A stretch of DNA of 64,000 nt. Source: a virus. The notes beneath the pieces are model-generated. The model was not told the DNA's origin. It did not search any database and worked only from the letters and a program-made list of their open reading frames with translations. The translations under genes and the position numbers were made by a program. This document shows positions 1 to 64,000 of this stretch, piece by piece (positions within the stretch are counted from its first letter, which is position 1; every line of letters begins with the position of its first letter). The DNA is taken from positions 62,001 to 126,000 of the IMG/VR virus record IMGVR_UViG_3300047562_003246; one strand, given 5' to 3'.

Positions 1-2
1 AA

Positions 3-950
3 GCCGTCACGCAGGCTACGCTAAATTCCAAGCACAATTCGAATGTTTCGATGCGAGATATCGAAGCCCTTGATGATGAAAATAGATTTACTCTAAAAGG
101 CTTTGAGCTTATCGACAGAGTCATCAATCCGTCTGGTGAGCAAAGAGGTTTTGCAGTTCATGCTGAGTCCGATGGACGGGTTGGTTTAATTAGACCTGCT
201 CCTCAGGGCGGGCATTATGTCATGATCGGGCTTAAACAGCATTACGTGTTACCAGGGTTTAAGATCAACGTAAAGCCTGGAGAAGAAGTTGAAGCCGGTC
301 AGCAATTAACTGAAGGAATACCTAATCACGCTGCCGTCACAAAACTTCGAGGTATCGGTGAAGGTCGCCGCGCAGTTGTTGAAGCTATGACTAGGGCTCT
401 TAAGGAAAACGGACAAAAAGGTTACCGCAGAAATCTGGAGATTCTCGCCAGAGGGTTAGTCGATCGTGTGCGTATGACCGACGAGTATGGCGATTTTATT
501 CCAGATGATGTTGTTCCGTACCATAGACTTGAAGCGACCTGGAAACCGCGAGAAGACAGTTACGAGCTACAAACAGATCGTGCGATCGGAAAGTTCCTCG
601 AAAAGCCTGTGCTACACTATAGCATCGGAACACCTATCAAACCTTCGATGGTGAAAACTTTACAAAAGCACGGGATTAAAAGCCTAGTAGTTAACGAAGC
701 AGCTCCTCCGTTTGAACCCACCGTCGTTAGGGCTGTGGATTTAATGCAAACCGACCCCGACTGGATGACAAGGCAGTTGGGCGGTCACGGACGTAGAAGC
801 TTCGAAGAAGCTGTCATGCGAGGTCGAGATAGCGATACTTCTGGGACTAGTTACGTTGGTTCTCGTGCAGAATTAGTTTCATTCAATCGTGGCAACTCGA
901 CAGTAAAACTCGATGAACCAGCCCCAGGCACACCAATATTACCGAGATAG
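3..950 (+). CDS. RNA polymerase beta'-like C-terminal protein (5' partial)
   Basis: The frame is open from the first bases of the window, so the N-terminus is missing; the ATG at 51 is probably internal. The readable part resembles the C-terminal region of a multisubunit RNA polymerase beta' subunit. 'TQATLNSKHN' just before position 51 recalls the beta' 'TQLTLRTFH' segment, 'KPGEEVEAGQQLTEG' recalls its 'GD.V.aG..LT.G' hairpin, and 'LVDRVRMTDEYGDFIP' recalls its 'vRkVrVtdpGDtdflpG' stretch. The catalytic NADFDGD motif would lie upstream of the window and cannot be checked. The last 60 residues are polar and unlike beta'. It overlaps the next gene by 38 bases. It could be part of a phage RNA polymerase or a virion protein derived from one. 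The family resemblance was judged by eye. Confidence 0.5.
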   Translation, partial: AVTQATLNSKHNSNVSMRDIEALDDENRFTLKGFELIDRVINPSGEQRGFAVHAESDGRVGLIRPAPQGGHYVMIGLKQHYVLPGFKINVKPGEEVEAGQQLTEGIPNHAAVTKLRGIGEGRRAVVEAMTRALKENGQKGYRRNLEILARGLVDRVRMTDEYGDFIPDDVVPYHRLEATWKPREDSYELQTDRAIGKFLEKPVLHYSIGTPIKPSMVKTLQKHGIKSLVVNEAAPPFEPTVVRAVDLMQTDPDWMTRQLGGHGRRSFEEAVMRGRDSDTSGTSYVGSRAELVSFNRGNSTVKLDEPAPGTPILPR

Positions 951-3201
951 CACTTCGTTGCCTCCAAGTCGATCGGTAGCGCTTGCCAGATTTAATACTG
1001 ACAAGCATTACTTTACCGACCAGCAAATTCGCCGACAGCAAGCTATTGCTTTACAGCCTGCGATGCAGCAAGCAGCAATGCAGGCTCAGCAAAATTTAGC
1101 TGACCCTACGTCGCAGCAGCAAGGTAAATCTCAAAAGCCAAAACAGCAAACGGCTGAATCTCAATTCAAAAATGTTCCAAAGGTGCCGCAAGCTTTGAAG
1201 CCGCCCACGGTCCCAGGTCAAGGTTCTGTTCCTGGAGGCTCTTTAGGTTTACTACCTAAAAACGCTACTGGTAGTTTTTTAGGAGATTACGGGCACTACA
1301 TCAATAAGTTCTACAATCCATGGAGTGAGGCATGGAAAGAAGAGTCTAATGATGGAATTGAGACAGGGCTTAAATATACGGGCCGGGGTGCTATGGCAGT
1401 GGGTACAACTGCTGCGGCACTTGCTGGCGGTTTAGGTCTCGCAGGTATCGGAACAACAACTGCCATCGGTGGCACTGGTGGAGCAGCCGGAACAGGTACA
1501 GGTTTACTCGGAGGAACACTTGGTATGGGTCGCGGATTTTCAACTCTTGGCAATTTATTTAGTCGCGGCTCTAATTTCATAAGAGGATTTGGTGGCAACG
1601 CTACTAAAGCAGCCAAACCTCCAGGGGCTACCGGAGGTGCTTGGGATACAGCTGGTAAAGTTTGGAATTGGGCAGACCGAGCCATGACGGCTGACTATCT
1701 AGGCTCACTTGTTACTGGCAGTAGTCCGATCGAAAGCGGGCTTAGCATGTTTGGTTTTGGCTCGGGTTCTAATCAAGCAGGCGGTGTAGGTCCTTCCGGT
1801 CCTGCTGATCCTTACAGTCAGTACGATAACACTCCGAATCCTTCGAGTATGTGGAATCAAAGTGGTTACGGTCCACCACCTGCGTACGGAAGGTATAATC
1901 CCGATAACTGGTCAAACTTACCTTCTAACCGTTTTTCGTCTGCGTTACCAACAAAAACTGCGAGCGTTGTTATGCAAAATATTCCTGTAATTCTTCCTGT
2001 GACGCAGAAGATTGCTTCGGAGCTACGTGCTGAAGTTATTTCGCCGATGCCGATTCTTTTTTTACTCGATAAAGAAGCAGCAAGGTTAAGAGGAACCGGT
2101 AGATCTGGCAGACGCGGAAGAGGGGCGAACCCTAATAACAATCGTGGTGTAGGTAATACACTCAGGGCTCCTGCGGCTCCAGCTGTAAGCGCGAGTCCAA
2201 GTACTTATCTCACTGATTCACAGTTGTTGCCCAGGGGTTATTCCTTTGGACAATCCCGACTAACTAGATCTGGTGCAAGTTCTAAAACCGTACCAAGAGA
2301 TATGGTAGATTTGGATAACGTTGATCCAAACGACATACACACTCCTGCTTTTACGTCGTCAACATTGACTTCTGGAGGTTCAAGAACTCCTGGTTCAGGA
2401 CAATCTACGGCGTCTCCGCCAGGTACTAGAAGTGGACAAGGAACTAGCACTGGTGGCGGTCAAAGTACTGGTGGCGGTGGCGGTGGTCAAAGTACTGGTG
2501 GCGGTGGCGGTGGTCAAAGTACTGGTGGCGGTGGCGGCGGTCAAAGCACTGGTGGTGGCAGTCAAAGCACTGGTGGTGGCAGTCAAAGCACTGGTGGTGG
2601 CAGTCAAAGCACTGGTGGTGGCAGTCAAAGCACTGGTGGTGGCAGTCAAAGCACTGGTGGCAGCGGTAACCAAGGTAGTCGCAATACTAGAAATAATTCG
2701 CCTACACCTATACCAGCGGATCCTGCGATGGACCGAGCAAAAATGCTCGGAGGTATTGGGGCTGGTGCAGTAGGCGGTGCGTTACTTAGCTCATATTTCG
2801 GCGGCGGTGGCGATGCTTATGATGAGAATATTCAGGTAGCTGGACCCGATGGTAGACCTGTGCCGATTTCTTATTACACAAAGAGCACAGGGTCAGTGTT
2901 CTCTCCTTCGTCCTGGGGAAAGACACAATACGAAAAGGATAAAGAAGTTATGGATGCAGCCAGAAGATTAGGCTGGGTTCCACCTACTCAATATGGACAG
3001 CAAGGTGAATATTACGGTGGCGGCAGCTTCGGTGGCGGTACTAGACTTCCGACCAGTCTTTACAGTATGACTCGCTGGCCAGATCCTCGACATTATCGTG
3101 ATATGGTTTTGAATAATCGAGGCGGTGTACAACCGATTCAACAGCCTCAACCAATCGCACAACCCGCGAACACTGCAGGATTTCAAAATACACTGATATG
3201 A
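913..3201 (+). CDS. Large Gly/Ser/Gln-rich virion-type protein with tandem repeats
   Basis: A 762-residue protein starting inside the previous gene and ending in an ATGA overlap with the next. The N-terminal 100 residues are Gln/Ala-rich. Residues about 155-225 form a long Gly/Ala/Thr stretch with hydrophobic, glycine-zipper character. Residues 517-583 are tandem QSTGGG-type repeats. A second Gly/Ala hydrophobic stretch lies near residue 620, and the C-terminus is Gly/Tyr/Pro-rich. No catalytic motif is visible. Low complexity, size and operon position suggest a virion or internal head protein, but I do not recognise the family. The minus-strand frames opposite the repeats are composition shadows. 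Confidence 0.8.
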   Translation: MNQPQAHQYYRDSTSLPPSRSVALARFNTDKHYFTDQQIRRQQAIALQPAMQQAAMQAQQNLADPTSQQQGKSQKPKQQTAESQFKNVPKVPQALKPPTVPGQGSVPGGSLGLLPKNATGSFLGDYGHYINKFYNPWSEAWKEESNDGIETGLKYTGRGAMAVGTTAAALAGGLGLAGIGTTTAIGGTGGAAGTGTGLLGGTLGMGRGFSTLGNLFSRGSNFIRGFGGNATKAAKPPGATGGAWDTAGKVWNWADRAMTADYLGSLVTGSSPIESGLSMFGFGSGSNQAGGVGPSGPADPYSQYDNTPNPSSMWNQSGYGPPPAYGRYNPDNWSNLPSNRFSSALPTKTASVVMQNIPVILPVTQKIASELRAEVISPMPILFLLDKEAARLRGTGRSGRRGRGANPNNNRGVGNTLRAPAAPAVSASPSTYLTDSQLLPRGYSFGQSRLTRSGASSKTVPRDMVDLDNVDPNDIHTPAFTSSTLTSGGSRTPGSGQSTASPPGTRSGQGTSTGGGQSTGGGGGGQSTGGGGGGQSTGGGGGGQSTGGGSQSTGGGSQSTGGGSQSTGGGSQSTGGGSQSTGGSGNQGSRNTRNNSPTPIPADPAMDRAKMLGGIGAGAVGGALLSSYFGGGGDAYDENIQVAGPDGRPVPISYYTKSTGSVFSPSSWGKTQYEKDKEVMDAARRLGWVPPTQYGQQGEYYGGGSFGGGTRLPTSLYSMTRWPDPRHYRDMVLNNRGGVQPIQQPQPIAQPANTAGFQNTLI
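2461..2663 (+). repeat. In-frame tandem repeat encoding QSTGGG units
   Basis: Three 27-base units (2461-2541, encoding QST followed by six Gly) are followed by five 21-base units at 2542, 2563, 2584, 2605 and 2626 (encoding QSTGGGS), then a partial unit at 2647. All lengths are multiples of three, so copy-number change would keep the reading frame. The 21-base units are nearly identical, which points to recent slippage or selection for a flexible linker. Confidence 0.95.
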
Positions 3202-5741
3202 GAACTACTAGAACATTAACTAATCAGGATCAACAGTTAGTTTCTAAGATTGGACAACTAACTGGCAGGACTCCTGGCAATCTAGTTCGCGGTAAGTCTG
3301 CGCAGCATTTACATGCGATGAGTCGTGTCGCTGGTTCTAGGATCCGCGATCAAATTTCAAGCGGCTTGTCGAAACTCGCAGCTGGACCTAACACTACGCA
3401 GCAATTTAGTGAGTCTTTTGCTGCGATGGCTTTTACGTTTCTTGAAGAGCGTAGTCCAAGCTTGCGAGAATTTATGCTTGGATTTCAAGTAGTTGACAAA
3501 GATGACGAATTAAACACTGCTTTCGGTGTGTTTGGGTTTGAATTACCCAATCGCATTGTGCAATGCCCAGTGTTCTTTGTGCGAGGTCAAATTAAGGGTT
3601 ATCAGGTAATGTTCCTACCTGAGCAGCAATTGTTTTTGCCATCGCATGAAGGTTTCGTACAGCAACTTATCAACAGTGATAATAGCTCGAACGGAGAACC
3701 TGGACCAGTTTGGGGTGACATGTCAACGATGGCAGACCCTGGTGCTGTAGCTGGTCAAATGCCTCGCAGTATCAAGTACGCACAAATTCTTAAAGAGAAT
3801 AGTGCGATGCCGCCTTTGCCTTGGGCGGAAGAAACCAAACTCTACGAGTCTGTCGCTAGCTGGTTTACTGACCCAACAGCGACAAAACAGCTTTCTTCAT
3901 TACTGACAGAGGGTAATTACAAGTCAGCTGCTTGTAGTGCTGACGATGTTTTATCGTTGGGTTCCAGTGTTTTAGAAAGTGCCTTAAGTCTTGCTGTTGA
4001 ATATCCAGCAATGTACAAAGCGATGCGAGGCAGCGAAACGGATCGATTGCAAAAGATTGCTGAAGTCGCCGAGCGTAACGATAGCGAACGAGTCGTCAGT
4101 TCTCGGATTACGTTTGCTGGAGCAGACTTGCCGAAGCTTATCGGTAAGAAGGCGCAGGATCCTACGCAAACCAAAGTTGCTGTATACATTCAGCCTGAGC
4201 CTCCTAGGCTTTTGGACAAGCAATCAAAGGATCAGTATCGAGACAGTATTAGCACGCACGGTATCTACGTCGTAGATAACCGCAGCGAAACTGAAAGAAG
4301 TGTTCTTGAGAAGTTCTCGATTGACGTTGCACAGGACTTTCAGTCTCTCGCACTTACAGAAACAGTAAGTGGCGATGTGCTCATGGAAAACGGCGAAGTC
4401 AAATCTTGTGTGATCGTACCGAAAAATTACGTCATGCAATTTTCGTGGGCGGGCGACCGTACACCAAACATCGTTTTAACATCTGATGGGAAGTCTTTCC
4501 AAGAAACACATGGCAATCCTGTAGTTACTAACGTTAACGAAGAGTCAGCTGCTAATCCTTTGTTGTCGATGGGTTCAACCGGTATGCCAAAGACTCGCGG
4601 AATGTATTTCGCGGTGACACCCAAAGGCAAACTCATCGGACCTTTCTGTTTGCGTAAAAACAGAGACTCAACGGACAAAGGACCGATATCTGTCAGTCGA
4701 TTTAGTCGTATCGATTACATCATGGAAGTCGAAGAGACTGACGAGATATACACAGCGTTTATCGATGGACAGGATTGCGATAATGTACCAATGTCTACGA
4801 GCGCCAATCGAGATAACTGTTTAGTGCTGCCAACAGACACGCGGTATATCAAGATTGATACCGGTAACGATTCGACTCCAAAAGACGAATACGAGTATTA
4901 TTCGCCTAAGCAAAAATCGCCTATCTATCCAGAGACGTACGATACGATCTCGCCAAAGAAGCTTACCGATATCACTTTGTCGATTCGCAAAGAAGCCGAA
5001 GGTTACATTGCAATCGAAAATAAAGTGATCACTGAAAAGATTGCTAAGGCTATCTTGGTCGGCAGTATTGGGTTATCACTTGAAGACGCATCGAAAACTT
5101 TGACAGGTCTGCACACGGGACACCGTCAAAGATTCTTAATCAAGAATGCTGCCACACAGGTGATGCAAAAGCATAATCCTAACGCAGTTTTTCCAATGCT
5201 TGAAGGCCCGGTCGGCGCTAGCGAAGGTAGTCGTGTTCCTTACATAGTTGATAGTCCTGAGTACGCTCAGCAACCTATCGAAACGCCAGCAGAACAGAAC
5301 ATGACTCCGGAAGAAGCTGGATTGCGGGATGCTATGGAAGGGCACCCGACCTCCGGAATGAATCGTGGTCCGATGGCTGCTGATGGAGGCATGTCAATGG
5401 ATCCTGAGATGCAGCAAGTTATGCAGTCAGGCATTGAGGGACCAATGGACATTTCGATTGTTGCTTCTAGCTTAAGTAACGCTCGCGTCGACGGTGCGAT
5501 CACTCAAGCTATCAGGCATTTGCTTGCAGGTATTAGCGAAACAGGACGATTAATCCTGTTGCTTAACGCACAGCGAACAGCTTTTGAAGACATGTATCCA
5601 GAGAACGATATCAAGCCGCTAGAAGATACTCTGCTATCATCGTTTGAAACAGCCGGTGACGCTTACTTGCGTCTGAAGCAAAAAATGGCAATATCTGATC
5701 CAGCTGCAGATGCTGCTGTGCCCTTTGAACACGCGATGTAA
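3198..5741 (+). CDS. Unknown large virion-type protein (847 aa)
   Basis: The start overlaps the previous stop by four bases (ATGA), which suggests translational coupling. The protein has no signal peptide or membrane helix. The N-terminal 60 residues are basic. The middle is mixed alpha/beta, and a Met/Gly/Pro/Glu-rich stretch lies near residues 690-755 before a helical C-terminus. A copy of the dispersed 14-mer at 4152 encodes AQDPT here. Genes for large virion proteins lie on both sides, so a structural role is likely. I do not recognise the fold, and a portal-like role can be neither supported nor excluded. Confidence 0.8.
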   Translation: MRTTRTLTNQDQQLVSKIGQLTGRTPGNLVRGKSAQHLHAMSRVAGSRIRDQISSGLSKLAAGPNTTQQFSESFAAMAFTFLEERSPSLREFMLGFQVVDKDDELNTAFGVFGFELPNRIVQCPVFFVRGQIKGYQVMFLPEQQLFLPSHEGFVQQLINSDNSSNGEPGPVWGDMSTMADPGAVAGQMPRSIKYAQILKENSAMPPLPWAEETKLYESVASWFTDPTATKQLSSLLTEGNYKSAACSADDVLSLGSSVLESALSLAVEYPAMYKAMRGSETDRLQKIAEVAERNDSERVVSSRITFAGADLPKLIGKKAQDPTQTKVAVYIQPEPPRLLDKQSKDQYRDSISTHGIYVVDNRSETERSVLEKFSIDVAQDFQSLALTETVSGDVLMENGEVKSCVIVPKNYVMQFSWAGDRTPNIVLTSDGKSFQETHGNPVVTNVNEESAANPLLSMGSTGMPKTRGMYFAVTPKGKLIGPFCLRKNRDSTDKGPISVSRFSRIDYIMEVEETDEIYTAFIDGQDCDNVPMSTSANRDNCLVLPTDTRYIKIDTGNDSTPKDEYEYYSPKQKSPIYPETYDTISPKKLTDITLSIRKEAEGYIAIENKVITEKIAKAILVGSIGLSLEDASKTLTGLHTGHRQRFLIKNAATQVMQKHNPNAVFPMLEGPVGASEGSRVPYIVDSPEYAQQPIETPAEQNMTPEEAGLRDAMEGHPTSGMNRGPMAADGGMSMDPEMQQVMQSGIEGPMDISIVASSLSNARVDGAITQAIRHLLAGISETGRLILLLNAQRTAFEDMYPENDIKPLEDTLLSSFETAGDAYLRLKQKMAISDPAADAAVPFEHAM
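4152..4165 (+). repeat. Dispersed 14-mer, exact copy
   Basis: GCGCAGGATCCTAC, plus orientation, inside the 847-aa gene, read as AQDPT. Confidence 0.97.
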
Positions 5742-5744
5742 ACT

Positions 5745-6104
5745 ATGCCACTGATTTATGGAAACGTACCGAGAACACTACCAGGGTCATACCGGTACGC
5801 TAATTCTGCTTTGGTAGACGAGACCCTGACACAGGGTCAAAATACGACACCAAGTTATTTTGAAGTCGCCAAGCATTTACATGACGAAAACAAAGTAACG
5901 CTTGCAATTACTGCCAGCGGTAACTACGAGTTGCTTATTGAAGTTTCCATTGATGACGGCGTAACATTCAAGACGCTTCGGTCAGTGACTCAAGCGGACC
6001 CAGCAATCATACCTATTAGCTACGTTGATTCAAGTATGAAACTGCGAGTTAGGGCCGTGACGCTTACCGGTAGTGCTAGGGTAGTATTAAGACAAGGAGG
6101 TTAG
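5745..6104 (+). CDS. Small beta-rich protein, unknown (119 aa)
   Basis: It starts three bases after the preceding stop. The sequence alternates hydrophobic and polar residues, as in a beta-sandwich, and ends 'SARVVLRQGG'. No cysteines, signal peptide or membrane segment are visible. It is the last gene of the first block, and its stop codon lies inside a hairpin at 6098-6118. It may be a small structural or decoration protein, by position only. Confidence 0.7.
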   Translation: MPLIYGNVPRTLPGSYRYANSALVDETLTQGQNTTPSYFEVAKHLHDENKVTLAITASGNYELLIEVSIDDGVTFKTLRSVTQADPAIIPISYVDSSMKLRVRAVTLTGSARVVLRQGG

Positions 6105-6120
6105 TCACTGACTAACCTTT
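6098..6120 (+). terminator. Hairpin at the 3' end of the first operon
   Basis: AGGTTAGTC (6098-6106), a three-base loop, then GACTAACCT (6110-6118), a perfect 9-bp stem. It is followed by TT and a T-rich stretch (TTGATTTTGG). The stop codon of the 119-aa gene lies in the left arm. The T-tract is interrupted, so termination may be partial. Confidence 0.55.
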
Positions 6121-6165
6121 GATTTTGGTTTGAAAAAATGTTTCCTGTTTGTTAAAGGAATGAAG

Positions 6166-6573
6166 ATGGATTTGCTGAATTTTCTGATCCGCTTTGGGCA
6201 ACAAAGCATGGACAGCCTGAAAGAAATCATCGCGCTGATTGAAAAGATCACAAAGAGCGAAGATTTGGAAGAGCAGGTCAAGCTCGTACTTGAGATGCTC
6301 AAGATTGCTGTCGAGCTTACACCGACCGAAATGGATGACAACATTGTTGATCTGATCAGCAAGCTGACGGATTCGCCGCTGTTTGACATTCTGCTTCGCA
6401 TGATTAAGCGAAATGACCCGGCTACTTCTGTTGCCTACTTGACGACCGCACAAGTGCAAGAAATCGAAACAGTTCAAATGCAAGGAATTAACTTCCTGCA
6501 GCTTGTTTCGCTTGCTAATCTTGTGATGCAAATTTTGAAGACGATCAAGAAGTCACGACAAGCGACTCTGTAA
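6166..6573 (+). CDS. Helical protein of unknown function (135 aa)
   Basis: The start at 6166 is chosen because AAAGGA lies 6 bases upstream; a TTG at 6130 and an ATG at 6160 are in frame but badly placed. The protein is almost wholly helical, with amphipathic Leu/Ile/Lys/Glu heptad-like segments and a more hydrophobic C-terminal helix ending 'LVMQILKTIKKSRQATL'. It stands alone between two terminators, so it may be transcribed separately. A long open frame on the opposite strand is a shadow of its codon usage. Function unknown. Confidence 0.7.
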   Translation: MDLLNFLIRFGQQSMDSLKEIIALIEKITKSEDLEEQVKLVLEMLKIAVELTPTEMDDNIVDLISKLTDSPLFDILLRMIKRNDPATSVAYLTTAQVQEIETVQMQGINFLQLVSLANLVMQILKTIKKSRQATL

Positions 6574-6607
6574 GTCTTCAAGCAAGTTTAAGCTTTTGAT
6601 CTGATAT

Positions 6608-6647
6608 AAACGGGTAATGCTCTTGGAACATTACCCGTTTATTTTTT
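6608..6647 (+). terminator. Strong rho-independent terminator
   Basis: AAACGGGTAATG (6608-6619) pairs perfectly with CATTACCCGTTT (6629-6640) around a 9-base loop. A run of six Ts at 6642-6647 follows. It separates the 135-aa gene from the subtilase gene, whose ATG lies 9 bases past the T-run. Confidence 0.93.
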
Positions 6648-6655
6648 GATGAAAT

Positions 6656-7738
6656 ATGTACACTTTGCCATCAGATCTACCGGAAGATATTTGTTATATC
6701 CCTCCGGTTATCGTGCATCCTTTTGTTTTTACGGAACTTGAAAGCGTTCCTTGGCACATCGCTGACAGAAAGCTACAAACTTTCTGGCCCATTAGTGATG
6801 GCGGTAAGGATGTTAAAGTCGGCGTGATTGACACCGGTATTGATGCTAATCATGCCGAAATCAAACATGCTTTTGAAAAAGCTGTAGACTTTACCGGTAG
6901 CAGTCGCGGAGCCCGAGACGTACAAGGTCACGGCACTCACGTTGCTAGCAGCATTGTCGGCAAGCAAGTCGGTGGTGCGCCTAACGCTAGGCTTTATGTC
7001 TATAAGGCACTTGGCGATGAGGGCTGGGGCCAAAGCAACTGGATCGCTCAAGCTGTGCTGGCAGCGATTGCCGATGGCGTTGATATTATCAACATGTCTT
7101 TAGGCTCCGATTCGCCTTCTTCCACGATTTACAATGCGCTCAAGAAAGCACACGCAGCTGGGATAATCATCTTTGCCGCGACTGGTAACAACTCTAGTCG
7201 ACGCAATAGTTATCCAGCAGACTTCAACGACGTATGTATGGCGGTAGCTGCAATTGACCGCAATAAGAACCGAGCTTCTTTTTCAAACGCCGGTCAAGGT
7301 ACTGATATCTCTGATTACGGTGTACAAGTCATCGGTGCGCGGGCTGGCGGCGGACTTATCGCTATGTCAGGCACTAGCATGGCTACGCCAGTCTGTGCCA
7401 GCATGGCAGCTAATCGCATTTCGTTCCAGAAGAAGTACGGATTGCCGACGTTGAAAGTCAATGATTGGTATGCCGAGTTTCAGACTTTTTGTGATGATCT
7501 AGGCTCAAGAGGTAATGATCCGTTTTACGGAGCTGGTCAGATCAATCCAGAGAAGGCTTTCGGCGTTGCTCCAAAGAAACCCAAGCCGGATCCTGAGCCA
7601 GAACCGAAACCAGATCCCAAGCCGGATCCTGAACCGGGACCAACTCCTGCGTTCGAGCAGATTGGACGAATTATTAAACGTGATTCCGATGGGGCCATCT
7701 TCGTAGCAAACAACAACGGACTCACTGTTGCTCTATAA
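6656..7738 (+). CDS. Subtilisin-like serine protease (peptidase S8)
   Basis: A 360-residue subtilase. The catalytic triad is visible: Asp59 in 'VGVIDTGID', His92 in 'GHGTHVASS' and Ser241 in 'SGTSMATP'. The oxyanion-hole Asn178 lies in 'AATGNNS'. The catalytic domain spans about residues 45-300. It is followed by a Pro/Lys/Asp/Glu-rich linker (307-331) and a short beta-like tail. No signal peptide or long inhibitory propeptide is visible, so it is made in the cytoplasm or released by lysis. The ribosome binding site is poor. It opens the accessory cassette and is flanked by terminators, so it is likely a separate transcription unit. Possible roles are processing of virion proteins or of host surface proteins; the separate prohead protease at 16068 makes a capsid-maturation role less necessary. 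Confidence 0.93.
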   Translation: MYTLPSDLPEDICYIPPVIVHPFVFTELESVPWHIADRKLQTFWPISDGGKDVKVGVIDTGIDANHAEIKHAFEKAVDFTGSSRGARDVQGHGTHVASSIVGKQVGGAPNARLYVYKALGDEGWGQSNWIAQAVLAAIADGVDIINMSLGSDSPSSTIYNALKKAHAAGIIIFAATGNNSSRRNSYPADFNDVCMAVAAIDRNKNRASFSNAGQGTDISDYGVQVIGARAGGGLIAMSGTSMATPVCASMAANRISFQKKYGLPTLKVNDWYAEFQTFCDDLGSRGNDPFYGAGQINPEKAFGVAPKKPKPDPEPEPKPDPKPDPEPGPTPAFEQIGRIIKRDSDGAIFVANNNGLTVAL

Positions 7739-7778
7739 TCAGTAAACGCTCTCTCGTTTCCGTGGTTTAGGGAGCTTT

Positions 7779-7826
7779 ACCCGCTTTGGTACCTTGCCGC
7801 CTGTGGTATCCAAAGCGGGTTTTTTA
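7779..7826 (+). terminator. Rho-independent terminator after the subtilase gene
   Basis: ACCCGCTTTGG (7779-7789) pairs with CCAAAGCGGGT (7810-7820); the inner TACC/GGTA also pairs, with a small bulge. A T-tract runs to 7826. Positions 7739-7910 hold this terminator and the leader of the next gene. Confidence 0.88.
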
Positions 7827-7910
7827 TTGCCTGCATCGAATATTTTGTAAATCTGCGACCGTATGGCATGCTTAATTAAACGTAGAGTTTGTTTCTTTAC
7901 AGGCGAAAAA

Positions 7911-9758
7911 ATGAAAATCACGTATTTACTTTTGTTGTGGTTATTTTTGGTATCGACAGCGATTGCTCAGGAAGATCTTGCAGCTCCTGTTGACGATAAA
8001 CCGAGAATCATAGGTCGACCTGATTTAGCTTTAAAGGTTACCGCTCAAAGTGCCAGGGACTTAACCAATGTTGATCCTGCGGCAGCTGCTAATTCTTTTT
8101 ATGTGTGGATTCGAGATCCACAAGATAAAGAGTTTGATGCCATTTATGATTTTGTGCTTAATACGGCTGTCAGTCATGCGGCTGTTTTACTTAAGGCCGA
8201 TCGCATACGTAGCGAGCCAGCAGGTATTATTCTGCGATTAGATCTAAGGCAGTGGATACCCGACGAGAAGCTTCGAGCCAATTTTCGCAAGATCATTAAC
8301 GAAGAGTATTTTGATCCTGCGTTTTATGTGAAAGGCAAAGAGACAATCGGTGCCGCCGCAGAAGTTGCGTTTACTCCGACAAACTTTGACTACATTCAGA
8401 AGCTTTTCGGCGAGCAACATCCAAATTTAATATTCAAGAACGTTATTACGGACTCTACAGAAAATGACTTCAATCGAATTAAAGTAGCAACAGAGCCTTA
8501 CGTAAAAAACGGTACGTTATATCAGGCCGCTTATGTTGTTAATGAGGTTGTCGACTCGCCGGTAACTAACGGTGTGATCTTCGGCCCGGCCCTTCAAGAT
8601 CTGTGTTCACAAGATATACAGGATTTGACAACTATCAGCGGAATGACCATACCGATCGTGGAAGCTGAAAGGTTTATGGTTTTTGCGCTTAGAACACTTG
8701 AAGGCGGTCTTTATTACAAACTTCAAGGACTAATAGATGCCGAAGGTAAAAGACTATCTCAGGAAGAGTGGCTTAAAACTTTCGGTGCTGAAGAAAACGT
8801 TAGTGATGACCTGGGTGGACGCGAATTTGTCGGCATGTGGCACAGCGGTGTTACGAGCAAGCCTAGAAAGATTTCTTTCTTCTACGGTAGAAACCTGCGA
8901 CCATCGTCAGGTCTGCCGTTAGTTGTAGTTACGCAAGATAATTTGGACGAAACAGACGATACGGCGGTGCATCCGATGTACTCCCTATTAGATGTTAAGT
9001 TCGATGCGGCAGAAATTTTGGCGACAAAGCCGAATGGGATGATCGCTTATGGTCTCTTTGACGGTAACGGAGTTTTACAAGACCAAGCACCTGACAATCT
9101 GGTAAGAGATCACACTGTGCCTAGTCCGTTTACAAGCAGATTAGAGTGCGCGATTTCATGTATCAGATGTCATGGTCCGCATGACCAATGGATTCCAGTT
9201 AAAAATCACGTTAAGACATTGTTGTCGAACCTTGATAAGCAGGGACAAAAACTAACTGTCGTAGGTGATCTTACTGAGGACCTAGATATTGCCGAGCTAC
9301 AAGTTAGACTTGCGCACCTTTACAACGGCGATATCGACAGCGCATTGCAATTAGCAAGAGATCAATTTGAAAAAGCTTGCGCTAAAATGAGTCCGCTTGT
9401 TAGGCAAGAAGCTGATTACGCAAAGTGGACCGTACAAGTTCTTTCAGAGCGTTTTGAGAAATACCGGTATACTTGGATAGATCCTCAAGAAGCTCTAAGG
9501 ACGCTTGGCGTGGTAGTTTCTCAAGATCAAGCCAATGACTTATTTGCTCAGGTTGTTCCTGGCGTGGCAAAAAATAACGGACCAGCGTTGTTTGATATTG
9601 CTCTATTCACATTACGTTCACATGCGACTGATAGAGAGCTTGTTATCAGTCGGGAAGACTGGGAAAGAATTTATCAAGCTACTCTGGCGTATGCTATACA
9701 AAATGGATCGTTTCCTTTACCTGAAGAGGTTAAACCAAATGCAGAAGCTAACCAGTAA
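7911..9758 (+). CDS. Exported mono-haem c-type cytochrome-like protein
   Basis: The start at 7911 is preferred over the in-frame ATG at 7863 because it gives a clean signal peptide: 'MKITYLLLLWLFLVSTAIA' then Gln, with cleavage after AIA. The mature protein of about 595 residues carries one covalent-haem site, CIRCH (Cys417, Cys420, His421), in the context 'CAISCIRCHGPHDQW'. Haem attachment occurs outside the cytoplasmic membrane and needs a host cytochrome maturation system. The general layout recalls exported cytochrome-domain proteins of planctomycetes (judged by eye). No distal Met ligand is obvious. It overlaps the next gene, a second cytochrome, by 20 bases, so the two are probably co-translated. 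Finding this between phage structural genes is unusual. Confidence 0.8.
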   Translation: MKITYLLLLWLFLVSTAIAQEDLAAPVDDKPRIIGRPDLALKVTAQSARDLTNVDPAAAANSFYVWIRDPQDKEFDAIYDFVLNTAVSHAAVLLKADRIRSEPAGIILRLDLRQWIPDEKLRANFRKIINEEYFDPAFYVKGKETIGAAAEVAFTPTNFDYIQKLFGEQHPNLIFKNVITDSTENDFNRIKVATEPYVKNGTLYQAAYVVNEVVDSPVTNGVIFGPALQDLCSQDIQDLTTISGMTIPIVEAERFMVFALRTLEGGLYYKLQGLIDAEGKRLSQEEWLKTFGAEENVSDDLGGREFVGMWHSGVTSKPRKISFFYGRNLRPSSGLPLVVVTQDNLDETDDTAVHPMYSLLDVKFDAAEILATKPNGMIAYGLFDGNGVLQDQAPDNLVRDHTVPSPFTSRLECAISCIRCHGPHDQWIPVKNHVKTLLSNLDKQGQKLTVVGDLTEDLDIAELQVRLAHLYNGDIDSALQLARDQFEKACAKMSPLVRQEADYAKWTVQVLSERFEKYRYTWIDPQEALRTLGVVVSQDQANDLFAQVVPGVAKNNGPALFDIALFTLRSHATDRELVISREDWERIYQATLAYAIQNGSFPLPEEVKPNAEANQ

Positions 9759-10845
9759 GCTACTTGTCGTAGCTTCAATTTTCGCTGTTGGATTGTCTTG
9801 CCTGCAAGTTGCAAAGGCTGGTGATCCATTTTTTCGCAGTCGAGCAGTCGTATTAGGGCACGGACACTGCGTGACTCCAGTTCAGAGCTTTCATCAGCCG
9901 GTCTTTAATTATTCTTCGCCGGTTGTTGTGAAGTCTCATGTTGTAGACTCGCACGTTGTCAGTTCTCACGTCGCTCATCCTGTTCATCATGTCGATAAGA
10001 CTGATGATGTAACTGCAGCGCTCAAAGTCATCACTGACTTCAAGCTCAAACAACAAGCACTCGATCAAGGTCTGAACGCACTAGGCTACACACCTAGTCA
10101 AGCTGCACAGCAGTACGCTCAACCGCAATATGCTCAGCCGCAGCAAGTTTACGGCGGCAATATTAATTACGGTTTGGCTCCTTACGCACAAGGTGCTACT
10201 CAGTATCAGGTTGAATCACTACAGCTGTCGTCGTTTACTGATAATGTTGACGGGGTGAAAGAGCATATCAACTCGCTAATGCGTTTAGCCGAGAATATGC
10301 AAAAGAATAGCCTGACCGTCGGTACTTCTGTACAGTCGACGGTGCAAACACTTGCTGACAGTGCAAGTAAGCAAGCGGAGTCTCAAGTAGAAGTCGCTCG
10401 CATTACTTCTGAAGCCGCAGCTAGGGTTGCTATGATCCAAGCGGCTGCTCAACTTGTTAGCGAAAGCAAACTGAATTCCAAGATTGATCTGAATATCGAA
10501 AGATCTTCTGGTGGTCAGACCGGTGAAGGTACTGTCGGCGAGCCCATCGTAGTCGAGTCCGTAGAGCAAGAAGTTCAAACGCAAGAAATGCCTCAAGCAG
10601 CTATTCCAGCTGGTCTCGACCAAATGACAGCCGTCAAGCTTGTGACCGAGTCTTGCGGAGCTTGCCATATGGGCGGAAAGACGAAAGGTAACTTTTCAAT
10701 GTTAGAGGGACAGATGTCCCAAGCTGATATTGATACTTCGATTGCTGAAGTATTTACCGGTGAAATGCCGAAGCAAGCAAAACTGACCACCGCAGAGCGG
10801 CTGCAGATGGCAGAAGCAATTAAACTTTTTGGCGCTGCTAAATAA
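9739..10845 (+). CDS. Exported cytochrome c with C-terminal haem domain
   Basis: The start at 9739 overlaps the previous gene's end and gives a signal peptide: a basic start, a hydrophobic core, then cleavage near 'QVAKA-GDP' (residue 27). Residues 60-85 are Val/His/Ser-rich ('SHVVDSHVVSSHVAH'). Residues 165-255 are helical and possibly coiled coil. Residues 295-368 form a small class-I-like cytochrome c domain with Cys306-Gly-Ala-Cys309-His310 and a likely distal ligand Met343 in 'GEMP'. The product should be periplasmic or extracellular. The ATG of the next gene lies two bases after the stop. With the upstream cytochrome it forms a pair, perhaps part of an envelope or virion-surface complex. 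Redox function is inferred from the motif only. Confidence 0.85.
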   Translation: MQKLTSKLLVVASIFAVGLSCLQVAKAGDPFFRSRAVVLGHGHCVTPVQSFHQPVFNYSSPVVVKSHVVDSHVVSSHVAHPVHHVDKTDDVTAALKVITDFKLKQQALDQGLNALGYTPSQAAQQYAQPQYAQPQQVYGGNINYGLAPYAQGATQYQVESLQLSSFTDNVDGVKEHINSLMRLAENMQKNSLTVGTSVQSTVQTLADSASKQAESQVEVARITSEAAARVAMIQAAAQLVSESKLNSKIDLNIERSSGGQTGEGTVGEPIVVESVEQEVQTQEMPQAAIPAGLDQMTAVKLVTESCGACHMGGKTKGNFSMLEGQMSQADIDTSIAEVFTGEMPKQAKLTTAERLQMAEAIKLFGAAK

Positions 10846-10847
10846 GC

Positions 10848-11408
10848 ATGAACGCTTTACTGGCTTTATTCAAACTAATTGTTGCGGTGCTGGATTTATT
10901 TGCGCCTCCTCCGGTGAAACCAGATCCAGCGCCTCCTGAAGACAATCCTGACCCTAAACCTCCGGCTCCACCTACGCCTCCTGCTCATCCACTACCAAGT
11001 CCTCTTCCTCCTTCTGTTATTGAGCTACAGACATCTTTGCTTGTCGCTCACAATAGAATGCGAAAAGAAGCCGGTATTAACTCAATGCTTTTGCATAATG
11101 TTGAACTTGCAGCATTAGCACAAAAACAAGCTGAGTATCAGGCTTCCATAGAAGGCTGGAGAAATTTGCATGCAAGGCCAAACGGTGGTAGTCTGACAAA
11201 AGATTTAAAAACTTTATCGTTTGCGATTAGCGGCGGTGGAGAAAATGCAGCAGCTGGATATAATCGGGTTGCTGATGTAATGCAGGGATGGAAAAATAGT
11301 CGAGGTCACTACCAAAATATTATTCGTAGAAATTACACTCTTGTAGGTTTTGGATTTGCCAAAAGTAAAAAGGGTGTTGCCTACTGGGTAGCCATCTTTG
11401 TAGACTAG
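10848..11408 (+). CDS. CAP-domain (SCP/YkwD-like) protein
   Basis: 186 residues. A short hydrophobic N-terminus (residues 1-19) could be a signal anchor. It is followed by a Pro-rich linker (20-56) and a CAP domain (about 57-186). CAP hallmarks are 'LLVAHNRMRKEAG', 'NLHARPNG' (His108), 'GGGENAAAGY' (Glu132), 'SRGHYQNII' (His154) and the final 'VGFGFAKSKKGVAYWVAIF'. In bacteria such proteins are usually secreted or surface-bound. It lies two bases after the cytochrome stop, so it belongs to the same operon. The biochemical role of bacterial CAP proteins is poorly defined, and I infer only an extracellular location. Confidence 0.88.
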   Translation: MNALLALFKLIVAVLDLFAPPPVKPDPAPPEDNPDPKPPAPPTPPAHPLPSPLPPSVIELQTSLLVAHNRMRKEAGINSMLLHNVELAALAQKQAEYQASIEGWRNLHARPNGGSLTKDLKTLSFAISGGGENAAAGYNRVADVMQGWKNSRGHYQNIIRRNYTLVGFGFAKSKKGVAYWVAIFVD

Positions 11409-11456
11409 ATGTATCAGACCTTTAGTTTCGTTATTCGCAATTCCAAGGAGAATAAA

Positions 11457-11948
11457 ATGCGAAGTATCTCAAGTCTCGGGTTGGCCTGCGTGGCCATGAT
11501 CGCAGTGTTTGTTTGCGCGCTTACAGCAAATGTTGCACACGCCGGTAATGGATCAGTTGTCGCAGACGTTCAGCTTCAGCCTTGTGTTGGTCCTAACTGC
11601 AATGCAAGTTTGAGTCAAGTTATTCAGCAACAAGCACAATTACAAAACGCTCAGCATCATTTTGTTTCGCATGGCGGCTTTGGCGCTGCAAACGTTGTTA
11701 AGCGACAAGTGGTTGTACAAGCTGTGCCTGTTCAGCAGCACGTTGTGCGTCAGCAATTTGTTGCGCCTCAGCGCGTTATCGTTCAGAATGTGCCTGTACA
11801 TCGCCAGCAAGTAATTGTGCAAAATGTACCGGTACATCAGCAGCGAGTATTAGTACAGTCGCACGGCTTCGGCGTTCAAGCCAACAATGTTCGTGTTCGC
11901 AGCGTTGAACGTGTTCGTGTTTCGAGGTTCCCTCGATTGTTCAGGTAA
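11457..11948 (+). CDS. Exported Val/Gln/His-rich protein
   Basis: The start at 11457 is chosen for its strong AAGGAG ribosome binding site 6 bases upstream and its signal peptide 'MRSISSLGLACVAMIAVF' with cleavage near 'NVAHA-GNG'. The mature part is low complexity. Repeated units such as 'VIVQNVPVH' appear twice, and 'VVVQAVPVQQH' and 'RVLVQSHGF' are similar. The C-terminus is Arg/Val-rich. It is the last gene of the exported cassette and is followed at once by a terminator. Val/Gln/His-rich exported proteins of this style are familiar from planctomycete genomes; the exact function is unknown. Confidence 0.8.
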   Translation: MRSISSLGLACVAMIAVFVCALTANVAHAGNGSVVADVQLQPCVGPNCNASLSQVIQQQAQLQNAQHHFVSHGGFGAANVVKRQVVVQAVPVQQHVVRQQFVAPQRVIVQNVPVHRQQVIVQNVPVHQQRVLVQSHGFGVQANNVRVRSVERVRVSRFPRLFR

Positions 11949-11983
11949 GCTACCATCGCTTGACTGAAGCACTCTCTCTTATT

Positions 11984-12023
11984 AAAAAGGCTGGCTTGTT
12001 AATTCAAGTCAGCCTTTTTTTTT
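11984..12023 (+). terminator. Rho-independent terminator ending the exported-protein cassette
   Basis: AAAAAGGCTGGCTTG (11984-11998) pairs with CAAGTCAGCCTTTTT (12005-12019) with one mismatch, and the T-run extends to 12023. The next base begins a minus-orientation copy of the dispersed 14-mer. Confidence 0.9.
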
Positions 12024-12037
12024 GTAGGATCCTGCGC
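12024..12037 (-). repeat. Dispersed 14-mer, exact copy in a non-coding gap
   Basis: GTAGGATCCTGCGC on the plus strand (minus orientation). It lies exactly between the T-run of a terminator and the ATG at 12038; its AGGA may double as ribosome binding site. Confidence 0.97.
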
Positions 12038-12310
12038 ATGCCAGCGATCAAGTTGGACGACCATCAGGTTATGCTGTTAAATCGACAATTAAACGCAGTA
12101 CAAATGGAGCAGCAAGCTTTCAACGTACTGGTTGCTTCTTTCCTGTCGTTGGGTGGAATCCACAATCAAAACTTAGAAGATATAAGTTATGACCAAGAAA
12201 ACAGGTGTATCAGCTACCACGTCTCAGGCACTTACAAAGAAAACCAGGAGACCCAAGATCAGCAACAAGGCCAAGAAGATCAAGGCCGAAGAAATCAAAG
12301 CGACCGCTAA
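12038..12310 (+). CDS. Small protein overlapping the next gene (90 aa)
   Basis: The ATG at 12038 follows directly after the 14-mer at 12024-12037, whose AGGA could serve as ribosome binding site (8 bases from the ATG). The first 50 residues look like a genuine helical protein ('VMLLNRQLNAVQMEQQAF'). The last 40 overlap the next gene in another frame and are Gln/Glu/Asp-rich, a shadow of its Lys-rich N-terminus. The overlap of 122 bases is unusual. It may be a genuine leader gene with a long overlap, or the downstream start may be mis-chosen. Confidence 0.5.
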   Translation: MPAIKLDDHQVMLLNRQLNAVQMEQQAFNVLVASFLSLGGIHNQNLEDISYDQENRCISYHVSGTYKENQETQDQQQGQEDQGRRNQSDR

Positions 12311-13433
12311 AACGAAATCAAAGAAGGTTCGTAAAACTAATTTCGATAAGTCAGAGACAGTCGAGCAATCAGAACGAGTTTATGTGCCTCTGTTACCGAA
12401 AAAGAAAACAGCAAAATATTACTTTGACGCAGCTGAGACCAATTCACCGGATTGGCGAAACAGGCAGATCGAATCGATTTTGAATTTGACGCCGGATAAG
12501 TATTCGCTGGCGAACTATTTGCCCAAAGATGTTGCCAAGGCTTTTTATTTTCGAGAAGCCTGTAATCGTATTCGAGTCGATTGCGAAGATCACCGACAAG
12601 CAGAAATGATTTGTTGTAATCTTAATCCTGAGCTGTATTCTGCTTATAGGATTTATGAGCAACCAAGCGACATGCGTAGAGTAATGCTCGAAGCAAGGAT
12701 ACTCTCCGGACAGTCTGTCAGCGAGATAGCAAGACTAAGTGCGATGGATGACGAAGTCGTTGAGACTTATATGTCATTGTTTTTCGATGTGCAGAGTCGA
12801 CTGGAAGCTAAAGACTGGATTTGCAGCGAAGTACTCGGAAGAGTTTTTCAGTCCGGAGATACGCATTGGCATTATGCGATGACAGCAAAGTACTTTGCTT
12901 ATTTTGGTGGGCCGCAAATTTTAGAGTCAGTGATGTATGGTGCCAACCCGCTCCAATCACGCTGCAGCGGCGGTGACAGTATTTCTGGTTGGATCGACGG
13001 CGCTACGAGATTCAGAATTCGTGTTCAGTCTCTTGTGGCTGCCACGACTTACCAGCCTAATAGATTCGATGTGACAGATTTGCTTGGCGGTTATATGAGT
13101 TTGGTAGCGCTGGAAAACCGCGAGAAAGCTCTTGACGGTGAAGATAACGTGCTCACGAAAATCCTAGAAGCTGTGAAAATACAGAATCCTGTTTTGCTTG
13201 GTGATAAGGCTAACCCGGTAAAATATGGCCAAGACGTGATTCACCCATCTGTGGTACCAAGACCTGTAGAAAGAATGTTGTTGGCGCATGGCGAGGTACC
13301 TGAAACACTCAGCAGGTATACTGACAGTGAATATTCGTCAGAATTGACGCTGCGTTATGCACGAAAAGCAAGCGGTACAAAACAATTACCACCTGCTGAA
13401 GAAGTCAATCCAGCACCCGAACAGCCGCAGTAG
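12189..13433 (+). CDS. HTH-containing protein at the start of the head module
   Basis: 414 residues. The N-terminal 55 residues are very Lys-rich, which fits nucleic-acid binding. A helix-turn-helix-like segment lies near residues 168-195 ('SGQSVSEIARLSAMDDEVV'). Cysteines appear in 'MICCNLNPE' but form no clear metal site. Position at the start of the head module makes a small-terminase-like or DNA-recognition role possible, but no diagnostic family motif is visible. It partly overlaps the 90-aa gene, and the next gene begins 11 bases after its stop. Confidence 0.75.
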   Translation: MTKKTGVSATTSQALTKKTRRPKISNKAKKIKAEEIKATAKTKSKKVRKTNFDKSETVEQSERVYVPLLPKKKTAKYYFDAAETNSPDWRNRQIESILNLTPDKYSLANYLPKDVAKAFYFREACNRIRVDCEDHRQAEMICCNLNPELYSAYRIYEQPSDMRRVMLEARILSGQSVSEIARLSAMDDEVVETYMSLFFDVQSRLEAKDWICSEVLGRVFQSGDTHWHYAMTAKYFAYFGGPQILESVMYGANPLQSRCSGGDSISGWIDGATRFRIRVQSLVAATTYQPNRFDVTDLLGGYMSLVALENREKALDGEDNVLTKILEAVKIQNPVLLGDKANPVKYGQDVIHPSVVPRPVERMLLAHGEVPETLSRYTDSEYSSELTLRYARKASGTKQLPPAEEVNPAPEQPQ

Positions 13434-13444
13434 CGCATTAAAAA

Positions 13445-14842
13445 ATGAATTCAGCTGTAAACCAATTAAGTGATGCCACCAAGCGACGGATCGTATCAGC
13501 AATTACGAGCATGACGGATCATTACAAACAAGGCAGTTCACCTAATGAGGCACTTGAAAAAGTAGCAGCCGAATTCGGATTGTTACCTTATCAGCTTCGT
13601 ATTGTCGGTCGAGGTTTTAACTCGGGACAAACGCAGACGGAGCTGTCTCGTGGTCAAACCATTGCAGAGAAGACTGCTGGTGCGTACCCGCTTGCCGATA
13701 TCGAGGGGACGATTAAAAAGATCTACACGGATAGTCCTGTCGCCAAAGCTGCACAGAAATATGTGGATGACGAAGTGTCTCCAGTTTATGCGCAGGATCC
13801 TACAGTTTTGCAATCGAAAGCAGCCAGTGTTGTCTCTTCTCCGAGAAACGCCGAGCCCGTCGACGATGCACCAAGTCGTCCTCCTGTTTGGGTAGCTCCG
13901 CATCTTTATGATGCAGCTGAAAAGACTTCAACAATATTTCAGTTGCGAGACACCATCATCGCAGCTGACAGAGAAGCGGCGGAAGCTGATACAGAAGCTA
14001 GAGTCCAAGAAGCTAGTTTCAAAGAAGCTGTCGCTAAGTACGCTCATGATGTAGACGTACTGCGTGATTTGTTGTTTGACGCTGAAAGGTTCTATGGACA
14101 AGAAGGTACTGAGCTATTTAAACAAGCCCTCGGTAGTTTTGCAGATTCAAGATATTCAAAGCAGATCAAACAGGTTACTGAACTGGGACCTAGTACGCTA
14201 CGAAAAATCGCATCGTCTGATAAGCATCCGGTTATTCAGAAATTGGCTGGCTGTATGGGCTCTAAGAAGAAGAGCAAAAAGAAGTATCTCAAGAAAGTTG
14301 CTCAGCGGATGATCGTAGCTAAGTTGCAGAGAATGATTCTTGGCAAAGAAAAAGTCGCAAGGTGCTATGGCGTAGAGGTAGGTAGCTACGGTCAGCAAGT
14401 TGAATCACATCTCAATAAGTTCGCAACCAACGTGAAGTCCATGCTGGCCGGAATCGCCGCTCATCGAGCTTCCAGTGGGATTGACCCAAATACATCAAAG
14501 TTTCGTGAGGCAGAACTGCAGATCGAAGATCCTGAGCATGAGCAAGCTCTTAGACAAATTCGGTTGCAAGCAACTTTGCAATCCTTACTGAACTACGATC
14601 CGATCGTGCAGTCCTATGATCCTGAAGAAGTGATCGTTGCTTTTAACGAACTCAGTCAAGCTGCCCCGGCCACGCTGGATAATCCTGTAATGCTTCGAGC
14701 AAATCTTCGAAGATTACTTCAAGGAGATATTGCCACGCACGAAGCCAACCAATTGCAATCTGCTGACATCGAACCACGCAAGCTTATTTCTCCGTTAGCC
14801 GCTCAGGTATCCCAAAGCGTTAAGCCAAGTAAAACTGTCTAA
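13445..14842 (+). CDS. Unknown head-module protein (465 aa)
   Basis: Mostly helical, with no membrane segment. 'ALEKVAAEFGLLPYQLRIVG' near residue 40 looks like a compact helical domain. A dense basic patch 'GSKKKSKKKYLKK' lies near residue 280. Cysteines are rare. The 14-mer at 13790 encodes AQDPT here. The neighbours are head genes, two bases separate it from the next start, and it is probably a virion or head-assembly protein. The basic patch suggests contact with DNA. I do not recognise the family. Confidence 0.75.
   Translation: MNSAVNQLSDATKRRIVSAITSMTDHYKQGSSPNEALEKVAAEFGLLPYQLRIVGRGFNSGQTQTELSRGQTIAEKTAGAYPLADIEGTIKKIYTDSPVAKAAQKYVDDEVSPVYAQDPTVLQSKAASVVSSPRNAEPVDDAPSRPPVWVAPHLYDAAEKTSTIFQLRDTIIAADREAAEADTEARVQEASFKEAVAKYAHDVDVLRDLLFDAERFYGQEGTELFKQALGSFADSRYSKQIKQVTELGPSTLRKIASSDKHPVIQKLAGCMGSKKKSKKKYLKKVAQRMIVAKLQRMILGKEKVARCYGVEVGSYGQQVESHLNKFATNVKSMLAGIAAHRASSGIDPNTSKFREAELQIEDPEHEQALRQIRLQATLQSLLNYDPIVQSYDPEEVIVAFNELSQAAPATLDNPVMLRANLRRLLQGDIATHEANQLQSADIEPRKLISPLAAQVSQSVKPSKTV
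13790..13803 (+). repeat. Dispersed 14-mer, exact copy
   Basis: Plus orientation, inside the 465-aa head-module gene, read as AQDPT. Confidence 0.97.
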
Positions 14843-14844
14843 TT

Positions 14845-16071
14845 ATGAGCAATAGCAATACAGTTAAGTTAGTTGCCAAGTACTATCGGGCTCAAGAAAA
14901 GCGAGCCGGTATGGAACTGTACCAGTTTGTGAAATTTGCTGGTGATAAATTTCAAAAACAACTGGCAACAAATCTTGAGAAAAATGCTTCAAGTAGTCGA
15001 TCTTTCGAGTACCTGCAAAGCGTGCTGCAACAAGCAAAACGAAACATCGAAAAAGCCGCTTTTGATATTCCAGAAGGAATACAGAAGATTAAAGACATTT
15101 CTCAGAATCCAGCTTATGCGGCTTTATTGGGTGGCGGTGCTGGCGGTTTGCTCGGCGCTGGTATCGGCATGGCTACAGGAAATAACACGCTTAGTAAAGC
15201 ACTGCAAGGAGGTATTGCTGGTGCAACGCTGGGCGGTGGTGCATCACTTATTGGTAATTCTTTGTCCGGTAGAGGCGACGGCTATCAAGATGGTATTAAC
15301 CAACTTAATAGCGCTATTTCTGACGCTCAAGAGGCTAACCAAGATACGAACTGGACAGCAAGACTGATGGGTCTAGCTGGTACATCTAAAGCCATGAACA
15401 TGGCTGATAATTTTATGGCTAGAAACGTTCCATCGCAAACGTTTCTAGCTCAGAACATGAATACGACTAGAGATCGAATGGATCTAATCAATCGTCTCGA
15501 AAGCTGGCTTCAAGATGGATCTAGCTCACGTATCGGTGACGAACCTGTAAGAGACTTCGTTGATCTGCTACAGAGAACAGATAAACCTGATGAGATCAAT
15601 AGATTGTTTCGAGACCTATCTAGCGTTGTAAATCAACCGAAGGGTGTTTCGTTAGCTAATCAGCTTTTGCAAAACGCAGGTTTAAGTGAGTCAAGTGCTA
15701 ACATCGATGCGATCATGCGGGCCATGCAAGAATCTCGCGCAGACGGTTTCCAGATCTTACCAGCTAACTTGGTTGACAGGTTGCAAAATCTTACAAACTG
15801 GACATCATCTGCTTTAGGCAAAGGTAACATTTTGCCGCAAGGAAGACTAACTGGAGCAGTTCGAGGTTCGAAAGGTTTAGTCAGCTGGGATGCCTTGAGA
15901 AATGCCAATTCAGCACTGAGCAACCCGTTCTTACGTGGCCGTAGCGGGTTGTACGGTGCTGGTTTGGGTCTTGGCTTATTTGGTCTAGGCGAGCTTATGA
16001 TGGGTAATAATGAGAAGGTCGATACTTCTTTTGACCCAGAAATTTTGGAACGCATTCGATCAAAGTTATGA
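14845..16071 (+). CDS. Unknown protein with glycine-zipper hydrophobic segment (408 aa)
   Basis: The N-terminal 75 residues are helical and charged. Residues about 90-140 form a Gly/Ala/Leu stretch containing 'LLGGGAGGLLGAGIGM' and 'GGIAGATLGGGASLIG', typical of glycine-zipper, membrane-active segments. A second Gly/Leu stretch lies near the C-terminus ('GLYGAGLGLGLFGLGELMMG'). Such segments occur in phage internal proteins that interact with membranes during DNA entry. It shares an ATGA overlap with the protease gene downstream. Function inferred only from composition and position. Confidence 0.75.
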   Translation: MSNSNTVKLVAKYYRAQEKRAGMELYQFVKFAGDKFQKQLATNLEKNASSSRSFEYLQSVLQQAKRNIEKAAFDIPEGIQKIKDISQNPAYAALLGGGAGGLLGAGIGMATGNNTLSKALQGGIAGATLGGGASLIGNSLSGRGDGYQDGINQLNSAISDAQEANQDTNWTARLMGLAGTSKAMNMADNFMARNVPSQTFLAQNMNTTRDRMDLINRLESWLQDGSSSRIGDEPVRDFVDLLQRTDKPDEINRLFRDLSSVVNQPKGVSLANQLLQNAGLSESSANIDAIMRAMQESRADGFQILPANLVDRLQNLTNWTSSALGKGNILPQGRLTGAVRGSKGLVSWDALRNANSALSNPFLRGRSGLYGAGLGLGLFGLGELMMGNNEKVDTSFDPEILERIRSKL

Positions 16072-17570
16072 GCCAATTAATTAAAATCGCTTCACTTTCT
16101 GACTGGGGACTTGGCGACGAGGGAGCTGTCCTAGCCAAGTATTCCAGCTTTGGTCTTAAAAACGGCGACTACAAGCGTATGCAGAAAGTTGCCGGTGAAA
16201 AGTTTGCAGACGCTGCCAGAAACCTTGTCATCGAAGCAGGATTAGAGCCTGTTTATCAGGCAGCGCTGGCTTCTACAGAGTCCCACGGTTACAACCGAAA
16301 TGGCGACGGCTATAGTGCTGCAATGCTGGATAAGTGCGCCAGTACTTTTGTGGATTACGGCAGACTGTATCGCGGACACAATGCCAAAGATCCAAATAAA
16401 AGCTATGGCATCATCAAGCTAGCTCAGTACGATCCACGCATGGGCGTTGTGCACGTTATCGGTGGATTGTTTAAAGACGCCGAAACAGCTAAACGATTTG
16501 GTGGAGGCAATGCAGCGGATAAAGAGCTTGAGCTTCTTGCTAAAAAAGGCAGCTACCCGGTTTCGCAAGGCAGCTCGATCATCGGCGGCGACAAATGCGT
16601 TATCTGCGGCAAGGTGAGTACCAGTAAAAAAGATTACTGCCTACCAAAGACTGCCGGTGGAGTTTGTGATCTGTTCGGTTGTCGTGGTGGTCTTGGTAAA
16701 ATTGCTGATGACGGAAGGCACCAAGCCCTTGATAACCCTAACGGGATATTTCATGACTTATCCAATGTCGACTTCCCGGCAGATCGACAAGCGGCTGCTT
16801 ATCGTATATCACCTGATGAATTTGATAAGCAAGCGAGTTTACACAGATCGCTCGACAAGCAAGCCGGAACTGTCGATCTTGCATCAATGCAAAAACTCGC
16901 GGCAGTTATCCAAGAGACAAGTCAAACAATCCAGTACTTGCCGTCACAAGCAAAAACATATGCTGACGCGGCGATCAAGCTTGCACAGGTCGAAGGACAG
17001 ATTCGACATGAACTAGCCGGTAAGCGAGAAGATGTTCTTGCTTCGTACGCCGGTCTCAAGCAGACAGATGACGTGACGTTACTGGCCAAACATGCTGCGT
17101 CTGATATTGACAGTTATGTAGCTACCGCAGCAAGAATGTCAGCCAACATGGGTGTTTGCGTTTGTCCAATGGCATTCTTCAAGGCGGCTGGACTGTGTGA
17201 TGCGGATATCGCAGCAGCTACAAGTCGAGCCGCAACCTTGTACACAGATCTTGTATCTGATCCAGCAAGAATGCAGTCTGTATGTCAAAAGGCAGCGCAA
17301 GATAGTGTTTATTTGCCTTTGTCCGCTACGGATTACACAGCTCCAACTGAGCTGCCTTTGAATAGTCATGACGTTCGGCGCAGGAGCCTACAAAAAGTAG
17401 CCGAAGGCGAGACTGTTTCTCCGATAATTTTCAGTTCGCCTAGTTTATCGGTAGCTGCGTCAAAGGCACTAGATAAGTACGCTACCTATTCTTTGAGAAC
17501 TTTGGCTACACTTGTTGTATCCAATCCGCAAGTTGCGACTTTTGCGATAGCACAGTCCAACGTATATTGA
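16068..17570 (+). CDS. Prohead maturation protease-like protein with zinc-ribbon
   Basis: 500 residues. The first 210 resemble the protease found before the scaffold in large myophages. They contain 'FVDYGRLYRGHNAKDPNKSY' with candidate His104, then 'YPVSQGSSI' with candidate Ser166, followed directly by a cysteine cluster 'CVICGKVSTSKKDYC' (Cys177, 180, 191) with Cys200 and Cys205, a probable zinc ribbon. The C-terminal 290 residues are helical. In related phages the gene order is protease, scaffold, capsid, which is the order seen here. The start overlaps the previous stop (ATGA). The protease would cleave scaffold and capsid precursors inside the prohead. Catalytic residues are my assignment and not certain. 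Confidence 0.65.
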   Translation: MSQLIKIASLSDWGLGDEGAVLAKYSSFGLKNGDYKRMQKVAGEKFADAARNLVIEAGLEPVYQAALASTESHGYNRNGDGYSAAMLDKCASTFVDYGRLYRGHNAKDPNKSYGIIKLAQYDPRMGVVHVIGGLFKDAETAKRFGGGNAADKELELLAKKGSYPVSQGSSIIGGDKCVICGKVSTSKKDYCLPKTAGGVCDLFGCRGGLGKIADDGRHQALDNPNGIFHDLSNVDFPADRQAAAYRISPDEFDKQASLHRSLDKQAGTVDLASMQKLAAVIQETSQTIQYLPSQAKTYADAAIKLAQVEGQIRHELAGKREDVLASYAGLKQTDDVTLLAKHAASDIDSYVATAARMSANMGVCVCPMAFFKAAGLCDADIAAATSRAATLYTDLVSDPARMQSVCQKAAQDSVYLPLSATDYTAPTELPLNSHDVRRRSLQKVAEGETVSPIIFSSPSLSVAASKALDKYATYSLRTLATLVVSNPQVATFAIAQSNVY

Positions 17571-17603
17571 TTTTTGTCACAACCTCTTCACTAGAGAGTA
17601 AAT

Positions 17604-18905
17604 ATGTCTACTACACAGCAGAAACGAAGTAACATCCAGACTTTGCTTGCCGAGATGAACAAAGCAGCTGGTGTGGATGCGATCAATCCGCCAACAAGTC
17701 ACGAAAGTGGTGGTACGCCTGACGATTTGACAACCGTGACTACCGGCGAATATTTTGCCGAACAGTCTGCTGCCGATAAAGATCGTCCTGGTCCGACCGC
17801 TGAAGACAACAAAGTTACCGGTAACACCGGCGAAGAATCAGCAACGGTTCCGACGACAACCAAGCCGACCGGTGAGGATCCCAAGAACGAGCGTGATGTT
17901 ACCGGTGACATCAAGGATCCAAACCAAACTTCGCATCCGGCCAATGGTAATTTTGGCGAGAAGTATTCTTCGGATGATTTCTTGGCTAAGGCTGCCCAAA
18001 CCATTGAGAGTCTTGTGCAATCAACACAAAAGCGAATGACCGAGCTGGCTGTGCAGGGTCAAAACGGCGGACAAAACAAGTCTGCAGGACAACAAGATAC
18101 GCAGCAAACCGCGCAACAGTCGACCGAGCAAGGCAAGCAAGCTGGTGATGCGAATCAATCAGCCCTGTCTTCGGAAGAGCTGGCTAAGAATGCTGAGATC
18201 GTTGAAAGCATCCGTCAGCAAACTGGCAATGATGCTTTGGCTGAGTTTTTCCGTGGTCGCTCTGAACAAGAGATCATGGAAATGCAAAAGGTTGCTCATG
18301 CCCGCGTGATAGAAGCTCGCGAATACGGTGATGTTTTGGCAACGATTCTTGCTGATAGCTACGATCAAATTAAGGTCGCAGCAGCACAACAACAAAAGCA
18401 AGCTAATCAGCAGAAATCCACCTCTTCGCAAGGTTTGAACTTTTTCTCTCAGCTGAAACGAGCCCTGGAAGAAGAAGGCGGCGATTATGAAGAGACCGAC
18501 GATGCAGCTAGCAGCGATGGCTCGGGCGGTGCTGCCGATATGGGCGGTGACAGTGCTGGTGCGATGGTTGACCCTACCGCAGTTATGGGCGGTGGTGGCG
18601 ACATGGGCGGCGGTGACGATGCTGCCATGGCCGCAGCTGCTGGCGAAGACATGGGCATGGGCGGTGGAATCGATCCAGAACTTATGGCGATGCTCGAAGC
18701 CATTGCCAAGCAAGAAGGTATGTCCGTTGAAGAGCTTTTGATGTTGCTTGCAAGTAAGCAAGCCTCAGAAGTTTTGCATAGCAAGAAGGCTTCAACTGAA
18801 AAGCCGATCGACAAGACCAGCGAGCAGTACAAGAAGCTTCATCAAATGTGCAAAACGGCGATTGAAGCAGCAAATGATTTGCTTAATCGCGGTCAACGCA
18901 AGTAA
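17604..18905 (+). CDS. Scaffold-like acidic protein
   Basis: 433 residues, hydrophilic and acidic. The N-terminal third is Thr/Glu/Asp/Pro-rich. The middle is Gln/Lys helical ('AAAQQQKQANQQKSTSS'). A Gly/Asp/Ala/Met-rich stretch lies near residues 310-355, and the C-terminus is helical. Composition, and position between the protease and major capsid genes, fit a prohead scaffold or core protein. A ribosome binding site GAGAG precedes the ATG. A strong terminator follows. A 200-residue open frame on the opposite strand is a shadow. Confidence 0.7.
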   Translation: MSTTQQKRSNIQTLLAEMNKAAGVDAINPPTSHESGGTPDDLTTVTTGEYFAEQSAADKDRPGPTAEDNKVTGNTGEESATVPTTTKPTGEDPKNERDVTGDIKDPNQTSHPANGNFGEKYSSDDFLAKAAQTIESLVQSTQKRMTELAVQGQNGGQNKSAGQQDTQQTAQQSTEQGKQAGDANQSALSSEELAKNAEIVESIRQQTGNDALAEFFRGRSEQEIMEMQKVAHARVIEAREYGDVLATILADSYDQIKVAAAQQQKQANQQKSTSSQGLNFFSQLKRALEEEGGDYEETDDAASSDGSGGAADMGGDSAGAMVDPTAVMGGGGDMGGGDDAAMAAAAGEDMGMGGGIDPELMAMLEAIAKQEGMSVEELLMLLASKQASEVLHSKKASTEKPIDKTSEQYKKLHQMCKTAIEAANDLLNRGQRK

Positions 18906-18926
18906 CCGATCCTTGTGTGGGAGGTT

Positions 18927-18966
18927 AGCCGGTGTTGGAACGAAAGTTCTGGCACCGGCTTTTTTC
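18927..18966 (+). terminator. Rho-independent terminator after the scaffold-like gene
   Basis: AGCCGGTGTTGGAAC (18927-18941), a GAAA loop, then GTTCTGGCACCGGCT (18946-18960), with one mismatch, followed by T6. The 168-base gap 18906-19073 holds this terminator, the small inverted repeat TTGGC/GCCAA near 18995-19006 and an imperfect CAGCAGAT/ATCTGTTG hairpin near 19022-19039. No clear promoter could be assigned. Confidence 0.92.
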
Positions 18967-19073
18967 GTAGAAACTCGGCGATAATGCTACATTATTGGCA
19001 AGCCAAGTAATAATAAAGCATCAGCAGATCTATCTGTTGTCTTGCTAATCAGTCAAACCTAACGAGGTTATAC

Positions 19074-19508
19074 GTGAGTAATACAAACACAGTACAGGTG
19101 CCAAGCGACGTTCAACGGGAGCTTGACGCACATAACACAACGATTGAACTAGCGAAGGTGGCACAAAGTGTTATCTCGCACGTTCATCAAGACAAGAAAG
19201 CTGCCGCAGAGCTTTGCGACAAGCTGATTTCTTTGGGCAAACAAGCTGGATTGATGACCGAGGGAGACATCCCCGCAATCAAAAAAGCGCTGTCAACGCA
19301 AGCCGGAACAGCCAAAATTGCTATGCAAATTTTGGAAGAAGTTGTTGAGCAAGCCAAGCTCAACAAGAGCGCTTCGGCGTCTTCCGGTAATAATAGCGTC
19401 AGAGGCAATGGTTTTGCTGTTGGCAATCCGACGATTAAGAAGACGGCTTCTTACGGCGGATATGACGGTGAAGACGTAATTGGTAGTGAAGCGCGTCGCA
19501 TGCGATAA
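19074..19508 (+). CDS. Small helical head-module protein (144 aa)
   Basis: It begins with GTG at 19074, preceded by GAGG 7 bases upstream. The protein is helical and Ala/Lys-rich to about residue 100, then Gly/Ser-rich ('SASASSGNNSVRGNGFAVG'). It sits between the scaffold-like and capsid genes, so a head-assembly or minor capsid role is likely. No family recognised. Confidence 0.7.
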   Translation: MSNTNTVQVPSDVQRELDAHNTTIELAKVAQSVISHVHQDKKAAAELCDKLISLGKQAGLMTEGDIPAIKKALSTQAGTAKIAMQILEEVVEQAKLNKSASASSGNNSVRGNGFAVGNPTIKKTASYGGYDGEDVIGSEARRMR

Positions 19509-19570
19509 GCTGCTTGTGACTTGTTTTTAGTAAGAAATTTTCCAACTCGACAACGAAGGTCGTTATTCAT

Positions 19571-20182
19571 ATGGATTACACACGCACAATGTACAGTTCG
19601 AAACTCGAAGTCAAGCGAGGTTTCGAAGGTATGGCAGATCATCGATATGACATGCTTATCGATGAAGCCGAAGAGGCACTCTTCCCCAACAAGTACATGC
19701 CCGCAGGTCTTGTATTCAGCCGCGATACCACCGGCAAGAAAGTCAAGATTGGCTGCGTAGGGAATAAGGTTCCTTACTTCTTGTTCAACCCAACCGATCG
19801 TCCGATGGCCGCTATGAGCGGTATCGTACCAAGCAACACCGCCGCAGCATCTGGTGGATTCTTGGGCGCTGGCGATCGCAAGATGCGATTCTACAGTGGT
19901 ATGGGTCACTTTGAAGTTTCAACCACCGAGTACGCCAAGCCAAGTAGCTACAGCTACGCAGTCGATGATCCATTGACTGCACCTGGATTTGCTACCCCTG
20001 CAACGTACGACGTGAATGCTGGTAAAGTCGCCAAGACGACTTACACCGGCACTGCCGTGATTGTCGGCATTGTTTCTCTGCCTTGTACCGAAGCTTCGCC
20101 TTCGACCAACGAGCACAAGACTCCTGCTTTGCACTTTACGACTTGCTACATTCCAAACCGCAAGGTAAACGCAGCGTCGTAA
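19571..20182 (+). CDS. Probable capsid decoration or head protein (203 aa)
   Basis: The start is an ATG preceded by GAAGG. The sequence is beta-rich with Gly/Thr/Tyr content, and its C-terminal half ('VAKTTYTGTAVIVGIVSL') reads like a beta-barrel. There is no signal peptide. Location directly before the major capsid gene is the usual place for a decoration or head-stabilisation protein. Assignment is by position and composition only. Confidence 0.7.
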   Translation: MDYTRTMYSSKLEVKRGFEGMADHRYDMLIDEAEEALFPNKYMPAGLVFSRDTTGKKVKIGCVGNKVPYFLFNPTDRPMAAMSGIVPSNTAAASGGFLGAGDRKMRFYSGMGHFEVSTTEYAKPSSYSYAVDDPLTAPGFATPATYDVNAGKVAKTTYTGTAVIVGIVSLPCTEASPSTNEHKTPALHFTTCYIPNRKVNAAS

Positions 20183-20201
20183 TCGTTCTGTTTTAGTTTA
20201 A

Positions 20202-20227
20202 AATCGACTGTGAAATATCAGTCGATT
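20202..20227 (+). promoter_or_regulatory. 9-bp hairpin upstream of the major capsid gene
   Basis: AATCGACTG (20202-20210) and CAGTCGATT (20219-20227) form a perfect stem with an 8-base loop and no T-run. It may be a transcript-stabilising or processing element. It lies 6 bases before the larger inverted repeat at 20234. Confidence 0.55.
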
Positions 20228-20233
20228 ATCTGA

Positions 20234-20290
20234 TCCGCGATAAGCGGGTATGAATCGTCAGTTAAAGTGTTCACAACCGCTTATCGCGGA
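20234..20290 (+). promoter_or_regulatory. 14-bp inverted repeat overlapping the major capsid gene RBS
   Basis: TCCGCGATAAGCGG (20234-20247) is the exact reverse complement of CCGCTTATCGCGGA (20277-20290), with 29 bases between. The right arm runs into the ribosome binding site GGAAGG (20288-20293) of the capsid start at 20301. Folding in the mRNA would partly bury the site. There is no T-run, so this is not a simple terminator. It could limit translation from read-through transcripts, stabilise the mRNA or bind a protein. Confidence 0.7.
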
Positions 20291-20300
20291 AGGTAATAAT

Positions 20301-21257
20301 ATGCTAGAAACTATGGAAAAAATGTCGCGAGCAGAGTATGAGGCTTTTTCTGAAAGCACATACGAAAAGTTTGCTTCAGGCACTCCAGACCTTGATAAGT
20401 CTGGTGCAGCCGATATGGACGTTCTCGTCCGAAAGATGGTTCGCGAAGGCTCGTACTTCGATTCGATTCTGACACCCAAACAGATCAGTCCTGAAGAGAA
20501 CGTGATCACTGTTGATACCGATCAACACATCATCCTATTCCCTTTTGAACCAGATTCTCCTGGTGCCGTGTCGACGTACTTGGACGGTCCAAGTGACCAG
20601 TTCTATATGTACGGTAAGTACTTTCCGTTGTTCCTGCGAGAGTTCAACACTCACGAAGTCGTGAAGACTCTACTCGAACTGGAGTCGTACAAGTACGATA
20701 TTCGCCAAATCATCGGCGATAACATGGTCAAGGACTTGATCGCCATGACGGATTATCTGGGCATGGATCCGATCAACCGTTTGCTTGGTGCAGCTAACTC
20801 GACGAACTATTACGTCAATCGTCCGCTGTACCACGTACAAAACTCCGCGATCACTTTCAGCTCGTTGAAAGATGCTCAAAAGCCTTTGTACGATGAGCCT
20901 TTCAACCTGGAACCTACTCGGTTCTTGATTGGTCGAACGACTTTGCCTGAAATCGAAAAGACCGCGATTGACGAATTCCGTGGTACTAAGATTGCGGAAG
21001 ACATTTTCAACGGCTCGCTCAAGAGTGGTGAATGGAACGGCATGCCGTTTGTATCAACCACCAAGAAAGCGTTGGTCCCAGAAGGGGCTGTGTTCTTCTT
21101 CCCAGACGAGAAGTACATGGGCCACAGCCGCGAACACACTCCGCCGACCATGTCGGTTCAGCGTAAGCGTGGTCGTATCGGCTTCAGCTACTTCATGATC
21201 AAGGGTATTGCTATCGGCCACTTGGCCTGTGCGACTCGAACCGACTTCCGGTTCTAA
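20301..21257 (+). CDS. Major capsid protein
   Basis: The start at 20301 is chosen over an in-frame ATG at 20250 because GGAAGG lies just upstream and the earlier start would fall inside the inverted repeat. The product is 318 residues. The C-terminal part, 'FFPDEKYMGHSREHTPPTMS' followed by 'RKRGRIGFSYFMIKGIAIGH', resembles the end of HK97-fold capsid proteins of large myophages, where a Tyr-Leu/Met-Gly motif is followed by a beta hairpin. The order protease, scaffold, decoration, capsid and the isolated, terminated transcription unit support the call. No close homology could be tested. Confidence 0.75.
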   Translation: MLETMEKMSRAEYEAFSESTYEKFASGTPDLDKSGAADMDVLVRKMVREGSYFDSILTPKQISPEENVITVDTDQHIILFPFEPDSPGAVSTYLDGPSDQFYMYGKYFPLFLREFNTHEVVKTLLELESYKYDIRQIIGDNMVKDLIAMTDYLGMDPINRLLGAANSTNYYVNRPLYHVQNSAITFSSLKDAQKPLYDEPFNLEPTRFLIGRTTLPEIEKTAIDEFRGTKIAEDIFNGSLKSGEWNGMPFVSTTKKALVPEGAVFFFPDEKYMGHSREHTPPTMSVQRKRGRIGFSYFMIKGIAIGHLACATRTDFRF

Positions 21258-21288
21258 TCGCTTTGCAGTACGCTTACTGATACCGGAG

Positions 21289-21318
21289 CGGCGATTGGTT
21301 TTCCGGTCGCCGTTTTTT
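21289..21318 (+). terminator. Rho-independent terminator after the major capsid gene
   Basis: CGGCGATTGG (21289-21298), a TTTT loop, CCGGTCGCCG (21303-21312), with two G-U pairs in the RNA, then T6 (21313-21318). Confidence 0.9.
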
Positions 21319-21355
21319 ATTTAGCAACAAAGAAAAATTTCTTGAAGGTTCTCAT

Positions 21356-21757
21356 ATGTCACAGAATCAGCAACCACAATGGACCGAAGAAGCGGTTGAT
21401 GCTGTTTACTCGCCTTTCAATGATCACTTGAAAGACCAATTCGTCATGACGTTAGGTGCACGAGGCTATATGCCCAAGACCGCCGAAGAAGCAGAAAACT
21501 GTCTTCAAACGGCGCTTGCACTGCATGAAAAGATTGCCTCCGGTCAAATACAGGCTCCGAGCCGTCATCCTTCGCAACTTGAAATGCTTAACGAAAAAGT
21601 CGCCAGCGCAATCGGTGGATCTCCGCAAGATCAGCACATGCAAGCGCTGTATCAAAACATTCAAGAGAAGGTTGCCGCATCGGTTTACGATCCGTTTACG
21701 TTGTACGCTAGCATCGCAGCCGACAGCCTCGAAAACCAACAACAACAAGCTCAGTAA
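21356..21757 (+). CDS. Small helical head protein, unknown (133 aa)
   Basis: ATG at 21356 with GAAGG 7 bases upstream. The protein is helical and Gln/Ala/Glu-rich ('NQQQQAQ' end), with no membrane segment. It forms a single-gene unit between the capsid terminator and the next small gene. Likely a minor head protein, by position. Confidence 0.65.
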   Translation: MSQNQQPQWTEEAVDAVYSPFNDHLKDQFVMTLGARGYMPKTAEEAENCLQTALALHEKIASGQIQAPSRHPSQLEMLNEKVASAIGGSPQDQHMQALYQNIQEKVAASVYDPFTLYASIAADSLENQQQQAQ

Positions 21758-21837
21758 TTTGTTGTTAGTGAGCAGCTACAATATAGCTAGCTCTAAAACG
21801 TTAAACAAATCAACCTGATATATAAAGGTATTTGCAT

Positions 21838-22176
21838 ATGTCGGCATCGATCACCTGTCTGTACACCACAGTTGTGAATTCCAGTGGTGCAGAAAGAATT
21901 TTTGGCTTCTTGCCTCCGCGAGGACGCAAGCTAGCAGCAGACGCTGAGTTCGCTGAAATCGGCAGTGTCGTCGATTGGATGCAAGGTCGTGGTGGTTTAT
22001 CGCCGCTTCCTGAAAAGCAATTCAAAGCGTTTAATCGGGCAATTGTAGACGGCGACTTGTACATCAAGTCGACACCGGCAGTTGCTCTTTACGATGAAAC
22101 AGCGACTCAAACTCAGATCCTGACCTTGGATGATGGTTCATTTGCAGCAGCTGATCCTTGTTGGGAACCGGCTTAA
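21838..22176 (+). CDS. Small unknown protein of the head-to-tail region (112 aa)
   Basis: The start at 21838 has AAAGG about 9 bases upstream. An imperfect hairpin (GAGCAGCTA / TAGCTAGCTC) lies in the leader near 21770-21795. The product is mixed alpha/beta, with 'GFLPPRGRKLAADAEF' and 'DWMQGRGGLSPLP', and is acidic at the C-terminus. A terminator follows. The family is not recognised; the location suggests a head or head-fibre protein. Confidence 0.65.
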   Translation: MSASITCLYTTVVNSSGAERIFGFLPPRGRKLAADAEFAEIGSVVDWMQGRGGLSPLPEKQFKAFNRAIVDGDLYIKSTPAVALYDETATQTQILTLDDGSFAAADPCWEPA

Positions 22177-22213
22177 GCTGTAACCGTCGTTACCTCTGTC
22201 TAACGTCGTCTTA

Positions 22214-22255
22214 TAAAGGTACTAAGCGATAATAAGCTTAGTACCTTTATTTTTT
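22214..22255 (+). terminator. Rho-independent terminator before the neck/tail operon
   Basis: TAAAGGTACTAAGC (22214-22227) pairs perfectly with GCTTAGTACCTTTA (22236-22249), and a T-run follows to 22255. It separates the head module from the neck and tail genes. Confidence 0.92.
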
Positions 22256-22272
22256 GTTTACCGAGGGCTCTT

Positions 22273-23112
22273 ATGTCAGATCTTATTCTCCCAGGGCAGT
22301 CCAGCTTAAATGATTGCCCGACTATGCCGCTGGATCTAGGCTACCAAATACCTGCAGGTATATCAGCTACGCTGTGCGTGCCGGACGGACAAAGAGAGCC
22401 TGGCGCATATAAAGCAATCTTTACGCCTGTTACTTGTGGCGGCGAACCCATTGATGTTGATATCGCTATTGACGAAGTTATCGTTGATGACTGTGGATTT
22501 AAAATTCCTGTACCAAACGAAGTTGCCGACAACGTAGGTATTTACAGCGTCGAGTTTGCCAAAATGGTCGACGGAAGACCCTCAGGTATTAAGTCCGCAG
22601 TAATCAGCGTCGAAGAGTCTGCATGGGCGCAGGATCCTACAAAACCAGTCGGGATTACGATCGACCGAATCCGCATGCATATGCGAGATACCGAAGCCGG
22701 TGGTGCTGTAATTGAAGGCTACGAGTATTCCACCAAAGAAATCATCAGCTGCTTACTCAGACCAATCGAGTACTGGAACGACACGCCGCCTCCGAACTCC
22801 ATAAAGTTCAGCTCACCTCAGTCTTTCCCATACACGTACAACTGGATGGAAGCAACGATCTCTTGTTTGCTTAAGATCAGTGCCACTTGGTACCTACGAC
22901 AGAGTAAACGAATGACTTACAGTGGTGGATTAACTACGGATGATCGCGATAAAGCAGACAAGTATTTGGCGCTAGCCATGCAAATGTGGGCCAAATACGA
23001 GATGTTTGTGCAACAAACTAAGTTAGCAATTATCCGCAATCAAGGAATCTATCCGACTCCTAGTGCTTTACCGGTGGCTGACTTCGGTTCTTCCATGCCT
23101 CGAAGGTGGTAA
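22273..23112 (+). CDS. Putative neck/head-tail connector protein (279 aa)
   Basis: ATG with a strong GAGGG 7 bases upstream. The N-terminal 120 residues are beta-rich ('VDIAIDEVIVDDCGFKIPVP'). The C-terminal half is helical with Trp/Tyr/Met ('ALAMQMWAKYEMFVQQTKLA'). The 14-mer at 22627 encodes AQDPT between the two halves. As the first gene of the neck-sheath-tube operon it most likely encodes a connector or neck protein. No family motif recognised. Confidence 0.65.
   Translation: MSDLILPGQSSLNDCPTMPLDLGYQIPAGISATLCVPDGQREPGAYKAIFTPVTCGGEPIDVDIAIDEVIVDDCGFKIPVPNEVADNVGIYSVEFAKMVDGRPSGIKSAVISVEESAWAQDPTKPVGITIDRIRMHMRDTEAGGAVIEGYEYSTKEIISCLLRPIEYWNDTPPPNSIKFSSPQSFPYTYNWMEATISCLLKISATWYLRQSKRMTYSGGLTTDDRDKADKYLALAMQMWAKYEMFVQQTKLAIIRNQGIYPTPSALPVADFGSSMPRRW
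22627..22640 (+). repeat. Dispersed 14-mer, exact copy
   Basis: Plus orientation, in the 279-aa neck gene, read as AQDPT; the bases that follow (AAAAC) match those after the copy at 31068. Confidence 0.97.
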
Positions 23113-23114
23113 GC

Positions 23115-23927
23115 ATGTCTTGCGATTGTCCAGTCGATCAAATCTTTATCCTGCCATATGTAGACGGTGGGACGATTCTTTCGTGGTCGTTTCGTAAAGG
23201 TTTGACATTCTCACCGAGTGACAGTATCGAGATCCAGGTATCCAGACACGATACAACCGATGACGCTGCTTGGTCTGTTATAGGTACTGTGCCTATCGAA
23301 ACGCTACAGTATGTTGACTCGCCGAGAAGATCTTACGGTAGCCAGGAACGTGTGTATTACCGGCTAAGAATACTGCCTTACAATTGCTACACCGAAAGCA
23401 AACCGATGCTTGCCGGTGTAACCGATTGTCGCGTTAGAGGCGACATTCGTGAGATTATTCGTCGCGAGCGATCCCGACATAAATCCGGAGAAGCTCAAAA
23501 AGGCGTACTACTCAAACGCAAATATTCCGGCGTTAGATGCACAACCTGCTCTGATCCTGATTACCCAGACAGACTAATTAATTCAGATTGTCCTGTTTGT
23601 TTTCGTACAGGCTATGTCGGTGGTTATTTTTTAACGCCCAATTTTTTTGCTGACTTAAATCAGTATGGGTCTGCGGGTCAGCGAGGCGAGTATCACGACA
23701 TTGAAGGAGCGGACTCAACCACGTCACTACAGTACTTAAACATTCCCGATGTTCAAGTCGGTGATGTCTGGGTGGACACACAATCTGATCAGCGTTGGTT
23801 AGTCGATCAAATTAAAACAGTCGCCAGAGTTGGTAGCTATATTTTGATCGCTGCTGCTGGAGTGACAAAACTTAATACCGATGACATTGTTTATAAAGTG
23901 CCGGTACCGCTCGAAATGCGAAGGTAA
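23115..23927 (+). CDS. Putative neck protein with zinc-binding cysteines
   Basis: ATG at 23115, two bases after the previous stop; a GTG at 23106 would overlap it. 270 residues. The N-terminal half is fibronectin-like beta structure ('LSWSFRKGLTFSPSDSIEIQ'). Four cysteines in 'CTTC' (about residues 142-145) and 'CPVC' (about 160-163) form a likely zinc ribbon. The C-terminal part is beta-rich ('VGDVWVDTQSDQRWLVDQIK'), like head-closure or stopper proteins. Operon position supports a neck role. Confidence 0.65.
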   Translation: MSCDCPVDQIFILPYVDGGTILSWSFRKGLTFSPSDSIEIQVSRHDTTDDAAWSVIGTVPIETLQYVDSPRRSYGSQERVYYRLRILPYNCYTESKPMLAGVTDCRVRGDIREIIRRERSRHKSGEAQKGVLLKRKYSGVRCTTCSDPDYPDRLINSDCPVCFRTGYVGGYFLTPNFFADLNQYGSAGQRGEYHDIEGADSTTSLQYLNIPDVQVGDVWVDTQSDQRWLVDQIKTVARVGSYILIAAAGVTKLNTDDIVYKVPVPLEMRR

Positions 23928-23930
23928 CCT

Positions 23931-24101
23931 ATGCCCAAACCTATTCCAGGAATGACCGATTTTGTTAAGCAATCGCAAGAATTTCCTAAAAAAGAAAACC
24001 AAGAAAGACCTGAGAAGACCTATAATAATCAAACAGCGGTCTACTCTCTTTATGACGACGTAGATCCTAAAGAAGTAGCCCGTATTCTAGGTGCCAGGTA
24101 A
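23931..24101 (+). CDS. Small unknown protein (56 aa) in the neck operon
   Basis: ATG at 23931, three bases after the previous stop; its TAA overlaps the next ATG (TAATG). The product is hydrophilic and basic at first ('MPKPIPGMTDFVKQSQ'), ending 'DPKEVARILGAR'. A full-length frame fitted exactly between two genes with coupled start and stop makes it credible despite its size. Function unknown. Confidence 0.75.
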   Translation: MPKPIPGMTDFVKQSQEFPKKENQERPEKTYNNQTAVYSLYDDVDPKEVARILGAR

Positions 24102-24721
24102 TGTCAGAAGCCGTTTACACCTCTCCGGAGCAAGTAAGAAATGCTTTGGTAAGTCAGTGCTATCTACTCACTGGCTTTCTTAGTAATTTGCTGCGTAGAC
24201 GGTTTGCTGTGAATACCTCTCTTCCTTCATCAATCGGTCGACTTCGCTATGCTCCTGAAGTCGCCAACAGGACGATTGAAATTGGTACGCGTGACGAAAT
24301 CAAACGCACCGATTGGCAGTTGAGGCCCAGCATTATTATTCGTCGCAACAGTCTGACGACAAAAAATCTAGGCATCGATGAAGGTAAACTTGTTACTTTT
24401 GGCAACGAAGTTTACTCTTCTCACAACACGCTATACGTCGGCAGTCACACAGTACTGTGTTTATCAAAGACTGAAGCTGAGAGTGAATTGATCGCACTCG
24501 ACACACATCTTTATATAAATCGTTTTCAAGCCCAGATACGCAAAGCTCTGTGCTTGCTTAGAATACGGGTAAACGATATCGGACAAACGGGGCTGTTAAA
24601 AGAGGACACTCAGGTATTCGCTACCCCGTTTACAATATTTTATGCGTATGATCAGCCCTTCGTCAGGTACCCGATCACACCTAACATCAGATTTATTAAC
24701 GTCAATTCGACTATAGGATAA
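24101..24721 (+). CDS. Putative neck or tail-completion protein (206 aa)
   Basis: The start overlaps the previous stop by one base (TAATG). Mixed alpha/beta: a basic helix near residues 20-35 ('LTGFLSNLLRRRFAV'), then beta-rich segments. It precedes the tail sheath gene by six bases. In contractile phages this slot usually holds a tail terminator or completion protein. No motif confirms it. Confidence 0.6.
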   Translation: MSEAVYTSPEQVRNALVSQCYLLTGFLSNLLRRRFAVNTSLPSSIGRLRYAPEVANRTIEIGTRDEIKRTDWQLRPSIIIRRNSLTTKNLGIDEGKLVTFGNEVYSSHNTLYVGSHTVLCLSKTEAESELIALDTHLYINRFQAQIRKALCLLRIRVNDIGQTGLLKEDTQVFATPFTIFYAYDQPFVRYPITPNIRFINVNSTIG

Positions 24722-24727
24722 GCAGTA

Positions 24728-27487
24728 ATGACCGGTTTTGCTCCTGGTATTGAACTACGTCGTGTTTTTGAAAACATCACTTCTGTAGCTGCTTCACGGT
24801 TAGGTGCCTATTTCTTTGGACCTGCTGCTGATGTTTACGACTACGTTGCCGGAGGTGACAACGTCGGCAAGCTTGGTCAGTATAACCCTGAAGCCACGAC
24901 TCTTGTTGATGGTGTTGCGAAAAACGTTTTTACGTATCCAGAAAAGCGTCTCGGTGGCACGGTGGATTTAGATACAACTAAGTTGTACATCACCAACGCG
25001 CTACTAAAATATTTTGAAGACACAGGCGGAAACGCTGTGAAAAAGTCGCGTAATTCAATTCATTTGGCTGACACTGTGGTGAGGTCAGGAAATGGTGCAT
25101 TTGCCGATGTCAATTTGCCTAGTCGTGAAGTACAGATTGGCGATGTTGTTCGTATTAAAGCAACTATCCCAGAAGTAGGCGCATACGAGCTTAATAGCTA
25201 TATCACCGGTTTCATCGCAGATAAAAAAGCTGTTGTTATTGGCAGCCCTGTTGCTGGCGCGGCAAACGCAGTAGAACCAGCAGGTGCGCCTGTTTCAACA
25301 GTAACTGCTGTAGCTAACGGCGCGATCGCAGCAAACTCAACGATTGAGGCAGTTGGTGATATTGAAAACTACGAAGGCTACGCTTCCGGTAGGTTACAGG
25401 AAACCTACACAATCGAAGCACTAAACAGTTCTGTCGCAGGATCTGTCGCCAACACTCGGTTTCGTATTACAAGTGCAGACGGACAAGATAACGTCGCTGA
25501 TACTTTGATCGGTAGCGGTGGTGTGCTGACAGTCGGTACCCGAGGTGCGACAGTAACTTTCACAGCTGAAGCCGGTGAATCCATTCTTATCGGACAACGA
25601 TGGGTTTTCTCAATCAAGCAAGAATACGAAGCACCTACAGTGACTATCACTGGCGCTTACACTGGAACGCGTTCACGTACTTACATCATTGAAATCGTAG
25701 AAGGTGGTGTGTTAGGGGACGATATTGTTGCAAGAGTGCTTACTGAAGACGGAAGTGACCAATCAGGACCGTTCACTCTCGTTAAGGCTGTAGGTGCTGC
25801 GACTGTACCGGTAGCACTTGGTAACTACGGGTTGTTGTTCTCTCTGGGAACTACATTTGGTTTGGTGACCGGCGATCGGTGGAAGGTTACTGCAACTGCT
25901 GCTGCGGATGACAAGATTCGAACCATCGTTTTGGCTCATTCATTAAGTGAGGCGATTACGGTCGATACGCCGATGAATATTCAAGTGGAGTTCATGCTGC
26001 GTCGTAGTATTGAAGTTCCAAGGATGCTTGGCGGAACAACAGTATGGGAAGCACGAGAAAACGACATCTTGGTTAGCCCAGGTATGACTGTTTATTTGAG
26101 TGATGTTACTGACAAGAACGGAGCTGATCTGCCACTTGAAGTGGTCAGGCCCGTTGTCAATAACGCGGATAATCAAGCCGAGCTTGCTTATCGCGTTTTT
26201 CATCCCCGATCGACCGAGCTGTTGACACTTTCGTCCGAAACGTCACTCGATACTGCTGTGCCGGGGCCGACCAGTGTCGATAATCCGCTGAAGTTAATGC
26301 TGAGCGTTGCCCGAGCAGACGCCGGTGGTGTGCCGCTTTATTATTTCTGTGTCGGTGATCCATCTGTGGAAGCGAACTGGGACGCTGCACTTAAGGCTGT
26401 CACGTTTACAACGCAAGTCAACGGTCTTGTACCGTTGACACAAGATCCTGTGATTCAGCAAAAAGTACACGCTCACGCTGTTGCGATGTCAGGTCCTCTA
26501 GTCAAACGATGGCGACGTGCTTGGTTGTCTTTGTCGATGAACAAAGTCAAACAAATTACCAACGCCGACGAAGTTGAACTGGCAACTATTCTCGATGACC
26601 CAGACACCGCCGGACTCCAGTCGACTCTGGTAGGTTTCACCAGCGAAGTTGATTTGCTGGACCTAGGAGTACGTCCTGGTGACGTGTTGCGATACAACTA
26701 CGGAATCGACCTACATGGGAATGTCACTTACGACGAAGCTGTGATCGATCGTGTTATCAACGCTGACACGCTAAAGCTGAAAACTTCGATCGGCGAACCA
26801 GAAATCATTGCTCGCAAAGTTGAAATCCATCGCAACCTACAGGGCGCTGATTTTATTCCAGAGTTTCAATCGAAGCTTACGGCTTACGATGAGTTTGCCC
26901 GAGTGTTCATGCCTGAGTATCAGATCGGTACGCAGACTGTACCTGGGTTTTACGCCGCAGGAGCCATGGCCGCTCGAAGATCTGGTTACCTGCCACATCG
27001 TCCTATGACCAATACGGATGTAAACACTTTCACAGGAACACCGTGGGAAGACTTGTTCGAAGAAAGCGACATTAACGACCTAGCTTTTGCAGGTATGTTC
27101 TTGTTTACCCGAGACCCGGCTTCTGGTCTGATAACGGTTCGTCACGCAATCACGGCTGGTGATTACACTAATGTGCTGTTACGAGAAGAATCGGTCCAGG
27201 CCAATGCTGACGACTTGTCGTTTAGAGTCGCGGCAAAGTTGTCGCCTATCTTTGGTAAACTCAACCGAAACACTCAGACACTAGCGAGGATCAATACAGA
27301 GATTGCTTCGCTGGCTAACGAGATCGCAAGTGAAGGCATTAATAGTCCCTACGGGCCGCAGGTTATATCACTCGATTCGTCTGGTTCCAGATTTTCACCC
27401 GCAGAACGAGATACCATTCTTGTTGATATAATCGGTGAAACGCAGGTACCTGCCAACAGAATCAGAACGACTATGTATTTCGTGTAA
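24728..27487 (+). CDS. Tail sheath protein with two inserted tandem domains
   Basis: 919 residues, larger than typical sheath proteins (T4 gp18 has 659). The C-terminal region has sheath-like features, notably 'TRDPASGLITVRHAITAG' near residue 795, followed by helical 'NADDLSFRVAAKLSPIFGKL'. Residues about 220-304 and 312-396 are two related beta-rich repeats, both containing a TY-I-E start, an R-T/S-x-DG middle and a 'GQRW'/'GDRW' end. They are probably surface-exposed insertions. The protein would polymerise around the tail tube and contract at infection. The tube gene follows 24 bases downstream. AGGA lies upstream of the ATG. Confidence 0.8.
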   Translation: MTGFAPGIELRRVFENITSVAASRLGAYFFGPAADVYDYVAGGDNVGKLGQYNPEATTLVDGVAKNVFTYPEKRLGGTVDLDTTKLYITNALLKYFEDTGGNAVKKSRNSIHLADTVVRSGNGAFADVNLPSREVQIGDVVRIKATIPEVGAYELNSYITGFIADKKAVVIGSPVAGAANAVEPAGAPVSTVTAVANGAIAANSTIEAVGDIENYEGYASGRLQETYTIEALNSSVAGSVANTRFRITSADGQDNVADTLIGSGGVLTVGTRGATVTFTAEAGESILIGQRWVFSIKQEYEAPTVTITGAYTGTRSRTYIIEIVEGGVLGDDIVARVLTEDGSDQSGPFTLVKAVGAATVPVALGNYGLLFSLGTTFGLVTGDRWKVTATAAADDKIRTIVLAHSLSEAITVDTPMNIQVEFMLRRSIEVPRMLGGTTVWEARENDILVSPGMTVYLSDVTDKNGADLPLEVVRPVVNNADNQAELAYRVFHPRSTELLTLSSETSLDTAVPGPTSVDNPLKLMLSVARADAGGVPLYYFCVGDPSVEANWDAALKAVTFTTQVNGLVPLTQDPVIQQKVHAHAVAMSGPLVKRWRRAWLSLSMNKVKQITNADEVELATILDDPDTAGLQSTLVGFTSEVDLLDLGVRPGDVLRYNYGIDLHGNVTYDEAVIDRVINADTLKLKTSIGEPEIIARKVEIHRNLQGADFIPEFQSKLTAYDEFARVFMPEYQIGTQTVPGFYAAGAMAARRSGYLPHRPMTNTDVNTFTGTPWEDLFEESDINDLAFAGMFLFTRDPASGLITVRHAITAGDYTNVLLREESVQANADDLSFRVAAKLSPIFGKLNRNTQTLARINTEIASLANEIASEGINSPYGPQVISLDSSGSRFSPAERDTILVDIIGETQVPANRIRTTMYFV

Positions 27488-27511
27488 TTCACGATATCAG
27501 GATTTTCCAAT

Positions 27512-28024
27512 ATGAATGACGTATTCGGCGCAAAGAGTCAGGTTTTCGGTGGAGCATTTTCTGCCGATGAATCTGAAATTCAGTTCGGCCTATCTAACGG
27601 CAATCAAGACAGTGACGAGCTGGGTCTAGCGATCGAGCAAGCACAATTCCAGTACATGCAGCGTATTGGTAAAGCATTCGATATCACTCGAAACGCTGTT
27701 TATGTCATTCGTGGTCGCAGCGAAGGTAACGGCACGTTCAACCAAATTGCTGGTGTGCGAGCTATCACTGAAGAGTTTCTTCGTACCTACGCTGATGTCT
27801 GTTCGATGGATAAGAACATTTTGAACTTTGAAACAAGTTCAGGCTGCGGTACGACCCGAGAAGTTCGGGAAGCTTTCCGATTGCAGTCGTTGCTTTTGAT
27901 CGGCATCAGCCAACAGGTTTCTGGTGAAGATATGATGATCCGCCGAGGTTTGCCATTTACGTTCTTATCGCTTGAACACCAAACGGCTCAGGCAACGCGA
28001 ACTGCTGTTAATACCTTAGTCTAG
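27512..28024 (+). CDS. Tail tube protein
   Basis: 170 residues, with AGGA upstream of the ATG. It directly follows the sheath gene, the conserved location of the tube gene in myophages. The sequence is compact and mixed, with 'FDITRNAVYVIRGRSEGNGT' and a central helix 'IAGVRAITEEFLRTYADV'. Length is in the normal range for tube subunits. The call rests on synteny, size and overall character. Confidence 0.65.
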   Translation: MNDVFGAKSQVFGGAFSADESEIQFGLSNGNQDSDELGLAIEQAQFQYMQRIGKAFDITRNAVYVIRGRSEGNGTFNQIAGVRAITEEFLRTYADVCSMDKNILNFETSSGCGTTREVREAFRLQSLLLIGISQQVSGEDMMIRRGLPFTFLSLEHQTAQATRTAVNTLV

Positions 28025-28072
28025 CTGTAGCTGTCAGCGAGTTTATCTCTAAACTTAAGCTAGCTTACGTTA

Positions 28073-28107
28073 GAATACGTCTTGTTTCTTTTATACAAGG
28101 CGTATTC
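28073..28107 (+). promoter_or_regulatory. Hairpin burying the RBS of the spike-like gene
   Basis: GAATACGTCTTGT (28073-28085), a 9-base loop, then ACAAGGCGTATTC (28095-28107), forming a 13-bp stem with one U-G pair. The AAGG ribosome binding site lies in the right arm, and the ATG at 28108 follows directly. There is no T-run. Folding would block translation of read-through mRNA. In T4, such hairpins silence late genes on early transcripts, while late promoters inside the hairpin give translatable mRNA. Confidence 0.75.
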
Positions 28108-30720
28108 ATGACAAAAAACTCTGATTTCGGCGCAGGGATTATTGACGAAGTTCTATTCGTTATGGCTTCGATTCCTGTCTATGATCCCAACGAACCTTAC
28201 AGTGACGTTTTCGGCTTAAGGGCCTCTGCGGAAAGGTCTACGCTTCCAGACGCACAGCTTGTTACCGGCACTGTTCATTTGGTTTTTCCTTACGTAAGTT
28301 ACGCCAAGCTCCAGGGAGACCATGGTCGCGGTGTTATAAGATGCTTCACAGGTTCGCTAACCCAGGTACCTAACCATCTACAAGCGTTCCATGTGTCTGC
28401 TGACCTAGACACGAATATCGGTACGCTTGTACATAAGACACCGCAAAATAGAATCCTTAGCCGTGACAGCTACAGTGACGTTGTTGTACACGGTTCAGGT
28501 GTAGGATTTTACGCACAAGAAGTTTATCGAAAACAGTTTGATACTTACGACAACTGCGGTGTGCTGGATTTTAATACCGGTGAACCGTTCGATCAGTTAC
28601 CGGGAGATTGGGGACATATTTTCAGTACAGGCGTAGGTATACATGCAGATGAATTGATGTTATTTATGCGTGTGAGCGAGACCTGCGGTGTGTTTGGTTA
28701 TTACATTGATTCGGTTTTGCGTATCGCTGGTGAGCAATTAGAGATAGAGTCCGACGCTCACTTACAGAAATTTGGGAATGACACGGGTGAGCTATATCAG
28801 GAAAGTAGCTATTTTTATACGCCATGGGAGATGCAAGGATTTTTTGATCCCAACTACCAACAGGACAATATCAAAACAAACGATCCAGCTAAGGTTGCCC
28901 GTGAAGGTGGGTTTGTATGGGAACCGAATAACTCAGACCAGAAACAGTTTGCAAGGTTTACCGAATACGGAGGCTATCTCAGTCAAGGAAGCCTACTGGT
29001 TTGTGGAGCAATATCTGAAGATATCAAAGAAATTACACAGTCCGATCTTGAAAAACAAAGTGGACTAGCTAAACAGTATTTTGGTGTCGGTGGTCAAGTA
29101 TTAATCGAGTCAGCTAAACGTATCACTATTGCAAAATCGGCTGTAGGTTATGTTCCTGTAAGAAAACAAAATCCGGACAGTACAGCCGAGGAAGCAGACA
29201 ACCTGGATAACTATAAGTTCAGCGGTGTATTTGGCGAAGGAGATGACCATGTTTATAAGGATCTTCGACCGACTCACGAGGATCCACATATACGTGCTGC
29301 TGGCGATCAAGTTTATGCGATGGATTTGTTTGCCATCGATAGTGCGTATAGCTGCCTACATGTATTTGCACAACATAAAAATGATTTTGCAATTAGCTCT
29401 CCGGCAACGCTTCAAGAAAACGCTGGATTAGATTTTTCTAGTTTATCCTCGTCCGATAGGATATTACCGCCAGCAGGCTCAGATCTACATTTAGATCGCG
29501 ATAAACTGCAAAAGCTTTTTCAGTTGGCTAGCCTAATTCAGCTTACTGACGAGGGCGCAATAATTATTCAGGAAGCTATGGGCGGTAGCATTACGCTCAA
29601 AAACGGTGTAATTACACTCAGCGGTACATCTATTCGATTGCACGGAGGCAAAGCTGTTCATATAGCAGGTGGTAGAGTTATTTCTAGATCTGTACTCGAT
29701 ACTGACATACTGTCAGGACATGGACGTGTTCGCATAAAGTCCGAAAAAGACTTCATGCTTGTGGCTGCATGCGGTGGTACTGGAGGAGTACTTATTGAAA
29801 ATCGCGGAACAGGAGCTACACATAGTTTTCCAGCTGAACCCGATGATATTCAGGTAGCTGGTGTAGTTATTAAAAGTTCAAAGACCCCGTTTCAAGTCTT
29901 ATCTGCCGGGACTTATATTCGTTCTGGTATAGATGCGGCGAAAGTTTCCCCTGGCGATATTATTCTTGACGCTGCTGCTGGTAAGTCAAATATTATTACT
30001 AGATCTTCAGAGATAAATCAATTTGTCTCCTCACATGTTTGGACGTTGTTTGGTACTTCGCCCAATAATATCTCTATAGCAAACGTATCTAACAGTACTT
30101 ACAGTAAATTCGGTGCTTGGCTAGGTATTGACGGTAGTGTTGTTGTTAGCGGAGGTATACAAGCGCAAGACAACATCATTTCAGCCGGGGTTGTTGGTAC
30201 GGCTCAGTATCCGCAGAAAGTCAAAGATGCTGTCAATCAAATGAACAAACAACTAGAAGACGATATCAAACGTTCGAGGGAAGTTTTAACGTCTAGAGTT
30301 GAAGTGCAGTATGAAAAGGCCGGTAAAGCAGGTAATAACACAACAGCTGCCAGTATTAGCTTCGGTTTCCCATCTTCCGATCGCTACAACGCCGGTAAAG
30401 TTGTTTTTGCTGAGCCTTATTGGCAGAAGCTTGTAAATGCGACGAGCAGTAACATCGCTCAAGGCTGGCAAGAACCGGTAGTTAAGTACAAACCCGATAG
30501 AGATAGCCGTGATACTCACGCTTGGCCTGGACAAGAAGCTTGGTCTGAGTCCAAAAACTGGGTAAAGTCAGATGATACAAAAGTTGGGCTGTTTGATGTT
30601 AAAAAGCAAACGCCGAAGCACCCCGTTACAGACAAAGAAAAATATCTTACTGTGATGGAACAAGAAGAGTTACCACTTAAAACCGACACGATTGCAAACG
30701 GACTGAAGTATTTACCATGA
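28108..30720 (+). CDS. Large tail protein with VgrG/spike-like C-terminus (870 aa)
   Basis: The N-terminal two thirds are mixed alpha/beta with no obvious enzyme motif. Residues about 490-620 consist of short repeating beta strands with Gly turns, such as 'GSITLKNGVITLSGTSIRLH' and 'GRVRIKSEKDFMLVAACGG', the style of gp5/VgrG spike beta-helices. The C-terminal 180 residues are polar and helical. It lies between the tube gene and the tail chaperone genes and overlaps the next gene (ATGA). A cell-puncturing spike or central baseplate protein is plausible but not proven. An RBS hairpin probably controls it. Confidence 0.6.
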   Translation: MTKNSDFGAGIIDEVLFVMASIPVYDPNEPYSDVFGLRASAERSTLPDAQLVTGTVHLVFPYVSYAKLQGDHGRGVIRCFTGSLTQVPNHLQAFHVSADLDTNIGTLVHKTPQNRILSRDSYSDVVVHGSGVGFYAQEVYRKQFDTYDNCGVLDFNTGEPFDQLPGDWGHIFSTGVGIHADELMLFMRVSETCGVFGYYIDSVLRIAGEQLEIESDAHLQKFGNDTGELYQESSYFYTPWEMQGFFDPNYQQDNIKTNDPAKVAREGGFVWEPNNSDQKQFARFTEYGGYLSQGSLLVCGAISEDIKEITQSDLEKQSGLAKQYFGVGGQVLIESAKRITIAKSAVGYVPVRKQNPDSTAEEADNLDNYKFSGVFGEGDDHVYKDLRPTHEDPHIRAAGDQVYAMDLFAIDSAYSCLHVFAQHKNDFAISSPATLQENAGLDFSSLSSSDRILPPAGSDLHLDRDKLQKLFQLASLIQLTDEGAIIIQEAMGGSITLKNGVITLSGTSIRLHGGKAVHIAGGRVISRSVLDTDILSGHGRVRIKSEKDFMLVAACGGTGGVLIENRGTGATHSFPAEPDDIQVAGVVIKSSKTPFQVLSAGTYIRSGIDAAKVSPGDIILDAAAGKSNIITRSSEINQFVSSHVWTLFGTSPNNISIANVSNSTYSKFGAWLGIDGSVVVSGGIQAQDNIISAGVVGTAQYPQKVKDAVNQMNKQLEDDIKRSREVLTSRVEVQYEKAGKAGNNTTAASISFGFPSSDRYNAGKVVFAEPYWQKLVNATSSNIAQGWQEPVVKYKPDRDSRDTHAWPGQEAWSESKNWVKSDDTKVGLFDVKKQTPKHPVTDKEKYLTVMEQEELPLKTDTIANGLKYLP

Positions 30721-31628
30721 ACTCTGATTTTATGTCGTCAAGTAGGCCAGCTTCTTTGATCCCAGTCAAAGAGTTATTATCTAACGAGCGAGAAGCCTTG
30801 ACCAAGTTGGGATTAGCACTCGATCAACACGAATACGTGGCAACTGACCTTGCGTCCCGCTTAGACAAAAACCCAGGACTTGATGCGAATCAGGTTAACT
30901 CACTGGCTCTCGATGAATGGAGAGACGAAGATGAGCTATCGACGCTACATCCAGACATCGCAGCTAGTCTGCGTGAAACGCTCGGACAAGAAACAATCAA
31001 AAGTCGTCCGCTTAATGAAATCGTGCAGGATCTTGACGAACAGCCTGATGCGCCTAAAGAAAAAACCGCGCAGGATCCTACAAAACAGGATCAAGAGTCG
31101 ACTGAAGAAGCACTCGCCCAAGTGGTAAGTTCATTAAGTGAGCTGAGAAAGCGGGAGCGAGAGGCGTACCGTAAGCGTGTTAGTGAAGAAGATCGTAATG
31201 CCTTGCTCGAAGAAGCAATGACGGGCAAACAGTTTGAAAAGATATTCAAGCTGCTCAACGGTAAACTAATCATTTGCCTAAGCACAATCACCGCCGAACA
31301 ATCTGACGATATTTCAAAGTATTGTTCAAAACAAGTCAACGTTGTCGGCAGCATGACAACTGATAGTTACCAGATGATGCGGGCTAAGATCAAAGCCGCT
31401 GTCAGACTTAAATACGTTGTCAGTAACGGTAACTTTATGTACCAGCGAGAGGAAGGAAAAGCGGTTGAAGATATTCAGTCGCAGGTTTACAAGACTATCG
31501 CAAACAGTGAAATGTTTAGATTGATGCTTGCAAATTGCGACAAAGAATTCAACATGATCCTCGACTGCATCATGGAGGAGATGACTCGCGATGTTTTTAT
31601 AAATCCCGCGCTAGAAGGCATTGGCTGA
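30717..31628 (+). CDS. Tail assembly chaperone, short form (G-like)
   Basis: 303 residues, starting in an ATGA overlap. The middle is Glu/Lys/Gln-rich ('STEEALAQVVSSLSELRKRE'), and the C-terminal half is helical with 'EMFRLMLANCDKEFNMILDC'. It lies just upstream of the tape measure gene. An overlapping -1 frame continues into a conserved-looking extension, the hallmark arrangement of phage tail assembly chaperones (lambda G/GT). The 14-mer at 31068 encodes AQDPT. The chaperone would hold the tape measure during tube assembly. Confidence 0.65.
   Translation: MNSDFMSSSRPASLIPVKELLSNEREALTKLGLALDQHEYVATDLASRLDKNPGLDANQVNSLALDEWRDEDELSTLHPDIAASLRETLGQETIKSRPLNEIVQDLDEQPDAPKEKTAQDPTKQDQESTEEALAQVVSSLSELRKREREAYRKRVSEEDRNALLEEAMTGKQFEKIFKLLNGKLIICLSTITAEQSDDISKYCSKQVNVVGSMTTDSYQMMRAKIKAAVRLKYVVSNGNFMYQREEGKAVEDIQSQVYKTIANSEMFRLMLANCDKEFNMILDCIMEEMTRDVFINPALEGIG
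31068..31081 (+). repeat. Dispersed 14-mer, exact copy
   Basis: Plus orientation, in the tail chaperone gene, read as AQDPT. A degenerate relative (GTGCAGGATCTTGA) lies 45 bases upstream. Confidence 0.97.
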
Positions 31629-32017
31629 AATTACTAACGCGGGGAATTATCGCAGCACCCGTACCGTTGCCTCTCGGATGGAGAGGCGAAGTATGGAAGG
31701 CGATTCTTGATGTTGCTTGTGACAGACGTGTTGAAGAGGTGCTTACGATTGCACAAATCAATATGCTCAGTCATAGAACCAACGCAGCCGAAGCACTCAA
31801 CAATGCGTTCTTGTCGCTTAATAACATTTTGAAGTTCCAGAGACTTACTCCGAGTTTGATTAAAGAACTCAAATTATTCAAGCAACAAGAAAGATATAAA
31901 CGCAGATACGGGATGGACATCAATGATCCTGAAATGCAGCGTAGAATTGAGAAGACAGTGCAGGGTATGCGAAAGCGAAGACTACAAGCTCGCAAAGAAC
32001 ATTTAGATAAGAATTAA
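31535..32017 (+). CDS. Frameshift extension of the tail chaperone (T-like)
   Basis: The -1 frame relative to the upstream gene is open from 31520 to 32017. From about 31620 it encodes a convincing protein ('RGIIAAPVPLPLGWRGEVWK', then helical, basic 'ERYKRRYGMDINDPEMQRR'). It has no ATG before 'NMLSHRT' and no ribosome binding site, and the TTG at 31535 is not credible. A -1 slip on the T5 run in GTTTTTA (31593-31599), where the Phe codon can re-pair exactly before an ATA codon, would fuse it to the upstream gene. Classical X XXY YYZ heptamers are absent, so the slip site is inferred. Confidence 0.6.
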   Translation: MRQRIQHDPRLHHGGDDSRCFYKSRARRHWLKLLTRGIIAAPVPLPLGWRGEVWKAILDVACDRRVEEVLTIAQINMLSHRTNAAEALNNAFLSLNNILKFQRLTPSLIKELKLFKQQERYKRRYGMDINDPEMQRRIEKTVQGMRKRRLQARKEHLDKN

Positions 32018-32028
32018 ACGGTACTGCT

Positions 32029-34515
32029 GTGGACGAGTTTGAAATTTTCTACGGAAATCAATTTACAAATCCTCAGCAGTTCGCCGGAGACATGTACAAC
32101 TCAATGTCTGGCGGGAGTAGTCCATACAGATACACAGGTGGGTACGGTAGTCTCTTAGATTCTTTCACAGGAAGGACCCGACAAGAAGCTAGATTCGAGC
32201 TTCGTGACGCGATGAATCGTTACGAAGCTGAACGAATTATGCACATGACCAGAGCGGTGCTTAATTCTGGGGCGCAGGGATTAACACAGCAGCAACGAGC
32301 AATATTTGAGGACTTCTCAAGAAACGGTGTAACAGGTACAGGTATCATGGCTCTGTCTAGAGCCGGTATCGAGCTACCAACAGATACCGTAAGAGCAGCT
32401 ATGGGTATCGATCAAGCTTTAAGCTCGATGACAGACCCGATTTCTGGTACGTATTCGATGGACGCTACCCATCGTGCCAAGATAGCTGCGCATACAACTG
32501 CAATGCTGTATATGCCTGGACAAGGCAGAATCATGGCTGGCGGTTTGTCTGGTGCCGAAATGTCTCACTTGGCTCAGTACATGGGTTCTCGTCGTGAGCT
32601 TGTCGGTGGCGCTGAAGTAGAAGCAGATATCGACGCTTATATGCGTATGCGTAACGATGTCACTGCTGGAGGCAAGTATGGACCAGAACTAACAGCCGAG
32701 CGAGCTGAGAAACTTGACACGATGTTAGATCTTGCCACTAAGCGAGCAGCTGCTTCGGATCCGGACGCGTCTCAACAAGAAATAGACGATGCAGCAATAG
32801 AGTATGCCAACGCTTTAGATGCAGAAATAGCTAAGCGTATCGCAAAAAATTTATCGGAGAGAGCAAAAACAGTTTCAGTTATGAAAAGGCACTTTCGTAA
32901 TCACGAAGGTAGAGAATTAACTGATCCTGAGGCAATGCAATTTATTGAGGCAATTACTGGTGGTACTTCGATGATGGGAGCCGCCGAGGCTACCAGAGTC
33001 GCTGCTATGACGAGTCAGCTTTCTATTGCGTCAGGATTAACTGGCGAGCAAGTAACACTTCTTCACCAGCGAGCAAGACAATTTGTTGATAGTGGTCGAA
33101 TGGCAAATACCGGACTAGGTAATTACGCTGCTTTATCTGCTGGCGCACTTAATACCGCACAACAATCTCTGGGAACATTTAGCGGAGAAAACCCGTTATT
33201 TGGTATCGGTTCTGCAAATGTTGAATTAGAAGAAGAAGCTTATCGTGCTTCAATGTTTGCTGGCAGCGATATGAATCAAGCAAAAATTGCGATGTATCGC
33301 CTTCGAGGGATGGTTGGGAATTTAGAAGACGGCAAGGTTAAAAACCTACTAACAAAATTAGATCAAGGACAACGCTTAAGTAAAGAAGATATGGATTTTC
33401 TTAAAGATCCATCGGCTGTACAAATCGAAATGGAAAAAGCAGCACCAGGCGTAGGTAGTTCATTTGTAGCCGGGCTAATTGGTGATGAGCGTGGAAACGC
33501 AGAATATGCTTTCTACAACAAAGAAAACGCTATGGCCGGTCAAAGAGATATTCAGTACCAAGATATGCGCAACGATTTAGATGAAAATATACAAGGTATC
33601 GTAGCGTCCTATCAAGACGAAGGCGGCATACTTGGCACAAATCTTACAGAAGAACAGCAGCTAGGGCTTACTCGAAGTGTTGTCGATGACTTCACACGCA
33701 TGACTCCGGAACAGATCGGACAGGTCATGGGTGAGACCGAGGAAGGTAGAACGCTCGGTATTCAATATGCTAAACAAGCTTTGCTCAATGCGATCGATCG
33801 TGGTGAAATAGCCCAAATGTCTGATGCTGAACTAGAACAGGCAGCTAGGGCAACGTACTTACAAGCAAGAGGTGCTGTTGGTGCGACGACCGGTTACGGA
33901 GAAAGCTCTTCTGAACTTTTGGTTGACTTAAACCCAGATACGCAGCGTAAGGCTTATCGCACCGAAAAAGTCATGCAGGTCATGGCCGACATTGAAAAAG
34001 AATCTGCCAAGTTTGCAGGTGAAAAAGGTGTAGCCGGTGCTATGGCATTGCTTGAAGCTGCAGACATGGATGGCACCGGTGTTGATATGACGCAAATCGG
34101 CGCTGCTCTACTTAGCGGTGCTGCCGACGAAGAACAAGCTGCGCTTGTTCGAGGTTATCGAGATCAATTACAAGAGCGACTGCACGGATTAGAAGGCGTT
34201 CGATCTGGCATGACTACAGACGAGCTAGCTAGCGACACAGGACAGCAGCTTGAAGATGATATTGCTGTTACAAGAGCCGTCATTGAAAAAGTTGACGCAG
34301 CCCTTAATTATGACGATAAGAAAACAGAGCAAGATGGCGGTGAAGGCGGCGAAGAAGGTGGCGATGTGTACGGTCCTGGAGGCGGAAAAGGATCAGGTAC
34401 AATGACATTTAGTAATGTTACTATCGTGATTAACGATAATACGGCGGTTCAAAATGGTAGAGGTACGGGTTCTTACGGAGGTAAGACAGCTGTACCTACC
34501 GGACAAAATGCATAA
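32029..34515 (+). CDS. Tape-measure-like tail protein (828 aa)
   Basis: It starts with GTG at 32029, 11 bases after the chaperone extension. The protein is almost wholly helical, Ala/Met/Glu/Gln-rich, without strong membrane segments, and ends in a Gly-rich tail with a short beta segment ('TFSNVTIVINDNT'). Length, helical repetition and position after the chaperone pair fit a tape measure protein. The absence of membrane helices is somewhat unusual for that role. TAATG overlap with the next gene. Confidence 0.65.
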   Translation: MDEFEIFYGNQFTNPQQFAGDMYNSMSGGSSPYRYTGGYGSLLDSFTGRTRQEARFELRDAMNRYEAERIMHMTRAVLNSGAQGLTQQQRAIFEDFSRNGVTGTGIMALSRAGIELPTDTVRAAMGIDQALSSMTDPISGTYSMDATHRAKIAAHTTAMLYMPGQGRIMAGGLSGAEMSHLAQYMGSRRELVGGAEVEADIDAYMRMRNDVTAGGKYGPELTAERAEKLDTMLDLATKRAAASDPDASQQEIDDAAIEYANALDAEIAKRIAKNLSERAKTVSVMKRHFRNHEGRELTDPEAMQFIEAITGGTSMMGAAEATRVAAMTSQLSIASGLTGEQVTLLHQRARQFVDSGRMANTGLGNYAALSAGALNTAQQSLGTFSGENPLFGIGSANVELEEEAYRASMFAGSDMNQAKIAMYRLRGMVGNLEDGKVKNLLTKLDQGQRLSKEDMDFLKDPSAVQIEMEKAAPGVGSSFVAGLIGDERGNAEYAFYNKENAMAGQRDIQYQDMRNDLDENIQGIVASYQDEGGILGTNLTEEQQLGLTRSVVDDFTRMTPEQIGQVMGETEEGRTLGIQYAKQALLNAIDRGEIAQMSDAELEQAARATYLQARGAVGATTGYGESSSELLVDLNPDTQRKAYRTEKVMQVMADIEKESAKFAGEKGVAGAMALLEAADMDGTGVDMTQIGAALLSGAADEEQAALVRGYRDQLQERLHGLEGVRSGMTTDELASDTGQQLEDDIAVTRAVIEKVDAALNYDDKKTEQDGGEGGEEGGDVYGPGGGKGSGTMTFSNVTIVINDNTAVQNGRGTGSYGGKTAVPTGQNA

Positions 34516-35372
34516 TGCCAAGAAGTTTATTTCTAAACAGTAATGGTAAGAGCGTTGTAGCGCTTCCTGATCCGCATTTTGGTCCTAATGCGATCGGACT
34601 CATTACGTTCACAGAACTGACCGACACATCTGCGGCGATAGTAATCACCAGCATGTCAGATAAAGTCAATCCTAGGTATCAAGTCACAGATACTCTGGGT
34701 GAGCGTACGATTTTGAACACCTTTGGTCGCTCGATGGACACTCGACTATTAGAAGGTGTGTGCTACGAGGCGTTTTGCGCTCCCGAACGTAATCAAGATG
34801 AGAGTGGTTTCGAGAAACTCATGCAATTCTTTGATAGTAATCACGCTGGGGCAAGAAATACTCCGGTGATTATTACTATCGGTAAAGCGTTTACTAGGAA
34901 TTGTTATTTATTAGAAATGGAAGTAACGCTGGCTGACTCAACTGCAAGAGTATGGCAGTTTTCGGCAAAGCTAATTGTAGAACCAGAGCGTGACCAGAAT
35001 GATTTGAGAAGACAGGCTGTCCAACCTAGGAATGTTCCAGTTAATCCGGTTCCGCAGCCTGTACAACCGCAACAAGAACAGCCACTGCAATTTTTTCAAA
35101 CGCCGCAAGAAGCTAACAATATTATTTATTTGTCCCGAGCGTTTAATTCAAAAGATTTCACTACTTGGAATAGACAGCCAACTGTTTCGCCAGCAACTCA
35201 AAGCTCTTCTAATTTCTCAGGTGATACATTCTCGGCTGCATCAGGCTTGACAGTAAGAACAACTACAACATCGAACGTGACCCAAAGCGGTGATCCTGTA
35301 TCGTTGAGTAATAACGTAATCAGCAGAACCAATCGAGCAACTTCTGGGCTGAATCCATTTGTGGTGGCTTAA
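34515..35372 (+). CDS. Baseplate/tail protein, unknown (285 aa)
   Basis: TAATG overlap with the tape measure gene. The N-terminal 170 residues are beta-rich ('IGLITFTELTDTSAAIVITS'). Then comes a Pro/Gln linker with 'PVNPVPQPVQPQQEQP', and a Ser/Thr/Asn-rich C-terminus. In many myophages a LysM-type hub adaptor occupies this place, but I see no LysM motif. Structural role by synteny. Confidence 0.65.
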   Translation: MPRSLFLNSNGKSVVALPDPHFGPNAIGLITFTELTDTSAAIVITSMSDKVNPRYQVTDTLGERTILNTFGRSMDTRLLEGVCYEAFCAPERNQDESGFEKLMQFFDSNHAGARNTPVIITIGKAFTRNCYLLEMEVTLADSTARVWQFSAKLIVEPERDQNDLRRQAVQPRNVPVNPVPQPVQPQQEQPLQFFQTPQEANNIIYLSRAFNSKDFTTWNRQPTVSPATQSSSNFSGDTFSAASGLTVRTTTTSNVTQSGDPVSLSNNVISRTNRATSGLNPFVVA

Positions 35373-35373
35373 C

Positions 35374-36117
35374 ATGCTAATGAACTTGTTGCACTGTGCA
35401 ATTGCTGATCCTGAGCTAGACGACAACGACTTGGATTATATTTGTCCGCAGTACAGCAGGACAAATATGACGCAAGACGAAATGAAGTTGCGGGCTATTC
35501 TCATTGGAGAGCGTAAACCAAGCAAAGAAGCAAAACTCTATACCAGTGTCACACTGAGACACGCCATAGGGGAAGGGCCATTTGCACACATTGGTAATCG
35601 TTTCGGGTTAGAAGAAGGCTACAGCCTTGAACAACTAAGGCAAAGTATTTTCAGTGCTTATAAGCCAAGGCTAGACGACCAAATATTCCTTTCTTCTGTG
35701 GCTACTTATCATAGGTTTCCGACTTATAAACAACACGCAATTAGTTGCCAAGTCTTGGGAAGCCAGGTGACAGTTCATCACGAGACGTACGGAAGCAATA
35801 CTGGCTTAGTTGATTCGCCTATCGCTATTGCTGGGTTTCCGCAGGCAGCGACAGTAACTGTTCAAGCAACAGACGGTGTGTATACCGGTTATTGGGCCAC
35901 TCAGCCTAGCATATCGATTGGCTCGATCGCTGAGACGCTTGCTGTTGAAGGTTTGTTGTTTCTCAATTCATTAGCAAATAGTCAGGGCCGCATTTTTTCT
36001 GATGAAACGCATATGCTCATTGAGTGCGTAAAAACCAGTCCAGTACCAATGGATAGGGTATGTGCCGCTTGCTTAATACTAGCTAATGCTGTGTTCGTGA
36101 GGCATGGATTTAATTAA
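35374..36117 (+). CDS. Baseplate-region protein, unknown (247 aa)
   Basis: The ATG at 35374 follows the previous stop by one base; GTG codons upstream would overlap. It begins 'MLMNLLHCAIADPELDDNDL'. The second half alternates hydrophobic and polar residues ('AGFPQAATVTVQATDGVYTG'). The gene couples to the hub gene by TAATG. Possibly a hub-associated protein; no enzymatic motif seen. Confidence 0.65.
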   Translation: MLMNLLHCAIADPELDDNDLDYICPQYSRTNMTQDEMKLRAILIGERKPSKEAKLYTSVTLRHAIGEGPFAHIGNRFGLEEGYSLEQLRQSIFSAYKPRLDDQIFLSSVATYHRFPTYKQHAISCQVLGSQVTVHHETYGSNTGLVDSPIAIAGFPQAATVTVQATDGVYTGYWATQPSISIGSIAETLAVEGLLFLNSLANSQGRIFSDETHMLIECVKTSPVPMDRVCAACLILANAVFVRHGFN

Positions 36118-37802
36118 TGTCCGTATACAAGCAAAACATTCGAGCCTTCATGACTTATGGAGGCGATAATGCAGATGAGCGACGTGTAGAGATATCTTCT
36201 CTCAGTGTATCTTTTGGGGTTCAAGAATTACCTGTAGCGATTGTTCAAGTTGGTGTCGGCGCTGATACTTTTGACGGCAGGCTACAACCAGATATCGACG
36301 TGGATGTAGATCCGGACATTCCTGCGAAACTTTATGTGCGTTTGGAAGGTACTCGAAATGAGACAAACGAAGATTGGCCTGAAGAAGATTTACTGCTTTT
36401 TAGCGGTCACATAACTAATGCAGCGTCGACGAGACTATCCAACCAGTCATCTGGGAATATTACTATTCACCATGTGTTAGCTAAGCTAGCTTCTTCTAGT
36501 TTAATCGCTTCTTACGCTTTCCCTGGATCATCTGCTGAGCTGGTCTTACCTGCCTATCGTCGCTGGAAAAACCGTAGCGGTGCAAAGAACGGTTCTAATC
36601 CACCTGTCGGTGCTTTGCTTGGAATTCTTTCTGAAGATATTTTTTCTTTGAAAGACTTTAAGTTACGTAAACAAGATTTATGGGCAGATATTGCTAAGCC
36701 TTTTTTAATTCGAACAGCACTACAAAATCCGTTTTCAACTACGACGCAGTTTCCTTCTTGTTTTCCCGAAGCGGGTGGCAACAACGAAGAAGCTTTGAGT
36801 GCCCTAGCAACTATCGAAGGTGAGACAGAAGACGAGTACACTCTTGCACCTGATGCTTACGGCACACCCTTGTTACTTCCAGAAGATGTGCCGCAGTCTA
36901 TCGTTGCGGCAATCAAAAGCGATCTAACAAGTCCCAAAGTAAAAGATTTACTACAACACACAGCGTGGTCGTACATCGTGCAGAATTTGTGTGGCGCGTA
37001 TATGGCTGCAGTTATTCCAGGTATCGACAGATCAAGAGTCGTGCCTATCACGCCAACGCTTAATACGCCGTATAAAGAATTAACTGTCAATTCTATCCAG
37101 GTGTCTGATAGAAACCGACCAGTCTCTCACTCGCTGCTAGCTGTAACAATGTCAGCCGGTACATTGTCGACTTCAGGTGCCGCACCAGGAAGTATCGGTA
37201 ATCCGTTTGCTTTTGGTCCCTGTTATTCTCCAGAAGCAGCTTCTCCTAAGGGTAAAGTAAGAACCGTCAGCCCTCCTGTTTGGCTGAGGAAAATGCGATT
37301 TACTGCTTTTCGGGCTAAAGAATCAACAAAGTATTCTGGAGGCGTAGGCATGGGCTCTTACGCTGCAAATCCAGATGTCAAAACGACGGAAGATTTTGAA
37401 GACAATACCGATAGTGATCGAGACGCAGCAGGAGATCGCGAAGATATTCGTAATCATATTAATGACTATGGGCAACGTTACGTAAAAGCTGTATACGGAG
37501 CTGACGTTACAGGTACTCGTACGGTCAAACTTGTATCGCATCTACGAATGGACATAGGTCCAGGCTCTCAGTTAAAAGTGACAACCGATAACGAGATGCC
37601 CATATTCGGCAACGTTGTCTACGGTATGGTCGCTAGAGTTACAATTATCATTGACGTTAATAAGCCGTTTGCGGGTACGTCGATGTTGTTGTCTCATATA
37701 CGTAGTGAACAAGAAAATGCCTTGGAATATATCGGAACCTCGACTCATCCGCTCTTCCAAACCGCTTACAAAGGCGGACCCCTATCAACAATCTTTGAGT
37801 GA
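36117..37802 (+). CDS. Putative baseplate hub protein (561 aa)
   Basis: Beta-rich N-terminus ('RRVEISSLSVSFGVQELPVA') followed by 'LFSGHITNAASTRLSNQSSG', reminiscent of hub proteins (gp27/gpD-like) with an early beta-barrel. The C-terminal third is beta-rich ('SHLRMDIGPGSQLKVTTDN'), as in hub barrels. The 3' end overlaps the start of the sigma factor gene by 86 bases. Assignment from synteny and general fold character. Confidence 0.55.
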   Translation: MSVYKQNIRAFMTYGGDNADERRVEISSLSVSFGVQELPVAIVQVGVGADTFDGRLQPDIDVDVDPDIPAKLYVRLEGTRNETNEDWPEEDLLLFSGHITNAASTRLSNQSSGNITIHHVLAKLASSSLIASYAFPGSSAELVLPAYRRWKNRSGAKNGSNPPVGALLGILSEDIFSLKDFKLRKQDLWADIAKPFLIRTALQNPFSTTTQFPSCFPEAGGNNEEALSALATIEGETEDEYTLAPDAYGTPLLLPEDVPQSIVAAIKSDLTSPKVKDLLQHTAWSYIVQNLCGAYMAAVIPGIDRSRVVPITPTLNTPYKELTVNSIQVSDRNRPVSHSLLAVTMSAGTLSTSGAAPGSIGNPFAFGPCYSPEAASPKGKVRTVSPPVWLRKMRFTAFRAKESTKYSGGVGMGSYAANPDVKTTEDFEDNTDSDRDAAGDREDIRNHINDYGQRYVKAVYGADVTGTRTVKLVSHLRMDIGPGSQLKVTTDNEMPIFGNVVYGMVARVTIIIDVNKPFAGTSMLLSHIRSEQENALEYIGTSTHPLFQTAYKGGPLSTIFE

Positions 37803-38511
37803 TCCGGTCGCCAACATCACTAACTGGCAGCAAGATCCTACTCCAGGTAACGCAAAGATCATGCTTGATTCTTTGCAGCCTTTTATCGTAGCGTCTACCA
37901 AAAGTTACCTACGTACAGACTCGCCGCTAGCGGTTGGTAAAGCAAAATCAGTCGTACTTCAGGCGATGAAAACGTATGATCCTACGAGATCACAGCCGCA
38001 AACATTTATCTCGCAACACGTTCAGGGGCTGCAAAGATGGCAAGCGGCTAAGAATAACGGACTTCGAGTTCCTAGTCGTGTTTCTTCTCAATCTTTGCTT
38101 TTGGACAAAGCAGAAGAAGATTTACTTGACGAGCTTGGGCGTGCTCCATCGACGGCAGAGTTAGCTAAACGAACTAACTTAACTGCTAGCGCCATCGAAA
38201 GAATACGCAGTTTTTCTAGACCAACAGTAGGCTCCCAAGAATCTCAAGGATCCGACGACGAAGACCTGTCTGTTGCAGAAGATCAGATTCTTAGACCGCA
38301 GGACGACAAAGCGTGGTTAGAGCTGGTTTACGACGACTTGCCTGATAACGATAAAGTCGTCATGGAACATACGATCGGAATGTTTGGTAAATCCAAACTT
38401 AGTACATCCGAGCTAGCGAAAAAACTAGGTGTGTCATCCGGAGCGATCAGCCAAAGACGTGCCAGAGTTCAAGCTTATATTGATCGAGCACTTGAGGTTA
38501 ATCCACTATGA
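37717..38511 (+). CDS. Sigma-70-family RNA polymerase sigma factor
   Basis: The start at 37717 is favoured: from here a region-2-like segment begins, 'NWQQDPTPGNAKIMLDSLQP', then 'KSVVLQAMKTYDPTRSQPQT', the 'YDP..g..~~tfi~~hv' pattern of sigma factors, then 'HVQGLQRW'. Residues 128-170 resemble region 3 ('APSTAELAKRTNLTASAIER'). Residues 225-256 form the region 4 helix-turn-helix ('LSTSELAKKLGVSSGAISQR'). It would direct RNA polymerase to phage promoters. It sits among baseplate genes, overlapping the hub gene, and shares an ATGA overlap with the next gene. With the beta'-like gene at the window's left edge it suggests phage-specific transcription. Confidence 0.82.
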   Translation: MPWNISEPRLIRSSKPLTKADPYQQSLSDPVANITNWQQDPTPGNAKIMLDSLQPFIVASTKSYLRTDSPLAVGKAKSVVLQAMKTYDPTRSQPQTFISQHVQGLQRWQAAKNNGLRVPSRVSSQSLLLDKAEEDLLDELGRAPSTAELAKRTNLTASAIERIRSFSRPTVGSQESQGSDDEDLSVAEDQILRPQDDKAWLELVYDDLPDNDKVVMEHTIGMFGKSKLSTSELAKKLGVSSGAISQRRARVQAYIDRALEVNPL

Positions 38512-38957
38512 CGACTGATCAACAAACTTTCGTGAAGTCAAAAGCTGTAATCGCTGAAGACTTTCTTAAGACAGTTAATTTTCTTGCAAGTAAAGCTGGC
38601 GCTCGCGTTGATGTGACTCTCGGCAGACAACCGCGTGAAATAACACAACTACAGGCTGATCACACAGACGTAACTAAAGTGCGAGAAGCTTTTAGCTTCA
38701 AAGAAATTGACGAACAATTAGAGAACATCGAAGGTGACGACGCAGAGGTAGGTACAGTTGGTGACATTGCTGTATTGGCTATTCAAAGCGATCTACAGGC
38801 CAAATGCATCAGAGCGTCTATGAGTCGTCACAGCTCCAGAGCCCAAAGAAAATTGGCCGCTGCTTACCGACTTAAAGGTCATGCGGCTAACGACGGCATG
38901 TGGAGGCAAATTTACGTAGACAAGTTGCAATCGATCCTGGGCGCGATGCAGAGTTAG
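38508..38957 (+). CDS. Unknown protein (149 aa) after the sigma factor
   Basis: ATGA overlap with the sigma gene. Helical and charged, with 'MSRHSSRAQRKLAAAYRLKG' giving a basic patch near residue 105. No cysteine cluster or membrane segment. It could be a small baseplate protein or a partner of the sigma factor; position alone cannot decide. Confidence 0.65.
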   Translation: MTTDQQTFVKSKAVIAEDFLKTVNFLASKAGARVDVTLGRQPREITQLQADHTDVTKVREAFSFKEIDEQLENIEGDDAEVGTVGDIAVLAIQSDLQAKCIRASMSRHSSRAQRKLAAAYRLKGHAANDGMWRQIYVDKLQSILGAMQS

Positions 38958-38958
38958 C

Positions 38959-39360
38959 ATGAGAAACATTTCCGTATTCTATACCGATCAGAGTAATAAC
39001 CCGTTGCGGTACTCTTTAGCTAAAGCTGTAGAGTCGACGGGTATACTACGTCTTAGTGAAAGAGTAATTTTTCGCCTGTTTACAGGTGCCGGAGCTGCTT
39101 ACGGTCAGCCAAGCTTCGGTAATAGTTTTATCGAGAACATACGCAAAGGACTTTACAGGACGACAACTTCGCTGCAACAAGGATTTTCTGTCGCGAGACT
39201 ACAGTTACTTAAACAAGCTGCGATCGATGAAGCTGACGATGAAACGACCATGGTGGATATTGAACTGCTAGCCGCAGCAATAGTAGCAGATACTGTTGAT
39301 CTCCGACTGAGAATTACCAGCAAATCCGGAGGTACGGCTGTTTTTGATGTAGAGGTTTAA
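38959..39360 (+). CDS. Putative baseplate wedge protein (gp25/W-like position)
   Basis: 133 residues, one base after the previous stop. The central part is helical ('FGNSFIENIRKGLYRTTTSL'), and the end is a beta strand pair ('VDLRLRITSKSGGTAVFDVEV' without its last residue). It immediately precedes the baseplate J gene, the usual place of the gp25/W-like wedge gene. Strict gp25 motifs are not obvious, so the call is by synteny. Confidence 0.55.
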   Translation: MRNISVFYTDQSNNPLRYSLAKAVESTGILRLSERVIFRLFTGAGAAYGQPSFGNSFIENIRKGLYRTTTSLQQGFSVARLQLLKQAAIDEADDETTMVDIELLAAAIVADTVDLRLRITSKSGGTAVFDVEV

Positions 39361-39369
39361 AAGGTATTT

Positions 39370-40941
39370 ATGGCGACTAAGCAAGAAATCATCCTGGCTA
39401 CGTTGGCAAATATTGTTAACGAGTATGACCCAACGGTAGATACAGGACCAGGACCTGTCAGGAGTATGCTTCTTAGTCCTGCGACCAGACTAATCGAATA
39501 CATCGAAGACGCGGTATCTGCTGTCATAGAGCGATATGATCTATCGCAGTTAAGTCAGATAACAGACGAAGCTACGCTAATTGATATTGCCAATCGTTAT
39601 GGTGTTGTAAGAAATGTCGCTGGTATAGCATCCGGTGTAGTCACTGTTGTGCTCGATGCAAGTTTTCCAGTTGTTATACCTGCCGGTACGCTAATTACAA
39701 GTCAGGGCGGAGACTATGTTACTCCTACCTCTTATGTGTTTCGAACCAGCTTTAGTTCGGTCATTAATTCCAACGATCGATTGCTTATTCAAAACGCTGA
39801 TGGCACGTACTCGGCCAATATTACAGTCAACGCCGTACAACCGGGCTCTGTGGCTAATTTGACCAGAGGACAAACGCTGACTCTTGCCGATGCAATACCT
39901 CATGTTATCGATCTGTACGCCGCTCAGGATTTTACAGGGGGCGAAGATCTTGATACCGGTAGTTCTTTATTGGAAAAAATTTCTAACTCCCTAGTCAAAC
40001 CCGGTACTGAATCTGCCTTTTCAATCAAATCACTGATTCAACATAGTACTGCTTTTCCGGCTACGGTAGCTGTCAGTGTTGTTGGCGCTGTAGATCAAGA
40101 ACTCAGAAGAGATAAACTTAACGCACTCGGTGTTGGCGGTGGTATGGCCGATGTTTATGTGCGTACACGCAAAGGCCCATCGACAATACAAATTACAAAA
40201 ACAGCTACGCTAGTTAGTGAAATCAATGGAATCAAAACTTGGAAGGTCAAAATTTCCAAAGACGATTTCCCAGGCTGGTGGGACATCGTTGAAATCATAT
40301 CAGCTAATAATCAACAAGCAGATCTAATTAGTGAAACAAGGTATGTCGAGCTTTCACCTGAGCAGGGACAGCTAACTCCATACATTCCTGATCCATCGTT
40401 TGGCATCTATTCTGCGTTTCAAGTAGCAGATGTTGTTGTCGAAACATCGGACGCTGTGGTCTCAGACAGTTTTGTCCTCAGCCTTCGAGGTATGCCAGAC
40501 ATTGCCAATATTCAAAGATTACTTGGTAGTCGGGACTTCAGGGCGGTTGGCGGTGACTTGCTTGTTAAAGCTCCGATTCCGTGCTTTGTTTCTATTAACA
40601 TCGAAATTGAGCAAACATCCACATCTGCTGTGATACCTGCAGACGTTGATTTTATTACAAAAGTTGTAGACACCGTTAACTCAACTGGTTTTATCGGCAA
40701 GCTGTACGCCAGTAATATAGCCGAGGCTATCGCTGGCTTTGGTTATACAGTAACGAAAGTGACTATGTTGGGCACGACTTATTTGTCGGATGGGTCACAG
40801 CGTAAAAGTGTCAGTGAATTTTTTATAGAAGCGCCTGTAGTTTACCCTGCTCAAACAAGCTGGCGAACTGTGATATTTGTCACGTCACCTGACCAAGTCA
40901 GCATCACAAAACGAACTCCTACCGCTGCTAACTTACTGTGA
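39370..40941 (+). CDS. Baseplate J-like wedge protein
   Basis: 523 residues with the layout of the baseplate J/gp6 family. An N-terminal helical part has 'GPGPVRSMLLSPATRLIEYI', and then comes 'LIDIANRYGVVRNVAGIASG'. A beta domain follows with the typical 'VVIPAGTLITSQGGDYVTP', and then a Val/Asn-rich 'NITVNAVQPGSVANL'. The C-terminus has 'AVIPADVDFITKVVDTVNST'. It forms the baseplate ring that triggers sheath contraction. It overlaps the next gene by four bases. Confidence 0.78.
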   Translation: MATKQEIILATLANIVNEYDPTVDTGPGPVRSMLLSPATRLIEYIEDAVSAVIERYDLSQLSQITDEATLIDIANRYGVVRNVAGIASGVVTVVLDASFPVVIPAGTLITSQGGDYVTPTSYVFRTSFSSVINSNDRLLIQNADGTYSANITVNAVQPGSVANLTRGQTLTLADAIPHVIDLYAAQDFTGGEDLDTGSSLLEKISNSLVKPGTESAFSIKSLIQHSTAFPATVAVSVVGAVDQELRRDKLNALGVGGGMADVYVRTRKGPSTIQITKTATLVSEINGIKTWKVKISKDDFPGWWDIVEIISANNQQADLISETRYVELSPEQGQLTPYIPDPSFGIYSAFQVADVVVETSDAVVSDSFVLSLRGMPDIANIQRLLGSRDFRAVGGDLLVKAPIPCFVSINIEIEQTSTSAVIPADVDFITKVVDTVNSTGFIGKLYASNIAEAIAGFGYTVTKVTMLGTTYLSDGSQRKSVSEFFIEAPVVYPAQTSWRTVIFVTSPDQVSITKRTPTAANLL

Positions 40942-42227
40942 TTTCAAATATCGAACAACTTGATCTTTCAACAGGACTAGAATCTAGAAGAGCTACAGGA
41001 CTTCCTAAAGCTTTTCTGGATCGAGGTACGTACGGTATTCATGTAGGCATGTCGCAGTTACTTTATTCACTTCAACTAAGAAATAAAGAACTAGCAGACT
41101 GTCTGGCTGCTCGTATCACAAGTGATGACAAGTATTATCAGTGGTACCCTATCGATTTGTACTCCGATCAGATGCTGGCTGCGGACAATTGTGCTATTTG
41201 TCCAGACGGGTGTGATGATGCTTTTGGATACTTCCACCCAGCTCCTGTTGATTTGACTGGTTTCACTGTACTGCAATCATCAGTTGTATCTCCTGAATTT
41301 TCTTGGTCAAATGAAGTTCAAATAGTTACACACAAGTCACAAAGATTTTTTCAGTTTGCACTTAATCCTTTTTCGTTTGAAAACGTACCTTTCTCTGTCG
41401 TACGCAAATCCGGTAAAGAAATTAAAGTGCTTAGGCTTTGGGCATATCTAGCTAGGTTCGACGCGGACTATACATCAAAGTATTTGTCGCCACTAACAGG
41501 ACTACCGTCATCCGTACCTGCGGATGTACATATCAAATTGCTTGAATGTAAAAAGATTCCTAGCATATTAAACTTCAAAAAATTACTAGGAGCCATGACA
41601 GGTAGCCCAGTCAGCGAAGGTTACGGACAAGTAGAAGTAGTACTGCAGGCCGGAGAGTTTAGAACATTTACTGTGCTGAATGCCGGTAAAGCGTATCATG
41701 CCGGTAAATTTGTCATTCCAACTGTAAGCGCAGGATCCTACGTCATTCCTGGAGATAATTTATTCGATGGATTCGAGCTTGCAGAGCTATCGCATGAGAC
41801 ACCGTCATTCGAGTCTGATGTGATTATTCCAGGCGAGTACCTGCAAATTCCAGGCGTCGATAAGCTTGTGCTTTCAAATGACAACGTCGAGATAACTTAT
41901 CAAGATAGTAATCCACGTTTTGATCTGGGGCCGGATTCTGATGCTTACTGGGACTTTGTTTACACTAGGAATCCAGCGTTTACAGCCAAAGTTAAAGAGA
42001 TTATCAGCAACAAATACTCTGTCGTACCGTTTGAATTATTTCGAGAACATTACTTGCGATATGGTGCTGTTTATCTTCGCCTTCGCGGAGAGACCCTCGA
42101 ACACACAGCTCAAGCTGTACCTATCTTAAAATACCTACTGCCACCAAATAGACTGCTTTTGCTGACTATCACTGGCGAAGTACCTACGTACTTGAGAGAT
42201 AAGTTACCGTCTTGTTGCTTCCAATAA
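40938..42227 (+). CDS. Baseplate/tail appendage protein, unknown (429 aa)
   Basis: It starts with GTG overlapping the TGA of the baseplate J gene (GTGA), so it is translationally coupled. The N-terminal half is mixed, with 'CAICPDGCDD'. The remainder is beta-rich ('VEVVLQAGEFRTFTVLNAGK'). A copy of the 14-mer at 41738 encodes AGSY in a different frame from most other copies. Position after J suggests a gpI/tail-fibre attachment protein. No motif confirms this. Confidence 0.65.
   Translation: MISNIEQLDLSTGLESRRATGLPKAFLDRGTYGIHVGMSQLLYSLQLRNKELADCLAARITSDDKYYQWYPIDLYSDQMLAADNCAICPDGCDDAFGYFHPAPVDLTGFTVLQSSVVSPEFSWSNEVQIVTHKSQRFFQFALNPFSFENVPFSVVRKSGKEIKVLRLWAYLARFDADYTSKYLSPLTGLPSSVPADVHIKLLECKKIPSILNFKKLLGAMTGSPVSEGYGQVEVVLQAGEFRTFTVLNAGKAYHAGKFVIPTVSAGSYVIPGDNLFDGFELAELSHETPSFESDVIIPGEYLQIPGVDKLVLSNDNVEITYQDSNPRFDLGPDSDAYWDFVYTRNPAFTAKVKEIISNKYSVVPFELFREHYLRYGAVYLRLRGETLEHTAQAVPILKYLLPPNRLLLLTITGEVPTYLRDKLPSCCFQ
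41738..41751 (+). repeat. Dispersed 14-mer, exact copy
   Basis: Plus orientation, in the 429-aa appendage gene, read in another frame (AGSY). Confidence 0.97.
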
Positions 42228-42240
42228 TTCGATCGATAAA

Positions 42241-44079
42241 ATGACACAACTCAACGAATGCTTTGATCCTGAGTTTTCTCCTGTTACCTGTGCGGGAGTA
42301 GACCAGTTACAGCAACTAAACGAAGAGCTAGCAAGACTCTCAGGTAACGACTTGTTTTTAAAGGCTTTGTTTGAAATTACATTACAAGGCAAAGCTCTAT
42401 TTGTCTGTGACGCTGCCGTCACCGGTGTCAAAGTAGGTCAGCCTGTTTATTTCGATAGCGAGTCAGCATCGTTTAAACCGTCAAGAATTGTTATTTCTAA
42501 CGTCAACGGTGAGATTGTTTTAGGTCAATCATCCCAAGTTGACGGAATTATTTATAAACACGAAGAAGGAGCTGCGACAGCCACGGTACTACTTTACGGT
42601 TTAGCTGAACTAAACCTGCAAGAGTCCACCGGTTTTGCTTCTCCTCTCGGATTGTTTTATCTAACAAGAACAGCCGGAACGCTAGCAGCGACCGAAGACA
42701 TCGTAGTATCTGTGCCTGTTTTGCGTGCCTATGGAAATGGACAAGTTCTTTTTAGGCCGCAATGGTCAACAGCTAATTCGCTTTATCGTATTCGTTCGTT
42801 TGTGCTTAGTGCTTTACCTGCTGGCACTGCTATTACCGCTGCTGGCATTTCTCAAATTAGCGGGCAAGGAGATCCTGCAAAACGAGGATGGTTACCTGTA
42901 ACGTCGCCAGTGTTTTCAGGTAAAGTCATACCTGCCAACGCCAAATTTGGTTACAACCTGTCAGCACATTTTGATGTTGAAGAAATTTGGCCCCCGTCTC
43001 CGCTGTCCTTGACAAGATTAGAGTGGGAACCCGAAGGCGATGGTCGTCGGGGTGCTGGTGTCGTATCCAGTTCAATGTGCCAGCTTACCGATTCTGGTAT
43101 TTGGTGGATGCAAAACTGTGCCGACCAAGTTCCATGGAGCACGACAGGATCTGGATCATCTTGTGGTGTCAGGATTCCTGCCAGTATGCGACTTGTGTTT
43201 CCTGCTTTAATTGTTAACGACGCTGGCAGGGTGACTAGTTTAACAAGTAATAGTCCAGGGCTAAAGATATATCGAAATGGGACAACTGATGCAGCTACTT
43301 CTGGTGATCTAACAATTCAACAAAGTGCTGACTGGGCGCTAAGCGATGTTGTTAATGACTTGTCAGGTATTGCTGTTAAAGGAATTGATAATAGTGGATT
43401 ACTTACCAGAGGTCCTGTGGTTACTGGCATTCGGTCTGTGTCTAATGACTTGGTACTTGCAGGTGGAACAGAATTAACATCCGGCTATCGTAGTGGTCTA
43501 CTTGATATCAGTCTTGCTGGTCCACAAAAGTCCGAGTTATTGCCGCAAAGAGTAGCCTTAGACGGCGCTGCTACGGACGAAAGCTATGGAACGCACGTAG
43601 CAATAGGCTTACCACCGGCAAATAATTCTTCAATTCGAACACAGTATTTTGTTCCGTCTGAGAACACTAACAGTGATTTTTACATATTGCAGTTTGAATG
43701 CTGGTTAATGGCTGCGCAAGCAGGTATATTGCCCACACTTTCGCTAGTAGCAAGAGCCTACAATCGACCTGCCGCAGGAGAACCTCAAGCAAGTCCTCAA
43801 ATTGATGCAACTGTCGAGCTTGTAGTACCCAGCACAAGACTACTTATCAATCAGTACATCGAAGTAGTTTCTGCAGCTTTTGCAGTCAAAGCTGGTAGCA
43901 TGGTGATGATGCAGCTGGCCCGAAACGGTTTGAGTGGCGATAGATCTAGTATCGAAACTAGGCTTATCAAGCAAGTTCTTAGAATCGTTAGGCCCGCTAC
44001 AGAAGAAGACGAGGTCGATCCGGAGCAAAATCCGGATACTGGTATCTTCGATACAACGTTCTCTCCATTATTTGATTAG
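42241..44079 (+). CDS. Tail appendage/fibre-like protein (612 aa)
   Basis: Starts 13 bases after the previous gene. Residues 1-50 contain a short coiled-coil-like stretch ('VDQLQQLNEELARLSG'). The rest is beta-rich with many Gly/Ser/Thr and small hydrophobic residues, and a Trp-rich segment near residue 280 ('DSGIWWMQNCADQVPW'). The C-terminus is acidic. These are features of fibre or collar appendages. It opens the fibre block. Confidence 0.65.
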   Translation: MTQLNECFDPEFSPVTCAGVDQLQQLNEELARLSGNDLFLKALFEITLQGKALFVCDAAVTGVKVGQPVYFDSESASFKPSRIVISNVNGEIVLGQSSQVDGIIYKHEEGAATATVLLYGLAELNLQESTGFASPLGLFYLTRTAGTLAATEDIVVSVPVLRAYGNGQVLFRPQWSTANSLYRIRSFVLSALPAGTAITAAGISQISGQGDPAKRGWLPVTSPVFSGKVIPANAKFGYNLSAHFDVEEIWPPSPLSLTRLEWEPEGDGRRGAGVVSSSMCQLTDSGIWWMQNCADQVPWSTTGSGSSCGVRIPASMRLVFPALIVNDAGRVTSLTSNSPGLKIYRNGTTDAATSGDLTIQQSADWALSDVVNDLSGIAVKGIDNSGLLTRGPVVTGIRSVSNDLVLAGGTELTSGYRSGLLDISLAGPQKSELLPQRVALDGAATDESYGTHVAIGLPPANNSSIRTQYFVPSENTNSDFYILQFECWLMAAQAGILPTLSLVARAYNRPAAGEPQASPQIDATVELVVPSTRLLINQYIEVVSAAFAVKAGSMVMMQLARNGLSGDRSSIETRLIKQVLRIVRPATEEDEVDPEQNPDTGIFDTTFSPLFD

Positions 44080-44091
44080 CCGGGGTAGATC

Positions 44092-45090
44092 ATGCCAGGG
44101 GCACCACAAATTGCTAGAGTTCAATGGCCTAACCAAAATGCGTTAAGGCGATACCCTCTAGCAATCTCGGCTGATGGTGTTGCGATAGGTGAGAAGTTCC
44201 AAATACCTACGAGTACTTTCGTAGACGCTTTGATCGTTACCACCTTTGCTTCTAAATTACATTTCGCTGGATTTTTTATCAGCCAACTTACGATCGGGCG
44301 TGAAGCGTTTCAGTTGGCTATATCGCATGTTGACGAGGCTCTTCCTGTTGCGACAGTTTTTGGTCCAATGAATCTTACTGATGAAAATCAAGTACATACA
44401 CTCCGAGGAATTAACACACTATCAGGTACTAGAGGTTATTTAGTTACAGGCGACTTGAAACCTGTAGCTGAATTACCTCCTGGAACTTACAGCTTCACAC
44501 ACCAAAACGCAGCTTTTGATCCTGGAGTTATCTCTTGCGGCATCAGAGCTATACAAACTATTGGTGTTGAAGTTAGTGGTTCAAACGTTCAAGAGCTTAG
44601 CGGTAAAGTTGTGTTTCGGGCTGCAACCGGAACACAATTCAGAAAGATTGAAGAAGAGAATCGAACAGTTATCCTGTGGGACGCTATAGGTAACTCAGAT
44701 TTACAATCTGGGTGTGAGTGCGAAGACAGTGAATTAAATCCTATCTACACTGTTGGCGGATTACCGGGAGACGAAACCGGCGCGATTAATATTTTTGGAT
44801 CGAGATGCCTTGAAGTTCAATCCGAGTCAGCCGGTATTAATCTGACTAACTCTTGCTCGGAACCCTGCTGTGACTGTGCCGAAGATGACGGGTTGAACGA
44901 AAGATTGGACTTGCTTTATTCTCAGATTCTTACCATGGAAACACGCATCGCTACGCTAGAATCGAAGTACAGTCAAGTAGACGCACTTATCGAAGAAGCT
45001 AGTTGCGACGACGTACAGTGCCCTCCTTACGATCCAGAGACCGATGGGCCTTTGATCGACAGCTTCAAACTATCTGATCTAGTGGAATAA
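44092..45090 (+). CDS. Fibre-block protein, paralogue 1 of a tandem family (332 aa)
   Basis: The N-terminus 'VQWPNQNALRRYPLAISADG' followed by 'FQIPTSTFVDALIV' matches the gene at 47487 almost throughout ('QWRNQNESSKYPF...FDLPVSVFVDARIF'; also 'PPGTYSFT' versus 'PVGNYTFI'). A Cys motif 'EPCCDCAEDD' precedes a coiled coil ('ILTMETRIATLESKYSQVDA') near residues 275-310, which suggests a trimeric fibre. TAATG overlap with the next gene. Likely part of a fibre or baseplate-appendage assembly. Confidence 0.7.
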   Translation: MPGAPQIARVQWPNQNALRRYPLAISADGVAIGEKFQIPTSTFVDALIVTTFASKLHFAGFFISQLTIGREAFQLAISHVDEALPVATVFGPMNLTDENQVHTLRGINTLSGTRGYLVTGDLKPVAELPPGTYSFTHQNAAFDPGVISCGIRAIQTIGVEVSGSNVQELSGKVVFRAATGTQFRKIEEENRTVILWDAIGNSDLQSGCECEDSELNPIYTVGGLPGDETGAINIFGSRCLEVQSESAGINLTNSCSEPCCDCAEDDGLNERLDLLYSQILTMETRIATLESKYSQVDALIEEASCDDVQCPPYDPETDGPLIDSFKLSDLVE

Positions 45091-46628
45091 TGAGTGGCTT
45101 ACGCTTTGGACCTGGCGCTGCAGATGGTTATCCGTTTTTATCTCGAAGTGACGCTGCTCAGGCTGCTTGCTTAGTTGATATCACAATCACATCTCGATAT
45201 CCGATTAACACCGGGTTTAGGCTCAACGCCATCGATCCGCTGCGGCGCAGGATCCTATTAACTTGCGAAGATCCAGACGTTCGTTTGGAGCTAGAAAACC
45301 CTGAAGTTAAACAACTAGGGGAATTGTTTTATTGGCAGTGGTACTTAGAAGACTACGCAATAGGCGTTGCTGTTGATCCTGGTAAGCCTAGTTTTGCAAA
45401 CGGTAGCCTAATGCTCGTAAGCCGCGTCATTAACTATCTGGGTGACGATGTTAATGAAATTGTTTTTGATACTGTCGACGGCGAAGTATCTTCGAATGAA
45501 AAGCCGTTAGTTTTGCGGCAAGGCTTTAATACTGAAATCAACGTAGATAATGAGCTAGTATCGATTGATGTAGCTCCTGGCCTTGGACAAGGAACAGTCA
45601 GTAACTGTTTTGATAACCAAACTAGAGTTATACGCAAGTTGGCTCAAGCCACCGCAAATACTTCAGGTAACGTTAATCTTCGCGGTGACGAATGCTTCCG
45701 CGTGCAACCTGAACTAATTAAGACAGGTAACGGATATACAGTAAGCCCTGGTCGATTCTACCTGCACGACGACTGCGAGCAATGTTGTAAGTGCGAAGAG
45801 AAAGCAGAAGTATGGCGATTCGCCAAACAAATGCAAGATCGACTTATTCCGCTTGTTGACAAATATCATGAACTTCGCGAAATATATCAAAACAAAGTCA
45901 AAAGTATCCAGGCTGGTAATGACTGTATCACTAGGCCGCTGCTTAATGCCGACTTGGTGCTGCAATCTAACAACGGTTTGTATCTTTACATTACAGTGTG
46001 TAACGGTGGGCTCGAAAGCCTAACCGATGTTGTTATATCTGTATCACCGCTGTACATCACGTCGCATCAATTTCGAAAAAAATATAAAGATGTAGACCCT
46101 GAGTTTTTCGAAGAAAATAAAGGCATCATTGAAATACCAGATGACAGCGTTGAATTCTTTAGTCTGCATGAACAAATCAGATACGCCCGTCATTTACAGA
46201 TGCTTGTGGGTCTTGGTAATTGTAAAGTAGGTCAAACCTATTCCGTAGGTAAAAAAGGGCACTTGAAGTTTCCTGGTGATGTGCTTTGTGTTGTTAGAGA
46301 TTTCGATCCGTTTAATTATGAGATAACAACTAAAGGCAAACAGTTTGAATTTTTTGCTGATGGCGGCATGGAGTTTAATTTTCACTGTATCGAGCCAGGA
46401 GATACACGGTATTTCACTGCACCTGTAGAATTCGCTATTCCTCTTATTGATATTTATAACAATGGAGAGCGATTAACAACAGGCGGAAAAATGACTCCTT
46501 TTGAACACAAAAAAATTGCTTTAATCGTGCATTCTCCGAGTCATCCTGAAATTAGCGTTTCTGTAAAAACTGCTACCGGAAGTTACATTCCGTGTATTCC
46601 CGATCCACTTGAAGAAGATAACGAATGA
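45090..46628 (+). CDS. Fibre-block protein, paralogue 2 (512 aa)
   Basis: A shorter version of the family N-terminus, 'GPGAADGYPFLSRSDAAQAA' then 'LVDITI', and the same Cys pattern before a helix: 'CEQCCKCEEKAEVW', followed by helical 'LIPLVDKYHELREIYQNKVK'. The C-terminal 200 residues are beta-rich. A 13/14 copy of the 14-mer at 45245 is read in a third frame (RRIL). ATGA overlap with the next gene. Confidence 0.7.
   Translation: MSGLRFGPGAADGYPFLSRSDAAQAACLVDITITSRYPINTGFRLNAIDPLRRRILLTCEDPDVRLELENPEVKQLGELFYWQWYLEDYAIGVAVDPGKPSFANGSLMLVSRVINYLGDDVNEIVFDTVDGEVSSNEKPLVLRQGFNTEINVDNELVSIDVAPGLGQGTVSNCFDNQTRVIRKLAQATANTSGNVNLRGDECFRVQPELIKTGNGYTVSPGRFYLHDDCEQCCKCEEKAEVWRFAKQMQDRLIPLVDKYHELREIYQNKVKSIQAGNDCITRPLLNADLVLQSNNGLYLYITVCNGGLESLTDVVISVSPLYITSHQFRKKYKDVDPEFFEENKGIIEIPDDSVEFFSLHEQIRYARHLQMLVGLGNCKVGQTYSVGKKGHLKFPGDVLCVVRDFDPFNYEITTKGKQFEFFADGGMEFNFHCIEPGDTRYFTAPVEFAIPLIDIYNNGERLTTGGKMTPFEHKKIALIVHSPSHPEISVSVKTATGSYIPCIPDPLEEDNE
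45245..45258 (+). repeat. Dispersed 14-mer, 13/14 copy
   Basis: GCGCAGGATCCTAT, differing at the last base, read in the third frame (RRIL) in paralogue 2. Confidence 0.85.
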
Positions 46629-47479
46629 ATACTGGTATAACAAACGTACGTGGTTGGCAAAATGACCAGGAAAGTCAGATCTATCCTTTGTTGCGGGCTT
46701 ACGACGTACCAAGAGCTTTACTAACGGACTTGTCTATAGCTGCGGAAGACGAGAACATTTTCATCGATACGCTTTACTGTGGCGATGGTCAGGTCTCTTT
46801 AATCTTGAGTGACTCGTCGGGAGTCGCAGCAGCACTGACAGTAGAAAATCCAGTACGAGGCGAGGTATACACGGTTGTCGATACTCGTTGTATGTTCTCT
46901 GTTAGTTTTGGACAAGCTGCTATCGAAGGGACGTATCGTAATAAAGAAAAACTATTTGTTTCACCGCAGTGTATCCATGTAACTGTCAGAAGTAACTTCG
47001 CAGTTTTCAGACAGGGTGGCCTTCCTTTAAATTCCCCGTTAAAGCTGACAGGTTCAAACGATATTTCCGTACGGTTAGGCTTCATGGACGAAGCTCAGAC
47101 AGAGCAAGCGTTATTTTTGTCGCTAAATACACAAGATGCAGGTATAGACGTACACGATAAGTACTTAGGATCCTGCGACCGCAGACCTGTCAGTCAAAAT
47201 TGCGAAGGCAATCAACCTATCAAAACTTTAAGTGGTGTTCCAAGCGATTGCTGCAACACGATATACATCGAGCTTCAGGGTGTATCGATCGCGCCGCTTA
47301 ATAACTACTGCGGTATCGCCATAGAGTCCGAGTTTACGCTGAAAGAGTCATGCCCAGCTCGGACGTTGACTAGCATAGTAGAAAGATCCGAAGAAGATTG
47401 TGAAAAAACAGACGAAGACGAATCAGACGATGTCGAGCAAGACGGCGCACCTGAAGGCGAAGAACCATTAACCAGCTAA
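46625..47479 (+). CDS. Fibre-block protein, paralogue 3 (284 aa)
   Basis: It begins with the family signature 'VRGWQNDQESQIYPLLRAYD'. Residues about 195-240 ('NQPIKTLSGVPSDCC...') parallel the 'NPIYTVGGLPGDETG' segment of paralogue 1. The C-terminus is a highly acidic tail, 'EDCEKTDEDESDDVEQDG'. A 12/14 copy of the 14-mer at 47165 lies inside. Its start overlaps the preceding stop (ATGA). Likely a component of the same appendage. Confidence 0.7.
   Translation: MNTGITNVRGWQNDQESQIYPLLRAYDVPRALLTDLSIAAEDENIFIDTLYCGDGQVSLILSDSSGVAAALTVENPVRGEVYTVVDTRCMFSVSFGQAAIEGTYRNKEKLFVSPQCIHVTVRSNFAVFRQGGLPLNSPLKLTGSNDISVRLGFMDEAQTEQALFLSLNTQDAGIDVHDKYLGSCDRRPVSQNCEGNQPIKTLSGVPSDCCNTIYIELQGVSIAPLNNYCGIAIESEFTLKESCPARTLTSIVERSEEDCEKTDEDESDDVEQDGAPEGEEPLTS
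47165..47178 (-). repeat. Dispersed 14-mer, 12/14 copy
   Basis: TTAGGATCCTGCGA on the plus strand, matching the reverse complement except at both ends; inside paralogue 3. Confidence 0.75.
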
Positions 47480-47486
47480 TTCGGCC

Positions 47487-48284
47487 ATGCCACTTAATAC
47501 ATCTACCTTTGCATCGCCGCAGTGGCGAAATCAAAACGAATCCAGCAAGTATCCATTTACCGACGCTTCAAGTCTGACAATAGCTGGATTGTTCGACCTA
47601 CCGGTATCTGTCTTTGTTGATGCTAGGATATTTATCCCTGGATTAGTTGGCGTAGCTAGTTTACTTTCGGTCGACGTGAGCATTGATTATGTCACGCTGA
47701 CTGTAGGTAACCAATCAGACCCGAATATCATCGGCATTGCGACCATTCGAACTGATGATCCTGCAGAAGTCGTTTCACTTCGAACAGTTAGCGGTAATGT
47801 GTGCGGTACGTTGGTAGCGGGTGTTAGTAGATGGGCGGAATTAATCGCGTTACCTGTGGGTAACTATACGTTTATTGCTGGTACTGCAGATTTTCTTCCA
47901 GCAGTCACTGTGATGGTACCGCTAACGTCGGAAAAACTTTTAGGTCCAGGCGGTGAATCACTTGGAGACATAATTCGCTTGGTCGGAGAAAACGGAGTCA
48001 GACTCGATTGTCAGTCTGACGACAACAGTACGGTGATTCATGTTCATGCTGTGGGCGATCCGCTATATAGAATCACTGAGTGCAACGTAGAAGTAGCTAT
48101 CGCCAGTCGTGTTATTGAAAACGTAGTATTTCAAAGCGGCGATACAACCGTGCAATGCTCGCCGGATCAACTTGGCAGGATCTTTATACTACCTGCTACT
48201 TACTCACAGCAAGATGTTGCTTTGCGAGTTATTACCACAACAGGCGGTATACGCTTTGCATTGGCAGGAAAAACATTGAGGTAA
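47487..48284 (+). CDS. Fibre-block protein, paralogue 4 (265 aa)
   Basis: Clear similarity to paralogue 1 over most of its length: N-terminal 'PQWRNQNESSKYPFTDASSL', 'PVSVFVDARIF', and 'LPVGNYTFIAGTADFLPAVT'. The coiled coil and Cys pair of paralogue 1 are missing. It ends in beta-rich 'RVITTTGGIRFALAGKTLR'. The next gene starts three bases downstream. Probably arose by duplication within the block. Confidence 0.7.
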   Translation: MPLNTSTFASPQWRNQNESSKYPFTDASSLTIAGLFDLPVSVFVDARIFIPGLVGVASLLSVDVSIDYVTLTVGNQSDPNIIGIATIRTDDPAEVVSLRTVSGNVCGTLVAGVSRWAELIALPVGNYTFIAGTADFLPAVTVMVPLTSEKLLGPGGESLGDIIRLVGENGVRLDCQSDDNSTVIHVHAVGDPLYRITECNVEVAIASRVIENVVFQSGDTTVQCSPDQLGRIFILPATYSQQDVALRVITTTGGIRFALAGKTLR

Positions 48285-48286
48285 TT

Positions 48287-49864
48287 ATGTTGTCTGCAGA
48301 TAACTTGGGTCGGGCTTATCCGTTTGTTTTTAATCCAACTATACCTTTACCTCCGGATAGCGCGATAGCCGACATAGACGCTATCGTTTACTCATCTAAA
48401 TTTGAACCGGCGATACATCCTATAATAGTTACGAGTATCTCGTTAACAAGATTAACTCTTGTTGTTCCGAGCCTTACAAACGAAACGATTACCTGCAACA
48501 TTGAAGACGGTATATGGGTTGTTACCTCCAATCAGTTGCTAAAAATAAGAGTGCTTGCAGGAAGAAGAGAGGCAAGACAGCAATTGTGGAATGGCCAAGC
48601 TGTTATTGAACCAGCAAGAATTGTCGTAATACCCGGCGCAAACCAAAGCATTGAAGTCTACAACAAGACCCGCACAAGAATGCCTGCTTTAGCTGGTTGT
48701 TTAGATTACGCTTTTGTAGACGATGTACAACCTACCTACGTCAAGCAATGCGATATTACAACGGGTGAAGTGGTACTTGCTGGTGGGTTTTCTAGTCGTG
48801 TTTTTCAGTACGACGCAAGCAACGAGTTAACCGTATTTGGTGACCCTGAAGGTGGAGAGGCTGGAAAGCCTTGTACCGGTCAAGTATCTTTATATTCTGG
48901 AGATGTGATTCCAGCTGGTAGAGACACACTAGACGGCGCACCACGATGTTCTGATGTTGTTAGAAGCATCAACGGTGTTAGTGTTGATAACTTTCAATTC
49001 GAAGCGGGTACAGGAGTCACTGTATTTGCACAGCCAGAAAAGAGCAGGGTTACTGTAAGACTTGACGGAGCTGGTTCGGCTATATGTCCTTTTCCTGAAA
49101 TACAGAGAGCACCATGTCCTCCCGGCCCAGACTATCCGTGTGGACCTGTTGTACCTACGGATTACTGTCCTGACGAGCCGGACGACCTAGCAAGTCTGCG
49201 AGTCAGAGGTACTATTCCTCCAATAGACTCGCTGCCTATCATCGGTCCTAGGGGAGGTACAAAAAATTTTACGGACAAATGCAAAGAGCTGCCTGAACAT
49301 CTAGAATTTCTAGCGCAAAGAGGCTGCGTCCCTGCTTTAGCTGTTTATGATTCGCAGGGTTGGAGGTTCACAAAACGTTGTCGATCTGCTTGCGATGCTA
49401 GCTTACCTACTGACAACGCAAAAATTGGCGATGAAAGAACCATACCGTGTGAATATGCTCCGCCTGACACAACAATAGGCGTGCGTAATAACCTGTTCAC
49501 AGGCTTCAAGTTTTGGGGTATAACAGGCTCGCCCGATATCATACAGTCTCACGCACAGCTTACTGCTGCCGATTTACCAGCTGTCAGAATTACTACCGGA
49601 CAAGCTGTTTATCAAACTCAAATATCTGTGGGGCATGATTCTGCACTCAGCTTTCGATTCATGGGTGAGCTTAGATTGTCTATTGTGGTTTTAGGTAAAC
49701 TGTGTGTAGACGTGTTACTCAACTCACCTTCAGGACCATCAGATTACGTTAGTGACTTTGTTGTGCCCGCTCATCGGGAAATAGCTATTCATTTCTCGGT
49801 AGAAGTCGGTAACAAATACGCTATCGTTTCTATGCCGTTCTTGGCTGCCATAGAATCACCATGA
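48287..49864 (+). CDS. Fibre-block protein, paralogue 5 (525 aa)
   Basis: The start at 48287 is chosen over a longer frame because GAGGT lies just upstream and the family N-terminus begins here ('[17 protein letters not shown]', then '[11 protein letters not shown]'). The middle repeats the '[20 protein letters not shown]' element, like the 'GLPGD...C' element of its relatives. A Pro/Cys-rich stretch follows ('[20 protein letters not shown]'), then a beta-rich C-terminus. ATGA overlap with the collagen-like fibre gene. Confidence 0.7.
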
Positions 49865-52401
49865 ATAAGATTGTTTTGTTCGAAGCTAGCTGGGGTGCTG
49901 GCGGTGGAACAACTTGGAGCATCACTGACGGACTGAGCATCAAACTTGAGTTGCAACCGTTGCCGTTTGATCTCGGTGAAAACGGTTCTGGACCTAATGA
50001 AAACGGCGTATTCTGTGTCAAACTGAAAGGTAAATATCCTGTCTTAAATAATTTCGTAGAAAGATCTCTCGATATAGCTTGCCAGTTAGAAGGTCAGTCT
50101 ACGCTTGTTGAAAGTATTGTTAGCGTGCGAGCCTATAACTACGGCTTGCTTGCTATCGTCAATACACCAGCAACCAAAGCAGGATCTGTAAGGTCTGTTC
50201 GAATTGAAAGAATCAATTCTGCTGAATTTAAAATGTATTTTTATTTCAGCGTGTCTACTAGCTCGGAGGATACAGATGGTGATGAAGATCCGCCGATTGA
50301 TCCTCCGACTGATCCGGTCGAATGCTCGACAGTTATTCAACTAGGTAGACAGGATTGCGGTCAGATCGAAGTCTGTGACTTGGTGCAGATTGACTTTGGT
50401 AGTTGTTACCTTGAAGAGCCTCCCGTTAGACGCGAGACGTGTTCTGCTATTTTTCCTGTCGGTCCAATGTCGGCACCACCTCCGCCTCCTTCAGAACCTG
50501 GACCACCTGGACCGCCCGGTGATACTGGCCCTGCGGGTCCTGCTGGTCCTGCTGGTCCCGCTGGTCCTGCCGGTCCTGCTGGTCCTGCTGGTCCACAAGG
50601 CCCTGCCGGTCCTGCTGGTCCCGCTGGCCCTGCCGGTCCACAAGGTCCCGCTGGTCCTACTGGTCCGCAAGGTCCTCCAGGACCTGGAGGCTGTACGCCC
50701 TTTGTCTATGTGTTTGGTCAGGTTAGGCACGTTCAAGAGTGCCCTACTCCGCCTATAACAATTAATGTCTACCCGATTCCAGAATGTAATTGGATCATTG
50801 TTTACACTTATTACGTATGTCCCGGCGGATACGGTGGTGGAGGCTGTTGCGATCTAATCTGTTGTGACGGAATCTACATACCCTATAACACTACGACAGC
50901 CGTATCTTTAGCGACACAGAACGTAGCTAACGATAGTCGGTTTATAAAAGAAACGTATCCGACGATGCATGCGGATAGACCGGGTTCTTTATCAATGCCG
51001 TGGTTCATTGGGTTCAAGCAAAGACCCGATGATCCGTATAACTGCGACCCGTGCGATATCGCTAGTCCTGCATATAATCCTCGATACTGCATCGAATGCA
51101 AAGATCCAAATAATGCTCCGGATTACTGCCGAGAATGTGATCCTTGCTCGGGAGAACCTATAGACGATAGAACCTGCGGACCATGTAATCCAGAGTGGGA
51201 AGGTTATGAAGCGGAAAAGTGTTACCCAGGTAATCCGTTTGGTTATGTTTTCTTACTAACAACTGACTTTGACAATAGAGATACCACAAGTATTCCAATA
51301 GATTACAACGTTCGAATTGCGCAGGATCCTACGATTTATCCAGCTACGCTGACACCTGGGCAGTGCGATGCGATTACTAATCCTGATGATCTTGTCGCAG
51401 AGTGTTGTGATCCTGCCGGGTATTACGTCGATCTTTGCTGTGACACGCAAATTTATTACTCGCCAGAGCGATGTTACGATCCCTGTGCCGACGACCCTAC
51501 TTCTCCAGGATGCCCAGAAGAACCTGATCCTCCAGTGGATCCTTGCTTGGATGTCGGTACTATTTCGTGCACACAAGAAGGCCAAATGCTGACAATATGT
51601 GAATGCCCAGGTGAGTGCATCGGAGAATGCAGCTGGGCATCTGCACAAACTACAGAGTACGGCGAAACTGTGTTTTACTGGGTCAATTCTGATGATCCGT
51701 GTGCACAAGATTGTGATTGTCCTTATCCAGGAACAGCGCCGACAGGGCTCGGCCAGACGGCAACAACTATTTGCGGAGATACACCGCAGCCGTGCGACAT
51801 GGTTTGTGAGTGGGTGACCGAACTTAGTAACAACGAGCCTACATGGTCATTGCCTGTAGATCCGTGTGATCCTAGTTGTCCTTGTCCTGCTCCTCCGAGG
51901 TTACCTTCTTCTTCAGAAGCTGGTCTTGTGTATTACACAGACTGTGGTGGTACTCCAGAGATAGATTGTGTCAACGGTTATTGCCAATACGAAGCCAATG
52001 CTAGTTCGCAGTGGGAGCTTATTTATAGTTCTTGTGGTGCGCTATCTTGTCCGTGTGAAGAGCCGCTAAGTCCACCTAGCGGTCCTGGCGATACTGTTAC
52101 GACTAACTGCGGAACGGTATCCAGTGGTACTTGTTGTGACGGTGAGACACCTAATACGCCGTGCGATCCAAGTGACTCAGATATAGGTGTGATATGTCTC
52201 GACCCAGACACAAGCGAAAACTGTAACTGCACTTATACGTGCGAAAATGGTCAATGGGTAGTTGCGAATGCAGACTGTGGTGGAGGAGGTGGCCCAGGAC
52301 CGCTGTCTGTATACGACGACGTAGATACTTCACAGCCGTCTCCTTTTGTCGAGATGAATAGTCTATTTGAATCCGTGAAAGAAGAAATAAAAAACTTATA
52401 A
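49861..52401 (+). CDS. Collagen-like, cysteine-rich tail fibre (846 aa)
   Basis: Residues 1-150 are beta-rich. Residues 214-276 are 21 consecutive Gly-X-Y triplets, mostly GPA with GPQ and GPP, a collagen-type triple helix that would trimerise the fibre. After it comes a long C-terminal half with about 60 cysteines in all, many in CC, CxxC and CxC pairs. From about 51620 it contains 55-60-residue repeats built as C-x-W/Y ... PC-x(2-3)-C-x-CP/E ... C-G ... C, in three full copies and a partial fourth. Such a domain would need disulphides or metal to fold. Likely a receptor-binding fibre; the composition is exceptional. Confidence 0.8.
50500..50688 (+). repeat. Collagen-like Gly-X-Y repeat
   Basis: 21 codon triplets of Gly-Pro-X (mainly GPA), encoded by a near-repetitive 9-base unit of the GGTCCTGCT type. 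Frames on the other strand and in the +1 frame are open only because of this repetition. Confidence 0.95.
51319..51332 (+). repeat. Dispersed 14-mer, exact copy
   Basis: Plus orientation, in the collagen-like fibre gene, read as AQDPT. Confidence 0.97.
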
Positions 52402-52412
52402 AGGATGTTACC

Positions 52413-52790
52413 GTGCGATCTATTAGACTCACTTTCGACGTAGCCGAAGCGCCTTACACTAACGTTGACAGAGTTTTTCACAGGCTAACGTGTACAGCCA
52501 GCGAGGCGGTTAATATTCCTGCTGAAGTTTTTGTGGTGGATACTTCGTTAGTTGAAGGCAAAGAAATCTATATGTACCCGGCCACACCGGCTGATCTACA
52601 GAACATCGGTGTAGACAATCCTACAGCTGACGGTTTGCTCAGAGTACTGGCGATCTCGATAGACTTGGATAACATGAACCAAGTCGACGAGTTCAAGGCG
52701 TCAATTCAAGCCAGGGTAGCCCTGCTTATTGATACGCTCAATAGACTCGACGAAACTGATGAATCTTTTTCTGTTGTCATAGGTGAGTGA
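52413..52790 (+). CDS. Unknown small protein (125 aa)
   Basis: GTG start at 52413 with AAAGGA 8 bases upstream. Mixed beta/alpha, with an acidic helical C-terminus ('RVALLIDTLNRLDETDES'). Its TGA overlaps the next ATG (TGATG). It opens a run of five small genes after the fibre. Function unknown. Confidence 0.65.
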   Translation: MRSIRLTFDVAEAPYTNVDRVFHRLTCTASEAVNIPAEVFVVDTSLVEGKEIYMYPATPADLQNIGVDNPTADGLLRVLAISIDLDNMNQVDEFKASIQARVALLIDTLNRLDETDESFSVVIGE

Positions 52791-53095
52791 TGGCTACGTT
52801 CGTTTTGAGCAACGAAGAACTACTGCGAAAACTTGTTTACAATCCGAATGCTGTTTCCGCGTTTTCATTTTTAAAAACGCTTCAAGCCGCAGCACCACCT
52901 GCGGGGTGCCCAAGTTGTGTTCGTAAGAAGTACGAAGGCGGGTTTAGAAAAGCAGCGGAACAGACTAAGCTGCATATTGTAAACATGAGTCAAGACGATA
53001 TACTTCGACTCAAAGAATTTCTTGGTGTGTCAGCTGACACACAGGTTATCGTTTGGTATTTACATAACAACAAGACAGAAAAAAAGGTACTGTGA
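52790..53095 (+). CDS. Small protein with CxxC motif (101 aa)
   Basis: ATG at 52790 in a TGATG overlap. A single CPSC pair near residue 40, in 'PPAGCPSCVRKKYEGGFRKA', might bind metal with partners in another subunit. The rest is helical. Coupled to the next gene by the same TGATG arrangement. Family not recognised. Confidence 0.65.
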   Translation: MATFVLSNEELLRKLVYNPNAVSAFSFLKTLQAAAPPAGCPSCVRKKYEGGFRKAAEQTKLHIVNMSQDDILRLKEFLGVSADTQVIVWYLHNNKTEKKVL

Positions 53096-53520
53096 TGTTG
53101 CACGTTGAAAAATTTGACAAGCAGACCAATGCGTTGATCATCTTTAGCGATCTGCCGTCGCTAGAAGAACAAATGACCGAACTACGGTCGCCGGGTGTTC
53201 AAGACATTGCATATGACTACTGCAATAAAAACGGAATCAACATCGATGGCATTCGTGATACATCTGGACGCGACGTTAAATTTTTTGACAAACAAACAAT
53301 GCAGCCTATTCGATTGGTGCAGGCACTTAGCGCTGACGAAAAAAGAAAAGGCGCAGATTCTAATGTGATTGTTCGCAGATTGATTACACTAGCAGTCAGC
53401 TCAGTGGGTCCATCCTCACTGTCTCAGTTGCTAGGTAACAAGTACGGAACAACGACGAATGTTAAAGAACCAGTTCCCGCAGAAGTCGGCAGCACTAGGA
53501 AGACCAAATCCAAGAAGTGA
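53095..53520 (+). CDS. Unknown small protein (141 aa)
   Basis: ATG at 53095, again in a TGATG overlap. Mixed alpha/beta with a basic Ser/Thr/Lys tail ('PAEVGSTRKTKSKK'). The 3' end overlaps the next frame. The coupled small genes suggest a co-assembled complex, possibly baseplate or tail accessory proteins. Confidence 0.6.
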   Translation: MLHVEKFDKQTNALIIFSDLPSLEEQMTELRSPGVQDIAYDYCNKNGINIDGIRDTSGRDVKFFDKQTMQPIRLVQALSADEKRKGADSNVIVRRLITLAVSSVGPSSLSQLLGNKYGTTTNVKEPVPAEVGSTRKTKSKK

Positions 53521-54136
53521 TGTTTACGCTGCTTTAACAAATCCCGAGTCATACGGGATGACTCTTTTTACTGCTGTAGCACAGATCATTGATATCGGCG
53601 AATTGAGTCAAATGTCTTTCGACTCAATTCTGATGGAGATCGAAGACGAGGTTAAAGTAGACCTGAGCGATACACGCAACGGTCTACGCTTGCAAGCCGC
53701 AGTTAGCTTAATGTTTACGCCTTCGATGTTCTACGAAGACGTTACTGGTTTCGAGGATATCTGCAACGCGTTATCGTTTCAAGATATCGATCCGGATGTA
53801 TACGACCCAGCAGAGCCTGACGAAATGGCTTGGGCTATCGCTGAAGCAAAGATCATGGATCCACCTGATCCAAACGAAATGCGATGGTCAACGGATGTGC
53901 GGCTCTACATGGGAACAGCCCTATCGTACTTTGGCGTCCCAAGACCGCCGGTGGGTATGGACGCTGCAATTTACCCAGATCAGTCGGTAAACCCGGCTAT
54001 GCTACTTGCAGACGAACCGGATTTAGTGTCTGCTGTATACGAGCTGCAATCCTCTATTACGCAGCAGATCAATCAATCTGTGCAGGAGCAGCTTCGTGTG
54101 TTGTATTCTCAGTTACAGGTGTTTAGTAAGGAATAG
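53459..54136 (+). CDS. Unknown acidic protein (up to 225 aa)
   Basis: The start is uncertain: ATG 53459 overlaps the previous gene by 62 bases, while the next in-frame ATG at about 53558 would drop a stretch that looks coding ('DVYAALTNPESYG'). The protein is acidic and helical, with two similar 'DP.EP/D.N.EMAW/RW' segments ('PAEPDEMAWAIAEAK', 'PPDPNEMRWSTDVR'). It ends in a helix. Function unknown. Confidence 0.6.
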   Translation: MLKNQFPQKSAALGRPNPRSDVYAALTNPESYGMTLFTAVAQIIDIGELSQMSFDSILMEIEDEVKVDLSDTRNGLRLQAAVSLMFTPSMFYEDVTGFEDICNALSFQDIDPDVYDPAEPDEMAWAIAEAKIMDPPDPNEMRWSTDVRLYMGTALSYFGVPRPPVGMDAAIYPDQSVNPAMLLADEPDLVSAVYELQSSITQQINQSVQEQLRVLYSQLQVFSKE

Positions 54137-54139
54137 ACA

Positions 54140-54709
54140 ATGACTGAATCTGCGGTAGGTAATCAGTATGTCAATCTAGTTGGGCTTGGTGCTTCCATGG
54201 ACGAGAAGGCTAGAATCGAACTTTTGAGTGCGTCCACTTGTATGTACGATATTCTCAACCATAGAGAATATTCTCCGAGTATTCCTATTCTCGTTGATGG
54301 GCTGCAGGCGAGCTATCGAACGTTGTGCGATAAGCGAAATAAGTGGCATGATTTCAAACTACATTTCATGTTCACCGAGCGACGTATTGAGCTGGGTGCC
54401 CACACCGAAGTCTACTCCCACTTGCCTTATCAAGGGGCAGGAACGCAAGACGTAAAAGAAAGTGACGAAGAGCTGTTCGGATGTTTCCGTACAGGCTTAG
54501 TATCCTTGCTAAACTCGAACCAGTCGAACATGAAAGAAGCGTTCGAATTTTTGTGCAAGCATACCTATCCGGCTATGACTCGCTGGAGATTCAAGTACAG
54601 CAATCGTTATCGTGGTGTCCCGATATTCACGATAACAGCTAAAGACATCCGTGTCTTTGGATTTGAGACTAGGCGATACGACAAGCCGCTTGTAATCGCC
54701 GCTGCTTAA
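54140..54709 (+). CDS. Unknown protein (189 aa), last gene of the fibre block
   Basis: ATG with AAGGA upstream. A mixed, fairly aromatic protein ('HDFKLHFMFTERRIELGAHT', 'MTRWRFKYSNRYRGV'). It converges with the minus-strand gene at 54718, and its terminator lies inside that gene. No family recognised. Confidence 0.65.
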   Translation: MTESAVGNQYVNLVGLGASMDEKARIELLSASTCMYDILNHREYSPSIPILVDGLQASYRTLCDKRNKWHDFKLHFMFTERRIELGAHTEVYSHLPYQGAGTQDVKESDEELFGCFRTGLVSLLNSNQSNMKEAFEFLCKHTYPAMTRWRFKYSNRYRGVPIFTITAKDIRVFGFETRRYDKPLVIAAA

Positions 54710-54717
54710 TTCTTCAC

Positions 54718-55812
54718 CTAATCAACGGCATCGGAACCTAACGAGTCAATCAAAAGCGCCTGGAGGACAGTACTTCCAGGTGCTTTTTTCGTTTGCACCC
54801 TCGATTCTGATTTGTTATTGCTCTTGTCATCTTTTTTGCATGCGCAGGATCCTACAGAATTTTTGCACTTCTTGCAGGACTCCGGTTTCATATCTGCAGC
54901 TGCGGCTTTTTGCAGCTCAACCGGAATTTGATTCGCTTTCTTGGCAATCTCTTTGATGCGACTTGGGCCAAAGAAATTTTCAAGTTCGATGTACTGCAGG
55001 AACTTACCAGGAATGTTCGCAAACTCTGATTGCTTGTAGAACCCGCCTGCAAACGGATAGACCGGTTCGTCGTGCTGAATGATATCGTCCCACGGTGCTC
55101 CGTCAGGGCGAATCTGACAAGCAGCTTTAACGATTTCGGGTAAGCTTTCGTTAATCTCGATAAGATCTTCTTTGTCCAAGACAACTGTTGCAAACTTTTG
55201 TGTCATAAGCATTGTGGCGTTGTCGGTCTCGAAACCATCGAATACCAATCTTCCTCCGACGGCTCGGCTGAATCCTTCGAGATCAGATACGCCGCCGAAG
55301 CCTGCGATCTTGGTAATCCTTGGATCGGTTTCAGACTGTAACGTTGCGGTGATTCTCGTAGCTAGGTCGTGGGCATCGATAGCATCGATAGCCTTTGTCC
55401 CGGCTGCTTTAATTAACCACTGCTGCGCTGCGCGAGCTTCTTTAGCATTGCGAACGGGGTATTTTATGCTAGACGCTGCCGCTTTGTCCATAGCTTGCTT
55501 GTACTGCGAGATACTTGCAGTAAGATCATCTATGATACCGAAGTAACAGGCGCTTTTCATCAACCTATCTTTGACGGTAGGATTGGTACGGTTGTTTTCT
55601 TCCGCGTCCAAAGCGAAAGAAGCAAAACTCAACCAACACGCAGCTTTATTATGAGTTGGATAACGAAGCTGCGGTAATCGCTGCGCAAAGTATTGAGGCG
55701 ACAGCGAAGGGGGTGCCAAAGATTCGGGATCAGCTGTTTTGACGTACTCAGGTAATTCAAAAGCAGCCGCGATTTTGGTTAGGTTAGCTCCCGAAATTTC
55801 AGGCAGGATCAT
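54718..55812 (-). CDS. Unknown minus-strand protein (364 aa)
   Basis: ATG at 55812 on the minus strand, one base from the GTG of the plus-strand primase-like gene. Helical N-terminus. Near the C-terminus is a Cys/Lys-rich segment ('ESCKKCKNSVGSCACKK'), where the 14-mer at 54842 encodes VGSCA in reverse. The final residues are encoded by the terminator hairpin of the convergent operon. Ala/Lys-rich and without a catalytic motif. It may be a virion or regulatory protein; not recognised. Confidence 0.7.
   Translation of the reverse strand: MILPEISGANLTKIAAAFELPEYVKTADPESLAPPSLSPQYFAQRLPQLRYPTHNKAACWLSFASFALDAEENNRTNPTVKDRLMKSACYFGIIDDLTASISQYKQAMDKAAASSIKYPVRNAKEARAAQQWLIKAAGTKAIDAIDAHDLATRITATLQSETDPRITKIAGFGGVSDLEGFSRAVGGRLVFDGFETDNATMLMTQKFATVVLDKEDLIEINESLPEIVKAACQIRPDGAPWDDIIQHDEPVYPFAGGFYKQSEFANIPGKFLQYIELENFFGPSRIKEIAKKANQIPVELQKAAAADMKPESCKKCKNSVGSCACKKDDKSNNKSESRVQTKKAPGSTVLQALLIDSLGSDAVD
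54752..54789 (+). terminator. Terminator of the fibre operon, inside the opposing gene
   Basis: AAAAGCGCCTGGA (54752-54764) pairs with TCCAGGTGCTTTT (54775-54787), with one G-U pair, followed by a T-run (54784-54789) on the plus strand. The same bases encode 'KKAPGSTVLQAL' of the minus-strand gene, so the hairpin is constrained as both RNA and protein. Confidence 0.85.
54842..54855 (+). repeat. Dispersed 14-mer, exact copy in a minus-strand gene
   Basis: Plus orientation, but the gene runs on the minus strand, so it is read backwards as VGSCA. Confidence 0.97.
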
Positions 55813-55813
55813 T

Positions 55814-58366
55814 GTGATTTCTCTATTACGTGACTTAGATTTTCAAGCAATTGCTAGACACTTACAACTAAATATACAAAGATTTTCATTACCCACATCG
55901 TCCAATTGTCCTTTATGTCGTGTAGGTAAAGTCCGGTACCTTCAGGACATGTGTAGTGGAGGAGTAGTTTTTTGTTGCTCAAAATGCAATCAGTCTGGTG
56001 ACTTGATCGATCTACTGTCAAAGATCTGGAACAAAAACGACATGTCAGTTTGTTACGAGCTGCGTCGTTTGCAGCTCAGTCACATGGGTAACTTCGATCC
56101 GTTTAAAGTTGTCGAAGACAGAAGTAAGTTTAAGGCATTACTGCAGAAAAACGAAAGGGTACTGGCTACCATCATGAATCCTGGTTTGCGTGACAGTGGC
56201 GCAGCCCAGGTAGCTGTGCAGCGACTAGGTGTTCGCATCGTGCATTCTTACGTCGACACCAAGGATTACTGCCCAAATATTTTTGGTTGTGCGTCTAGAA
56301 GTCAAATCAAGGCGGCGGAACAAAAACTCTCGACCAAGAATATTAAGCACGATCTACGCAGCAGATCACAACGCCCAATGCTTGCTGTCCCTTTTAGAGA
56401 CCTACCTAACAGACTTGTTGGGTACACACTGATCGATCGAGACGAAGTAGAACTGCGACCTGATTCACTCAATTGCACGCTGAAGATTGGACAATACAGC
56501 GAAGACGGTGTAGCCTGTCATCCGTCTTTGTTCTTTGAGAATCGGGGTTCAATACTGATAACGACTAACGTGTTTATCGCCGTTCAGCTTTGGTCTAAAG
56601 CCGCGTTTCAAAACTACACTAAACTACCTTTGGTAGCTGCCAAAGAACAAACATCTTGTTGGCAATTGTTTGGCGACAAATTCAAAATAGTGTTAGCTTT
56701 TGGCAAAGCAGATCTATCGGCTATCAGGCTCGCAGTAAGACTAGACTGTCTGCTTTACGTCGCAGAGCTTAAAGGTACGTTTGAAAAGTGGATGCATAAC
56801 CTGCGTGTAAGCAGGTTACATAAAACAGCGCAGTCAGATAAAAAGCATTGGACGGAAGCTATCGCCAGCGTTGTTAATAAAATGCAACTCGACGAAGCGA
56901 GCGAGTACTTACTTAAACTTGGGCTGCAACCAGACGAACTTGATAGGCTCAAGCAAACTGGCAATACGAAGTTAATCAAAGCTATCAGATATTTTGGTAG
57001 CACGAACCATAATATTCGCTCAGTCAACTATCGTAGCGGCGTCATCGAACAATCTGCCGGTGCGTGGTACTTCTGCTACAAGAACAAAAAAGAGCAGATA
57101 TCTAATGCCATTATTACGCTCAAAGAGATAATCAATTACGGTAATCAGTCAATCGCCACTGTGATTATTCACTATCACGAAAAGGTTGTAGAGTTTCAAG
57201 TTGACTATGAAGAGTTTCAATCGAACACTTTTAAGATTATTCACAACCAGTGCTTGAAGAATCAGTTTACGTTTGTCGTACCTAAGCATTGGCAGTCAGC
57301 GTTGCATTCTGTGATGCTGCATTTCTACAAGCCTGACATTCGAGAAGGTGATGCTTTTGTTGGTTACGATCATGTGACGCGGAGCTGGACAACACCAACG
57401 CATACTGTTGTTAATAACAAAATTTATAAAAAGCCTCCGATGCCAGCTTGGATCGATATTCCTGGCAGTATGCGAGTTAAAAATGCAGGCTGGACAAAGC
57501 ATATACGTGGTAGTTCTCCTGTGGTTGTTGCGTCCATTATTGCTGCGGTCAAACAAGCAACATGTTCTGCTGTCGGGGCAGTCAAGCCTCCTCTATTTTT
57601 TACAGGGCACACTTCGCTTTTATGTATGCGAGAGTTGGCAGAAGCTTTGGGAGCTATGGTCGACGTTAAAGATGTACACGATTGGTTTGTTGTCAAAAAG
57701 TCGATCAACGAAAGTACGAAGCAACCATCTATTAAACAAATCGACCAGGCTTATATCGACTCTGCTTGGATGCTAGTTACCGATGCTCAAAGATGTTTCG
57801 GCGCATTTAACGGCGCGATGTCTTTACACGATGCAGGTAATGAATTATTTGTTCCACAAAACAACCATCGAGAATATCTAGCTACAGCGTTTCTGTATTT
57901 ACTTAAACATTGGCACGGAGAAACCGATATCGTTGATTACTGTTTAAAACGATTGGCGACTAGGAATATTCACTTCGTCAAGAAAAGCATTGAAGCATGT
58001 TTACACTTAGACGTAGATCCATGCACAGCGTTGGTAGCACTACTAAAGGAAATTCAAAGTCGCGGAACTTTACTCTATGGAACTGACGCCGAAGTCTCTA
58101 AGAAAACAAACGTCGTCCGCACCATGCCCGACAAGCGCACGGTCATTGTTCCGACCGCCGTGATCGAACGAGCAATTAATTCGATGTCGCTTGGCACCTA
58201 TGACTCCGTGAAAATTATTTACAGGTTGTCTAAGAGTCCAAGCTACAAAGGATTCGATAGGCTAAACGGCATGCAAGGTTGGCTTATAGATAAGTTGTTC
58301 TTTGACCAAGCAATAAACGATAAGCGTATCAAGGTTGACTCATTTCAGCTTAGAATCGTTGGCTAA
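55814..58366 (+). CDS. DNA primase-like replication protein
   Basis: GTG at 55814 with AGGA upstream; the frame extends further left but would overlap the divergent gene. 850 residues. An N-terminal zinc finger of CHC2 type, Cys32-x2-Cys35 ('NCPLC') and Cys55-x2-Cys58 ('CCSKC'), is followed by 'NQSGDLIDLLSKIW', the usual primase continuation. A toprim-like region may lie near residue 250 ('GSILITTNVFIAVQLWSKAA'), but its acidic residues are not clear. No Walker A is visible, so a fused helicase is not supported. It would synthesise primers for phage replication. Confidence 0.6.
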   Translation: MISLLRDLDFQAIARHLQLNIQRFSLPTSSNCPLCRVGKVRYLQDMCSGGVVFCCSKCNQSGDLIDLLSKIWNKNDMSVCYELRRLQLSHMGNFDPFKVVEDRSKFKALLQKNERVLATIMNPGLRDSGAAQVAVQRLGVRIVHSYVDTKDYCPNIFGCASRSQIKAAEQKLSTKNIKHDLRSRSQRPMLAVPFRDLPNRLVGYTLIDRDEVELRPDSLNCTLKIGQYSEDGVACHPSLFFENRGSILITTNVFIAVQLWSKAAFQNYTKLPLVAAKEQTSCWQLFGDKFKIVLAFGKADLSAIRLAVRLDCLLYVAELKGTFEKWMHNLRVSRLHKTAQSDKKHWTEAIASVVNKMQLDEASEYLLKLGLQPDELDRLKQTGNTKLIKAIRYFGSTNHNIRSVNYRSGVIEQSAGAWYFCYKNKKEQISNAIITLKEIINYGNQSIATVIIHYHEKVVEFQVDYEEFQSNTFKIIHNQCLKNQFTFVVPKHWQSALHSVMLHFYKPDIREGDAFVGYDHVTRSWTTPTHTVVNNKIYKKPPMPAWIDIPGSMRVKNAGWTKHIRGSSPVVVASIIAAVKQATCSAVGAVKPPLFFTGHTSLLCMRELAEALGAMVDVKDVHDWFVVKKSINESTKQPSIKQIDQAYIDSAWMLVTDAQRCFGAFNGAMSLHDAGNELFVPQNNHREYLATAFLYLLKHWHGETDIVDYCLKRLATRNIHFVKKSIEACLHLDVDPCTALVALLKEIQSRGTLLYGTDAEVSKKTNVVRTMPDKRTVIVPTAVIERAINSMSLGTYDSVKIIYRLSKSPSYKGFDRLNGMQGWLIDKLFFDQAINDKRIKVDSFQLRIVG

Positions 58367-58430
58367 ATTTTTAGCTATTTTGCGCCATATATCTTTGCTT
58401 CACTATTAGCTAGTAACGCAGTCCAAAAAA

Positions 58431-58470
58431 AAAACATCAAATGAACTCCACTCATTTGATGTTTTATTTG
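58431..58470 (+). terminator. Rho-independent terminator after the primase-like gene
   Basis: AAAACATCAAATGA (58431-58444) pairs perfectly with TCATTTGATGTTTT (58452-58465) around a 7-base loop, preceded by an A-run and followed by ATTTG. The A-rich 5' side and T-rich 3' side could let it act in both directions. The gap 58367-58523 otherwise holds only the leader of the next gene. Confidence 0.82.
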
Positions 58471-58523
58471 CAGCATTACTTGCGATGGAGTCTTCCAATT
58501 TTTTTAACTACCAAAGGAATGCC

Positions 58524-59258
58524 ATGGGCAACGAACAGCAAAAACCCAAAGATCCGCAAAACCAACATGCAGAGGAGTTATCGCAGCTATACGCAAAACT
58601 GCAAGAGGTATCTCGGGCTATCCGAAAAATAGAATCTGAGCAGCATATTTATTTTGGAGAAGATGTTGCCAAAGAGATATGCGAGCAATCGTTCATAAAA
58701 GCAAACAACCAAGAAAAATTCAGAGTCGATCAAACTATCGAGCGTAATTTTTACACGGCAATGTCGTACTTAGTTCTCTCTGTTATGGAGGGAAAAATGA
58801 GTCACAGTTTAGCTCTTCGATGTATACCTACGCTTTTAGACAAAGCACTAACAGAACTGATGGCTACAAAAATGGCCTCAGTTCTTACGTCTTCGCTGCA
58901 GGAAAACTACCCAGCGATAGCTACACTTATCGAGTTTCGCGTTCCGTTTCCTTACTCAGAAACATCGACTTGTCCTGTGTTTGTGAGCGTGGCAGGTCCT
59001 CCTGAAAACAGATATCACTCTCTCGGCATTCTTGGAATATTAAACGGCATGCTGGCAGAGTCGCAAAAAGTTAACGACGTTCCCATCCCAAAGATATTAC
59101 TTGAAGCTGTCTACGGTGAATTCGAACACGCTGATGGACAAAAAGAAAGCGGTTTAATCGCATTTGCTATAAAGTCCATGACTCCGAAACAACAAGAGAC
59201 AACAGATGCTGTGCTCTTAGGAGACGAGGCTGAACCTTTAGACGATGCGATAAATTAA
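58524..59258 (+). CDS. Unknown helical protein (244 aa)
   Basis: The ATG at 58524 has AAAGGA 5 bases upstream; an earlier ATG at 58485 lacks one. Charged helical N-terminus ('EELSQLYAKLQEVSRAIRKI') and mixed C-terminal half. It converges with TerL, overlapping its 3' end by four bases. Function unknown. Confidence 0.7.
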   Translation: MGNEQQKPKDPQNQHAEELSQLYAKLQEVSRAIRKIESEQHIYFGEDVAKEICEQSFIKANNQEKFRVDQTIERNFYTAMSYLVLSVMEGKMSHSLALRCIPTLLDKALTELMATKMASVLTSSLQENYPAIATLIEFRVPFPYSETSTCPVFVSVAGPPENRYHSLGILGILNGMLAESQKVNDVPIPKILLEAVYGEFEHADGQKESGLIAFAIKSMTPKQQETTDAVLLGDEAEPLDDAIN

Positions 59259-61192
59259 ACACCAAGTGCTTCCCAAATTTCTTTAACGCGGCTGCTTAAA
59301 CTCTCAGAAAGAATGAAGCTTCCATCGTTTAACGCAGCTGCGTCTTGTGGTGTAAAGAAATCATCCAGCATCAGGTTGATATCCGGATAACCGAACTGGT
59401 GCCAAATTGCAACCGTCCCAAAGTTGACAGCATTTGCAAAATCATCACTAGTACCTACTAACTTTGTGATAATCGAGAACGAACCACCACCAGCTCTTTC
59501 TATCTGTTCTTGCTTAAGGTTAGTAAAGTCAGACAACAAGGCTCGTCCCATTGTTTGCAGCGTATCTTTTTCGTCACCCATGTACGGATTGAAGAATCGA
59601 ACCCTGCCAGCTTTGATAGCCTGAGCGAGTAATATCAAGCTTCTTGTTTTATCTAGTGTGTAATAAACACCTTCACCTGTTTCAGGATTGGATGCGTGTC
59701 TGCAAAATAATTCTTGTTTTAGGTTTGCGCCGTATCCAATACGAAAAATATTTGTATGTACAGAGGCTTGCATTTTCATAATCATTTCAGAAAAGTAACC
59801 GCCGTTACCTGTGTCGTAGGCAAGCCCATTACATCTGAATCGATTGAGTGTTTCAAGCACCATGCGAGTTTCTAATTGTCTGTCTAATGGGTTAGCGTTT
59901 TCCCAGCCCCATAAGACATCCACAGTACCGTGGTGCGATAGACCAAGCACAGCTATTTTTGTTCGAGAAAGCGGAGCAGGTCCTGCGTCATTTTTGTCTA
60001 GATACTTTAGCGAACCACCACCCCAGTCAATCGCCAACATGCGATAAGAATAATCTTGCACTAAATCTTTGGCGCGATTGACATTGTAGGGAATCCTCAA
60101 ATTAGCTGCTCGCTTGATATCCATTTCACCAAGCAGACCTGCCCCTGAGTCAAACGGTTCTCCGTAGACTTCGTTGTAAAGTCTGTACTTAGGTAACAAT
60201 GGATCTTTGACAAGCTGAATAATCTGCGCCCAGCGAGTTTGACTTTGATTGTGCCAAGGCATGATGGGTTGAGGAATATGGATACCTCGTTTTGTGAACC
60301 ATCGATCAGGATATCTAGATTGCCAGTGACCGTCTTGAACAAAGATAGGTTCTTTGCATTTAGCACAAATAATACCAGGACGCTCTGGACTGATGTCTGG
60401 TCGCCACGGACCAATCATTTTTTCAAGATCGTATTCAACGCTGCAAATGTTTTCTTTTTTGCACGTCTTGTTTCTACATGGAATTACCCATTCACTTTGG
60501 CTGCTTTCTTTCCACTTATGTTGCAGCGTACCATTAAGAGTGAGTGGTGTTCCGCTGTAAACTTCGTAGTTGCCATGCTCGCTACCGTCCATCGTACGCT
60601 GAATAACGTCAATCACATCTAGTAATGTCAGCTGGACTTCGTCAATACGAATCTTGCGAGCACTAAGACCACGAACACGGTTCGCATCGTTGTATGCGTA
60701 AGCTAAAACAATGGTTGACTTGTTTGGAAAAGATCTCTGCAAAACTTGGTTAGCAGCTTTACGATCTATCAGCATCTTTTTGACCGGTGAATCTTCGATC
60801 ATTGGCTGAATGTAAATCGAACTAAGACGCCGAATCATTTCAAAAAATGGCATCACGTAAAGTGTCTTGTAGTTATCGACCATCACAGACTCGATGATCA
60901 TTTCAAGCACGTTGTGAAACGTCTTACCAGTTTGCCGAGCGCACATTTTGACCATGAGCATAACCATGTCCATGTCAAAACAGACTTCAAACGGAAAGTG
61001 TTTCTCTAGTGTGACTTGCTTACCTTCGTATCGAAAAAGTAACGGCAGCAGAGGTGCATAATTTCGCTGATCGCCGCTAAGCTGGAATAATGTAACAAGC
61101 GGTATTAGATCTGGATTAGCGTCAGCAGCTTTCTTACACCAAAGCAGCGCTGGGTTTTCCGGATTGCTAAAGTCTACAGGTTGGATAGCCAT
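59255..61192 (-). CDS. terL: Terminase large subunit (TerL)
   Basis: 645 residues with both terminase domains. ATPase: Walker A-like 'CARQTGKT' (residues 84-91, Lys90), Walker B 'IRIDE' (181-185) and the coupling motif 'YSGTP' (212-216). Nuclease: 'LAIDWGGG' (Asp389), 'GLAYDTGNGG' (Asp460) and a late 'DDFANAVNFG' acidic site. Between the domains four cysteines (239, 244, 276, 279) form a probable zinc knuckle. TerL cuts and pumps DNA into proheads. It lies on the minus strand, tens of kilobases from the head genes, which is unusual. The upstream gene diverges 20 bases away. Confidence 0.93.
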   Translation of the reverse strand: MAIQPVDFSNPENPALLWCKKAADANPDLIPLVTLFQLSGDQRNYAPLLPLLFRYEGKQVTLEKHFPFEVCFDMDMVMLMVKMCARQTGKTFHNVLEMIIESVMVDNYKTLYVMPFFEMIRRLSSIYIQPMIEDSPVKKMLIDRKAANQVLQRSFPNKSTIVLAYAYNDANRVRGLSARKIRIDEVQLTLLDVIDVIQRTMDGSEHGNYEVYSGTPLTLNGTLQHKWKESSQSEWVIPCRNKTCKKENICSVEYDLEKMIGPWRPDISPERPGIICAKCKEPIFVQDGHWQSRYPDRWFTKRGIHIPQPIMPWHNQSQTRWAQIIQLVKDPLLPKYRLYNEVYGEPFDSGAGLLGEMDIKRAANLRIPYNVNRAKDLVQDYSYRMLAIDWGGGSLKYLDKNDAGPAPLSRTKIAVLGLSHHGTVDVLWGWENANPLDRQLETRMVLETLNRFRCNGLAYDTGNGGYFSEMIMKMQASVHTNIFRIGYGANLKQELFCRHASNPETGEGVYYTLDKTRSLILLAQAIKAGRVRFFNPYMGDEKDTLQTMGRALLSDFTNLKQEQIERAGGGSFSIITKLVGTSDDFANAVNFGTVAIWHQFGYPDINLMLDDFFTPQDAAALNDGSFILSESLSSRVKEIWEALGV

Positions 61193-61212
61193 CAGTCATC
61201 AACGTGAAAGTA

Positions 61213-61416
61213 ATGAACGAACCTAGATACAACACACAGACTGACACGATTATCAATCTTGGCGAACTCTATCCTAGCGGCAAACATGTCGGCGATAGAA
61301 CAAACCAAGAGCGTATCAAACAACTTATAGATTTACAAGATAAAGGTGTGATACTAACACCTGCCGCTAGGGAAGAAATAAAGCAGTATCTTAAAAACAG
61401 AGTATCCACAGAATAG
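61213..61416 (+). CDS. Small unknown protein (67 aa)
   Basis: ATG at 61213, diverging from TerL. Hydrophilic, with a helical C-terminus ('ILTPAAREEIKQYLKNR'). No ribosome binding site better than GAAAG. Could be a small regulatory or assembly protein. Not recognised. Confidence 0.55.
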   Translation: MNEPRYNTQTDTIINLGELYPSGKHVGDRTNQERIKQLIDLQDKGVILTPAAREEIKQYLKNRVSTE

Positions 61417-61485
61417 TCCTTGCGTAACGGCATACACCGTGTAGTTGTATGCGACAGCCGCATGTCCTCTGCTGGAGAGAGTGTC

Positions 61486-61746
61486 GTGGGAAAGTATGCC
61501 AACGACAGAAAAGCCCTGGAAGATCGCTTGATTCAACCAGGCAACCCCGAGGTTTCAGAAGCAACGTATGTAACATGCGCTGCGATGATCGGATTGGGTT
61601 ATGTTTTTGGAAGTGGACTTCTTGCTATCGTTGGTCTCGGTGCGCTCGTAGCGCGCGTCATTGTTGAAAGTCAACATGACTTGAGACAACGAGCAGCGGC
61701 TCAATCTTCCAAAAATCAACATGACTCTAACAATCAGCAGCCTTGA
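61486..61746 (+). CDS. Small single-pass membrane protein, holin-like (86 aa)
   Basis: GTG at 61486 is preferred because GGAGAG lies 6 bases upstream; in-frame ATG 61462 and TTG 61420 have no such site. A charged N-terminus, one Gly/Leu/Val-rich membrane segment ('AMIGLGYVFGSGLLAIVGLG') and a polar Gln/Asn/Ser tail. The layout fits a holin or other small phage membrane protein. It overlaps the next membrane-protein gene by 26 bases, so the two may act together. Confidence 0.6.
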   Translation: MGKYANDRKALEDRLIQPGNPEVSEATYVTCAAMIGLGYVFGSGLLAIVGLGALVARVIVESQHDLRQRAAAQSSKNQHDSNNQQP

Positions 61747-62092
61747 ACTTCTGATAGCGATCCTCGGCGTTTGTCAAATTCTCGAAGTTTGGCGGCACGG
61801 TTCTATCTGTGCAGAATTTAAAGCCAAACTAGAAGCGGGATATTACATGTCCCCAGATAGTTTTCTAGTCAGATTACTCATGTGTAATTTCTGTCTGAGC
61901 GTCTGGGTGACAGGAGTGGTCGTCTTACTATTAGTTCTTCGACCACTCTTTCATGAATACGTAGCAAACGTAATCACGTTTTTGATATTGGTAGCAGGGT
62001 TGACGCGGGCATCTAATTTGTTACATGATGTTACCCGTCCCTGGAGTCGTACACCAAACTCAAAAGCTGTTGAAGAGAACAGCAAAAAATAA
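61721..62092 (+). CDS. Three-helix membrane protein (123 aa)
   Basis: Three predicted membrane segments: near residues 7-22, 52-74 ('CLSVWVTGVVVLLLVLRP') and 81-95. A 'CNFCLSVWV' motif resembles small phage/bacterial membrane proteins of the DUF1360 type, by eye. Together with the preceding holin-like gene it could be part of a lysis or envelope module. A strong terminator follows. Confidence 0.65.
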   Translation: MTLTISSLELLIAILGVCQILEVWRHGSICAEFKAKLEAGYYMSPDSFLVRLLMCNFCLSVWVTGVVVLLLVLRPLFHEYVANVITFLILVAGLTRASNLLHDVTRPWSRTPNSKAVEENSKK

Positions 62093-62098
62093 GTGAGA

Positions 62099-62137
62099 AG
62101 AGCCGCACAAGGTCACCAGTCTTGTGCGGCTCTGATT
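62099..62137 (+). terminator. Rho-independent terminator after the membrane-protein genes
   Basis: AGAGCCGCACAAG (62099-62111) pairs perfectly with CTTGTGCGGCTCT (62121-62133), followed by GATTTT. The stem is very strong but the T-run is short. Confidence 0.82.
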
Positions 62138-62188
62138 TTGACTTCAGGCTAATTTCCCAACCCCAAAGCCAAACCTCAATCAATCACT

Positions 62189-63229
62189 ATGAATGTACCC
62201 GACAGGAAGTCTCGGGTCAAGAGCGTTCTCTCGCGATCCGTCAAAGAATTCGAAGAAATACAAAAGATAACAGGAGCTAAAAACCTACCTAAGTTCGAAC
62301 TGCTGATGCAAAACAAAGCACGAATTGTCCAGCAAACCAAAGCTGTTCTAGAAGAATCTTGGAACAATAGACTAGATGCTATATACCGAGGCGACATAGC
62401 GGACTCCCGCATGTTTCCTATCAAAGAGTTTCACGACAGACTCAACGATGTGGAACGCTGCTGCACAGAGTACACACGTTATGGTCCTGTGTTTGCGTGC
62501 CAGCAAAGTCTCGCATGTCCCATCTGTAACAGCCACGCTGCGTACGCTTTTGCTTCTCAAAGAACAGCGATGCTTTTTGAACAACTTGGAAAAGTAGATT
62601 ACGTCAAAGTTTTCGAAATCGTAATTAACTTTGGCGATGTGTACATGAGTTTTGCTCCAGAACGATTCGACGAACTTAGCCAAGTGCGAACAGACATACG
62701 AGACTTCTTCGCTAAACGCGATAAAGCTTTTCTGCTACAGGGTTCGAAACGAGGCTATCCAAAAACGTATCGACTACTCGATATGTTCATTCACTCTGCA
62801 CCGTCAACAGTAAACACGCAAATGATCTTCCCGCATCTGCATGTTGTCGGCGTACCTGTATCCACAAGAACAACGCTAGATGATTTTGTCGACGCAGTAT
62901 ACGCCGCTTGCAAAAACTGGAATATTCAGGCTGGGGTAAATTTTTCACCTTCAGAAACTTTCTACGCGAAAAAAGCTTCAGGCAAAAAAACAAAAAACAC
63001 CAAAGACTTTTTCAGAAAGATGCACTACTTAGCGAGGTGTATTAAACCAAGTAGTCACAACGGTAATTCGTATCTGAGCACCGTGACAAGCGTACCTAGA
63101 ATCTTGCGGCAGCGAACAAGTAAATCAGGTACCACAGTGAGCGAGCAATACCGAAAAATTAAAGCTGCTGGTAACGCCAAAATAATCGCTAGGTTTGATA
63201 GCCAGGTTTCACAGTTCCGAATAGTGTAG
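62189..63229 (+). CDS. HUH-type rolling-circle replication initiator (Rep_1-like)
   Basis: 346 residues. A Cys cluster 'FACQQSLACPICNSH' (Cys104, 110, 113), a beta strand 'VKVFEIVINFGD' like RCR motif 1, the metal-binding HUH motif 'IFPHLHVVG' (His216, His218), and a later 'MHYLARCIKPS' with candidate catalytic Tyr280. This order matches plasmid-type Rep proteins that nick one strand and join it to tyrosine. Such proteins are rare in large tailed phages. The TAG stop lies inside a minus-orientation copy of the dispersed 14-mer (63226-63239). It follows a terminator, so it is probably its own unit. A REP-associated transposase-like role is an alternative. Confidence 0.65.
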   Translation: MNVPDRKSRVKSVLSRSVKEFEEIQKITGAKNLPKFELLMQNKARIVQQTKAVLEESWNNRLDAIYRGDIADSRMFPIKEFHDRLNDVERCCTEYTRYGPVFACQQSLACPICNSHAAYAFASQRTAMLFEQLGKVDYVKVFEIVINFGDVYMSFAPERFDELSQVRTDIRDFFAKRDKAFLLQGSKRGYPKTYRLLDMFIHSAPSTVNTQMIFPHLHVVGVPVSTRTTLDDFVDAVYAACKNWNIQAGVNFSPSETFYAKKASGKKTKNTKDFFRKMHYLARCIKPSSHNGNSYLSTVTSVPRILRQRTSKSGTTVSEQYRKIKAAGNAKIIARFDSQVSQFRIV

Positions 63230-63239
63230 GATCCTGCGC
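63226..63239 (-). repeat. Dispersed 14-mer, exact copy at the Rep stop codon
   Basis: GTAGGATCCTGCGC on the plus strand; its TAG is the stop codon of the HUH Rep gene. Confidence 0.97.
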
Positions 63240-63447
63240 AGTCGCTTAGGTAACTCAAAATGCGGCAGTCCTACTACTAATGGAAACAATTCCTCTAGGC
63301 GCGAAAAGTTTTTATAAAACAAATCGCGAATTTTCAAAATTTCATTGGGTTTTTTGGAACTTGTTCAGCAATCCCCATCAGGAGTATCTACCCTTGTCCA
63401 CACAAACCTTCAGACACACGCACTCAAACCCACACATCACTGCAATT

Positions 63448-63714
63448 ATGAAAGTAATAACCTCTTGGTCCACTGTGAAACCCAACGACCGAATCATCTG
63501 CAAAGTATCCGTATTCGAACCGACTCTTATCCCTGATCAAAAACCCGGTAGTTGCTACTACCTCCGAATCACTTCAGTAAACCAAACCGATACTGACTTC
63601 GTCTTTGATACCCAGTACGAAAACCAAAACTTCGAACCTATTCCAGGCTTAACCAAACTACTCACCATCCCGCTTGGCGAAGATAACCGCTTCATAGTTC
63701 TTCGTAAGCCGTAA
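63448..63714 (+). CDS. Small beta-rich protein (88 aa)
   Basis: The ATG at 63448 is the likeliest start but has no clear ribosome binding site; the frame is open further left, with an ATG at 63280 and a composition less like a protein. The product reads 'KVITSWSTVKPNDRIICKVS' and is beta-rich, ending 'EDNRFIVLRKP'. C-ending codons are more frequent here than in the structural genes. Function unknown. Positions 63230-63447 hold A/T-rich runs and no feature I can name. Confidence 0.5.
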   Translation: MKVITSWSTVKPNDRIICKVSVFEPTLIPDQKPGSCYYLRITSVNQTDTDFVFDTQYENQNFEPIPGLTKLLTIPLGEDNRFIVLRKP

Positions 63715-63745
63715 TGCTTTTAACTCTCGCACACAAACTTGTAGC

Positions 63746-64000
63746 ATGCCAAAAGTAAACCAACCCAAATACGACATACCTACCGACCTACCAACCTACT
63801 GAATCTGCTTAAAGCAAACTGCTCTGTACACACAATCATCCAGTACAAAAACGGACGCATCTGGCTTTACTGCCACAACCATGCCTACGATCACAACGGC
63901 GTACTCGCCGATAACTACCTGCGACAACTAATAAACCAGTTGCCTCCAGGCTCACTTGCAGGTCACGACAATAGCCCAGCACTGTTCAACCTCAGAAACA
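63746..64000 (+). CDS. Partial gene with apparent frameshift near its start
   Basis: The ATG at 63746 encodes 18 residues ('MPKVNQPKYDIPTDLPTY') before a TGA at 63800. The -1 frame then continues to the window end ('LNLLKANCSVHTIIQYKNGR', then 'IWLYCHNHAYDHNGVLADNY'), and reads as one protein if C63799 is used twice. That frame has no convincing start of its own. Explanations are a one-base deletion, a sequencing error, or programmed frameshifting. The gene is cut by the window end. Confidence 0.35.

What the first reader, a model, noticed from the sequence alone, without database searches (positions are those of the whole stretch)
7911..11948. Operon of exported c-type cytochromes and surface proteins within phage virion genes
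Two signal-peptide proteins with CxxCH haem sites (Cys417-Cys420-His421; Cys306-Cys309-His310 with a likely distal Met343), a CAP-domain protein and a V/Q/H-rich exported protein form one block bounded by terminators. Phage-encoded c-type cytochromes are very unusual. Export and haem attachment would require host machinery, so these may alter the host envelope, support respiration during infection, or decorate the cell surface against rivals.
Basis: partly seen in the sequence, partly recalled or inferred. Interest (0 to 1): 0.82.

Follow-up and report, generated by a model that had tools for sequence, protein, structure and literature searches.

The report
Phage exported haem–protease gene cassette
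A large bacterial virus, and at least fifteen distinct relatives from other samples, carry a conserved gene block for two secreted haem proteins, usually beside a protein-cutting enzyme whose type differs from virus to virus; this points to an unrecognised machine that viruses may use on the outer layers of the cells they infect.

Summary
ORF1 (7911-9758) and ORF2 (9739-10845) are signal-peptide proteins with one CxxCH each. They are not host contamination: 17 ORF1 homologues occur in 16 other phage or phage-like contigs (18-595 kb), most with ORF2 next door, and all 18 form one clade opposite 46 cellular proteins (support 100/99). CxxCH is kept in 64/64.

(1) In cells (mostly Planctomycetota and Poribacteria) ORF1 is fused to an N-terminal PSCyt1-like haem domain (41 of 42 complete proteins). 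Phages never have the fusion and carry that domain as ORF2, so the two probably work as a pair. (2) A protease gene of changing class (S8, S53-like, C1, C39, M10, M12-like) lies beside ORF1 in 15 of 18 loci. Cellular homologues are likewise enriched for neighbouring exported caspases (8 of 50 loci; 0.18 expected). (3) A pLDDT-93.5 model of the large domain has no PDB match, and no haem ligand beyond CxxCH-His is conserved except possibly Tyr268.

Best reading: a late-expressed, exported two-haem redox module that acts with a protease on the host envelope, perhaps in release. Pairing and export are well supported; the biochemical role is inference. CAP is a local addition; respiration is unsupported.

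The parts
6130..6573 (+). small helical protein (147 aa), probable counterpart of the 110-220 aa helical protein found beside protease/ORF1 in most relatives
   Evidence: position and C-terminal G-(I/V)-(D/N)-F pattern seen by eye; no significant homology shown
6656..7738 (+). subtilisin-type serine protease (S8), catalytic motifs GVIDTG, GHGTHVA and SGTSMATP intact; no signal peptide evident; proline/aspartate-rich linker and short C-terminal tail
   Evidence: PF00082 E=5.7e-43; the only S8 match in the 185-kb record
7779..7825 (+). intrinsic terminator between protease and ORF1 (start of the haem-protein transcription unit)
   Evidence: fold -24.6 kcal/mol, z -3.0
7911..9758 (+). ORF1: exported mono-haem protein, 615 aa, large domain of a family shared with Planctomycetota and Poribacteria; fold not found in PDB
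9030..9071 (+). signature P-N-G-x-x-x-Y-x-L-x-D-G-x-G of the ORF1 family
   Evidence: pattern scans
9159..9173 (+). haem-attachment motif CIRCH (Cys417-Cys420-His421)
   Evidence: invariant in 64/64 homologues
9739..10845 (+). ORF2: exported, Q/V/A-rich plus helical N-terminal part and C-terminal class I cytochrome c domain; counterpart of the N-terminal domain of the cellular fusions; overlaps ORF1 by 20 nt
   Evidence: Cytochrome_CBB3 E=0.003 (below cut-off); family alignment A5; relatives match the cellular N-domain profile
10654..10668 (+). haem-attachment motif CGACH of ORF2
   Evidence: invariant in alignment A5
10765..10770 (+). Met343-Pro344, predicted distal haem ligand of ORF2
   Evidence: invariant in A5; Met-Pro in 14 of 15 phage ORF2 proteins
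10848..11408 (+). CAP-domain protein with hydrophobic N-terminus; local addition, not conserved in the cassette
   Evidence: PF00188 E=6.5e-20; elsewhere only in LR756511, about 270 kb from its cassette
11457..11948 (+). ORF4: exported V/Q/H-rich small protein; similar exported low-complexity proteins follow ORF2 in most relatives
11984..12019 (+). strong intrinsic terminator closing the unit
   Evidence: -23.2 kcal/mol, z -7.9, then T8

Best explanation
ORF1 and ORF2 are the two halves of one exported two-haem redox complex. ORF2 carries a His/Met electron-transfer haem on a low-complexity/helical stalk. ORF1 carries a second haem with no conserved Met/His partner, so probably a five-coordinate or Tyr-ligated, catalytic-type site. 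The phage makes them with its virion genes, sends them across the inner membrane by Sec, and relies on host cytochrome c maturation to attach haem. Outside the membrane they act together with a phage protease (a subtilisin here) and small exported proteins on the protein-rich host envelope; I think most likely to weaken it for release. Shown by computation: export signals, haem sites, conserved gene order, the domain split relative to cellular fusions, recurrent protease proximity, and late-gene location in several relatives. Inferred: that ORF1 and ORF2 touch, that ORF1's haem is catalytic, that the envelope is the target, and that release is the purpose.
For: Domain split: 41 of 42 complete cellular homologues have an extra N-terminal CxxCH...MPx domain and 0 of 9 phage or phage-like ones do. 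That domain scores as PSCyt1 in a cellular protein (E=5.8e-7), and a profile of it picks out 12 of 15 phage ORF2 proteins (11 above HMMER's inclusion threshold) and no other gene type in the loci. Haem chemistry: C, C, H invariant in 64 ORF1 proteins; the only fully invariant other possible ligand is Tyr268, with Tyr64 and Tyr380 nearly so, and no Met/His. ORF2 has an invariant CxxCH and Met-Pro. Protease slot: S8 here, M10 in G004/G015/G016, C1 in eight further phages (by Pfam or, in some, by clear homology to those), C39 beside the G007 paralogue, sedolisin/S8-like in G008, M12-like in G012. The M10 and S8 genes are the only members of their family in those records. Cells: exported caspases near 8 of 50 homologues against 0.18 expected. 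Late location. No endolysin or holin was recognised among the larger ORFs of this genome.
Against: No holin-like gene stands in the window's cassette. The phage S8, C1 and M10 proteases have no evident signal peptide, so they would need a holin or another route. Endolysin absence is weakly tested: only ORFs of about 180 aa or more outside the window, and only the top 25 of 26 PHROG families were displayed. Nothing shows expression time. ORF2 of the window itself falls below the Pfam cut-off and below my cellular-domain profile. In G006, G013 and G014 no protease lies next to ORF1. A terminator separates the window's subtilase from ORF1. Protease adjacency in the closely related C1 clade is partly one shared event.
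Confidence: 0.4

Rival explanations
1. Surface remodelling rather than release: the protease trims and the haem pair oxidatively cross-links the exported low-complexity proteins (ORF4, N-terminal part of ORF2), building a coat on the infected cell that blocks rivals or alters attachment.
For: Exported low-complexity proteins recur next to ORF2. ORF2 N-terminal parts are Q/P/V/A-rich with 3-12% Tyr. Cellular relatives pair with exported clan-CD caspases and some carry internalin-like repeats.
Against: The window's ORF4 has no tyrosine, so dityrosine coupling would not be general. Location among late virion genes in G004, G011 and G012 fits release better than early exclusion.
Confidence: 0.25
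2. Auxiliary metabolic genes: the cytochromes plug into host respiration to supply energy during infection.
For: Class I cytochrome c character of ORF2.
Against: The phage ORF1 proteins form a single deep clade, not scattered host captures. Their partners are proteases, not oxidases or dehydrogenases. ORF1 has no known electron-transfer fold. The cellular family is patchy: 2 of 119 sampled genomes of the phylum, one being the centre genome.
Confidence: 0.1
3. Virion components (tail- or surface-associated adhesin/enzyme) that process the host surface on entry.
For: Cassette embedded among terminase, portal and tail-fibre genes in relatives; the subtilase lacks an evident signal peptide.
Against: ORF1, ORF2 and ORF4 have clear Sec signal peptides and need haem attachment outside the cytoplasm, which does not fit particles assembled in the cytoplasm.
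Confidence: 0.12
4. Regulated protease system: ORF1 is a haem-based redox or gas sensor (or inhibitor) that controls the neighbouring protease, as it may for exported caspases in bacteria.
For: The most general pattern found is protease plus ORF1-type protein, with caspases in cells and six other protease types in phages. No conserved sixth haem ligand, as in sensors and catalytic haems.
Against: A protein that controls proteases of unrelated folds by direct contact is hard to imagine; redox control by one chemistry would have to be general.
Confidence: 0.1
5. Host DNA joined to a phage contig by misassembly.
For: Homologues exist in bacterial genomes.
Against: Same block in LR756511 and 15 further phage or phage-like contigs; the phage clade is separate from all cellular ones; G/C content is continuous across the block.
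Confidence: 0.01

Closest known systems
PSCyt1 (PF07635) / class I cytochrome c proteins of Planctomycetota
   Same: ORF2's C-terminal domain has the same CxxCH...MP(P)...L(S/T)xxE layout; the relative in G013 passes the PSCyt1 cut-off (22.4 against 22 bits).
   Different: Separate gene with an exported low-complexity/helical stalk; window copy below cut-off; not linked to PSCyt2/PSD1.
Uncharacterised cellular two-haem fusion proteins (e.g. Rhodopirellula sallentina L030, Pseudooceanicola L039)
   Same: Homologous large domain with PNGxxxYxLxDGxG and CxxCH; protease nearby (exported caspases) in a subset.
   Different: Phage version is split into two genes, forms its own clade, and uses other protease classes.
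Bacterial di-haem cytochrome c peroxidase / MauG
   Same: Idea of a low-spin relay haem beside a catalytic haem (MauG's has a Tyr ligand); from general knowledge.
   Different: No sequence or Foldseek match to any solved structure; one haem per chain.
Phage auxiliary metabolic cytochromes
   Same: Phage-encoded c-type haem protein.
   Different: Exported pair in a protease cassette, deep phage clade, no respiratory partner gene; no paper on such a cassette found.
Phage lysis cassettes (holin + exchangeable endolysin)
   Same: Late-region position next to terminase or tail fibre; enzyme slot filled by unrelated classes; a two-TM holin-like ORF follows ORF2 in G011 (L102:8063-8431, by eye).
   Different: Enzymes are general proteases, not peptidoglycan hydrolases; includes exported haem proteins; no holin in the window's block.

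Membership tests
ORF1-type family shared with cellular two-haem fusions | PNG-x3-Y-x-L-x-D-G-x-G followed by CxxCH, plus homology over about 450 residues | tested here: met
ORF1-type family shared with cellular two-haem fusions | N-terminal PSCyt1-like haem domain in the same chain | tested here: not met
   0 of 9 phage or phage-like against 41 of 42 complete cellular proteins; domain carried by ORF2 instead
Class I c-type cytochrome (ORF2) | CxxCH with downstream Met ligand in an about 70-residue domain | tested here: met
   C312, C315, H316, M349 and P350 (TTG numbering) invariant in A5; weak profile matches to cytochromes c-550, c6 and bc1 cytochrome c
PSCyt1 (PF07635) | score over the curated cut-off | tested here: inconclusive
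   not reached by the window protein; reached by the G013 relative
Di-haem cytochrome c peroxidase / MauG | two CxxCH in one chain with the MauG/CCP fold | tested here: not met
   one CxxCH; no PDB sequence or fold match
Subtilase (S8) | Asp/His/Ser triad motifs and profile match | tested here: met
   E=5.7e-43 and intact motifs
CAP superfamily | PF00188 domain | tested here: met
   E=6.5e-20
Phage lysis cassette | holin or other membrane-permeabilising protein in the cassette | tested here: inconclusive
   TM-bearing small ORFs near the cassette in G016, G011 and G012 but none in the window
Phage lysis cassette | expression at the end of infection and loss of lysis when deleted | not testable with these tools
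   needs a time course or a mutant phage
Auxiliary metabolic gene | close relative of host metabolic genes | tested here: not met
   phage clade split from all cellular sequences with long branches, 100/99

The most novel reading that the evidence does not exclude
Many large phages, perhaps of planctomycete-like hosts, share an ancient exported weapon: a two-haem oxidoreductase with a new fold working with an interchangeable protease to breach or rebuild the host envelope. It derives from a bacterial system in which the same haem protein partners exported caspases, a prokaryotic link between c-type cytochromes and caspases.
Probability: 0.3. Interest if true: 0.92.

Novelty: categorically new. 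Interest (0 to 1): 0.78.

Why it matters
Phages usually carry cytochromes, if at all, as borrowed host metabolic genes. Here is a phage-owned, conserved pair of secreted haem proteins linked to a protease slot that accepts unrelated enzyme classes, with a large domain that has no solved structural relative. It opens testable questions: how phages of thick- or protein-walled hosts get out or modify the surface, what the bacterial homologues do beside exported caspases, and whether redox chemistry at the envelope is a phage strategy.

Tried and rejected
Close-relative scans with window ORF1 and ORF2 alone and with a two-sequence profile found nothing; they failed through poor pattern choice, and a hand-made PNG pattern solved it. 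One scan was lost to a miscounted spacer, corrected after testing on known members. CxxCH counting in the genome gives no more than the control. PDB by sequence for ORF1, Foldseek PDB and viral library for ORF1 and Foldseek PDB for the cellular core: no credible match. Pfam, NCBIfam and PHROGs have no family for ORF1. No tRNAs found in the window or the six large flanking pieces. Literature on phage or planctomycete cytochromes, planctomycete phage lysis and caspase-cytochrome links: nothing on such a cassette. Misassembly rejected. Dityrosine cross-linking as a general mechanism was demoted because ORF4 here lacks tyrosine. Host phylum is not proven: cellular homologues are mostly Planctomycetota and Poribacteria, but a phylum sample gave only 2 of 119 genomes, with a first look that scores few candidates.
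Full report
WHAT IS THERE. The window is bases 62,001-126,000 of a 185,237-base IMG/VR virus record. The record is a tailed phage: terminase large subunit, Baseplate_J and collagen-type tail fibre, UvsX-like recombinase, DnaB-like helicase, primase and SbcC. ORF1 and ORF2 overlap by 20 nt. The CxxCH motif by itself is not rarer than the control in this genome, so conservation has to carry the case, and it does.

THE BLOCK RECURS. tblastn found ORF1 in LR756511, a 595-kb uncultured phage record, followed directly by an ORF2-like protein (CAQCH, RMPP) and a V-rich exported protein. A pattern for the conserved PNGxxxYxLxDGxG motif gave eight viral stretches, all with CxxCH about 40 residues on, and 55 genome stretches, of which most (51) carry CxxCH in place and belong mainly to Planctomycetota and Poribacteria, with a few Alphaproteobacteria, Myxococcota and one acidobacterium. 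A second pattern for the window's subtype gave seven more viral contigs. Extended loci show ORF2 next to ORF1 in nearly all of them: profile matches, and by reading in G013, G014, G011 and G010. The contig binned as an Omnitrophota MAG (L048/L097) holds the phage-type cassette but no ORF2 was seen in it. Two IMG/VR contigs (L019, L020) share the same cassette and are counted once.

EVOLUTION AND DOMAIN SPLIT. Eighteen phage-type ORF1 proteins (from the window record, LR756511, 14 other viral contigs and the Omnitrophota-binned contig, one record giving two paralogues) fall on one side of a branch with 100/99 support, and 46 cellular ones on the other. Long branches meet there, so depth, not order, is the safe reading. 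Of 42 cellular proteins with a complete 5' end, 41 have an additional N-terminal haem domain of CxxCH...MPx type; none of nine phage-type proteins has it. Pfam calls that domain PSCyt1 in a cellular example. A profile made from it picks out 12 of 15 phage ORF2 proteins, 11 above the inclusion threshold, and nothing else among the ORFs of the loci. The window's own ORF2 is below that profile and below the Pfam cut-off, and is assigned through the alignment with its relatives. A fusion in cells and neighbouring genes in phages is the usual sign of a functional pair.

HAEM CHEMISTRY AND FOLD. Over 64 ORF1 sequences C417, C420 and H421 never change. Asn84, Tyr268, Ser312, Asn375, Gly376 and Gly387 are invariant too; Arg319, Asp343 and Glu368 nearly so. 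No Met or second His is conserved. ORF2 keeps CxxCH and Met-Pro (Met-Pro in 14 of 15). I infer a relay haem in ORF2 and a five-coordinate or Tyr-ligated, catalytic or sensing haem in ORF1. AlphaFold2 gave pLDDT 74.7 for window ORF1 and 93.5 (pTM 0.89) for a cellular core domain. Neither has a PDB match at E<=0.001; the best for the good model is 0.94. Sequence-profile search of the PDB also fails.

THE PROTEASE SLOT. A protease gene is the recurrent partner: subtilisin S8 here; papain-like C1 in LR756511, G001, G002, G003, G005, G007, G010 and G011; M10 in G004, G015 and G016; a C39-like exported peptidase directly before the second ORF1 copy of G007; a sedolisin/S8-like enzyme in G008; an M12-like HExxHxxGxxHE protein in G012 (some C1 and the M12 assignments are weak by Pfam and rest on motifs or close homology). 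That is 15 of 18 ORF1 loci; G006, G013 and G014 lack an adjacent one (a C1 gene lies about 10 kb off in G006 and an M10 gene about 24 kb off in G013). M10 and S8 genes are single in those records, and at most one other C1 gene exists per record. The C1 cases within the LR756511-like clade are not independent. In cells, the commonest neighbour family of ORF1 homologues is the caspase family C14. Caspase genes lie in 8 of 50 cellular loci, from about five lineages. At the measured density of 110 genes per 184 Mb only 0.18 would be expected (P about 1e-6 for five lineages), and nearly all of them begin with signal-peptide-like sequences by eye. The genome search confirms most of these genes by profile. 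The two surveys of prokaryotic caspases and death domains that I could read do not report a cytochrome link.

WHERE IN THE PHAGE PROGRAMME. In G004 the protease starts 3 nt after the terminase stop codon; in G012 a portal gene lies a few kb downstream; in G011 the protease follows a tail-collar fibre gene; G003 has a head-tail adaptor 7 kb away. That points to late expression. A holin-like two-TM ORF follows ORF2 in G011, and TM/coiled small proteins stand near the cassettes of G016 and G012, but none is in the window.

MECHANISM. I take export, haem attachment, ORF1-ORF2 pairing and protease association as well supported (together about 0.75). The step to an envelope-attack or release module is an inference from location, the exchangeable enzyme slot (as endolysins are exchanged) and the lack of a recognised endolysin; I give it 0.4. 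A surface-coat function, virion components, a haem sensor controlling proteases, and respiratory helpers follow, with the scores listed. The CAP gene is a local extra.

NOVELTY. ORF2, the proteases and CAP are of known kinds. ORF1's domain matches no family in Pfam, NCBIfam or PHROGs and no PDB fold, and I found no description of the cassette. Host identity is not proven; Planctomycetota-like hosts are likely from the relatives, yet the family is patchy in that phylum.

Noticed in passing
L037, L039, L046, L049, L051, L056, L060, L080: Exported caspase-like (C14) genes beside cellular ORF1-type two-haem proteins, in tandem pairs in Roseobacter-group genomes; a prokaryotic cytochrome-caspase neighbourhood worth its own study.
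   Followed up: partly
L095:5194-6953 (G007 record): Second, shorter ORF1 copy (382 aa) directly after an exported C39-like cysteine peptidase in the same 187-kb viral contig.
   Followed up: partly
L048/L097 (JAGWKL010000028): 16.8-kb contig binned as an Omnitrophota MAG carries the phage-type cassette and HNH/RNase H genes; probably a phage contig in the wrong bin.
   Followed up: partly
L104:5162-7003: ORF1 of the G012 record begins MNRRSFLITGAKALAITAPVA, a Tat-like leader, unlike the Sec-type leaders of the others.
   Followed up: no
L019:7923-8657, L002:8791-9546, L097:9190-9879: Conserved exported 230-290 aa protein with a Pro-rich linker and a C-terminal domain that looks thioredoxin-like without CxxC, upstream of the protease or ORF1 in one phage group; no Pfam match.
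   Followed up: no
window:2555-2653: Five 21-base tandem repeats inside the ORF 913-3201 (seen as repeated CxxCH-pattern hits on the opposite strand).
   Followed up: no
window (one ORF of alignment A7); L012-L018: Phage sigma factor in the window (PHROG 351, E=2e-10), and a Sir2-family protein and acetyltransferase matches elsewhere in the record.
   Followed up: no
L102:8063-8431: Two-TM holin-like 122-aa ORF directly downstream of ORF2 in the G011 record.
   Followed up: partly
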